Virus record (IMG/VR): IMGVR_UViG_3300032323_000882 | Coordinates: 1 to 25,705 of that record | Reading direction: 5' to 3' (one strand) | Origin: a virus | Length of the DNA: 25,705 nucleotides | In this document: positions 1-25,705 of the stretch, piece by piece | How the letters are laid out: each line of letters starts with the position of its first letter | Numbering within the stretch: position 1 is the stretch's first letter | Notes under the pieces: generated by a model | Databases searched by the model: none | Told to the model about the DNA's origin: nothing | What the model saw: the letters and a program-made list of their open reading frames with translations, nothing else | Translations under genes and position numbers: made by a program

Positions 1-924
1 GGTGCAACAGTAACAAATGAAGGTTCTTTCGTTCAAGTAGTAGCTCCTGAAGGACAAAGAGTTGCAAATGCTGTTGGCTACTATGGAGATCCCAACGATT
101 CAACTAGAGGACAAGAAGTTTCTTCGATTCTTTTTGAGCTATTGTCTGGACAAACCTCAGCAACAATAGAAGTATCAAACGATACTTTTCAAAATGATCC
201 AGCTGGTGGAACACCCAAGGTATTAATTCTTCTTATAACTTATGAAGATATTCCTGTACAGCCAACACCAGAACCAACACCTACTACACCAATTGTAGAT
301 CCAACTCCACCAGCAACAGTTCCAGAATCACCAGTAACACCTACCCCAGAGGAGACAGTTGAGCCTGAACCAGAACCTGAGACCGTTCCACCTACGGAAG
401 AGTCAACACCTGAACCTACGCCTAGCGAGGAACCTATTGAAGAGCCAACGGAAGTTGAGCCTGAACCGCTACCTGAGACAGAGCCGTCAAGCCCCACAGA
501 AGTCCTTGGAGAGCTAGAAGACATTGCTCCAGAAGACTTATCTGAAGAAGATGTAGCTGCCTTACTAGGTGCAGCACTAGCAACGTTTGAAGTTGCTGAA
601 GAAGGATCTCCTGAGTATGAAGCAGCCTTGGATGCCCTTGCGGTTCTTGCAATAGCAGATGATCCAGAATTGCCAGCGGCACTTGAAGGAATTCCAGGAG
701 CAGAAGAAGTCTTGGCAGCATTTAACGCACTAGGAAACGTAGGAGCAGATATGTCTCCTCAAGTTCGTGAAGAGGCTGAAAAGGTAGTAGTAACAGCAAT
801 TGTTGCAGTAAACGCAGCCCTCAGTGCAGCAATGATTATTAACGCAGCAACACCACCAGTTCCATCAGCACCAACAGGTGGAGCACCAACTTCAGTATCT
901 GGCACAGCCAGTAGAAAGGTATAA
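1..924 (+). CDS. Virion appendage-like protein, C-terminal part (5' end outside window)
   Basis: The frame is open from base 1, so this is the last 307 codons of a longer gene. The first 80 visible residues look beta-rich, like the end of a fibre or decoration domain. Residues about 81-165 are a linker rich in Pro, Thr and Glu. The rest is Ala-rich and helical (motif EDLSEEDVAALLGAAL), with a hydrophobic stretch near the end (VVVTAIVAVNAALSAAMII) and a Gly/Ser/Thr tail. A structural role at the virion surface is inferred from this architecture and from the lysis-type genes downstream; no catalytic motif is visible. A start at the TTG at 142 is formally possible but the coding pattern continues upstream. 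Confidence 0.7.
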   Translation, partial: GATVTNEGSFVQVVAPEGQRVANAVGYYGDPNDSTRGQEVSSILFELLSGQTSATIEVSNDTFQNDPAGGTPKVLILLITYEDIPVQPTPEPTPTTPIVDPTPPATVPESPVTPTPEETVEPEPEPETVPPTEESTPEPTPSEEPIEEPTEVEPEPLPETEPSSPTEVLGELEDIAPEDLSEEDVAALLGAALATFEVAEEGSPEYEAALDALAVLAIADDPELPAALEGIPGAEEVLAAFNALGNVGADMSPQVREEAEKVVVTAIVAVNAALSAAMIINAATPPVPSAPTGGAPTSVSGTASRKV

Positions 925-926
925 GA

Positions 927-1103
927 ATGAAGGAAAAAATAAGAAAGTTCTTCAATGATATCTTAGGACAACTTTGGACACTTCTTGGAATGTTCGTAGC
1001 CTATGGTGTTCTTGAGGGAGATTTTAAAACAATAGTAGGATACGCAATTCTAGGTTGCTTGGCAGTTTGGATTGTAACTTACAGCATAAGGAACAAGGAA
1101 TGA
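927..1103 (+). CDS. Small membrane protein, 58 aa
   Basis: The ATG lies two bases after the stop of the upstream gene. The basic N-terminus MKEKIRKFF is followed by two hydrophobic stretches (about residues 12-31 and 36-53) separated by a short EGDFK turn, then a basic tail. This is the shape of a small two-pass holin-like or accessory lysis protein, but no family is recognised. The stop overlaps the next start in an ATGA arrangement, indicating translational coupling. Confidence 0.6.
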   Translation: MKEKIRKFFNDILGQLWTLLGMFVAYGVLEGDFKTIVGYAILGCLAVWIVTYSIRNKE

Positions 1104-1306
1104 TTAAAAAAGTAATTGATTATATTAAAGCATACAATGAGCCAGACTACAAGATGGTTCGTAGCTTAGCTTTTGAATCAGCAAAGACTTATTACAAAAA
1201 TAAGCAAAAAACAGCGGTAGAGTTTCAAAGCTACCAGCGTGGATATGTAAGTGCATATAGATCAAAATATGCCAAAACAAAATTAGACAGTATGAAAGGA
1301 GTCTAA
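1100..1306 (+). CDS. Hypothetical basic protein, 68 aa
   Basis: I start the gene at the ATG at 1100, which overlaps the preceding TGA and has AAGGAA just upstream, rather than at an earlier TTG. The protein is soluble, basic and rich in Tyr and Lys (MIKKVIDYIKAYNEPDY and YYKNKQK). No motif is recognised. It sits between two membrane-protein genes and is probably co-expressed with them. Confidence 0.55.
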   Translation: MIKKVIDYIKAYNEPDYKMVRSLAFESAKTYYKNKQKTAVEFQSYQRGYVSAYRSKYAKTKLDSMKGV

Positions 1307-1307
1307 A

Positions 1308-1574
1308 ATGGAAGAACAGGGAGTAACAGGAGGATGGGCAACCATCAAGAACATTATCTGGAGAATTCTAGCGGTATTTGCAGCATCAGGACTAGCAGTC
1401 CTAGGAGCAGGAGCAATCGTTGGAGTTGAGCTATTGTCAGCAGTATTTATGGCAGGTATTCTAGGAGTAGCAACAGTAGTTGAGAAGCTAGCTAGAGCCT
1501 TTTTGGAGGACGGAAAGCTTAGCCTAGATGAAATTAACGAGGCATTCGCTAAGGTAGACAAGAACGCCAAATAA
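1308..1574 (+). CDS. Holin-like membrane protein, 88 aa
   Basis: Two hydrophobic segments (about residues 18-40 and 42-60, rich in Ala and Gly) are followed by a charged C-terminal tail. The tail DGKLSLDEINEAF resembles the second half of an EF-hand loop but lacks its first acidic residues. Size, topology and position before peptidoglycan hydrolase genes fit a phage holin that permeabilises the membrane. A GGAG-type ribosome site (aaaggagtctaaa) precedes the ATG. The holin role is inference. Confidence 0.55.
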   Translation: MEEQGVTGGWATIKNIIWRILAVFAASGLAVLGAGAIVGVELLSAVFMAGILGVATVVEKLARAFLEDGKLSLDEINEAFAKVDKNAK

Positions 1575-1587
1575 GTCAGGCAACCCC

Positions 1588-1616
1588 TTGACAGCCCCTC
1601 CTGGGTAGTGTATACT
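1588..1616 (+). promoter_or_regulatory. Sigma-70-like promoter with -10 in a hairpin loop
   Basis: TTGACA (1588-1593), a 17-bp spacer and TATACT (1611-1616) form a near-consensus promoter for the metallopeptidase gene. The spacer contains the left arm of a long inverted repeat, so the same DNA is also a terminator-like hairpin (next entry). Confidence 0.8.
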
Positions 1617-1648
1617 ATATATAAACACTATTTAGGAGGGGTTTTCTT
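1595..1648 (+). terminator. Terminator-like hairpin overlapping promoter and ribosome site
   Basis: CCCCTCCT (1595-1602) pairs with AGGAGGGG (1634-1641) and TAGTGT (1606-1611) pairs with ACACTA (1625-1630). GGG opposite TTT gives three G-U wobbles in RNA, so the stem can be 17 bp around a 13-nt loop. TTTTCTT follows at 1642. Only read-through RNA from upstream contains both arms; RNA started at the internal promoter keeps only the right arm, which is the AGGAGG ribosome site. Confidence 0.65.
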
Positions 1649-2038
1649 ATGGCATCTGCCAAGACTACAAGGTATCCAAAGCTGCCTACCAAGGTAAAGA
1701 TTGGTGCACAGGATTGGACAATTGTTGAAAGATCACGTGATGATGATGGTATGATCAATGACGATAGTTATGGCTATACCCTGCAAAAAAGCAACTTTAT
1801 TGTTATAGACAAGAACTGCCCCTCATCTCGTAAACGTCAAACCTTATTCCACGAACTGTTCCACGCTGTTCGTTTTTCAAATGGATCTAGTGGCATTAAA
1901 CCAGACATGGAAAACATTCAGTCTGATGATGTAATTTATACTTGGGAACATTATTTTATTGCTATGTATGAAGACACAATGCTATCTGTCTTACGTGAAA
2001 ATCCAGCCATTGTTGATTACCTCTTAAGCAACGAATAA
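1649..2038 (+). CDS. HExxH zinc metallopeptidase-like protein, 129 aa
   Basis: The motif HELFH at residues 68-72 is the zinc-binding and catalytic signature of zincin peptidases. A downstream helix with WEHYFIAMYED (residues 99-109) may supply the third ligand. Size and motif context resemble the short ImmA/IrrE-like (DUF955-type) peptidases, which in other phages cleave repressors, but no partner repressor gene lies next to it, so the substrate is unknown. It has its own promoter and a strong AGGAGG site at 1634-1639 ending 9 bases before the ATG. Confidence 0.7.
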   Translation: MASAKTTRYPKLPTKVKIGAQDWTIVERSRDDDGMINDDSYGYTLQKSNFIVIDKNCPSSRKRQTLFHELFHAVRFSNGSSGIKPDMENIQSDDVIYTWEHYFIAMYEDTMLSVLRENPAIVDYLLSNE

Positions 2039-2040
2039 GC

Positions 2041-2069
2041 TTGACTTTTTGATGAGATAGGTGTAAAAT
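2041..2069 (+). promoter_or_regulatory. Leaderless promoter for the 59-aa gene
   Basis: TTGACT (2041-2046), a 17-bp spacer and TAAAAT (2064-2069). The ATG follows after 6 bases, so the predicted transcription start coincides with the start codon. Confidence 0.75.
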
Positions 2070-2075
2070 ATATCT

Positions 2076-2255
2076 ATGACAGAAAACAAAATTGATGAGT
2101 ACTGGACTTGGTTGCAAGTTGGTATTGATAAAGGTTGGGTAACAGAGCCATTCTGCCACACACACGACGGTGATCCCTATATGACAGAAGAAGAAGAACA
2201 AGAATGGGAAGATGGCGGAGATCCTTGTATGCCAGTCGTAAAGGTTTTAATGTAA
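2076..2255 (+). CDS. Small acidic protein, 59 aa
   Basis: A short gene with a leaderless-type promoter and no ribosome binding site. The protein has Trp-rich EYWTWLQVGIDKGWV, then CHTHDGDPY, an acidic run TEEEEQEWEDGGD and a final CMPVVKVL. The Cys and His residues could bind a metal. It resembles short conserved proteins I associate with actinophages, but its function is not known. It lies directly before the tRNA cluster. Confidence 0.65.
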   Translation: MTENKIDEYWTWLQVGIDKGWVTEPFCHTHDGDPYMTEEEEQEWEDGGDPCMPVVKVLM

Positions 2256-2264
2256 CTTAAAGAT

Positions 2265-2336
2265 TCCCCCTTAGCTCAGCGGCAGAGCAGAGAGCTGTTA
2301 ACTCTAAGGTCCCTAGTTCGAATCTAGGAGGGGGAG
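2265..2336 (+). tRNA. tRNA-Asn (anticodon GTT)
   Basis: Acceptor arms TCCCCCT and AGGGGGA pair. The anticodon loop is CTGTTAA, the T arm is CCTAG-TTCGAAT-CTAGG, and the discriminator is G as expected for Asn. One pair of the anticodon stem is mismatched. CCA is not encoded. Confidence 0.88.
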
Positions 2337-2388
2337 CTAATGGTGTGGTCCATACCACTCTCAGGGTAGGAGATAAAAATGGACACTA

Positions 2389-2459
2389 GCGGATATTGCA
2401 TAGTGGTAGTGCGTAACCTTGCCAAGGTTAATGTGCGAGTTCGATTCTCGCTATTCGCT
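2389..2459 (+). tRNA. tRNA-Gly (anticodon GCC)
   Basis: Acceptor GCGGATA pairs with TATTCGC (one G-U). The anticodon arm is TAACC-TTGCCAA-GGTTA and the T arm GCGAG-TTCGATT-CTCGC. Discriminator U fits glycine. CCA is not encoded. Confidence 0.92.
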
Positions 2460-2463
2460 CTGA

Positions 2464-2537
2464 GATCCTGTAGCTCAGTTGGTTAGAGTGCCTCCCTGTC
2501 ACGGAGGAAGCCGCCAGTTCAAGTCTGGTCAGGATCG
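2464..2537 (+). tRNA. tRNA-Asp (anticodon GTC)
   Basis: Acceptor GATCCTG pairs with CAGGATC. The anticodon arm is CCTCC-CTGTCAC-GGAGG and the discriminator is G, as for Asp. It begins 4 bases after the tRNA-Gly. CCA is not encoded. Confidence 0.93.
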
Positions 2538-2605
2538 CTGCCACAGTTGGCGACTTGCTGTGGAGTTAACTGCACCTGTTGTTTCGTCATCAGGATAGTC
2601 GCACT

Positions 2606-2678
2606 GCCTCTATAGCTCATCTGGTAGAGCGACGCACTTGTAATGCGTAGGTGACGGGTTCAAGTCCTGTTGGAGGCT
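2606..2678 (+). tRNA. tRNA-Thr (anticodon TGT)
   Basis: Acceptor GCCTCTA pairs with TGGAGGC with a wobble. The anticodon arm is ACGCA-CTTGTAA-TGCGT and the T arm contains GGTTCAAGTCC. Discriminator U. CCA is not encoded. The 68-bp gap before it holds a small CCACAG/CTGTGG hairpin and no further tRNA. Confidence 0.92.
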
Positions 2679-2685
2679 CAAAATA

Positions 2686-2694
2686 TGTTATAAT
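2686..2694 (+). promoter_or_regulatory. Extended -10 promoter for hsp20
   Basis: TGT-TATAAT is an extended -10 element just after the tRNA-Thr; the -35 position falls inside the tRNA and is poor. A small hairpin (CCCA/TGGG near 2705-2718) lies in the 50-nt leader. Confidence 0.55.
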
Positions 2695-2750
2695 TTATAT
2701 ACCTGCCCAGTAAATGGGAGGAATACAACTCGCTGAAAAGGAGAAACAAA

Positions 2751-3146
2751 ATGGTAACAACATTCACTACGGAGTTCTTAAAGGATCCGTTTTTTAATAT
2801 GGGTCTAACTACCCTAAATGCAACAAAACCAAGCTATCCACCATACAACGTTGTCAAAATTGATGACGATCATTTGGTTATGGAATTTGCGGTAGCTGGA
2901 TTCAAGAGGGATGAAATCAGTGTAACAACTGAAAACAATACCCTGACCATCAAATCAACCAAAGACGATGCTGACGAAAAAGACTACCTACACAAAGGTA
3001 TTGCTGCTCGTAAGTTTACTCGCACCTTTACGCTACCTGAATATTTTGAGGTAGATAGTGCAAGCGTTGACAATGGTATCCTGTACATTGATCTAATTAG
3101 GAATATTCCAGAAGAGAAGAAGCCTAAGTCTATTAAGATCAAGTAG
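2751..3146 (+). CDS. Hsp20/IbpA-type small heat shock chaperone
   Basis: Residues about 28-128 form an alpha-crystallin domain: YPPYNVVKIDDDHLVMEFAV, the AGFKRDEISV strand, a LTIKSTK strand, and RKFTRTFTLPEYFEVDSASV followed by NGILYIDL, in the order seen in IbpA. The end PKSIKIK matches the usual terminal strand. Small heat shock proteins hold unfolded proteins in an ATP-independent way; in a phage this may protect virion proteins during assembly. GAAAAGGAG lies ahead of the ATG. Family assignment is firm, the phage role is inference. Confidence 0.9.
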   Translation: MVTTFTTEFLKDPFFNMGLTTLNATKPSYPPYNVVKIDDDHLVMEFAVAGFKRDEISVTTENNTLTIKSTKDDADEKDYLHKGIAARKFTRTFTLPEYFEVDSASVDNGILYIDLIRNIPEEKKPKSIKIK

Positions 3147-3176
3147 GTCTTCCTAACGGACGCTACCTTAGGAGAC
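3147..3176 (+). terminator. Possible hairpin terminator after hsp20
   Basis: GTCTTCCTAA (3147-3156) pairs with TTAGGAGAC (3168-3176) with one bulged T. A second short hairpin TGGGC/GCCCA follows, ending in CTTTCT. There is no strong U-tract, so termination may be partial. Confidence 0.4.
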
Positions 3177-3208
3177 ATCCTGGGCAAGATGTTAAAAGGC
3201 CCACTTTC

Positions 3209-3217
3209 TGCTATAAT
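3209..3217 (+). promoter_or_regulatory. Extended -10 promoter for first M23 gene
   Basis: TGC-TATAAT (3209-3217) is a consensus extended -10. No good -35 is seen. It gives a leader of about 40 nt that ends in a strong TAAGGAG site before the ATG at 3266. Confidence 0.6.
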
Positions 3218-3265
3218 AGAATTATATTCTAATAAGGAATATATATTGCTCGTGTAAGGAGAATC

Positions 3266-3907
3266 ATGGCAAAAGCACAATACCCGATTGACGGGAAAAA
3301 GGGTAAGGCTTGGAAGATTACAAGTCCCTTTGGATGGAGAATACATCCCATTGAAAAAATTAAGAAGCATCATAACGGCGATGACATTTGGGGATCAAAC
3401 CCAAAGATCTGGATTGAAGCATGGCACGACGGAACTGTTGTATATGCAGGCCCATCAAAGCTAAAAAAGCCTGATGGTTCTCTAGGTGGCATTGGATACT
3501 ACGTAGACATTCGCTCAAAGATTAATGGCAAGTGGTATGTCACTCGTTCTGGCCACATGGAAGAGGGCAGCTTAAAGGTTAAGACTGGTCAGAAGGTTGA
3601 GGCTGGGATGCCTCTAGGAATTATGGGCAACACAGGAGCCTCAGCAGGACGCCATCTACATTTTGAAATTGTAGAGGGTAGGACTCATAGATGGGATCTA
3701 AATGGTAAAGGCTTTGTAAGTCCAATTGCTTTTGTTGAAGCTATTATGGCTTGGGAAAAGCTTAAGGCGTCTGCCAAAGATATTACCCCAGACGATGGGG
3801 TTCCAAGCGAAGCCATGCCAAGTCTTGATGTAGCTCATCTTGCAGCAAAGAAAAAGCCAGGATCTAAAAAGAAATTAGTAAATCCAGTTCCTGGTTTTAA
3901 TAAATAG
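3266..3907 (+). CDS. M23 family peptidoglycan hydrolase (endolysin-like), 213 aa
   Basis: The lysostaphin-type zinc peptidase signature is complete: H36-x3-D40 (HNGDD), H97 in SGHM, and HLH at residues 130-132 followed by FE. M23 enzymes cut peptide cross-bridges in peptidoglycan. The region after residue about 170 is a low-complexity tail with AAKKKPGSKKK that could bind the anionic cell wall. No signal peptide or membrane segment is seen, so release would need a holin. It begins MAKAQYPIDGK, nearly identical to the start of the next gene, so the two are duplicates. Endolysin or virion-associated use cannot be separated. Confidence 0.88.
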   Translation: MAKAQYPIDGKKGKAWKITSPFGWRIHPIEKIKKHHNGDDIWGSNPKIWIEAWHDGTVVYAGPSKLKKPDGSLGGIGYYVDIRSKINGKWYVTRSGHMEEGSLKVKTGQKVEAGMPLGIMGNTGASAGRHLHFEIVEGRTHRWDLNGKGFVSPIAFVEAIMAWEKLKASAKDITPDDGVPSEAMPSLDVAHLAAKKKPGSKKKLVNPVPGFNK

Positions 3908-3923
3908 TTTATTTTAAAGGTGT

Positions 3924-3965
3924 CCCCTGCGTAGAATATTTTTCTTCGTGGGGGCATTTTTATTC
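3924..3965 (+). terminator. Rho-independent terminator after first M23 gene
   Basis: CCCCTGCG (3924-3931) pairs with CGTGGGGG (3947-3954) including two G-U pairs, around a 15-nt loop, and is followed by CATTTTTATT. This is a strong intrinsic terminator. Confidence 0.8.
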
Positions 3966-3969
3966 ACTG

Positions 3970-3978
3970 TGGTATAAT
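3970..3978 (+). promoter_or_regulatory. Extended -10 promoter for second M23 gene
   Basis: TGG-TATAAT (3970-3978) lies only 5 bases after the terminator's T-run. The leader contains the hairpins CGCT-GAAA-AGCG (about 3988-3999) and TTCCA/TGGAA (about 4012-4027), then TTAGGAG before the ATG at 4047. Confidence 0.6.
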
Positions 3979-4046
3979 AAAACATACGCTGAAAAGCGGT
4001 AATAACGCACATTCCAAATAATTATGGAAAACTTAGGAGAAACATT

Positions 4047-4769
4047 ATGGCTAAAGCACAGCTGCCTATTGACGGCAAACTAGGGAAGAACTTTAAGATT
4101 ACTTCCCCTATGGGTAATCGTATACACCCAGTAACAAAAGAGAAAAAACATCACAATGGCTCAGATGTATGGGCTGGTGCAGAACCTTGTTGGATTGAAG
4201 CACCATACGATGGCAAGGTACTAGAAGCAAAGAAGTCAACTGCTCCAGGTGGTGGCTTTGGCAATTATGTTAAGTTGCTTCACAATATTAACGGCAAAGC
4301 GTACACAACCTTATACGCACACATGGCTGATGGACTAAAGGTAAAAGCTGGACAGAAGATTGAGGCAGGAACTATTCTTGGGAAGATGGCCTCTACTGGA
4401 ATGTCTACAGGAAAGCACCTCCACTGGGAGTTAAAAGAGGGAAAGGACCACGCATGGAACAACACAGGCAAAGGTTATATCGAACCATTTAGATTCTTCA
4501 ACGCACTGATTGCGGTGGAAGCTGCAGCGGCAACTGCAAGTGTAGAGACACCAGAAAGTGATCCAGTTCTGCCAGCACCAGTTCATGGAGCAAAACCAGT
4601 AGTTGTAAAACCATCTACCTCGAAAGCAAAAACTTACACCGTAGTTTCTGGGGATAACCTAACAAAAATTGCTAAGGCTAACGGAACAACTGTTGCAGTC
4701 TTGGTAAAGCTAAACGGAATCAAAGATGCAAACAAAATTAATGTTGGACAGGTAATTAAACTACCTTAA
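4047..4769 (+). CDS. M23 peptidase with C-terminal LysM domain (endolysin), 240 aa
   Basis: The M23 zinc site is H36-x3-D40 (HNGSD), H92 in YAHM and HLH at residues 124-126. A Pro/Ala/Val linker (about 150-192) leads to a LysM peptidoglycan-binding domain at residues about 194-240 ([14 protein letters not shown], then VLVKLNGI and [10 protein letters not shown]). The catalytic half is a clear paralogue of the preceding gene; the LysM domain replaces its Lys-rich tail. This is the best endolysin candidate in the window. The gene has its own promoter. Confidence 0.92.
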
Positions 4770-4775
4770 GATTGC

Positions 4776-4804
4776 TTGACACTAGCCATGTGTAGTGGTA
4801 TACT
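4776..4804 (+). promoter_or_regulatory. Sigma-70-like promoter with -10 at hairpin loop
   Basis: TTGACA (4776-4781), a 17-bp spacer and TATACT (4799-4804) drive the operon starting with the zinc-ribbon gene. As at 1588, the left arm of a long inverted repeat fills the spacer. Confidence 0.8.
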
Positions 4805-4840
4805 ATATCTTATAATATGCCACTCACATGGTTTTGTCTT
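4786..4840 (+). terminator. Terminator-like hairpin embedded in the promoter
   Basis: CCATGTG (4786-4792) pairs with CACATGG (4825-4831) and AGTGG (4794-4798) with CCACT (4820-4824); TATA/TATG extends the stem to 16 pairs with one bulged T and a 13-nt loop. TTTTGTCTT follows. It would stop transcripts arriving from the endolysin gene while allowing new initiation from the internal promoter. Confidence 0.65.
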
Positions 4841-4851
4841 AAGGAGATTTT

Positions 4852-5028
4852 GTGCCAACATATGAATATGTCTGTCGTGAATGTGAAACAACATTAGTTG
4901 AAAAAAGAAGCATCCACGATCCATCACCAGAACACTTGTGCCAAAAATGTGGGTACAGAATGAACCAAGTAATTAACAATCTTAGCATTACTTTTAATGG
5001 TAGTGGCTTTTACAGTAAGGATAAGTAA
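4852..5028 (+). CDS. FmdB-type zinc ribbon protein, 58 aa
   Basis: The start is a GTG preceded by AAGGAG. The sequence MPTYEYVCRECE with a second pair CQKCG (residues 30-34) forms the CxxC-CxxC zinc ribbon of the FmdB family, and the ending GSGFYSKDK is typical of that family. FmdB proteins are called putative regulators, but the biochemical role is not established. The stop overlaps the next start by one base. Confidence 0.85.
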   Translation: MPTYEYVCRECETTLVEKRSIHDPSPEHLCQKCGYRMNQVINNLSITFNGSGFYSKDK

Positions 5029-5264
5029 TGGTATTAGAAACAAAGACTTGGCTTCTTACCGCTAATGACCGTTGCGACTCAGGGTGTAATGCTCAGGCAT
5101 ATGTTTATGTAAAAGGCCTTGATGGCGATTTGCTTTTTTGTGCACACCATTATGAAAAAATTATGAGTAACCCAATTGGCTATAAAAAAATGATGAGCTT
5201 TGCAATAGAGATTGTTGACGAGCGTGAAAAGCTCATTGAGAACAGACTAAAAGGAGATGACTAG
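5028..5264 (+). CDS. DUF7455-like zinc-binding protein, 78 aa
   Basis: The core TANDRCDSGCNAQAYVYV followed by DLLFCAHH looks like the actinobacterial DUF7455 family, in which C-x2/3-C and CxHH residues probably bind zinc. An amphipathic, charged C-terminus follows. The function is unknown. It is translationally coupled on both sides (TAATG upstream, TAG directly followed by ATG downstream). Confidence 0.7.
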   Translation: MVLETKTWLLTANDRCDSGCNAQAYVYVKGLDGDLLFCAHHYEKIMSNPIGYKKMMSFAIEIVDEREKLIENRLKGDD

Positions 5265-5669
5265 ATGTTCGAGTATTATGTAAAACAAGTTACCAACGTA
5301 GTAGATGGAGACACTATTGACGTTGTTATTGATTTAGGGTTTGATATTAGTTTTACCTCACGTGTTAGATTGGCTGGTATTGATACCCCAGAAAGTCGCA
5401 CAAAGGATAAGGCAGAGAAGGCTCTGGGCCTAGAGTCAAAGAAGTATTTAGCAGATCGAATTAAGGCAGCAAAGAATGTTGTGATTAGAACTGAGAAGAT
5501 GGACTCATCTGAAAAGTATGGACGTATTCTTGGCTGGCTATATCTTGATGGAGATGGCAACTCTATCAATCACGAAATGATTGAGAAAGGGTATGCCTGG
5601 GGGTATCTAGGAGATACTAAGGTTAAGGACTTTGATGAGCTAAAGGCCAAGAGAGCACTTAATAGCTAA
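5265..5669 (+). CDS. Thermonuclease (SNase-like) family protein, 134 aa
   Basis: All hallmark residues of staphylococcal-nuclease-like enzymes are present: the VVDGDTI strand (Asp14, Asp16), RLAGIDTPE with Arg35 and Glu43, and KYGRILGWLYL with Arg87. These bind calcium and the phosphate in hydrolysis of DNA or RNA. There is no signal peptide, so it acts inside the host or is released on lysis; host DNA degradation or nucleotide salvage is plausible. The gene follows the previous stop without a gap and its own stop overlaps the next ATG. Confidence 0.92.
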   Translation: MFEYYVKQVTNVVDGDTIDVVIDLGFDISFTSRVRLAGIDTPESRTKDKAEKALGLESKKYLADRIKAAKNVVIRTEKMDSSEKYGRILGWLYLDGDGNSINHEMIEKGYAWGYLGDTKVKDFDELKAKRALNS

Positions 5670-5992
5670 TGATAGAGCCATCAATGGAAGAGCTTATCCT
5701 TAATGGTGTTGTAGAGGTAGCAGGAGTTGACTCTGAAACTGGAGAGTTCCTATATAACTTTACCCCAAAACTTAGAGAAGTAATGCCAGAACTATGGAAT
5801 GAACGACTTGACTTTATTCATGGTGAGATAATGTTTTTCTGGGAGAATGGTTTTATAGAGGCTGAGGACATGGACAGCATAAACCCAAAAGTAGTCCTAA
5901 CAGACCTAGCTGACGACGAAGATGCAATAGCCCAGCTGCCAGCAGACAAGCAAGAATCTCTTAGAGAGATTAAAAGAATGTTTGAAAAGTGA
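5669..5992 (+). CDS. Hypothetical acidic protein, 107 aa
   Basis: No family is recognised. The protein is acidic and helical, with LDFIHGEIMFFWENGFIEAEDM in the middle and a charged C-terminus. It is coupled to the nuclease gene (ATG inside TAATG). Its TGA stop is also the TG part of the extended -10 element for the next gene. Confidence 0.7.
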   Translation: MIEPSMEELILNGVVEVAGVDSETGEFLYNFTPKLREVMPELWNERLDFIHGEIMFFWENGFIEAEDMDSINPKVVLTDLADDEDAIAQLPADKQESLREIKRMFEK

Positions 5993-5998
5993 TATAAT
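5990..5998 (+). promoter_or_regulatory. Leaderless extended -10 promoter
   Basis: TGA-TATAAT (5990-5998) ends 6 bases before the ATG at 6005. TGA is at the same time the stop codon of the preceding gene. The -35 region is weak (TTAAAA). Confidence 0.65.
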
Positions 5999-6004
5999 AG
6001 ACGT

Positions 6005-7060
6005 ATGCCATATTCAATAGGAGAGCAGGGAAGCTACGGATGTAGTGGATACCCTGTCGTAAAAGACGGAACGTCAGATGTTATGGGTTGCCATGACACA
6101 AGAGAAGCTGCTGGAAGACAGATAGCAGCAATTGAAGCTAACGAAAATAAAGGTGTTGGCATTAAGAATCCAGAAGAGTGGCCAGTTGATAAAGCTTCTC
6201 CATGTTGGTCTGGTTATGAGCAGCGTGGAATGAAAGAAAAAGATGGCAGGATGGTTCCAAACTGCGTACCAGTATCTAAAGCAATTAAAGATGAGATGTA
6301 TCGCAAATTTAAAGTAAAGCGTCGCAAGCCATCTGGATATGTATTTAGTTCTGATGGTGCTGTGGTTGCAGGAAGCGACTCAATGACAACTAAGTCAGCA
6401 ATTGCTGAGGGTGACTTTGTAATGGGTAATACATCTGAAGGCGTTATTCATGGAGTTGTTGAGCACATTATGTGGGAGGGTGGAACACTTGGTACCCCTG
6501 GATCAGAGTACGCACTTGAATCCATGCCACCAGACAATCCAGCAATGTCTGTAAGAATTTATGAAGAAGACGACGATGATAATTGGGAGCCAACTGCATA
6601 CAGCATTGGTATGATGTACCAAGACGCAGAAGTTGTTGATGCAGAAGAGCACACAATGGATATGATGACAAAGGCTGAAGGCTACGCACCAACATCTGGT
6701 ATGAAAGCTGCAGCACGTCGTGCTCTTAAATGGAAAGAAGAAGGCAAAGCAACTGGTGCAGGAACTCCTGTAGGTTGGGGTAGAGCAACAGACATTGTAG
6801 CAGGACGATCAATGTCTCTTAGTGTTGTAAAGCGTATGTACTCCTTCTTCTCACGTCACGAAGTTGACAAGAAGGGCAAAGATTTTAACAACACTAGCAA
6901 TCCATCAAACGGTCGCATTATGTGGGACGCTTGGGGTGGGGATGCAGGATTTTCCTGGTCACGTGCAATCGTAAAGCGTGAAATGGATAAGGCCCTGTTC
7001 TCTGAATTTGGTACAGACTATACAAATGTAGATAAGCTAACTCACATATTTAAAGATTAG
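6005..7060 (+). CDS. Phage head-associated or accessory protein, 351 aa
   Basis: The N-terminal 50 residues (GSYGCSGYPVVKDGTSDVMG then CHDTREAAGRQIAAIEANE) form a small Cys-containing module I know from phage capsid-maturation and related proteins. Residues about 105-210 are a beta-rich domain with repeated GDFVMGNTSEGVIHGVVEHI features resembling the start of XkdF-like proteins. Residues about 230-325 (AARRALKWKEEGK, RMYSFFSRHEVDKKGKDF, RIMWDAWGGDAGFSWSRAIV) are another domain recurring in phage structural proteins. Together this suggests a mosaic head or portal-associated protein, but no catalytic site is identified and the function stays open. Confidence 0.6.
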   Translation: MPYSIGEQGSYGCSGYPVVKDGTSDVMGCHDTREAAGRQIAAIEANENKGVGIKNPEEWPVDKASPCWSGYEQRGMKEKDGRMVPNCVPVSKAIKDEMYRKFKVKRRKPSGYVFSSDGAVVAGSDSMTTKSAIAEGDFVMGNTSEGVIHGVVEHIMWEGGTLGTPGSEYALESMPPDNPAMSVRIYEEDDDDNWEPTAYSIGMMYQDAEVVDAEEHTMDMMTKAEGYAPTSGMKAAARRALKWKEEGKATGAGTPVGWGRATDIVAGRSMSLSVVKRMYSFFSRHEVDKKGKDFNNTSNPSNGRIMWDAWGGDAGFSWSRAIVKREMDKALFSEFGTDYTNVDKLTHIFKD

Positions 7061-7071
7061 TTGGTAAAACA

Positions 7072-7467
7072 ATGCTAGATTATGTAATATTTTTTGCTGG
7101 GGTATTGACAACCCTAGCCTTAATTGCTATAATTAAACAGTATAATAAACAAAAGCTTGTCAAGCGTGAGGTTATTAGACAAAGCATACTGTTCTGGGAA
7201 TTAAAGCAATTTATGCCAGACATAATGTATGCCTATCTAAACAGACCAACACAAGCACAGGGGTACGACAGGACAAGAGCATTCAGGTTTATCGAAATGC
7301 CAGACAACAAGGCATATTGGTTAGACAGAAATAAAATTTATTATGCAGACATTAAAGATAATGGAAGATTTAATCCAAAGGATGGGAAGCCAACTGAGAT
7401 GAAGAATCTATCTAAAAAACAAGTTACTAAGATGTTGTTTATTTACAACAGCTTAAAGAATGGATAG
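7072..7467 (+). CDS. Membrane-anchored hypothetical protein, 131 aa
   Basis: Residues about 3-22 (YVIFFAGVLTTLALIAII) form one transmembrane helix, followed by a Lys-rich stretch and a soluble domain with LDRNKIYYADIKDNGRF and a basic end NLSKKQVTKMLFIYNSLK. The positive-inside rule places the soluble domain in the cytoplasm. The family and function are unknown. The gene starts 11 bases after the preceding stop. Confidence 0.65.
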   Translation: MLDYVIFFAGVLTTLALIAIIKQYNKQKLVKREVIRQSILFWELKQFMPDIMYAYLNRPTQAQGYDRTRAFRFIEMPDNKAYWLDRNKIYYADIKDNGRFNPKDGKPTEMKNLSKKQVTKMLFIYNSLKNG

Positions 7468-7472
7468 TCAAA

Positions 7473-7823
7473 TTGATAATCGCAGTACAGGGGACAAATA
7501 ACTTTAACGATTATAATGTCTTTATGAGATCTATGGCAGTTGGTATGTCTATGCTAACTGAAGACGATAAAGATATTTTGGTGTACAGTGTTGGCCCACG
7601 TGGAATTAACAACTTTGTTACTGAATTTTGTAACATAACTGAGCGTAGTCTAAAGTCTAGAGGGATCAAGATTAGGTACCAAAAGGTTCCATTGGTGTGG
7701 GCTGAACAAAACATCGCCAACGTTAACTACTTTATCTTTTTAAGTAAGCCTGGAGAATATAACTCTAAGCTAGTTGCTCAAGCTGAGCTTGCTGGCGTAG
7801 AAGTTGGATTGTTTAGGTTTTAA
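7473..7823 (+). CDS. SLOG/DUF2493-like hypothetical protein, 116 aa
   Basis: The only reasonable start is a TTG at 7473. The beginning IIAVQGTNNFNDYNVF resembles the first strand and loop of Rossmann-like SLOG proteins (nucleotide or ligand binders); later strands are DILVYSVGPRGINNFVTEF, IKIRYQKVPL and NVNYFIFLSKPG. The assignment rests on the pattern only. The stop overlaps the next ATG by one base. Confidence 0.55.
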   Translation: MIIAVQGTNNFNDYNVFMRSMAVGMSMLTEDDKDILVYSVGPRGINNFVTEFCNITERSLKSRGIKIRYQKVPLVWAEQNIANVNYFIFLSKPGEYNSKLVAQAELAGVEVGLFRF

Positions 7824-8071
7824 TGTCAAACAACAACACTCAATATAAAGAGGTAAAAATGAAGCAAGTAAAATCATTAGAGAAAATGGAACGTATTGTC
7901 TCTAAAAGTAAGTCCTTGTCATGGGATGGATGGAATGTAGTGGAACTCATTAGGAATCCAGGTGCAATGTTTAAATCAAACGCTGCCAGGATTAATGGAG
8001 TTTGGTATATCAAAAACATTTTCATTGTAGACCAAGATGGATGGAGAATACCTAGTAAATATGCGGAGTAA
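7823..8071 (+). CDS. Hypothetical protein, 82 aa (or 70 aa)
   Basis: The ATG at 7823 overlaps the upstream stop, but the in-frame ATG at 7859 has a much better ribosome site (AAAGAGG, 5 bases away) and may be the true start. The conserved-looking part is LSWDGWNVVELIRNPGAMF followed by NGVWYIKNIF and DGWRIP. No family is recognised. Confidence 0.65.
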   Translation: MSNNNTQYKEVKMKQVKSLEKMERIVSKSKSLSWDGWNVVELIRNPGAMFKSNAARINGVWYIKNIFIVDQDGWRIPSKYAE

Positions 8072-8074
8072 GAT

Positions 8075-8359
8075 ATGCAGAACAATAGTTGGAAAGACAA
8101 AGCTGCGTGTCTTGGAGAAGATACAAATGATTTCTTTGATACTTACGAGGAAGACATTGAGTCAAGATCTTTAATCGATAAAATTTGTAGAGAGTGTCCC
8201 GTGAGAAAGATATGTTTCGCATCTGCAGTTTCTGAAAAGAATACTGGAGTTTGGGGAGGCATCTATCTTGAACAGGGTGACATTTCAAGGGAATTTAATA
8301 GACACAAAACTAAACAAGACTGGGGTAACACCTGGCAAGCATTAACAATGGAGCAGTAA
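8075..8359 (+). CDS. WhiB-family iron-sulfur regulator, 94 aa
   Basis: The four cluster-binding cysteines are Cys12, Cys38, Cys41 and Cys47 in the spacing C-x25-C-x2-C-x5-C, followed by the GVWGG turn at residues 58-62 and a basic C-terminus. WhiB-like proteins carry a 4Fe-4S cluster and bind the main sigma factor; this family is restricted to actinobacteria and their phages, so it is strong evidence for the host. In a phage it may redirect host transcription or prevent superinfection. The stop overlaps the next start. Confidence 0.95.
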   Translation: MQNNSWKDKAACLGEDTNDFFDTYEEDIESRSLIDKICRECPVRKICFASAVSEKNTGVWGGIYLEQGDISREFNRHKTKQDWGNTWQALTMEQ

Positions 8360-8604
8360 TGGTATATACAGATGCAATGAAACGTGCATTTCACTCAGTA
8401 ACACCACCAAAGGGTTTCTCTGGCATTGAGTTGGTAGACAATGAACACTTTGTCTCGCTTAGGCTAGATGAGAAAAACTTTGCTGTACTTACTGAGGAAG
8501 ATAAGCGTAAGGCCATTGAGTATGTAATTAGAGTAAAAGCTGCTCTTGAAGACAACGGAGCAGTAGTGCTTGTAGTTAGAAAAGCACTAGGAGGAAAAGA
8601 ATGA
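8359..8604 (+). CDS. Hypothetical protein, 81 aa
   Basis: The protein has VTPPKGFSGIELVDNEHFVSLRLDE-type strands, then a helix EEDKRKAIEYVIRVKAALE and a final strand AVVLVVRKAL. The pattern is alpha/beta with no known motif. The start at 8359 overlaps the whiB stop (TAATG); an in-frame ATG at 8377 is an alternative. The stop overlaps the next gene in ATGA fashion. Confidence 0.65.
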   Translation: MVYTDAMKRAFHSVTPPKGFSGIELVDNEHFVSLRLDEKNFAVLTEEDKRKAIEYVIRVKAALEDNGAVVLVVRKALGGKE

Positions 8605-8975
8605 TAGCTTATGAACAGTACCTGTATGTAGGTGGCATAGTGTTTTTGTCTTTGCTTAGCACCATGCTTGTAACATCGTTAATGATCACTAAAAGTAAAA
8701 ACAAAAAGCTAGAAAAGAGATTAGCTAATCGTGAAGAGATTGCTAACGAATCTTATCTAAAGTTTTTGACCACTTCTAGGGATGAAGCATTTTCATACAT
8801 CTTAGAGGTTCAAGAAAAGTTAGATACTTTTAAAAATAAGGTTGAGCCACAGCTTAACTATTTTAATACTTATGGCCAGACAGTTCAGGGTCCACACATA
8901 ATCCTTGTAAAAGAAATTACAGAGGCCTATGAAGATCTTAAAACTGTTATGCCACAAGAAAATAAGGAGAAATAA
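8601..8975 (+). CDS. Membrane-anchored coiled-coil protein, 124 aa
   Basis: A single transmembrane helix (about residues 8-30, VGGIVFLSLLSTMLVTSLMI) is followed by KSKNKKLEKRLANREEIANE, likely a coiled coil, and a further helical domain. The layout recalls spanin-like or Rz-like accessory lysis proteins, but nothing specific supports that. The ATG overlaps the previous stop after GGAGGAAAAGA. Confidence 0.6.
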   Translation: MIAYEQYLYVGGIVFLSLLSTMLVTSLMITKSKNKKLEKRLANREEIANESYLKFLTTSRDEAFSYILEVQEKLDTFKNKVEPQLNYFNTYGQTVQGPHIILVKEITEAYEDLKTVMPQENKEK

Positions 8976-8979
8976 AATA

Positions 8980-9288
8980 ATGAATACACAAATGAAAACA
9001 ATGCTAGACTCATACCTACGCAACCTGCTTGGTGTAGTACTAGCCCTAGTAACAACAACAATGGCAAGTGCAGGAGTATCATCTCCTCTGGACTTTGGGA
9101 CAGCTGAATGGCTAACAGTCGCAAACGGTCTATGGGCAGCTGCAGTGCCTACCTTGCTCCGTTATGTGAACAAGAAGGATCCAGCATTTGGACTAATTGC
9201 TGAAGTAGCAGCTAAGGAAGTTTCTAAGAAGCTGTCTACTGCTGCAAAGAAGGCTCCTGTAAAGAAGAAGCCAGCTGCAAAGAAGTAG
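8980..9288 (+). CDS. Holin-like membrane protein with basic tail, 102 aa
   Basis: The ATG at 8980 has AAGGAG upstream. Two hydrophobic stretches, LLGVVLALVTTTMASAGV (residues about 13-30) and EWLTVANGLWAAAVPTLL (about 39-56), are followed by KKDPAFG and a Lys/Ala/Pro-rich tail (KKAPVKKKPAAKK). Two-pass topology and a basic C-terminus fit a holin or small phage membrane protein. It is the last gene of the + operon, followed at once by a terminator. Confidence 0.65.
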   Translation: MNTQMKTMLDSYLRNLLGVVLALVTTTMASAGVSSPLDFGTAEWLTVANGLWAAAVPTLLRYVNKKDPAFGLIAEVAAKEVSKKLSTAAKKAPVKKKPAAKK

Positions 9289-9308
9289 CTTATAGAATCA
9301 AAAGATGA

Positions 9309-9336
9309 CCAGGGCTACGGCCCTGGTTTTTCTTTT
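9309..9336 (+). terminator. Bidirectional intrinsic terminator between convergent genes
   Basis: CCAGGGC-TACG-GCCCTGG is a perfect 7-bp stem with a tetraloop followed by TTTTTCTTTT. On the minus strand the stem is followed by TCATCTTTT, so it can also end the glycosyltransferase transcript, whose stop codon lies inside the T-run at 9335-9337. Confidence 0.9.
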
Positions 9337-11245
9337 AAACAAATGTTTGAGCCTTATAGTTAATATAAATATTGTTATATCCCTTTGCCCTAAAGTTTTG
9401 ACAAAGCACAACCATTTCACAATCAAACTCTTTTGTCACGGTATTGATCCATCCATGACGCACACCTTCTTGGAATGGTTTTGCACGGTATAGCACCAGT
9501 CCATTAGACGTAGAGTAATACTCTCCATAATGCTTTCTACTGTACTCAGGATCTAACTCAGAAGCCTCTGGCTTATAGACAGGGCCAGTTCTTGTAGCCC
9601 ACCAATCATAATGAGTTCCATTCTTTCTAATAGATACCGCAGAAACTATGTCAAAGTTAGGCTTAATATCTTTAAAGTTTAACAGCTCTTTAACAGAAGC
9701 CATGTTGAATGACAAGTCTCCCTCTACCATAAGCACATAGTCTACTTTGCTTAAGAATCCTCCAGCCTCTATGGCTTTATTCCTGGCCTTGGATAGGTTC
9801 TCAACACGCACAGGATCCTTCACAGAGCCATAGAAATCTGTTTGTATGTTCTCAGTTACCACAGAAACGCCATTAAGGAATGACCAGTCCGTTGTATGAA
9901 GCTTTGACTTGGTATTATCAGACGAGTCATTCTCATATACGGATAGGTAAAACTCATACTCAGGAAAGGCCTTCACTATCTTTTTAATCTGATTACAATA
10001 CTGGTCAAACTTGGGTTCTATGTTTCTTACAATTGAGTAGAGCAAAACCTTTTCTTTTTTAGAATCTTTTATTTCTTTTTTACTTACAATGTTTTTAGCT
10101 AATACAGAGTCAACAAAAGATAAATAGTCTTTTTTAATTTTTTCCCAGTCATATGATTTAGCAGCTTCAAACCCATTATTAGATAGTTGACCATAGAGTT
10201 TTACATCTGATAAAGACTTGATAGCGTCTACGGACTCAGTAATTGTTTCAGCAACAATCATAGAATCTTTAATTTCTTTTTCTGAAAAACCTCTTGCACC
10301 CATTGTTGAAGTTATAATTGGTATTCCATAGCTTAAAGCTTTCATCATTTTTAAATGAGTTCCAGATCCAGAATCCATTGGATTAATAAAAGCAAGAGAG
10401 TTACTAAAAAAAGAATCTAGCATTGCGTCATTAACAGTACCAGTAACAGTCATATTTTCTGGAATCTTTTTCTTGTCAACTCCATTACCAGCACTACCAA
10501 TAATAATAAAATTATATTTTGGCATAAGCTTTGCAATATCAATAATCTTATTTGCAGCTACAACATTAGGCGGATGTCCACTCCCAACAAAAATAATATC
10601 TTTTGATTGCAATCTTTTTTTAGTGTTTATTCTATCTCTTACTATAGTTCCATTTGGAATATAAGCATTGTCTTCTGGCACAGCTTTATAATACTTTTTA
10701 GTTTCATCAAAGTCTTTTTTAGAACAGTACGTCATGGCATTAGATCCTTCAACTGCGATCCTTTCCATTCTTTCTACTATTCCATTTACAAACTCATCGT
10801 TTGGATGAAGCTGATTTGCCATAGTGATTTCAGAGTTATGAGAGTTGTATATAATTGGAACTGTTCCAACAATGTCTTCTATGAATGGGGCTGCTGAAAA
10901 ATGATCAAGGATTACCAAGTCTGCCTGTGATGACAATAGCTGTACTTGTTTGTTAAAGCTTTTTAAATATCTTTTATAAATGTACTTTGTTATATCGTGA
11001 TTAGCTTTTGCATCACTGCCTATTCTCAACCTGTGTTTTTGGATGACGGCATTTTCAATACCTGGCTTAATAAACTTTATATTATTTGTTATTTTTTTAA
11101 CTTCTGATGACTGGTCCCATGCAAAGCATAAAAACGTAACGTTATGACCCACCAGGGCTTCTGCTAGGGTAGCTGTTCTTTCTACCCCACCACTATTCTT
11201 ATCCCAGTTTTTTAAATTGCTACTTACAATTAAAATATTAGCCAT
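9335..11245 (-). CDS. Two-domain glycosyltransferase (GT4-like plus GT-A/CMT1-like), 636 aa
   Basis: Residues 1 to about 375 are a GT-B glycosyltransferase: an N-terminal Rossmann strand (ANILIVSSNLK) with SGGVERTATLAEAL, a second domain starting near DIIFVGSGHPPNV, and DSGSGTHLKMMKALSYGIPI at the donor site. From about residue 395 a second enzyme begins (VLLYSIVRNIEPKFDQYC), with VYENDSSDNT and MVEGDLSF as the likely nucleotide- and metal-binding motifs of a GT-A fold like the CMT1/CAP59 mannosyltransferases. Two transferases on one chain suggest sequential sugar additions to one acceptor. The target (host surface glycan, virion protein or DNA) is unknown. CAGGGAC may serve as ribosome site. 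Confidence 0.82.
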   Translation of the reverse strand: MANILIVSSNLKNWDKNSGGVERTATLAEALVGHNVTFLCFAWDQSSEVKKITNNIKFIKPGIENAVIQKHRLRIGSDAKANHDITKYIYKRYLKSFNKQVQLLSSQADLVILDHFSAAPFIEDIVGTVPIIYNSHNSEITMANQLHPNDEFVNGIVERMERIAVEGSNAMTYCSKKDFDETKKYYKAVPEDNAYIPNGTIVRDRINTKKRLQSKDIIFVGSGHPPNVVAANKIIDIAKLMPKYNFIIIGSAGNGVDKKKIPENMTVTGTVNDAMLDSFFSNSLAFINPMDSGSGTHLKMMKALSYGIPIITSTMGARGFSEKEIKDSMIVAETITESVDAIKSLSDVKLYGQLSNNGFEAAKSYDWEKIKKDYLSFVDSVLAKNIVSKKEIKDSKKEKVLLYSIVRNIEPKFDQYCNQIKKIVKAFPEYEFYLSVYENDSSDNTKSKLHTTDWSFLNGVSVVTENIQTDFYGSVKDPVRVENLSKARNKAIEAGGFLSKVDYVLMVEGDLSFNMASVKELLNFKDIKPNFDIVSAVSIRKNGTHYDWWATRTGPVYKPEASELDPEYSRKHYGEYYSTSNGLVLYRAKPFQEGVRHGWINTVTKEFDCEMVVLCQNFRAKGYNNIYINYKAQTFV

Positions 11246-11271
11246 TTGTCCCTGCTTTAGTCTATTCTACA

Positions 11272-11280
11272 ATTATATCA
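11272..11280 (-). promoter_or_regulatory. Extended -10 promoter for the glycosyltransferase
   Basis: Read on the minus strand, TGA-TATAAT gives a leader of about 20 nt. It is back to back with the + promoter at 11292; both have the same TGATATAAT sequence. Confidence 0.6.
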
Positions 11281-11291
11281 CGAAGCCAAAA

Positions 11292-11300
11292 TGATATAAT
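11292..11300 (+). promoter_or_regulatory. Leaderless extended -10 promoter
   Basis: TGA-TATAAT (11292-11300) ends 5 bases before the ATG at 11306, so transcription should begin at or next to the start codon. Confidence 0.65.
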
Positions 11301-11305
11301 ATACT

Positions 11306-11995
11306 ATGGACTACGTTTATATATGCAGAGATGGTGACAACGAAGAGCTAAGATACTCTATTAGATCTGTTGTAGCCCATGCTTCTTATAATAATATTTG
11401 GCTGATTGGCTATAAGCCATCCTGGTACCTTGGAGATTTTGTGGATCTTCCAGACACAGCAACTAAGTTTGATAATATTATTAACTGTACAAAAGCAATT
11501 ACAAACGTAGGAGCAATATCTGATGATTTTGTTTTAATGAACGATGATTTCTTTTTCTTAAAAGATGTTGGGATTATACCAACCTATCATGGTGGATCAT
11601 TAAGAACTAAGATTGATAAGTATATAGAGCTTGGTTCAAGACGCTACGCAGCCTTATTATCAAGAACATACAACAACCTAGTTCGCCAGGGTATCAAAGA
11701 TCCTATAGACTACGACATACACGTACCAATGCCAATGAATAAACAAAAACTAAGAGAGTCAATAAAGAAAGCTTACTTCCCTAGATCTGGATATGGAAAC
11801 ATTCATAATATTGGTGGCACCCACATTCAGGATGTAAAAACCTACTCTGCCAAAAATCCACTCAAGCCCAACTCATATGATTTTAAGAGTGGGGATATGC
11901 CTTTTGTTTCAACTGAAGATGGATCGTTTCAGGAAGTTTACGAGACAGTTCTTAAAGATATGTTTCCTGAGCCATCTCAGTATGAAACAATGTAA
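11306..11995 (+). CDS. Stealth-type sugar-1-phosphate transferase, 229 aa
   Basis: The start DYVYICRDGDNEELRYSIRS matches conserved region 1 of Stealth proteins (usually DxVYTWVDGxD...ELRYSLRS), and MNDDFFFLKD at residues 78-87 matches region 2, where the Asp pair acts in transfer. A His-rich region (GNIHNIGGTHIQDV) follows. Stealth enzymes transfer hexose-1-phosphate to build phosphoglycans in capsules and cell walls. At 229 residues this is shorter than bacterial members. It is divergent from the glycosyltransferase gene and converges with the methyltransferase gene, overlapping it by 19 bp. The product is probably a phosphoglycan decoration; this is inference. Confidence 0.75.
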   Translation: MDYVYICRDGDNEELRYSIRSVVAHASYNNIWLIGYKPSWYLGDFVDLPDTATKFDNIINCTKAITNVGAISDDFVLMNDDFFFLKDVGIIPTYHGGSLRTKIDKYIELGSRRYAALLSRTYNNLVRQGIKDPIDYDIHVPMPMNKQKLRESIKKAYFPRSGYGNIHNIGGTHIQDVKTYSAKNPLKPNSYDFKSGDMPFVSTEDGSFQEVYETVLKDMFPEPSQYETM

Positions 11996-12627
11996 TTAGG
12001 GTTAATCCAGGTTTGATCCTGAATACCTTCTCCCCATTGGTATTGCACATCACAAAGCAAAAATCCGCTGTTAATCATAAAATTAATAATGTGGTTGTTT
12101 GTTTTGTGCTGGAAGTGTCTATAAAAGGTTTCTGTTTCTAGGTGAAATAGCTTCACGTTCTTAATATATTCTCCAAGACCCTCTAGAAATTCGTGGGTAT
12201 ATCCCTCAATGTCTACCTTGATAATGTCAATGGGCAGCTCTATGTTAAGACTATCTAATAGAGTATCCATTCTAGTTACAGGAACCTCTATAGTATTGTA
12301 CTGAGCCTCTTCAAAGAACGAATAGTTTTCAATCGAGGAGGATCCTGCGTGATCTTTGTCATTAGATACTATCTGAACAAACTTAGTCGTGCCATCGTAG
12401 TTAGACACAGCAGTTTCAAAGATATTAAAGTTAGGATACTTAGACTTAGCGTCTGCTACAGCCAATGGGTTTGCATCAATTGCATAAACATTTTTTGCAG
12501 ACAGGCGTTCACGTAAAAATTCTGCATCATCACCATCTCTAGTTACTACATCAATAACAGTGTTAGCAGTATCTCCAAAGTACTTCTTGTACTTTTCTAC
12601 TACTGGCTCAAGCCAAACGTTTTCCAT
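11977..12627 (-). CDS. FkbM-family methyltransferase, 216 aa
   Basis: The SAM-binding Rossmann elements are VIDVVTRDGDDAEFL (motif I region, with the usual Gly-rich loop modified to TRDGDD), NVYAIDANPLA, and IDIIKVDIEGYTHEFLEGL, which is the FkbM hallmark. These enzymes O-methylate sugars and polyketides. In this context it likely caps or decorates the glycan made by the neighbouring transferases. The start is 5 bases past the stop of the upstream minus-strand gene, suggesting coupling. The altered motif I could lower SAM affinity. Confidence 0.85.
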   Translation of the reverse strand: MENVWLEPVVEKYKKYFGDTANTVIDVVTRDGDDAEFLRERLSAKNVYAIDANPLAVADAKSKYPNFNIFETAVSNYDGTTKFVQIVSNDKDHAGSSSIENYSFFEEAQYNTIEVPVTRMDTLLDSLNIELPIDIIKVDIEGYTHEFLEGLGEYIKNVKLFHLETETFYRHFQHKTNNHIINFMINSGFLLCDVQYQWGEGIQDQTWINPNYIVSY

Positions 12628-12632
12628 TAAAA

Positions 12633-13274
12633 TTATAGCCTTATAGCTTTAGCAAACACAACACGAGACGCCATCTTAGATGCACTAATGATAGCAATGG
12701 GGGCAGCAATGCTTAGGATAACACCAGCCCACATTTGAGGGTTTGTCCAGGCATACTCCCAAAAGTCTAGGGTGTGGAAAGCGTTAGCAAGAACAGCAAT
12801 ACCACCAAAGGCAATCATACCCCAAAGTGCACCATTGGTTTTTTCTGGGGTACCATCCTCATCAACACGAGAACCAAGAACAAGATAAGCAATAAGGTAA
12901 AGAAGATACATCAACTCAATAAAGAAGAAGAACAGTCCAGCCATCCAGGGTTGAGATAGCCCCACAAAGAATGCTACCGAAGTGATACCATTAAAAGATA
13001 CAATCGCAGATGAAATAAAAGCAATTCCAATACCAACAATCCAAGACCATAGAACTAGCTTTTGATCAATCTGCACTTTTGGTGCTCTCTTAGCCTCTTG
13101 CTTTTCATACATCAAGGACTTCTTGTCCTTAACATTCCCCTTAACCACCTGAGATACAGACTTGGTTCTAGTTCTCTTAGGCTTTTCTATGGCCTCAGGG
13201 GCCACTACAGGCTCGACAAGGGCCTTTTCTCTGGTATATCCACCAGTATTTGCGTCATAATTAATGTTTGACAT
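12633..13274 (-). CDS. Four-helix membrane protein, 213 aa
   Basis: A basic hydrophilic N-terminus of about 70 residues (PKRTRTKSVSQVVKG) precedes four hydrophobic helices near residues 74-96, 108-132, 148-168 and 182-198. The pattern is reminiscent of DUF2637-type actinobacterial membrane proteins, but the similarity is weak. The function is unknown; membrane anchoring of a nucleic-acid-binding tail is one possibility. Confidence 0.65.
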   Translation of the reverse strand: MSNINYDANTGGYTREKALVEPVVAPEAIEKPKRTRTKSVSQVVKGNVKDKKSLMYEKQEAKRAPKVQIDQKLVLWSWIVGIGIAFISSAIVSFNGITSVAFFVGLSQPWMAGLFFFFIELMYLLYLIAYLVLGSRVDEDGTPEKTNGALWGMIAFGGIAVLANAFHTLDFWEYAWTNPQMWAGVILSIAAPIAIISASKMASRVVFAKAIRL

Positions 13275-13284
13275 AGTACTTTCT

Positions 13285-13290
13285 ATTATA
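13285..13290 (-). promoter_or_regulatory. -10 box with very short leader
   Basis: TATAAT on the minus strand ends 10 bases before the ATG at 13274, predicting a leader of only 3-4 nt without ribosome site. It lies between the tRNA and the membrane-protein gene. Confidence 0.5.
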
Positions 13291-13299
13291 CATTATTTG

Positions 13300-13373
13300 T
13301 GGGCTGGATGGGACTTGAACCCATGACCAACGGATTATGAGTCCGTAGCTCTAACCAGCTGAGCTACCAGCCC
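13300..13373 (-). tRNA. tRNA with CAT anticodon (elongator Met or Ile2)
   Basis: Acceptor GGGCTGG pairs with CCAGCCC, the D arm has GCTC...GAGC, the anticodon arm is CGGAC-TCATAAT-CCG type with anticodon CAT, and the T arm has ATGGG-TTCAAGT-CCCAT. Discriminator A. Sequence alone does not tell Met from lysidine-modified Ile2; absence of initiator features (three G-C pairs in the anticodon stem) excludes initiator Met. CCA is not encoded. Confidence 0.9.
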
Positions 13374-13516
13374 TCAGCCTCAAAGTCTAGCTCAGTATTG
13401 AGCAACCTTAATCTCATTTCTATAGACTCTAAAGCTTCTTGGTTCATAGCAATCTCAAGCTCAAGGCTGTCTAGCTTTTTGTTTATATTAGCTATCTCTT
13501 GCTCAAACTCATCCAT
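13364..13516 (-). CDS. Small coiled-coil protein, 50 aa, ending inside a tRNA
   Basis: ATG at 13516 opens a 50-residue frame with heptad-like hydrophobic spacing (DEFEQEIANINKKLDSLELE, then ALESIEMRLRLLNTELDF), a strong coiled-coil pattern. The last codons GGC TGG and the TAG stop are the tRNA's first bases, so the gene and tRNA overlap by 10 bp. No clear ribosome site is seen; expression would depend on coupling with the gene just upstream, whose stop is 6 bases away. Confidence 0.5.
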   Translation of the reverse strand: MDEFEQEIANINKKLDSLELEIAMNQEALESIEMRLRLLNTELDFEAEGW

Positions 13517-13522
13517 AAAGAA

Positions 13523-13810
13523 CTAATACTGATCCTTGTTGTGAGATACACCATGCTTGTCGTCAATGTATTTGTGTACCTTGCGAAATGCAATCAAACG
13601 ACCAATTGCAAATGCAGCACCAAGCCACACCGTATTCCAAAATACCTCTGCAATGACGTGCTCAAAACCAAACATAACTTCCCAAAGACCGTCTAGTCCT
13701 TCGTGATTGTGTCCAGAATGATCTTGATGATAAACCTCTACAGCTGGCTGGATCTGCTCTGTTTCTGTTACAACCACTACCTCTTCGTGTGAGTGTCCGT
13801 AATCTTCCAT
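13523..13810 (-). CDS. His-rich membrane protein, 95 aa
   Basis: The N-terminal 40 residues are His- and acid-rich (MEDYGHSHEEV, then HQDHSGHNHEG), which could bind metal ions. A hydrophobic helix lies at residues about 56-76 (VFWNTVWLGAAFAIGRLIAF), followed by a basic tail. No family is recognised. AAGGAGTAAC precedes the ATG and overlaps the end of the previous gene. Confidence 0.65.
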   Translation of the reverse strand: MEDYGHSHEEVVVVTETEQIQPAVEVYHQDHSGHNHEGLDGLWEVMFGFEHVIAEVFWNTVWLGAAFAIGRLIAFRKVHKYIDDKHGVSHNKDQY

Positions 13811-13812
13811 TG

Positions 13813-14049
13813 TTACTCCTTGACTAGTGGATTAATTGTTTTCTTAATAAGTTTAATGGCCTCTTCTATGTAGGCCGCATAGTGTGGATCTTCTTTGGTG
13901 GCAACGTAAAGTTCTTTTTCAAATGCTTCAAGAATAGAATACATACCATCCTCATAGCCACGCTCCCACTCACTTGTCCAGTCAGCGTTTCTTTGTGCCT
14001 CAAGATCTTCTGACCAACCAGAAGTCCAATCAATATCTGGAATATTCAT
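13813..14049 (-). CDS. Hypothetical acidic protein, 78 aa
   Basis: The protein begins MNIPDIDWTSGWSEDLE and repeats the WTSxW pattern (DWTSEWERGYEDGM), then a long helix. Motif W-ERGYEDGMYS is seen in small phage proteins. Its function is unknown. It follows groES after 2 bases and is followed by the His-rich gene after 2 bases, so the three form one operon. Confidence 0.65.
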   Translation of the reverse strand: MNIPDIDWTSGWSEDLEAQRNADWTSEWERGYEDGMYSILEAFEKELYVATKEDPHYAAYIEEAIKLIKKTINPLVKE

Positions 14050-14051
14050 AA

Positions 14052-14345
14052 TTATCCAATCACCGCCAAGATGTCACGGTATGCAACAATAAGATACTTT
14101 TCATTGTCTACAGTAACTTCGCTACCTTGGTACTTAGAGAACAAAACCTTGTCCCCAACGCTAACATCTGGAACCATCTTTTCACCATTGCCAAACGTAA
14201 CGCCTGGGCCAACAGCTACGACTATAGCTTCTTGTGGCTTCTCTTCCTGCATAGTCTGAATAATCAAACCACCAGCTGATGTCTTTTCAGTTTCTTTCTC
14301 TACCTTTAGAACAATCTTATCTTCTAATGGCTTTAGCTTGCTCAT
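14052..14345 (-). CDS. groES: GroES-like co-chaperonin (Cpn10), 97 aa
   Basis: The whole Cpn10 fold is visible: LKPLEDKIVLKVEKETEKTS, the mobile-loop region SAGGLIIQ, then EAIVVAVGPG, VSVGDKVLFSKYQGSEV and KYLIVAYRDILAVI at the end. GroES caps the GroEL chamber. Like T4 gp31, a phage copy probably replaces host GroES to fold large virion proteins with host GroEL; no GroEL gene is in the window. GAGGGAGAT is the ribosome site. It has a consensus promoter. Confidence 0.95.
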   Translation of the reverse strand: MSKLKPLEDKIVLKVEKETEKTSAGGLIIQTMQEEKPQEAIVVAVGPGVTFGNGEKMVPDVSVGDKVLFSKYQGSEVTVDNEKYLIVAYRDILAVIG

Positions 14346-14372
14346 ATATCTCCCTCTGTTTTAAACACTATA

Positions 14373-14401
14373 AGTATACCCAAGATCAGGGCAATTGTCA
14401 A
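14373..14401 (-). promoter_or_regulatory. Consensus promoter of the groES operon
   Basis: On the minus strand TTGACA (14396-14401), 17 bp, TATACT (14373-14378). The leader of about 20 nt carries AGAGGGAG. This is a conventional led promoter, unlike neighbours. Confidence 0.8.
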
Positions 14402-14404
14402 TAG

Positions 14405-14605
14405 CTAGTCAGCTAGTTTTTCGTATGCCCAGCCAAGTATGTGAGCAGCAACTTCATCCCTATCGTATTCTTTTTCATAGATAAGATTTCTAAGTTTTGA
14501 AAAGATTTTAATTCGCTCAGAAAGCTTAATCATTTCAATAACCATAGGGTCTATTTCGGCGGTATATCGTGAGATGTCGTAATCAATCTCATCAGGATTA
14601 TCCAT
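14405..14605 (-). CDS. Hypothetical helical protein, 66 aa
   Basis: An acidic, all-helical protein (MDNPDEIDYDISRY, then MVIEMIKLSERIKIFSKLRNL and DEVAAHILGWAYEKLAD). No motif is known. It is read from a leaderless-type promoter and its stop lies just beyond the -35 of groES. Confidence 0.6.
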   Translation of the reverse strand: MDNPDEIDYDISRYTAEIDPMVIEMIKLSERIKIFSKLRNLIYEKEYDRDEVAAHILGWAYEKLAD

Positions 14606-14611
14606 CTGTAT

Positions 14612-14620
14612 ATTATATCA
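14612..14620 (-). promoter_or_regulatory. Leaderless extended -10 promoter
   Basis: Minus-strand TGA-TATAAT ends 6 bases before the ATG at 14605. No -35 match is seen. Confidence 0.65.
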
Positions 14621-14637
14621 GTTTATATAAGACAAAC

Positions 14638-14826
14638 TTACTCTGCTACTTCTAAGGTTTGTCTAACTCTATTAATACCAGCAATGTATCCATCCTGCCA
14701 AGCCTTAGCTTCTATATCAGATGGTGCGTGATCAATGGTTTCTACCCACTTGACCATATCTATCTTAGCGTTTTTTACAATTGATGCAGCTTGACGCTCT
14801 GCCTTACGCTTTTCATATCTACTCAT
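14638..14826 (-). CDS. Hypothetical basic protein, 62 aa
   Basis: A short helical protein with a basic N-terminus (MSRYEKRKAERQAASIVKNA) and DGYIAGINRVRQTLE near the end. No family is recognised. AAGGGAGAAT precedes the ATG. Confidence 0.6.
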   Translation of the reverse strand: MSRYEKRKAERQAASIVKNAKIDMVKWVETIDHAPSDIEAKAWQDGYIAGINRVRQTLEVAE

Positions 14827-14844
14827 TATTCTCCCTTATTAAAC

Positions 14845-14873
14845 ATTTTACATCAAAAACTACCAAAGGTCAA
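14845..14873 (-). promoter_or_regulatory. Sigma-70-like promoter, led
   Basis: Minus-strand TTGACC (14868-14873), 17 bp, TAAAAT (14845-14850), with a leader holding an AAGGGAG site. It is interlocked with the divergent + promoter at 14877. Confidence 0.7.
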
Positions 14874-14876
14874 GTC

Positions 14877-14885
14877 TGCTATAAT
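14877..14885 (+). promoter_or_regulatory. Leaderless extended -10 promoter
   Basis: TGC-TATAAT (14877-14885) ends 6 bases before the ATG at 14892. It is divergent from, and about 4 bp away from, the minus promoter. Confidence 0.65.
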
Positions 14886-14891
14886 TAATGT

Positions 14892-15056
14892 ATGAATGAA
14901 TGTCCACTATGCTATCACGACTTGGTTAATATAATCTATGGCTATCCTAGCCAGAAATTGATTGACCTAGCCAAGAAAGAGGAGCTTGCTCTGGGTGGAT
15001 CCTTATCTGAAAACTCTCCAAAGCTTTATTGCTATGGATGCCAAGAAGCTTTTTAG
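14892..15056 (+). CDS. Zinc-ribbon protein, 54 aa
   Basis: CPLC near the start (residues 4-7) and CYGC near the end (47-50) form a CxxC-CxxC zinc ribbon around a helix (YGYPSQKLIDLAKKEE) and LALGGSL. This is the shape of small zinc-ribbon proteins seen in actinobacteria with the motif YGxP...LGG. The role is unknown. No ribosome site exists; a leaderless promoter precedes it. It overlaps the convergent gene by 4 bp. Confidence 0.75.
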   Translation: MNECPLCYHDLVNIIYGYPSQKLIDLAKKEELALGGSLSENSPKLYCYGCQEAF

Positions 15057-15235
15057 CTTTCGCCTACTTCTTCCATCTTGTCACGAACATCTAGAATTGT
15101 GTCATTCTCAGCTGCCTCATCAAGAGCTGCTTCTAAAATAGCCAAGATATCCTTACCAACAATTTCTTCATTGTGATTGCCAACTTTAACAACGTAGTGT
15201 TCATCTGGCATTATACGAAAGCGTGTCTTGTTCAT
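15053..15235 (-). CDS. Hypothetical acidic protein, 60 aa
   Basis: I start at the ATG at 15235 because a -10 box lies exactly 6 bases upstream. The protein is acidic (MNKTRFRIMPDEHYVVKVGN, then helix ILAILEAALDEAAEND). No family is recognised. It overlaps the end of the convergent zinc-ribbon gene. Confidence 0.6.
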   Translation of the reverse strand: MNKTRFRIMPDEHYVVKVGNHNEEIVGKDILAILEAALDEAAENDTILDVRDKMEEVGES

Positions 15236-15241
15236 AATAAT

Positions 15242-15247
15242 ATTATA
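15242..15247 (-). promoter_or_regulatory. Leaderless -10 box
   Basis: Minus-strand TATAAT ends 6 bases before the ATG at 15235. It lies over the end of the upstream gene; no -35 match is seen. Confidence 0.55.
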
Positions 15248-15476
15248 CACCACTACCTGATTGCTCGTCTGCCTTCCAATGCAGGTAAGATTTAATGTAT
15301 ACTGCTGCATAGGCTATGGCTGAAACAATAAAGCCATACTGTTCAGTAATCACGGCGTAGGCAATCCAAATTACTTCATTAAATAGCAGGACAAACCATC
15401 CCCAAAGGGTTTTCTTTCCTACAAAGTAAATTCCAGCCACGCCAATGGCAGCAAGGATCCATGACCAATATTCCAT
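15243..15476 (-). CDS. Small polytopic membrane protein, 77 aa
   Basis: Three hydrophobic helices are visible (WSWILAAIGVAGIYFVG, WGWFVLLFNEVIWIAYAVI, YGFIVSAIAYAAVYI) with short loops and an acidic end. The pattern of Trp and Tyr and the FNEVIWIAYA segment recall half of a PnuC-type nicotinamide riboside transporter, but that is a guess. It is read from a leaderless promoter. Confidence 0.65.
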   Translation of the reverse strand: MEYWSWILAAIGVAGIYFVGKKTLWGWFVLLFNEVIWIAYAVITEQYGFIVSAIAYAAVYIKSYLHWKADEQSGSGV

Positions 15477-15482
15477 ATACTA

Positions 15483-15511
15483 AGTGTACCAAAAAATGGC
15501 TAGATGGTCAA
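15483..15511 (-). promoter_or_regulatory. Leaderless promoter
   Basis: Minus-strand TTGACC (15506-15511), 17 bp, TACACT (15483-15488), 6 bp, ATG at 15476. The -35 overlaps the stop codon region of the redoxin gene. Confidence 0.75.
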
Positions 15512-15726
15512 GCTAAAGAGCTAATTTTATCTGGTTGGAATCCAGCCCAGCTTCGATCTCCTGAGATAACTACTGGTGCAGACATAAAGCCCATACTTAC
15601 AACCTTGTCGTAAGCCTCTGAGTCTTTCGTAATATCAATAGTTGTATACTCAACTCCGTTTTTGTCTAACATTCTTTTGGTCTGGTCACACTGTACGCAG
15701 TTTGGTTTTGTGTATACAACTGTCAT
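15508..15726 (-). CDS. nrdH: NrdH-type glutaredoxin-like protein, 72 aa
   Basis: The thioredoxin-fold order is complete: VVYTKPNCVQC with the redox pair CVQC (residues 10-13), a helix QTKRMLDKNGVEY, TTIDITKD, then MSAPVVISGDRSWAGFQPDKI with the cis-Pro and the WxGFxPDKI ending typical of NrdH. NrdH supplies electrons to class Ib ribonucleotide reductase for dNTP synthesis, common in actinobacteria. No reductase gene is in the window. AGGGAAAT may be the ribosome site. Confidence 0.92.
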   Translation of the reverse strand: MTVVYTKPNCVQCDQTKRMLDKNGVEYTTIDITKDSEAYDKVVSMGFMSAPVVISGDRSWAGFQPDKISSLA

Positions 15727-15755
15727 TATTTCCCTATCTGTTGGATTGTTTAACC

Positions 15756-15764
15756 ATTATAGCA
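15756..15764 (-). promoter_or_regulatory. Extended -10 promoter for nrdH
   Basis: Minus-strand TGC-TATAAT leaves a leader of about 24 nt containing AGATAGGGA. It is divergent from the promoter at 15810. Confidence 0.6.
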
Positions 15765-15809
15765 GATTTAAAAAATATAGCAAATTCAACCTCAACCAGT
15801 AGTTTAATG

Positions 15810-15838
15810 TTGACTTTCGTTGCTATACAGTGTAGAAT
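15810..15838 (+). promoter_or_regulatory. Near-leaderless promoter for the HNH gene
   Basis: TTGACT (15810-15815), 17 bp, TAGAAT (15833-15838), then 8 bp to the ATG at 15847, giving a leader of 0-2 nt. Confidence 0.65.
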
Positions 15839-15846
15839 GGATATCT

Positions 15847-16551
15847 ATGAATAAAGATGAGCTGTTGCTATGGCTAAAAGAAGCTAAGCTTGTGCAAGGA
15901 TCAAAGACTCAGTCTGTTCTTAATATTTTGTTTGAGAACCCTGATGGCATCTTGCGTTGTTGCCTAAGGGAAGAAATTATCAATCGTAATCTTGACATTG
16001 GTCAGCCTGCAGGACATATTAGATTTTTAAGAGACGCTGGAATAAACATTCCAAAAATTAAACGTGTAAGATGTAGCACACACAACGTAACAGAAACAAA
16101 GGACAGGCTGGATAGCCCATACCTTACTGGCAACGCCTATGCACGTGCAACATACTCTCCAAAGGAGTTTGGTATCATTCGTAAAACTTTGGGGGTACGT
16201 GATGCATTTACTGATATCCATACTACAACCAACCTAGAGATTGATCATCGCATACCAGTTACAAGGTTAAAGCAACTAGAGGGTAGCAAAGAGGGCAAGG
16301 TAAACGTAGACAGCCCTGACGATATAAAAGCACAGTACCAGCTACTAACCAGAGAGAACAATCAGTATAAGTCTCGTGTGTGTGAAAACTGTGTGACTGA
16401 TGATGTAAAGCCAACCAAGTTTCTTGGGATAAAGATTCCAGTATCTATTGGTGGTGGCCTGCCATTTGATTCTAAGACTAATAACTGTCACACTTGCCCA
16501 TTGGCATACCCTGAAAACTTCCTGTCAAAGCTTGAATACATAGCAAACTAA
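15847..16551 (+). CDS. HNH endonuclease, restriction-like, with winged-helix N-terminus, 234 aa
   Basis: The ATG at 15847 is chosen from the promoter position. Residues about 1-75 (VLNILFENPDGILRCCLREEI, then AGHIRFLRDAGINIP) look like a winged-helix DNA-binding domain. The HNH core is LEIDHRIPV with the His general base, then LLTRENNQYKSRVC with the Asn/Lys end of the finger. Two Cys pairs, CENC and CHTCPLAYPENF, probably bind structural zinc. The build resembles HNH-type type II restriction enzymes more than homing enzymes. No methyltransferase for DNA is adjacent, so it would be an orphan; host DNA attack or defence against rival phages is possible. Confidence 0.75.
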   Translation: MNKDELLLWLKEAKLVQGSKTQSVLNILFENPDGILRCCLREEIINRNLDIGQPAGHIRFLRDAGINIPKIKRVRCSTHNVTETKDRLDSPYLTGNAYARATYSPKEFGIIRKTLGVRDAFTDIHTTTNLEIDHRIPVTRLKQLEGSKEGKVNVDSPDDIKAQYQLLTRENNQYKSRVCENCVTDDVKPTKFLGIKIPVSIGGGLPFDSKTNNCHTCPLAYPENFLSKLEYIAN

Positions 16552-16560
16552 CGATATAAT
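16532..16560 (+). promoter_or_regulatory. Promoter for the lysozyme-like gene
   Basis: TTGAAT (16532-16537), 17 bp, TATAAT (16555-16560), inside the end of the HNH gene. The leader carries TTAGGAG. Confidence 0.7.
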
Positions 16561-16578
16561 ATAACCTTAGGAGATATT

Positions 16579-17133
16579 TTGATAAAGCCTTATCCTGAAA
16601 CAATTATTACTGGAGCATTACTTTTAGCCATTGGATTAACCGTTAATGGTTTTACCAACGACAGCACCCCTCCAGCAGAAGCACACCAAAGCGAGATAAT
16701 CAGGTTTGAAGCAGCAGTAGTACCAATTGAGATTGAGCCAAAGTCATATGAGCGTGTGTTCAAGAAGGCTGAGCAGCTAACACCAGAAGAGCTTAAAGAT
16801 CTTTTGTATGACGTTGGGTTTCGTGGTGAGCGTTTGCGAGAAGCCTGGGGTACAGCAATGAAAGAGTCTACTGGTAGACCTATGTCACATAATAACAATA
16901 GGAACACAGGAGACAACTCGTACGGCTTATTCCAAATCAATATGATTGATAGCCTTGGTCCAGCACGACTAAAGCAGTATGGTTTGGAATCTAACGAAGA
17001 CCTATTCAATCCACTAACCAATGCTAAGATTGCATTTCAAATGTCCAATGGTGGTAAGAACTGGTCTAGCTGGCATGGCATCACAGATCGTACTAAAGAG
17101 TGGATGAAGCAGTTCCCAAAGGAGAGCAAGTAA
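16579..17133 (+). CDS. Lysozyme/transglycosylase-like muralytic protein, membrane-anchored, 184 aa
   Basis: The start is TTG, 5 bases after TTAGGAG. A signal anchor lies at residues 8-25 (TIITGALLLAIGLTVNGF). The catalytic domain (about 65-180) has WGTAMKESTGRP with the probable catalytic Glu96, DNSYGLFQINM, and LFNPLTNAKIAFQMSNGGKNWSSW, all typical of goose-type/SLT or Rpf-like enzymes that cut glycan strands. The exported position suggests it acts from outside the membrane, for infection or wall remodelling. Its stop overlaps the next ATG. Confidence 0.85.
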   Translation: MIKPYPETIITGALLLAIGLTVNGFTNDSTPPAEAHQSEIIRFEAAVVPIEIEPKSYERVFKKAEQLTPEELKDLLYDVGFRGERLREAWGTAMKESTGRPMSHNNNRNTGDNSYGLFQINMIDSLGPARLKQYGLESNEDLFNPLTNAKIAFQMSNGGKNWSSWHGITDRTKEWMKQFPKESK

Positions 17134-17381
17134 TGCCTATACACGTTGACATTAAGATTAATGACACACTAATAAACACCATCCACATTGGCAGGTTTAG
17201 TGGAGAAGGCACCAAGCCTGATGACGTAAATGTCTACCTTGCTGTAGAGGGAAAGAAGCCAACCAACCTGGACGACTGGGTCATGGGTGGCAAAGAGTAT
17301 AGACATCGTTATGGAGATGGTGCTGAGGTTTGCCTTGCTAAGGCACTTACTGCATTGGGGTATGGCAATGCAAATACCTAA
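17133..17381 (+). CDS. Hypothetical protein, 82 aa
   Basis: The ATG at 17133 overlaps the previous stop (TAATG) and follows CAAAGGAGAGCAAG. The protein has IHVDIKINDTLINTIHIGRF strands and a final EYRHRYGDGAEVCLAKALTAL. The latter part resembles small actinophage proteins of unknown function. Confidence 0.7.
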   Translation: MPIHVDIKINDTLINTIHIGRFSGEGTKPDDVNVYLAVEGKKPTNLDDWVMGGKEYRHRYGDGAEVCLAKALTALGYGNANT

Positions 17382-17574
17382 GTGGGTTAAGTTTTCTAAG
17401 AGCTACTGGGGGCTGTCAGCATCTCTGGTATTGTTTGATAAGGTATGCTTCTATGCTGGCAAGACAGATCACTGGGGCATAGCTGCTGAGGTCAACTTCT
17501 ACGATAGGTCCATAAGCTTCGAAATTTTTAACCTATACGCTGGGGTTGAAGTATGGCGAAAACAACAGGACTAA
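17362..17574 (+). CDS. Hypothetical protein, 70 aa
   Basis: I choose the ATG at 17362 (a second ATG at 17368 is possible) after GGGGT, overlapping the preceding gene by 20 bp. Sequence MAMQIPKWVKFSKSYWGL, then HWGIAAEVNFYDRSISFEIF, looks like a small beta-sheet domain rich in aromatics. No family is recognised. Confidence 0.55.
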   Translation: MAMQIPKWVKFSKSYWGLSASLVLFDKVCFYAGKTDHWGIAAEVNFYDRSISFEIFNLYAGVEVWRKQQD

Positions 17575-17601
17575 AGTTCGGCGGTAAATAAGAGATGCAA
17601 A

Positions 17602-17617
17602 CAACCACAAGTGGTTG
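17602..17617. promoter_or_regulatory. Palindromic operator candidate
   Basis: CAACCAC-AA-GTGGTTG is a perfect 7-bp inverted repeat whose right arm overlaps the first three bases of the -35 box at 17615. No T-run follows. It is well placed for a repressor that blocks the downstream gene. Confidence 0.5.
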
Positions 17618-17643
17618 ACATTCTCTAGTATACTCTGTATAAT
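17615..17643 (+). promoter_or_regulatory. Consensus leaderless promoter
   Basis: TTGACA (17615-17620), 17 bp, TATAAT (17638-17643), 6 bp, ATG at 17650. Both boxes are perfect consensus. Confidence 0.85.
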
Positions 17644-17649
17644 TTATAT

Positions 17650-18114
17650 ATGCAGACATTCCTACCTTACAGAGACTTTAAAGAATCCGCAGAAGCCTTA
17701 GACAACAAACGTCTAAACAAACAGATCCTTGAGGGATACCAGATACTAAAGGTTTTAAACAGTGATGACCCCAGAGCTGCCTGGAGGAACCACCCAGCCG
17801 TTAAGATGTGGAGAGGCTCAGAGACTCACCTTTATGAGTATGTCCTCTCTATGGCCAGCGTAGCGACTCTCAGGGGTATCAAAACAGACAAGAATCTGGA
17901 GAACATAGAGACCCTTCGTAATGCCACTAGGGACAGGTGGGGTACAGATAAACCATTCTGGCTAAACAGTCAAGAGATCATAGATAGACTAACAGAATCA
18001 CACAGGGCCAACCTATACAGAAAAGACCCAGAGTTTTACTTTGAGTTCAAAGACAATGATGCCAACCCATGCTGCGATAAGTGTCAGTATTACTGGGTAA
18101 CCCACAACCTATAA
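17650..18114 (+). CDS. Pyrimidine-dimer glycosylase-like protein (MSMEG_6728 type), 154 aa
   Basis: The start MQTFLPYRDFKESAEALDNK with RLNKQILEGYQILKVL, and then WRNHPAVKMWRGSETHLYEY, is the pattern of the MSMEG_6728-like proteins placed with pyrimidine dimer DNA glycosylase/endonuclease V. T4 DenV uses an N-terminal Thr amine; here Gln follows Met, so activity by the same mechanism is not certain. The C-terminus adds a CCDKC pair. A DNA repair role fits a phage of sunlit water, but that is inference. No ribosome site is seen. Confidence 0.75.
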   Translation: MQTFLPYRDFKESAEALDNKRLNKQILEGYQILKVLNSDDPRAAWRNHPAVKMWRGSETHLYEYVLSMASVATLRGIKTDKNLENIETLRNATRDRWGTDKPFWLNSQEIIDRLTESHRANLYRKDPEFYFEFKDNDANPCCDKCQYYWVTHNL

Positions 18115-18126
18115 AGTTTCAGGGTA

Positions 18127-18756
18127 TCAGGATAGGTACTCAATAGCTTTATGGAAAGTAGCAATGTCTTCTTTAAAGAAACCTATTCCAGTATTGCATC
18201 CACTACACAACAAACCCCTAACCCTACCTGTCACATGGTCATGGTCTATATGAAGGGTTTTATGGCTTGGGTTGTTACAGATAGCACATAGGTTATTTTG
18301 ACTCAAAATCATGGCGTTGTACTGTTCTTCGTTTAGTCCATATCGCCTAAGTCTATGGTTAGCCAATTGCATCTTCTTAACCTTGGCCTGATTATTTTTA
18401 TGGTATATGCTGGTTCTAGCAATATCACATGGTTTACACTTAGAGTGGAGATATTTTTTATTTATAACATCTGGTTCTTGTTTTGCCTTGTGGGTTTCAT
18501 AAAAGTCTTCAAAGGGTTTGGCAACTTTACAGGCAGTGCACAGCTTAGTTGTTGGGGTTTCGTTTGCTATGTAGTTAAGCTTCTCAACTGCTGCCAATAC
18601 TTTTTGAGTAGTCTCTGGGATCACCTTGTCAGGATGGTTAAAGACATTGTAGACTGTTCCAGAAGTAACTCCAGCCTCTCTTGCAACTAAGGCATTGGAT
18701 CCTCTTGTTCCATCAGCAGCCCTAAACCATGTCCTTTGTTTCCATTCTTTTCCCAT
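18127..18756 (-). CDS. LacI-type HTH fused to endonuclease VII-like HNH nuclease, 209 aa
   Basis: Residues about 18-66 are a LacI-family DNA-binding domain (ALVAREAGVTSGTVYNVFNH, then TQKVLAAVEKLNYIAN). Residues 72-112 hold CTACKVAKPFEDFY and CKPCD, a zinc module often attached to phage HNH enzymes. Residues 130-205 match recombination endonuclease VII: YGLNEEQYNAMILSQ, CAICN, LHIDHDHVTGRVRGLLCSGCN. It is probably a free-standing homing endonuclease whose HTH helps choose the site. It stands alone beside the origin region and has its own leaderless promoter. Confidence 0.85.
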   Translation of the reverse strand: MGKEWKQRTWFRAADGTRGSNALVAREAGVTSGTVYNVFNHPDKVIPETTQKVLAAVEKLNYIANETPTTKLCTACKVAKPFEDFYETHKAKQEPDVINKKYLHSKCKPCDIARTSIYHKNNQAKVKKMQLANHRLRRYGLNEEQYNAMILSQNNLCAICNNPSHKTLHIDHDHVTGRVRGLLCSGCNTGIGFFKEDIATFHKAIEYLS

Positions 18757-18762
18757 CCTTAC

Positions 18763-18791
18763 ATTATCTCAAAAAATCGAGGGTATGTCAA
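18763..18791 (-). promoter_or_regulatory. Leaderless promoter of the LacI-HTH nuclease
   Basis: Minus-strand TTGACA (18786-18791), 17 bp, GATAAT (18763-18768), 6 bp, ATG at 18756. AAGG directly before the ATG is inside the predicted start region. Confidence 0.75.
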
Positions 18792-18934
18792 GGAAGCATC
18801 GTAATCCCTAGTATAAGATATAACCCCTAGTACCAAACCATTGTTTTTGGGATAGCCAGATAGCCCCAATATCCCCATATCTCCCATAGCCAAATCATCT
18901 TGATACCCCCGAAAATATGGTTTGATAGATAAAG

Positions 18935-18987
18935 TTATACACAGGGTTTGATGGTTTTACACAGAGTTATCCACATAGTTATGCACA
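18935..18987 (+). repeat. Cluster of four DnaA-box-like sites
   Basis: TTATACACA (18935-18943), TTTTACACA (18955-18963), TTATCCACA (18967-18975) and TTATGCACA (18979-18987) all fit or nearly fit TTWTNCACA, in one orientation. The last three are spaced 12 bp apart. Confidence 0.75.
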
Positions 18988-19202
18988 TATAGATCTTACT
19001 GATTTATTTTAGATTTGTCCTAGAAGTGGATGAAAGTGGATGGATATGGATAATGGAACACTTTTAAATAGGGGCTCGTAATCATTTTAGCACACAAACC
19101 CTCCTATGTCAATAGTGGAAACCTAAATTCTTATACCAAACCACATTTTCTAGGTATTCTACAAACCACCAAACCACCATATTGGGCATATAAAAACATA
19201 GA

Positions 19203-19260
19203 AAAACTATATGGTTTTTGGATCAAACCACATACAAATTAAACAAAACTATATGGTTTT
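19203..19260 (+). repeat. Direct repeat of a 16-mer in AT-rich DNA
   Basis: AAAACTATATGGTTTT occurs at 19203-19218 and 19245-19260, 42 bp apart (about four helical turns). The unit is itself nearly palindromic, and a CAAACCA iteron lies between the copies. Strand opening at this AT-rich site is plausible. Confidence 0.65.
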
Positions 19261-19320
19261 ATATCAAAAGATGATGGTTTGTTATTGTGTATTATACTAG
19301 GGGTAAAGTTGTCTCTTCGT

Positions 19321-19371
19321 AATACCCTGGCCCTTAGGGCCGCAGCTTCGCTGCCAATTTCCAGGGGTATT
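19321..19371. other. Three-arm hairpin (cruciform-like) structure
   Basis: AATACCCTGG (19321-19330) can pair with CCAGGGGTATT (19361-19371), enclosing two perfect hairpins: GGCCC-TTA-GGGCC (19329-19341) and GCAGC-TTC-GCTGC (19342-19354). It is GC-rich inside an AT-rich region. No T-run follows, so it is unlikely to be a terminator. Confidence 0.6.
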
Positions 19372-19657
19372 TAGAAGCTGATCGTAATACCAAACCACCT
19401 AGTAGTATATACAAACCATATAGCTGATACCAAACCACTCTAAAAGGTTCAGGGATTTTGGACAAAGCCTTCTTAATGTCTTATTGGGGATATGTTTACT
19501 ATAATGGTTTGGGATTTGATGGTTTGGATATGATGGTTTGATACCCTCAAAACTTTCAGCGATTTTTTGCAGAGGGTTCTTAATAACTTTCTGGGGTTTT
19601 CCTATTGACTTTCTTAATAGAGTATGGTAAAATGCGAATGTGGTCGGGCACAGAAGA

Positions 19658-19679
19658 TCCCCCTTGTCAAGTAGGGGGA
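19658..19679 (-). terminator. GC hairpin after the last minus-strand operon
   Basis: On the minus strand TCCCCCT pairs with AGGGGGA around loop ACTTGACA, 16 bp after the stop codon at 19696. There is no U-run after the stem, so termination would be factor-aided or weak. Confidence 0.45.
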
Positions 19680-19695
19680 CCAACTATTTATTTAG

Positions 19696-19971
19696 CTACT
19701 TGTCTGCCTGACCTAAGACATCATCAATAGTCTCAAACCCTGTATCCTCAATACCCAAACCAGCCAATAGCAAATCAAAGGTTTCCTCAATAAACCTCTG
19801 TGCCATCTCTGTTGATTTGACTATGTCATTGGCAATAGCATAAGCAAGTGGTAAGCCTAAGTCATTGTATTCTGTGAAGTCTTGGAAGTCCTCATCACTA
19901 CGATAGTTGAGCCATAGTTCTGCTAGGATTCCACATTGATTAGAATAGTGGGTTGTGGCTGTGTCTGACAT
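19696..19971 (-). CDS. Hypothetical acidic protein, 91 aa
   Basis: The sequence NQCGILAELWLNYRSDEDFQ, FTEYNDLGLPLAYAIANDIV and TFDLLLAGLGI is helical and acidic and looks like a widespread actinophage family with no known function. GAGAAGGAGAACG precedes the ATG. It overlaps the upstream gene by 32 bp and is the last gene before the origin-like region. Confidence 0.75.
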   Translation of the reverse strand: MSDTATTHYSNQCGILAELWLNYRSDEDFQDFTEYNDLGLPLAYAIANDIVKSTEMAQRFIEETFDLLLAGLGIEDTGFETIDDVLGQADK

Positions 19972-20158
19972 TTTCGTTCTCCTTCTCGAACTCTGCTACT
20001 TCTACTATCTCTATGATTCTGTTGTATGAAACTCTTGGTGCTACCCTCGCCAAATACCTGCCTACTTCTTCTAGGTTTAGGTTGTAGTCATTTACTATGT
20101 CTGATAGTTTTATGGCTACCTTTTCCTCTTTGGTGATTGGTAATCGTCTGCTTCTCAT
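19940..20158 (-). CDS. Small putative DNA-binding protein, 72 aa
   Basis: A basic start (MRSRRLPITKEEKVAIKLSD) precedes a helical region (IVNDYNLNLEEVGRYLARVA, then SYNRIIEIVEVAEFEKE) that could form a helix-turn-helix, although no family is certain. AAAGAGGATAC lies before the ATG. Its position next to the candidate origin makes an origin- or promoter-binding role worth considering. Confidence 0.6.
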   Translation of the reverse strand: MRSRRLPITKEEKVAIKLSDIVNDYNLNLEEVGRYLARVAPRVSYNRIIEIVEVAEFEKENENVRHSHNPLF

Positions 20159-20185
20159 CTGTATCCTCTTTAGTTATAGATTCCT

Positions 20186-20214
20186 ATTGTATCAAAAGTT
20201 AGGGGAAAGCACAA
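20186..20214 (-). promoter_or_regulatory. Promoter for the 72-aa gene
   Basis: Minus-strand TTGTGC (20209-20214), 17 bp, TACAAT (20186-20191). The -35 lies in the right side of a strong hairpin. The sequence just after the -10 (AGGAATCTATAACTAA) resembles that after the next promoter upstream. Confidence 0.55.
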
Positions 20215-20328
20215 GCAAGAAAGGTATAACAACCTGTGCCTTCCCCTGTTGTGAAGCAGGCAACCCCTTACCTCTTCACGTGTTGGTAGGGAGTATTCTC
20301 TACCCACCAAATCTAGCTATAGGGTTCC
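20201..20328 (-). ncRNA. Candidate structured small RNA
   Basis: Between the promoter at 20335-20363 and the next gene there is no usable ORF but three strong hairpins in the predicted transcript. Hairpin 1 is at 20285-20308. Hairpin 2 at 20251-20279 has about 12 pairs (GTGAAG...CTTCAC plus AGGTAA...TTGCCT) with a GGGG loop. Hairpin 3 at 20201-20247 has a 13-bp stem (AGGGGAA..GCACA type) with one mismatch, followed by AACTTTTG. No tRNA T-loop or known riboswitch is recognised. It might instead be a long structured leader of the following gene. Confidence 0.5.
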
Positions 20329-20334
20329 TATTCA

Positions 20335-20363
20335 ATTGTACAGGCACCCACTGACATTGTCAA
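20335..20363 (-). promoter_or_regulatory. Promoter with operator-like palindrome, upstream of structured RNA
   Basis: Minus-strand TTGACA (20358-20363), 17 bp, TACAAT (20335-20340). TGACATTGTCA at 20352-20362 is a palindrome over the -35, shared with promoters at 23857 and 25273. Confidence 0.75.
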
Positions 20364-20366
20364 GCA

Positions 20367-20717
20367 TCAAAATAGAACTTCCTCCTTGTACTTAGGAAGA
20401 CATTCGAAGATGTACTTCAGCCTGTCTGATATTGAGTCCCACTTCTCAAATACAAATCCCTCTAGGCCATACCATAGGTCAGGCTCATGGTTTTGAAAGT
20501 ATGGGTCATTCTCGATCAATGCCGTCGCCTCTTCAGCTGTTAACTCAATAGGCTCACCAAGCTCTTCAGTTGTCTGTCCAGTGTACTCATAGATGTGGAT
20601 ATACCAGGGGCCCATGTGCTCCCACTCACCATCTCCATTGAGTAACTCACGCTTAAAGATGTTTAGGTCGTATACGTATGGCGTCAGGTCCTTAGCTTTG
20701 TTTCTACTCTCCAACAT
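20367..20717 (-). CDS. Hypothetical acidic protein, 116 aa
   Basis: Acidic and aromatic-rich (DGEWEHMGPWYIHIYEYTG, ELTAEEATALIENDPYF, DLWYGLEGFVFEKWDSISD). No family is recognised. It overlaps the upstream gene by 14 bp, so both are co-translated. Confidence 0.65.
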   Translation of the reverse strand: MLESRNKAKDLTPYVYDLNIFKRELLNGDGEWEHMGPWYIHIYEYTGQTTEELGEPIELTAEEATALIENDPYFQNHEPDLWYGLEGFVFEKWDSISDRLKYIFECLPKYKEEVLF

Positions 20718-21105
20718 ACTTAGTCACCAACCCATACCCTTCGCATTCTGGACAGTCAGCTCTACCCATCTCTCCATCTTCATAACCATCTTCGTTATAG
20801 CATTCACACTCTGTCTCTACTGAGATTAGTGCATACTCATCCTCATCTTCCCAAGGTATCTCAGTGATGTAGTAATGCAACCTATTCACATAAGCAACTC
20901 CAGCAACAATCAGGTCAGACATATCTCCCTGAATGTTAGTCCAAACATACCTAGGGTCTTGAGCTTTTACAAACTCCCACTCCTCACCATAGGTCTCAAA
21001 GATAATCTCTTCGTGCTGTGGGTCTCTGAACTTGTTCTTGATAGGCTTGAACTTGGCTTCCCATTCGTCCCAGCCTTGATACTCTATAATTGGTTTGATT
21101 GCCAT
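20704..21105 (-). CDS. Hypothetical protein with Cys-rich end, 133 aa
   Basis: The N-terminal part is acidic and aromatic (EYQGWDEWEAKFKPIKNKF, YVWTNIQGDMSDLIVAGVAY). The C-terminus has CECYNEDGYEDGEMG followed by CPECEGYG, a pair of Cys knuckles like half of a DnaJ zinc finger. The function is unknown. AGAGAGGAACCCC precedes the ATG. Confidence 0.65.
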   Translation of the reverse strand: MAIKPIIEYQGWDEWEAKFKPIKNKFRDPQHEEIIFETYGEEWEFVKAQDPRYVWTNIQGDMSDLIVAGVAYVNRLHYYITEIPWEDEDEYALISVETECECYNEDGYEDGEMGRADCPECEGYGLVTKYVGE

Positions 21106-21118
21106 TGGGGTTCCTCTC

Positions 21119-21655
21119 TTAGAAATGGAAGTCTACAGGTACAAGATACCAGTTTTTGTTGCCTTTGTCAATACTTGAGTACATATGTTCTGGATTAGTA
21201 CTATCGTGTTGACTGTCAAAGAAATAGGAATTGAAGTCCCACTTACCCTGAATCATATCAATCATCTTAGCTAATGGATATAGCTCCATGTCATACTGCA
21301 TATTGCCAGCATAGCTATCTAACTTAGCATTCAGGTCAATCTCTTTGCTGTCAAACATTTTGCGGTATCCACTGAACTCTTCCTTACGATTAGTAATCAT
21401 ACTATCAATCATAGCCCTATACTCAGCAGGAGCTTCGTCATAGGAGATAATCATATTAGTAGATGATTCGTATTGGTTGTCAGGGTCAACGTTCCACCTG
21501 CCACCACCCATTACAAACCAATCATACCAAGATAGATATTGCTCTTCGCCACCCATTTCATCTTGTAGCCTTTGTTCAACAAGGTGCAATGCTTCTTGCT
21601 TAGGGTCGTCTAGTTGGTTTTCTACTTGTACAGCTATGTATTGCAATACGTGCAT
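21119..21655 (-). CDS. Conserved-looking actinophage protein, 178 aa
   Basis: The sequence YLSWYDWFVMGGGRWN in the middle and KNWYLVPVDFHF at the very end are distinctive of a phage protein family I know only as hypothetical. The rest is helical and acidic. Leader sequence before the ATG matches the leader of the next upstream gene (AACCCTA, AGAAAGA, ACCCC). Confidence 0.7.
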   Translation of the reverse strand: MHVLQYIAVQVENQLDDPKQEALHLVEQRLQDEMGGEEQYLSWYDWFVMGGGRWNVDPDNQYESSTNMIISYDEAPAEYRAMIDSMITNRKEEFSGYRKMFDSKEIDLNAKLDSYAGNMQYDMELYPLAKMIDMIQGKWDFNSYFFDSQHDSTNPEHMYSSIDKGNKNWYLVPVDFHF

Positions 21656-21683
21656 GGGGTATCTTTCTACTAGGGTTGATTAC

Positions 21684-21712
21684 AGTATGACAGCTAGTTA
21701 GGCGTTTGTCAA
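21684..21712 (-). promoter_or_regulatory. Promoter for the 178-aa gene
   Basis: Minus-strand TTGACA (21707-21712), 17 bp, CATACT (21684-21689). It overlaps the 3' end of the upstream gene. Confidence 0.65.
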
Positions 21713-22201
21713 GTCCTTTTGAAAACTTTCCAAATACTTTTCGTCTGATGGCAGCGAATCAAGATCGAACCTAATAACCTTACCATCATAGGTAGTAATG
21801 AAATCATTAGTGCTAAAGTCTACCTCATAGATACCCTCGCAGAATAGGGTGTCATTAGCGAACTCTGTGTTATCAATCATCTTGATAGTCTTAGTACTGT
21901 TAGCAACTATGTCTAGGATACCAATGCCAGTATCTCTGTGTAGGCCAGGGTATGCGTTTAGGAAATCCTTGTTCTCCCAATCAGTAGACTCATACTGTTT
22001 ATAGAGAGTGTCGCATTCTTCATCCGTAATGAATTCTACATTTTCTAGCTTAGACCATAGATTATCTTTGTTAGTCTTATCTCTTAGGAATGCTAGAGCT
22101 TGGATACCTGAATAGCTTGGATAGCCATCCCATTGTCCATATAGAGCAATCCTGGTTGTTCCTGCTTTGTCTTTTACTATTGTTAGATTTCTAGTTCCCA
22201 T
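21698..22201 (-). CDS. Conserved-looking phage protein (MGTRNLT family), 167 aa
   Basis: The start MGTRNLTIVKDKAGTTRIAL followed by YGQWDGYPSYSGIQALAFL is typical of a phage and bacterial family of unknown function that begins MGTRNLT and has YGQWDGYP. The C-terminal half has EVDFSTNDFITTYDGKVIRF. AGAAAGAGACCCC precedes the ATG. Confidence 0.75.
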   Translation of the reverse strand: MGTRNLTIVKDKAGTTRIALYGQWDGYPSYSGIQALAFLRDKTNKDNLWSKLENVEFITDEECDTLYKQYESTDWENKDFLNAYPGLHRDTGIGILDIVANSTKTIKMIDNTEFANDTLFCEGIYEVDFSTNDFITTYDGKVIRFDLDSLPSDEKYLESFQKDLTNA

Positions 22202-22230
22202 TGGGGTCTCTTTCTGTTAGGGTTGATTAT

Positions 22231-22259
22231 ATTTTATAATAGTTCTGGGGTTTTGTCAA
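22231..22259 (-). promoter_or_regulatory. Promoter for the MGTRNLT-type gene
   Basis: Minus-strand TTGACA (22254-22259), 17 bp, TAAAAT (22231-22236). The spacer holds AAACCCCAGAA, a motif repeated in other right-arm promoters. Confidence 0.7.
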
Positions 22260-22267
22260 GAAGGTTC

Positions 22268-22372
22268 TTAAACTTTTTTTCCACGGTATAGATCTACACC
22301 AAGACCTTTATTGATCTTCTTACCACACCATGTACAAGCTCCATAGCTATAGTAATGCATATGCTTGGCCAT
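22268..22372 (-). CDS. Mini zinc-knuckle protein, 34 aa
   Basis: ATG at 22372 overlaps the preceding stop (TAATG), with TTAGGAG upstream. The peptide has YYSYGACTWCGKKINKGLG with one CxxC pair. It is too short for a full domain alone; it may dimerise around zinc. Support is coupling, a good ribosome site and a clean stop. Confidence 0.5.
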   Translation of the reverse strand: MAKHMHYYSYGACTWCGKKINKGLGVDLYRGKKV

Positions 22373-22461
22373 TAGTCTCCTAAGTTTACTAAGTGTGCAC
22401 GAACATCCTCAAGGTTGCTAATAGCTTCTTCTACTAGCACTATCATATCTTCATTACTCAT
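22372..22461 (-). CDS. Mini protein, 29 aa
   Basis: ATG at 22461 overlaps the end of the upstream gene (GATGAGTAATGA). The peptide MSNEDMIVLVEEAISNLEDV continues with RAHLVNLGD and is a single acidic amphipathic helix. Function unknown. Calls this short rest on coupling only. Confidence 0.45.
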   Translation of the reverse strand: MSNEDMIVLVEEAISNLEDVRAHLVNLGD

Positions 22462-22633
22462 CTGATTCTCCTACCCATGTCTCTCCAGTGTAGTTGTATG
22501 AGTTTACGTCATAGGCGTATTCCCATGCTGATTCATCATCTTCGACAAGCTCTAAGGCTTCCTCTTCTGATTCAGCTTCAACTGTAATCTCTTCCCAGTT
22601 GGTGTATTCTCTTTGTACTTTGAATGTAGGCAT
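22454..22633 (-). CDS. Small acidic protein, 59 aa
   Basis: MPTFKVQREYTNWEEITVEA and ESEEEALELVEDDESAWEYA have the build of small phage proteins with a beta strand pair and a helix (also seen in the gene at 24227: FDGEIEAESMHEAEQLA). The function is unknown. TATAGGAGATAA precedes the ATG. It opens a three-gene operon of tiny overlapping genes. Confidence 0.65.
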   Translation of the reverse strand: MPTFKVQREYTNWEEITVEAESEEEALELVEDDESAWEYAYDVNSYNYTGETWVGESDE

Positions 22634-22667
22634 TTATCTCCTATAGGGTTTAGGGTTTGATACATCT

Positions 22668-22696
22668 ATTGTCTCACTTTTCGGGGAATTTGTCAA
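22668..22696 (-). promoter_or_regulatory. Promoter of the mini-gene operon
   Basis: Minus-strand TTGACA (22691-22696), 17 bp, GACAAT (22668-22673). The spacer is filled by AATTCCCCGAAAAG, the motif repeated in this arm. The leader of about 30 nt contains AAACCCTAAACCC. Confidence 0.7.
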
Positions 22697-22760
22697 GGCC
22701 TTCGTAATTGTTTTCTTAATGATCTTAATATAAATAACTATATAAGTAAGATGGCCGACC

Positions 22761-22799
22761 ACACTCTACCCCCAGCTGTCAAGCCAGGGGCAGGTGTGT
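22761..22799 (-). terminator. Hairpin after the DUF932 gene
   Basis: On the minus strand CCCCTGGC pairs with GCTGGGGG using two G-U wobbles around loop TTGACA, and CACAC/GTGTG extends it outside. The wobbles mean it forms well only in minus-strand RNA. A U-run is missing. Confidence 0.5.
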
Positions 22800-22805
22800 T
22801 GGTTG

Positions 22806-23819
22806 TTAGGCTTTGACTAACTCCCTAACCGCTTTGAAGATACGATTCTTCTCTGCGTTGGTCATTGGGTCAAACCCAGAAGCAGAAGCCAAGATGGATT
22901 CGTTGTTGCCCTTACGACCTGAACGATACCAGTCTAGTCTCTCTGTCATAGCGTTAGCAACACCCCAAGCAGTGCCTGTGATTGTGTTGTTGTAGTCTCC
23001 AACATAGATTTCGTTGATGAGGTCAATCTTGGCATTGTGCTTAGTGATAGACGCTTTTTGTTTCTCGTCCTTTGGTGCTGGATAAAGCGAAGCAACAATC
23101 TTATCAAACTGTGCTTTGCTAACCTCTGTCTGAATCATCTCGTTAGCCATCTTGTCGAACTCGTCCATGTAAAGGTTGGTAAGACCAAGAGCCTCACGAG
23201 CAACAGCAATCTTGCCAGAAGCGGTCTGTGTGTGGCGAATCTTGAAAGACTGCTTGACACCTCTGCCACGATTACCAAGAGCAAGGTTTAGAGTGTTAGC
23301 ACATACAACACGAACAGGAGTGATAGAAGCCTGAATCGCAATTGAACCATCATGGCTAGTGTTGATTAGAAGATAGGTGTTTACCTTATCTGCCACTCCG
23401 TCTTTGTCAAGAACTGTCTCACGCTCAAGAGCAAGAGAACCAAATACAACACGTCCAGACTTGATAGAGCCAGCAGTCTCCCAACGTCCGCCATTGTCAA
23501 GAAGCAGGTCTCCAAAGTCAAACAGTTCCTCATTTTGTAGTGGAACATAACGCTCACCAACAACACCAAGAACATCATTCTGCTCCTTGTTGAATGGGTT
23601 AGTCCTAGTCACGAATGAATAGTTTTTGTCTGACTCAAAGCCATCAGGGATTGCTACATCTTCAAGACGAACATTCCAGTTGTCAAGATGTGCTAGTTCT
23701 AACATCTTCTTAGTTGAGACCTCGTCCTGAAATACAGTGCCAAGGCCATGCCAAGCAGGCTCTCGCAAAGAAGCGAAAGCAGTCTGGCCTGTTTCTGATT
23801 GCTCTAGTAGGTGTGCCAT
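22806..23819 (-). CDS. DUF932 phage/plasmid-like protein, 337 aa
   Basis: I start at the ATG at 23819, after AAGAAAGGCAAC, rather than further upstream inside the promoter. REPAWHGLGTVF at residues 18-29, the VVGERYVPLQNEELFDFGD segment, and HDGSIAIQASITPVRVVCANTL are the standard features of the DUF932 (TIGR03299) family, and the length is normal. Family members are common in phages and plasmids, but the activity is unknown. It has its own promoter and is expressed as a single gene. Confidence 0.9.
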   Translation of the reverse strand: MAHLLEQSETGQTAFASLREPAWHGLGTVFQDEVSTKKMLELAHLDNWNVRLEDVAIPDGFESDKNYSFVTRTNPFNKEQNDVLGVVGERYVPLQNEELFDFGDLLLDNGGRWETAGSIKSGRVVFGSLALERETVLDKDGVADKVNTYLLINTSHDGSIAIQASITPVRVVCANTLNLALGNRGRGVKQSFKIRHTQTASGKIAVAREALGLTNLYMDEFDKMANEMIQTEVSKAQFDKIVASLYPAPKDEKQKASITKHNAKIDLINEIYVGDYNNTITGTAWGVANAMTERLDWYRSGRKGNNESILASASGFDPMTNAEKNRIFKAVRELVKA

Positions 23820-23856
23820 GTGTTGCCTTTCTTTTGTGGGTTTATTTGATAAGACA

Positions 23857-23885
23857 ATTATAGGGCTAACCTCTGACATTGTCAA
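23857..23885 (-). promoter_or_regulatory. Consensus promoter with operator-like palindrome (DUF932)
   Basis: Minus-strand TTGACA (23880-23885), 17 bp, TATAAT (23857-23862). TGACATTGTCA at 23874-23884 is a palindrome over the -35. Two copies of TTGCCCCGAAAA lie just upstream. Confidence 0.85.
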
Positions 23886-23970
23886 GCATAATTAGATAAG
23901 TTTTCGGGGCAATTTTCGGGGCATTCTTAATTGCCTTCGTAAAGTTGACAATTAGATCAGGATCTGGTCG

Positions 23971-24068
23971 GCCCCAAAAGGGGGCAGTTTACTTAGACTT
24001 GCCCAGGTCGTTGACGGTCCCAAGAAAGGATATAACAGGAACCGTCTATCTTAGTAGCCCCTACTAAG
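23971..24068 (-). other. Structured intergenic segment with three hairpins
   Basis: CTTAGTAG-CCC-CTACTAAG (24050-24068) is a perfect 8-bp hairpin 1 bp past the stop at 24070 and may be the terminator of that operon. GACGGTCCC (24013-24021) pairs with GGAACCGTC (24038-24046), and GCCCC (23971-23975) with GGGGC (23981-23985). No coding frame is convincing. Confidence 0.45.
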
Positions 24069-24069
24069 T

Positions 24070-24240
24070 TTATTCATCCTGCGAATTCAAACTGGCCAAT
24101 AGTACTTGCAAGGCCATCTTTGCAGGCAGTGTATCTAGTGCTGGATTGTTTAGTGCCCCAGTAATTGTTTTTACGACGTGGTTATGCATATCTTGCATTC
24201 CCGCCTCATATCCAATCTGCTCCATCTCACTCATCGCCAT
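24070..24240 (-). CDS. Hypothetical protein, 56 aa
   Basis: I start at the ATG at 24240, which overlaps the end of the upstream gene (GATGGCGATGAGTGA); ATG at 24234 is equally possible. MAMSEMEQIGYEAGMQDMHN, then ALQVLLASLN, is helical without a known motif. It is the last gene of a six-gene overlapping operon. Confidence 0.6.
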   Translation of the reverse strand: MAMSEMEQIGYEAGMQDMHNHVVKTITGALNNPALDTLPAKMALQVLLASLNSQDE

Positions 24241-24421
24241 CTTCGTCCTCTTCCTCATCTTCAATCTCTTCAAGGTCTATGCTGTAGACGCCGTCATAAG
24301 TTATGTCGTTGTCCATGCTGTCTCCCCATGACTTGTAGGCCAACTGTTCAGCCTCGTGCATGGATTCTGCTTCAATCTCTCCATCGAAATCAATTCTCAT
24401 TTTTACGTAGTATCTAGGCAT
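24227..24421 (-). CDS. Small acidic protein, 64 aa
   Basis: MPRYYVKMRIDFDGEIEAES and MHEAEQLAYKSWGDSM suggest a strand-strand-helix unit related in style to the gene at 22454; the end is a run of Glu and Asp. Function unknown. GAAAGGATAAGC lies before the ATG, and it overlaps both neighbours. Confidence 0.65.
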   Translation of the reverse strand: MPRYYVKMRIDFDGEIEAESMHEAEQLAYKSWGDSMDNDITYDGVYSIDLEEIEDEEEDEDGDE

Positions 24422-24683
24422 TGCTTATCCTTTCTAGGGTGAACGGGTCTAATTGTTGGTCAAAGTATAGGTGAGAGCAGTCAACACAGAAACCAAATTC
24501 CTCGTGCCAGATGTCTTCCTCTACATTAGTTCCGCATTCCCAGAATCTATTGCAAGGCAAGAAACCATTCGATTCGTATTCTTGTTCGCCTTCACAAATT
24601 CTGCAAAAGGGGGTGCAGTCAAAGCTACCATTATGGTTGGGGCATTCTTTCATAGTCTCTACTATAACACTACCCTCTGACAT
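24414..24683 (-). CDS. Cys-rich putative zinc-binding protein, 89 aa
   Basis: I start at ATG 24683, one base after the TAA of the upstream gene. Eight cysteines (KECPNHNGSFDC, TPFCRICEGE, LPCNRFWECG, GFCVDCS) can hold two or more zinc ions. The overall build is like a small zinc-finger domain with CxxC pairs. The function is unknown. Confidence 0.65.
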   Translation of the reverse strand: MSEGSVIVETMKECPNHNGSFDCTPFCRICEGEQEYESNGFLPCNRFWECGTNVEEDIWHEEFGFCVDCSHLYFDQQLDPFTLERISNA

Positions 24684-24684
24684 T

Positions 24685-24873
24685 TTAGCAACTCCCATCA
24701 TTAGGTATCTTGTCTTCTGGTACGCCCATCATTCTTAGGATAGACTGACTTCTTTCGATAATGCCCTGAAGATAATCGCCAAAGGCATCGTTTATGTCTA
24801 GGGCTTCTCGCTGCGGTATCAACTCTTCAACGTCATCAATAAGATAACTAACTATCTCATCATTCGTCTTCAT
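24685..24873 (-). CDS. Hypothetical acidic protein, 62 aa
   Basis: The start at 24873 (MKTNDEIVSYLIDDVEELI) follows GGGGCACC; an ATG at 24885 would add four residues. It is helical with a LQGIIERSQSILRMMGVP segment. No family is recognised. It overlaps the upstream gene by 14 bp. Confidence 0.6.
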   Translation of the reverse strand: MKTNDEIVSYLIDDVEELIPQREALDINDAFGDYLQGIIERSQSILRMMGVPEDKIPNDGSC

Positions 24874-25048
24874 AAGGTGCCCCATTCAATAGGACGTAAG
24901 CAAACTCTAGTGCTTCAAGGCTACCCTCACAATAAGAGCGTTCCATTGATAGCAGTGCGTCATAGTCACTATCTTCCTCAGTACGCTTTGCCTCATCAAG
25001 AGCAATACGTGCTAAGTTGATTTGGTGTCTTAGGGGTTCAAGGTTCAT
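24860..25048 (-). CDS. Hypothetical helical protein, 62 aa
   Basis: The start at 25048 overlaps the previous stop (TAATG) after GGGAAG. MNLEPLRHQINLARIALDEA and SYCEGSLEALEFAYVLL form two long helices. The function is unknown. Confidence 0.6.
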   Translation of the reverse strand: MNLEPLRHQINLARIALDEAKRTEEDSDYDALLSMERSYCEGSLEALEFAYVLLNGAPYEDE

Positions 25049-25245
25049 TAGTCTTCCCACTCTGATAGGTCTGCTTGTCCATCAAGTATAGCCTGAGCAT
25101 ACGACATTTTGTCATAGTCTGGAAGTGTTTCTAAAACACCCCACTGGTCCTCGTTCAAGGCGTCGTAGGGAAAAGTAATTAGGTAGCCTGTTCCATAGTT
25201 TCCATCTTCTGAAACATAACTTGTTTGTTCTAATACATAGGGCAT
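25048..25245 (-). CDS. Hypothetical protein, 65 aa
   Basis: First gene of the operon, after AAGAAAGGAAATAC. MPYVLEQTSYVSEDGNYGTG then YLITFPYDALNEDQWGVLE suggests a small mixed fold. The function is unknown. Confidence 0.65.
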   Translation of the reverse strand: MPYVLEQTSYVSEDGNYGTGYLITFPYDALNEDQWGVLETLPDYDKMSYAQAILDGQADLSEWED

Positions 25246-25272
25246 TGTATTTCCTTTCTTTGGGGTAGTACC

Positions 25273-25301
25273 ATTATCCCACTAACCACTGACATTATCA
25301 A
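25273..25301 (-). promoter_or_regulatory. Promoter of the six-gene operon with operator-like site
   Basis: Minus-strand TTGATA (25296-25301), 17 bp, GATAAT (25273-25278). TGACATTATCA at 25290-25300 is the same palindrome as at the DUF932 promoter with one change. Confidence 0.7.
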
Positions 25302-25363
25302 GAACATTCTGGGGCGTTTCTTAATTAGTTCTTAAACTGTTATCAATCTGTTATTTTGGTCGG

Positions 25364-25500
25364 CCCACTTTTCTCCCTCGCAGTATTTGTGATCTAATGA
25401 TCTTCAGCTTTGGAGGGAGATGTGGAGCGAAATTATTTTACCCATCTAGTCGCTACCCCAACTTGGGAAGCAGTTTAGCCACTTGCTTAGGTGGTGTTAT
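25364..25500 (-). other. Structured intergenic segment
   Basis: Between the edge gene and the operon promoter there is a long hairpin TCTCCCTC/GAGGGAGA (ends near 25372 and 25421), a CCCAA-C-TTGGG hairpin near 25457, and CCAC/GTGG near 25479-25494. I see no gene. It may hold the terminator of the edge gene or a small RNA. Confidence 0.35.
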
Positions 25501-25504
25501 TAGT

Positions 25505-25705
25505 TTAGATTAGTTCCATTACAGACGAGTAAGACGAAGCAGAAACTTCTTCCTGCGTAGTCATACGCAATACCTTGAGATTACGCTCTAGGATTTGCTT
25601 GCGTGTCTGGTGTTCACGACCAAACCACTCTTTCTGGTTAGGCTTGACTGGTTCTTCTGGCTTGCTTGGGAAACCAAGAGCCTCTGGGTCAAACTCAACA
25701 GACAC
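25505..25705 (-). CDS. Hypothetical protein, C-terminal part (5' end outside window)
   Basis: The frame is open to the right edge, so the true start probably lies beyond it; the GTG at 25705 could be an internal Val. The visible part has a Pro-rich start (FDPEALGFPSKPEEPVKP), then WFGREHQTRKQILERNLKVL and a Ser-rich end. No family is recognised. Confidence 0.55.
   Translation of the reverse strand: MSVEFDPEALGFPSKPEEPVKPNQKEWFGREHQTRKQILERNLKVLRMTTQEEVSASSYSSVMELI

Follow-up and report, generated by a model that had tools for sequence, protein, structure and literature searches.

A promoter within a predicted hairpin

Does a single stretch of sixty bases between two phage genes end the RNA of one gene set and start that of the next? 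The question is raised by positions 1588-1648 of the window, which is the whole IMG/VR virus record of 25,705 bases. There a promoter and an inverted repeat occupy the same DNA, reading TTGACA GCCCCTCCTGGGTAGTG TATACT ATATATAAACACTATTTAGGAGGGGTTTTCTT ATG. Judging from this sequence and from its relatives, the element very probably does both, with the start signal placed inside the stop hairpin. Its parts and neighbours, all on the plus strand, are as follows.

1308-1574, plus strand: upstream gene P0002, a small membrane-like protein of 88 residues, possibly a holin; last gene of the upstream unit (ORF list, PHROG match)
1588-1593, plus strand: -35 hexamer TTGACA, starting 13 nt past the upstream-gene stop; TTGA is invariant in 39 aligned relatives
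1593-1611, plus strand: left arm of the hairpin (core 1595-1611), which is also the promoter spacer (fold, covariation)
1611-1616, plus strand: -10 hexamer TATACT, with five of its six bases within the hairpin loop; it ends 32 nt before the ATG
1612-1624, plus strand: hairpin loop of 13 nt (fold), holding the putative transcription start near A1623
1625-1643, plus strand: right arm of the hairpin (fold, covariation)
1634-1639, plus strand: ribosome binding site AGGAGG, inside the right arm and 9 nt before the ATG at 1649
1642-1648, plus strand: T-run TTTTCTT, the putative terminator tail after the stem (sequence); a T-rich tail is present in all 39 aligned relatives
1649-2038, plus strand: downstream gene P0001, an M78/IrrE-like metallopeptidase of 129 residues (Pfam PF06114, E 2.4e-5)
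2041-2069, plus strand: second promoter, TTGACT-17-TAAAAT, for a 59-residue THDGD gene (2076-2255) whose mRNA is probably leaderless (promoter match)

The promoter matches at six of six positions in the -35 and five of six in the -10, and is of the sigma-70/SigA type: TTGACA and a TATAAT-like hexamer lie 17 nt apart and are conserved in relatives. The RNA of 1588-1660 is predicted to form a 19-bp helix (1593-1611/1625-1643) of -34.2 kcal/mol (z -5.9), and none of 200 shuffles folds as well. The same hairpin is predicted in longer read-through RNA. A stable, G+C-rich RNA hairpin with a U-run directly after it is the anatomy of an intrinsic terminator. A terminator scan restricted to loops of 3-8 did not pick up the element because its loop has 13 nt, and a search of Rfam returned tRNAs only.

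An earlier note on this DNA had described the two hexamers at 17 bp overlapping an inverted repeat, a 17-bp stem with three G-U pairs followed by TTTTCTT, a -10 in the hairpin loop and a right arm that doubles as the ribosome site. All of this can be read from the sequence. The 17-bp stem is the core (1595-1611/1625-1641) of the longer helix, whose two outermost pairs, one of them a fourth G-U, extend into the T-run.

We infer that transcription starts near A1623, 7 nt past the -10, since other, probably leaderless genes of the window have their ATG 7 nt after the -10. RNA started there lacks the left arm. Its first 118 nt are predicted to be no more structured than shuffles, and AGGAGG is free of the long hairpin in the predicted fold.

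Chance level and a second element in the window

Could promoter and repeat overlap by chance? Promoter-like sites that match at the level of 9/12 are equally frequent in shuffled sequence, as such an explanation would have it. However, promoters matching at 11/12 or better number 10 in the window against 0.7 per shuffled window, and fused elements, where the -10 lies inside the hairpin, number two against three over 60 shuffled windows. Over all fetched loci a strict detector gave raw counts of 38 fused elements with the true motif and six with the reversed one. Together with the covariation of the stem described below, and with the conservation across relatives, which by itself already refutes a chance overlap, these counts leave that explanation practically no credit.

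The second fused element of the window follows the endolysin gene.

4776-4804, plus strand: promoter TTGACA-17-TATACT of the second fused element, 6 nt past the endolysin stop
4784-4835, plus strand: hairpin and T-run of the second fused element, with arms at about 4784-4802/4816-4833; the stem is unrelated to the first

At this junction the ribosome site AAGGAG lies past the hairpin, before a GTG at 4852. The junction after the endolysin is fused in 8 of 14 cases, with unrelated stems.

A third candidate, at 19112 on the minus strand, was not counted, as its hairpin is weaker and no clear gene lies behind it. Its promoter is an 11/12 match with the -10 also within the hairpin, and it falls in a gene-poor region (18900-19330, minus strand) with repeated ACCATATAGTTTT and GGTTTG motifs, possibly an origin or a small RNA. 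Further, five strong promoters have an ATG 7-9 nt past the -10 (2041-2078, 5970-6007, 15810-15849, 17615-17652 and, on the minus strand, 18791-18754), and the mRNAs made from them are probably leaderless. A near-identical leader (AATCAACCCTA.AGAAAGA.ACCCCA-ATG) stands before two neighbouring genes on the minus strand (22201-22259 and 21655-21712), forming a repeated promoter-leader cassette.

Conservation across relatives

Relatives were gathered through the upstream gene P0002, so that the downstream gene does not bias the choice. They represent a group of uncultured phages that has relatives among the Streptomyces phages. The DUF932 protein of the window is closest to that of Stanwilliamsviridae (Streptomyces phages, e.g. 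Bmoc; 56% identity), and this makes an actinobacterial host likely. P0002 was not found on any genome contig in a contig search. Among public phage records, DSL-LC01 alone has a P0002 relative; it is a metagenome assembly, and the next gene there directly adjoins the homologue. The PHROG family of P0002 is labelled "nuclease", yet the protein looks like a small membrane type, and the label may be wrong.

Of the 34 distinct loci in this group of phages, 32 carry a fused element directly after P0002. This number is from manual reading; the automatic count of 33 takes in L210, where hairpin and promoter are in tandem. The genes behind the element belong to about seven unrelated families, including the M78 peptidase, the THDGD protein of about 60 residues, which directly follows the fused element in many relatives, and a 175-residue MTCIAA protein. 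It is therefore the junction, and not one gene, that is conserved. Among more distant P0002 matches from another phage group (L214-L253) no element was seen.

Behind the stem, four T or CTTT/TTTC are present in 39 of 39 aligned elements. In most copies of the first junction the right arm is the ribosome site and the ATG is 32-38 nt from the start of the -10, an arrangement that would be expected if the hairpin mainly served to hide the ribosome site of read-through RNA and terminated little. However, the fused hairpin is kept at the second junction, where the ribosome site lies past it, and likewise in L175-L177, with about 100 nt to the next start codon. We regard masking as an unlikely main function.

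Covariation of the stem

For the analysis of the stem, 39 elements were aligned, comprising 29 distinct stems. The arms were then re-registered on the stem, because a structure-blind DNA alignment had put the left arm of some relatives out of place by 1-2 nt, hiding pairs. In the eight outer pairs, 231 of 232 cells are paired among the distinct stems (221 Watson-Crick, 10 G-U, no A-C and one other), and six of the eight pairs show two-sided changes. Over twelve pairs there are 57 two-sided cells compared with 21.6 in shuffles (0 of 500 as high); as the relatives share history, such shuffle counts overstate significance and are not probabilities. When the partner is slid by one base, pairing drops from 90% to 59-60%.

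The same overlap with compensatory changes in the stem, which the earlier note had proposed to look for in related phages, is thus present. None of the 34 relatives gathered through P0002 shows the opposite outcome, a promoter kept after the pairing is lost.

An inverted repeat over a promoter may also be a DNA operator, a dyad bound by a repressor or activator with the hairpin as a by-product. In favour of this, a dyad over the -10 is a usual mark of operators, and the position of the element is conserved. However, the stem sequences vary widely among relatives and between the two copies of one genome, and the T-run is always present and on one side only. Further, departures from Watson-Crick pairing, read on the coding strand, come to 24 G-U and two A-C over the first ten pairs, which would not be expected for a DNA dyad. 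That G-U is present and A-C rare argues for an RNA structure in the direction of read-through, and we consider an operator very unlikely.

Loci where the two functions lie apart

The two exceptions among the 34 loci, L210 and L198, have a terminator and a promoter as separate neighbours instead of a fused element. In L210 a hairpin is found at the same position, followed by ATTTTATTTT, a T-rich tail, and then by a separate promoter, i.e. a tandem order.

L198 is the one clear loss among the relatives, and it is the reverse of a stem lost from under a promoter: the embedded -35 has been disrupted, whereas the hairpin persists, with T6 behind it. Here (about 2760-2930) the T-run of the terminator is followed by the leaderless promoter of the next gene, with the M78 peptidase gene cleanly absent from between them. 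The sequence GGGGTTTTTT runs straight into the leaderless promoter that follows the peptidase stop in a near relative, L188. Since the promoter has decayed and the stem is kept, it seems that the embedded promoter works for the inserted gene and the hairpin for the upstream unit.

These loci also bear on the idea that the hairpin is mainly a signal for RNA processing or protection, such as a target of RNase III or an element that stabilises the 3' end of the upstream mRNA, and not a terminator. With 17-20 bp the stem has sufficient length for RNase III, and hairpins that follow a promoter and have no T-run are found in L110, L114, L122 and L126 of related phages. However, every aligned copy of our element keeps its T-run, L198 has T6 in spite of its decayed promoter, and L210 has the hairpin with ATTTTATTTT and then a promoter at the same position. 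RNA processing as the main role is in our view improbable. The hairpins in L110, L114, L122 and L126, which precede a zinc-ribbon gene, and one in Bmoc (about 52,935-52,990) represent another design, in which a strong 5'-leader hairpin lies just past the promoter with no clear T-run.

Proposed function of the junction

The reading that we prefer, and hold to be quite likely, is a fused junction of terminator and promoter that blocks read-through and restarts expression. The element could stop and start RNA in one place because the promoter sits within the terminator hairpin. What is observed is the anatomy, the conservation, the RNA-type covariation, the synteny and the natural separation of both functions; from this we infer that, in cells, RNA ends at the T-run, starts at 1623 and, if read through, has its ribosome site masked.

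A polymerase arriving from the upstream gene (1308-1574) would copy both arms, and the hairpin and T-run would end its transcript at about 1645. The promoter, of the host (SigA-like) type, would share the bases of the hairpin, with the left arm as spacer and the loop as -10. An RNA begun near 1623 would carry the right arm alone and would escape termination, because the hairpin cannot form when the left arm is absent; the ribosome site would be open for the peptidase gene. In read-through RNA that leaks past the terminator the ribosome site would be paired, and in cases where the start codon comes right behind, this may insulate the gene a second time.

The earlier note had suggested that read-through RNA is either stopped or has its ribosome site masked. 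The conserved and covarying stem supports this reading, but masking is not general: it fails at the second junction, where at 4776 and in its relatives the site is past the hairpin, and in L175-L177. We consider it a plausible, secondary effect. These failures count against the fused junction, as do the interrupted T-run (TTTTCTT) and the long loop (13 nt). The broader proposal of the same note, that one 60-bp element insulates and restarts expression, is consistent with the conservation and covariation in relatives.

A more tentative suggestion, which we hold possible but rather doubtful, is that the 60-bp element acts as a plug-in junction. Behind the upstream gene, one unrelated gene would replace another while both neighbours stay undisturbed; the newcomer would gain a promoter and a ribosome site and the old operon would keep its terminator. 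The joint would in this way promote exchange, as proposed for the PeSLs of T4-type phages.

Comparison with known systems

The PeSL (promoter early stem-loop) of T4-type phages, described in PMC4503421 with reference to Arbiol 2010 and Comeau 2014, consists of a terminator stem-loop and a host-type promoter between genes, at places where genes are swapped. Here, too, a terminator-like stem-loop and a host-type promoter stand between phage genes. However, the order differs. Our scan of 55 kb of T4 gave three tandem cases, with the promoter behind the hairpin and its T-run, and no fused one, whereas the present hairpin encloses the -10 and its right arm can serve as the ribosome site. No sequence relation between the two was seen. 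In the phage group studied here the tandem order occurs in L210 only, and the carrier, judged by its DUF932 protein, is not of the T4 type. In Bmoc, an isolate relative, two tandem cases were seen, along with a fused one that is doubtful.

In IS10/IS50 and IS200, which are protected against outside transcription, read-through RNA that contains both arms of a repeat reportedly hides the ribosome site; RNA from the inner promoter reportedly lacks one arm and is translated, and IS200 adds a terminator. Similarly, the folds predicted at 1588 have the ribosome site paired when the RNA is read through and unpaired when it starts at the element's own promoter, although this does not hold at 4776. The difference is that terminator and promoter here occupy the same bases. 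Nor is the element part of a transposon: neither a transposase nor insertion-sequence ends were seen, and it is flanked by genes for a membrane-like protein and a metallopeptidase.

At frd-ampC of E. coli, one hairpin ends the upstream operon beside the promoter of the next gene, and in this respect the two junctions are alike. There, however, the terminator lies past the ampC start and attenuates the ampC RNA too, while here the new RNA would escape, the left arm being absent.

Searches of a part of the literature turned up no fused terminator-promoter that is kept across a group of phages. The logic of the junction is known, in tandem form, from the PeSLs and, at the level of the RNA, from IS10-type systems.

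Implications for the phages

With such an element a phage would need just 60 bases, and no regulator, to close one transcription unit and open another, since a transcript begun inside the hairpin can never form it. The element would be a ready-made, self-insulated promoter part. Further, it would provide a simple signature for operon borders in uncultured actinobacterial phages, and it could be used to ask if compact junctions steer accessory-gene exchange.

Follow-up and report, generated by a model that had tools for sequence, protein, structure and literature searches.

What is encoded in the gap between two small genes of this phage contig, and is it an RNA in its own right? The window, that is the whole 25,705-nucleotide stretch of virus DNA analysed here (IMG/VR record IMGVR_UViG_3300032323_000882), carries on its minus strand a gene for a 116-aa protein of the YDLNIF family (20367-20717) and a gene for a 72-aa protein (19940-20158), and the segment between them was read in a preliminary description as a promoter-driven, ORF-free RNA with three strong hairpins. 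On the minus strand, the segment from 20310 to 20201 indeed folds into three hairpins, H1 (20310-20283), H2 (20279-20251) and H3 (20247-20201), with a minimum free energy of -54.2 kcal/mol in RNAfold, compared to a mean of -37.4 (sd 3.8) for 200 dinucleotide shuffles, none of which was as low (z -4.42); the plus strand folds more weakly (z -2.64). H1 consists of an 8-bp lower stem, a 2-nt bulge (TA, 20302-20301), a GAG/CTC upper stem and a 4-nt loop, and its core resembles an arginine sandwich. H2 has the consensus TNAGGGGTNG and presents a GGGG tetraloop (20267-20264) on an A-U closing pair. H3 is terminator-like, with a 15-nt loop containing CCTTTCTT, and is followed by AACTTTTG as first described, but its stem measures 16 bp in the computed fold and not 13 bp. 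It is absent from our list of terminator-like sites; its loop exceeds the length permitted by that scan. The upstream promoter, for which no strand had been named, lies on the minus strand (TTGACA-17-TACAAT, 20363-20335, 11/12 matches) with a predicted transcription start near 20328, and the second promoter that had been placed inside the third stem (TTGTGC-17-TACAAT, 20214-20186, minus strand) does begin there, its -35 box lying within the 3' arm of H3. Sites resembling promoters are not rare in themselves, with 11 in 4.5 kb and 13.2 expected.

Relatives were collected by searching IMG/VR with the flanking 116-aa and 72-aa proteins, and DNA patterns derived from the hairpins added more. The covariance search that had been proposed as a check was run with two models, R1 (built on 25 sequences) and R2 (built on 49), with cut-offs for a full element of at least 55 and at least 72 bits, respectively. 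This gave 61 coordinates and, once identical sequences were removed and extra hits on the same contigs left out, 60 distinct elements, that of the window included. All are from IMG/VR contigs, and at the level of whole records 22/31 have an R2 match of at least 72 bits, the record of L050 having two. The L050 genome contributes two elements (3834-3946 and 4692-4814), the second of which lacks both promoter overlap and U-run. Four pattern hits without a covariance-model match (L114, L119, L125 and L134) were dropped, and a pattern hit in a bacterial MAG (L105), which reached 16 bits and has a different fold, was taken as chance. A putative second copy in the window (18769-18879), with 14.9 bits and an E of 0.24 with R1, was absent with R2 and was rejected. 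A scan of genome contigs with the alignment of the 116-aa protein revealed no cellular relatives, blastn searches with three elements against annotated phages returned short chance matches only, neither the 72-aa protein nor the L005 relative of the 116-aa protein had a match among annotated phages, and R1 detected no element in two Streptomyces phages. Within the relatives found here, the family is confined to phage contigs.

The stems covary far beyond chance. In an alignment of 49 sequences (A7), which was fitted to the covariance model and is hence biased towards it, 35/40 pairs vary on both sides, 90.5% of cells are paired compared to 66.5% in shuffles, and 472 cells show both-side changes compared to 143 in shuffles, while sliding the partners by 1-3 columns lowers pairing from 90.5% to 43-49%. 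Alignment A5 agrees, with both-side changes in 37/40 pairs. We regard the existence of a conserved RNA family as close to certain. The segment had been called ORF-free, and no conserved ORF is apparent in the family, since the lengths of complete ORFs within the 60 elements are scattered, from 0 to at most 36 codons.

Which parts of the RNA are held constant? Across the 49 sequences, the lower stem of H1 covaries and drifts freely, whereas its core is nearly invariant: a G-C pair below a 2-nt bulge with U in first place, followed by G-C, A-U and G-C above, the four pairs being kept in 49, 48, 48 and 48 of the 49 sequences, respectively. The full core pattern, with U, C or A as the second bulge base, fits 58/60 elements, and otherwise the only occurrences of the H1 hairpin in 2.36 million strand-bases of partly overlapping DNA were two truncated copies of the element. 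In an arginine sandwich, as described in PMC6189040, a pyrimidine of the bulge forms the cap, held in a triple with the stem, and the Watson-Crick pair below the bulge forms the base; in 7SK, the U40U41 bulge forms the cap with A43-U66, and replacing the pair below by G-C gives a preformed sandwich (PMC6189040). As far as secondary structure goes, H1 has the same arrangement in these 58 elements, sharing with the TAR and 7SK features described there the pyrimidine bulge, the Watson-Crick pair below and G-C then A-U above. It differs in that the second bulge base is an A in the window, and no homology is claimed. In H2, 11/12 helix pairs covary in A7 and the loop exposes AGGGGU: the GGGG loop is present in 49/50 parsed elements, being missing in copy 1 of L050 (the computed loop of L034 is one base off), the closing pair is A-U and the next pair is A-U, U-A, G-C or G-U. 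In H3, 16/17 helix pairs covary in A7, the stem ranges from 13-21 bp across relatives, and CUUUC lies in or at the loop in 40/50 parsed elements and is absent in 10/50. A kissing loop between H2 and H3 (AAGG/CCUU, UAGG/CCUA) showed apparent covariation at first and was rejected as a conserved contact: L089, L093 and L106 pair the AAGG type with CCUA, and 10/50 elements have no such loop.

The position of the element relative to genes is equally regular. In 45/60 cases the element begins at -13 to +18 nt from the stop codon of an upstream ORF of at least 60 codons, which indicates that it is normally a 3'-UTR element; in the other 15/60 the stop lies inside the element. The upstream ORF is usually the YDLNIF gene; a small ORF starting MAVFPKA or VAVFPKA takes its place in L006, L050 copy 2 and L116. 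Transcription from a promoter of its own, as had been suggested for the window, does not hold as a general rule: a promoter with at least 10 matches lies within 70 nt upstream only in the window, L003, L032 and L004 (shuffled rate 0.008 per element), and 56/60 elements lack one. The TTGACA-17-TACAAT promoter is the same in all four and stands directly before the RNA in each, including the relocated copy of L004, where the element lies downstream of the 72-aa gene and the gene itself keeps a promoter without the hairpins. With a strong promoter directly upstream and no intervening ORF, a free, discrete RNA is plausible in these four phages. In L006, a similarly placed promoter serves the small ORF located ahead of the RNA, whereas in the window, L003 and L032 it adjoins the RNA itself, as if the small ORF had been lost and the RNA retained.

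At its other end, the element borders the next gene, and H3 appears to have a boundary role of its own. An intrinsic terminator consists of a G+C-rich stem followed by a U-run; the stem is present in 60/60 elements, and TTTT follows within 12 nt in 36/60. The H3 arm holds the -35 box of the next promoter, with a spacer of 17, in 55/60. Five elements (L050 copy 2, L063, L112, L113 and L115) have neither promoter nor U-run at H3, yet H1-H2-H3 is intact, which suggests that H3 is kept as RNA. Conversely, at ten distinct loci of the 72-aa gene (L036-L041, L053, L054, L055 and L060) an H3-like hairpin occurs without H1 and H2; L044, which did not fit the H1 pattern either, duplicates the L002 element and is not among them. 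The H1-H2 module is therefore dispensable in some lineages, and, given these ten loci and the five elements above, it looks like an addition to a boundary hairpin. The 72-aa protein, the usual downstream neighbour, belongs to no recognised family; three helices are predicted (pLDDT 85), and a fold search found no solved relative (best E 7.8). The gene for this protein is found near both ends of one 124540-base contig (L041 and L042), which would fit a location of the region within direct terminal repeats.

A search for AGGGGT hairpins elsewhere in these phages led to a second RNA, which lies 3.8 kb upstream in the record of L003; examples are L139 1496-1530, L141 1496-1530 and others among L137-L156. 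It is an H-type pseudoknot, GUCC-UGGCCA-UGAC with a downstream UGGCC, located after stop codons. The pattern, with up to 3 mismatches, matches 19/31 records and none with the reversed control; in the 19 sequences 98.2% of cells pair, 5/9 pairs vary on both sides and both stems contain compensatory changes. No Rfam family matched it, and a search of the window did not find it. At the 19 places examined, with L150 doubtful, one or both of two hairpins come before it, one with AGGGG and the other with a UUCCUUUCU-type loop; as modules they are similar to H2 and H3. The recurrence of an AGGGG hairpin and a UUCCUUUCU loop in a second 3'-UTR RNA argues for trans partners that the two RNAs share.

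How might the three-hairpin RNA act? Our preferred reading, to which we give somewhat less than an even chance, is that it is a regulatory RNA carried in 3'-UTRs and most likely read by trans factors. Four observations favour this: unpaired motifs are kept while the stems around them drift, H3 persists where terminator and promoter signals are missing, the RNA can have a promoter immediately in front of it, and the second RNA of the same phages has similar loops. We propose that a phage transcription unit bears the RNA at its 3' end, with H3 as the probable transcript end, a strong hairpin usually followed by a short U-run and with a 3' arm that mostly doubles as the next -35 box. H1 and H2 would form a recognition module, in which H1 offers the arginine-sandwich bulge, most likely to an arginine-rich protein, and H2 offers AGGGGU, most likely to a second partner to which H3 would often present a pyrimidine loop with CUUUC. 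The upstream mRNA would carry it as a tail in most phages, while the promoter adjoining it in the window and in three relatives could give rise to a free transcript of about 130 nt. The fold, its covariation, the constant unpaired motifs, the position and the promoter overlap are computed results; transcription, an end at H3, binding by trans factors and a regulatory effect are inferences. Against this reading stand the ten loci without H1 and H2, the 10/50 elements without a CUUUC loop and the failure to find a partner in the window, where no ORF of at least 30 codons has 5 arginines in 14 residues; the window is part of a genome.

The tight link to gene-block boundaries suits a role in cis equally well. 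Lambda nut comprises a boxA sequence and a boxB hairpin, and the put RNA of phage HK022 binds RNA polymerase and suppresses termination. As the main rival, H1 and H2 may similarly be a signal on the nascent RNA, like HK022 put, lambda nut or HIV TAR, and may set whether transcription stops at H3 or reads through, with either an arginine-rich protein or RNA polymerase itself binding them; we consider this possible, if rather doubtful. H1 and H2 always lie just upstream of a terminator-like hairpin and usually right behind a stop codon, and the H1 core fits the arginine sandwich described for TAR and 7SK (PMC6189040). HK022 put is described as a strongly structured phage RNA in which two stem-loops make up about 70 nt, with putL just downstream of an early promoter (PMC9378689), and the element here shares with that description the strong structure and the stem-loops near promoters. 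This likeness is one of description and not of alignment, and H1 and H2 stand directly behind a promoter in 4/60 elements only. Moreover, put comprises two hairpins of about 70 nt in a lambdoid phage, whereas here there are three in about 120, and the terminator-like hairpin follows at once, mostly with a promoter inside. Because the next gene has that promoter of its own in 55/60, read-through would hardly be needed; H1-H2-H3 also persists in the 5/60 elements that lack U-run and promoter, and a search of the window found no candidate antiterminator protein.

A plainer view would be that the element only marks a boundary, H3 ending one transcript and hosting the next promoter while H1 and H2 shield the mRNA 3' end from exonucleases. 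This agrees with its position at the ends of gene blocks, with the constant spacing of the promoter overlap and with the ten loci that keep H3 alone, but shielding requires stability and not a particular sequence, and the H1 core and the AGGGGU loop are near-invariant while the stems drift. In addition, the adjoining promoter in four elements indicates that the RNA can arise without an mRNA to shield. We therefore consider a mere boundary element unlikely.

A bolder form of the trans reading, which we offer as a speculation with little probability, is that the RNA acts on the host translation machinery, AGGGGU mimicking a Shine-Dalgarno sequence, the H3 loop (UUUCCUACUUUCU, UACCUUUCUU) mimicking the 3' tail of 16S rRNA and H1 recruiting an arginine-rich protein. 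The similar loops of the pseudoknotted RNA would then mean that the phages run several 3'-UTR RNAs as a small network, with the 30S subunit or Shine-Dalgarno sites as its target. The 24 distinct H3 loops match what we take to be the 16S tail better than permuted tails in all but 2/1000 trials and better than their own shuffles in 1000/1000, a result that is only suggestive because the loops share a common descent.

The preliminary description had invited a role in replication control from a nearby origin, and an origin-like region is indeed close. The 9-mer that we take to be the DnaA box occurs as an exact match 175 times in the collected loci, compared to a mean of 13.4 for 50 permuted 9-mers (13 times), both figures being inflated alike by partial overlap of the loci. 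A box lies 900-1600 nt downstream in 32/54 elements with enough sequence, and none was found in the 2.5 kb upstream of any of the 60; the box of the window (18967-18975) falls in a noncoding stretch (18757-19400). Boxes are also present in 10/11 checked loci without H1 and H2, which links them by synteny to the region and not to the RNA, and the RNA does not overlap them. Antisense RNAs of the ColE1 RNA I type are read from the strand opposite to that of a primer or leader RNA; an antisense partner was not identified here, the nearest plus-strand promoter-like site that points at the RNA is at 19605-19633, and the promoter scan found none on that strand between 19633 and 21303. A role in replication does not follow from this setting, and we regard it as very improbable.

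The preferred reading, a 3'-UTR-borne RNA with trans partners, invites comparison with known RNAs. Bacterial small RNAs derived from 3'-UTRs lie at the 3' end of an mRNA and end in a terminator-like hairpin. Judged from sequence alone, the element resembles them in both respects, the stop codon placing it at an mRNA 3' end in 45/60, and differs in its fixed three-hairpin architecture, in the promoter nested in the last hairpin and in its occurrence in phage contigs only. A 2010 survey describes phage-associated RNA motifs, for example manA, wcaG and c4, found by comparison in phage and metagenome DNA (PMC2864571). The element is likewise a conserved structured RNA of such DNA, and it is set apart from the survey motifs by way of Rfam 15, a comparison that extends to those contained in Rfam. 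In Rfam 15, only tRNAs reach the gathering threshold in the window, a permissive search (E up to 5) gave no credible match, the best sub-threshold matches in L007 being below 19 bits, and seven loci with relatives had no match. Literature searches found no report of the three-hairpin RNA. The element thus adds a well-supported RNA family, without an Rfam 15 match, to a group of uncultured phages, and the arginine-sandwich-like hairpin and the exposed AGGGGU loop, conserved across diverged phages, provide handles on it. Should a partner protein be found, the family would be a phage case of TAR-like recognition; should the RNA prove to be a free small RNA, it would show how a 3'-UTR element comes to stand directly behind its own promoter.

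The host may be an actinobacterium, as suggested by the DUF932 protein of the window, which is closest to proteins of Streptomyces phages (about 52-56% identity), two of these phages, those in which R1 detected no element, being Stanwilliamsviridae. Besides the RNA, the window contains five tRNA genes (2265-2678 and 13300-13373), a gene (9335-11245) for a protein of 636 aa that has glycosyltransferase domains and a match to a CAP59-type mannosyltransferase, and a gene (18127-18756) in whose product a LacI-type helix-turn-helix (residues 24-65) is combined with a recombination endonuclease VII domain (134-208).
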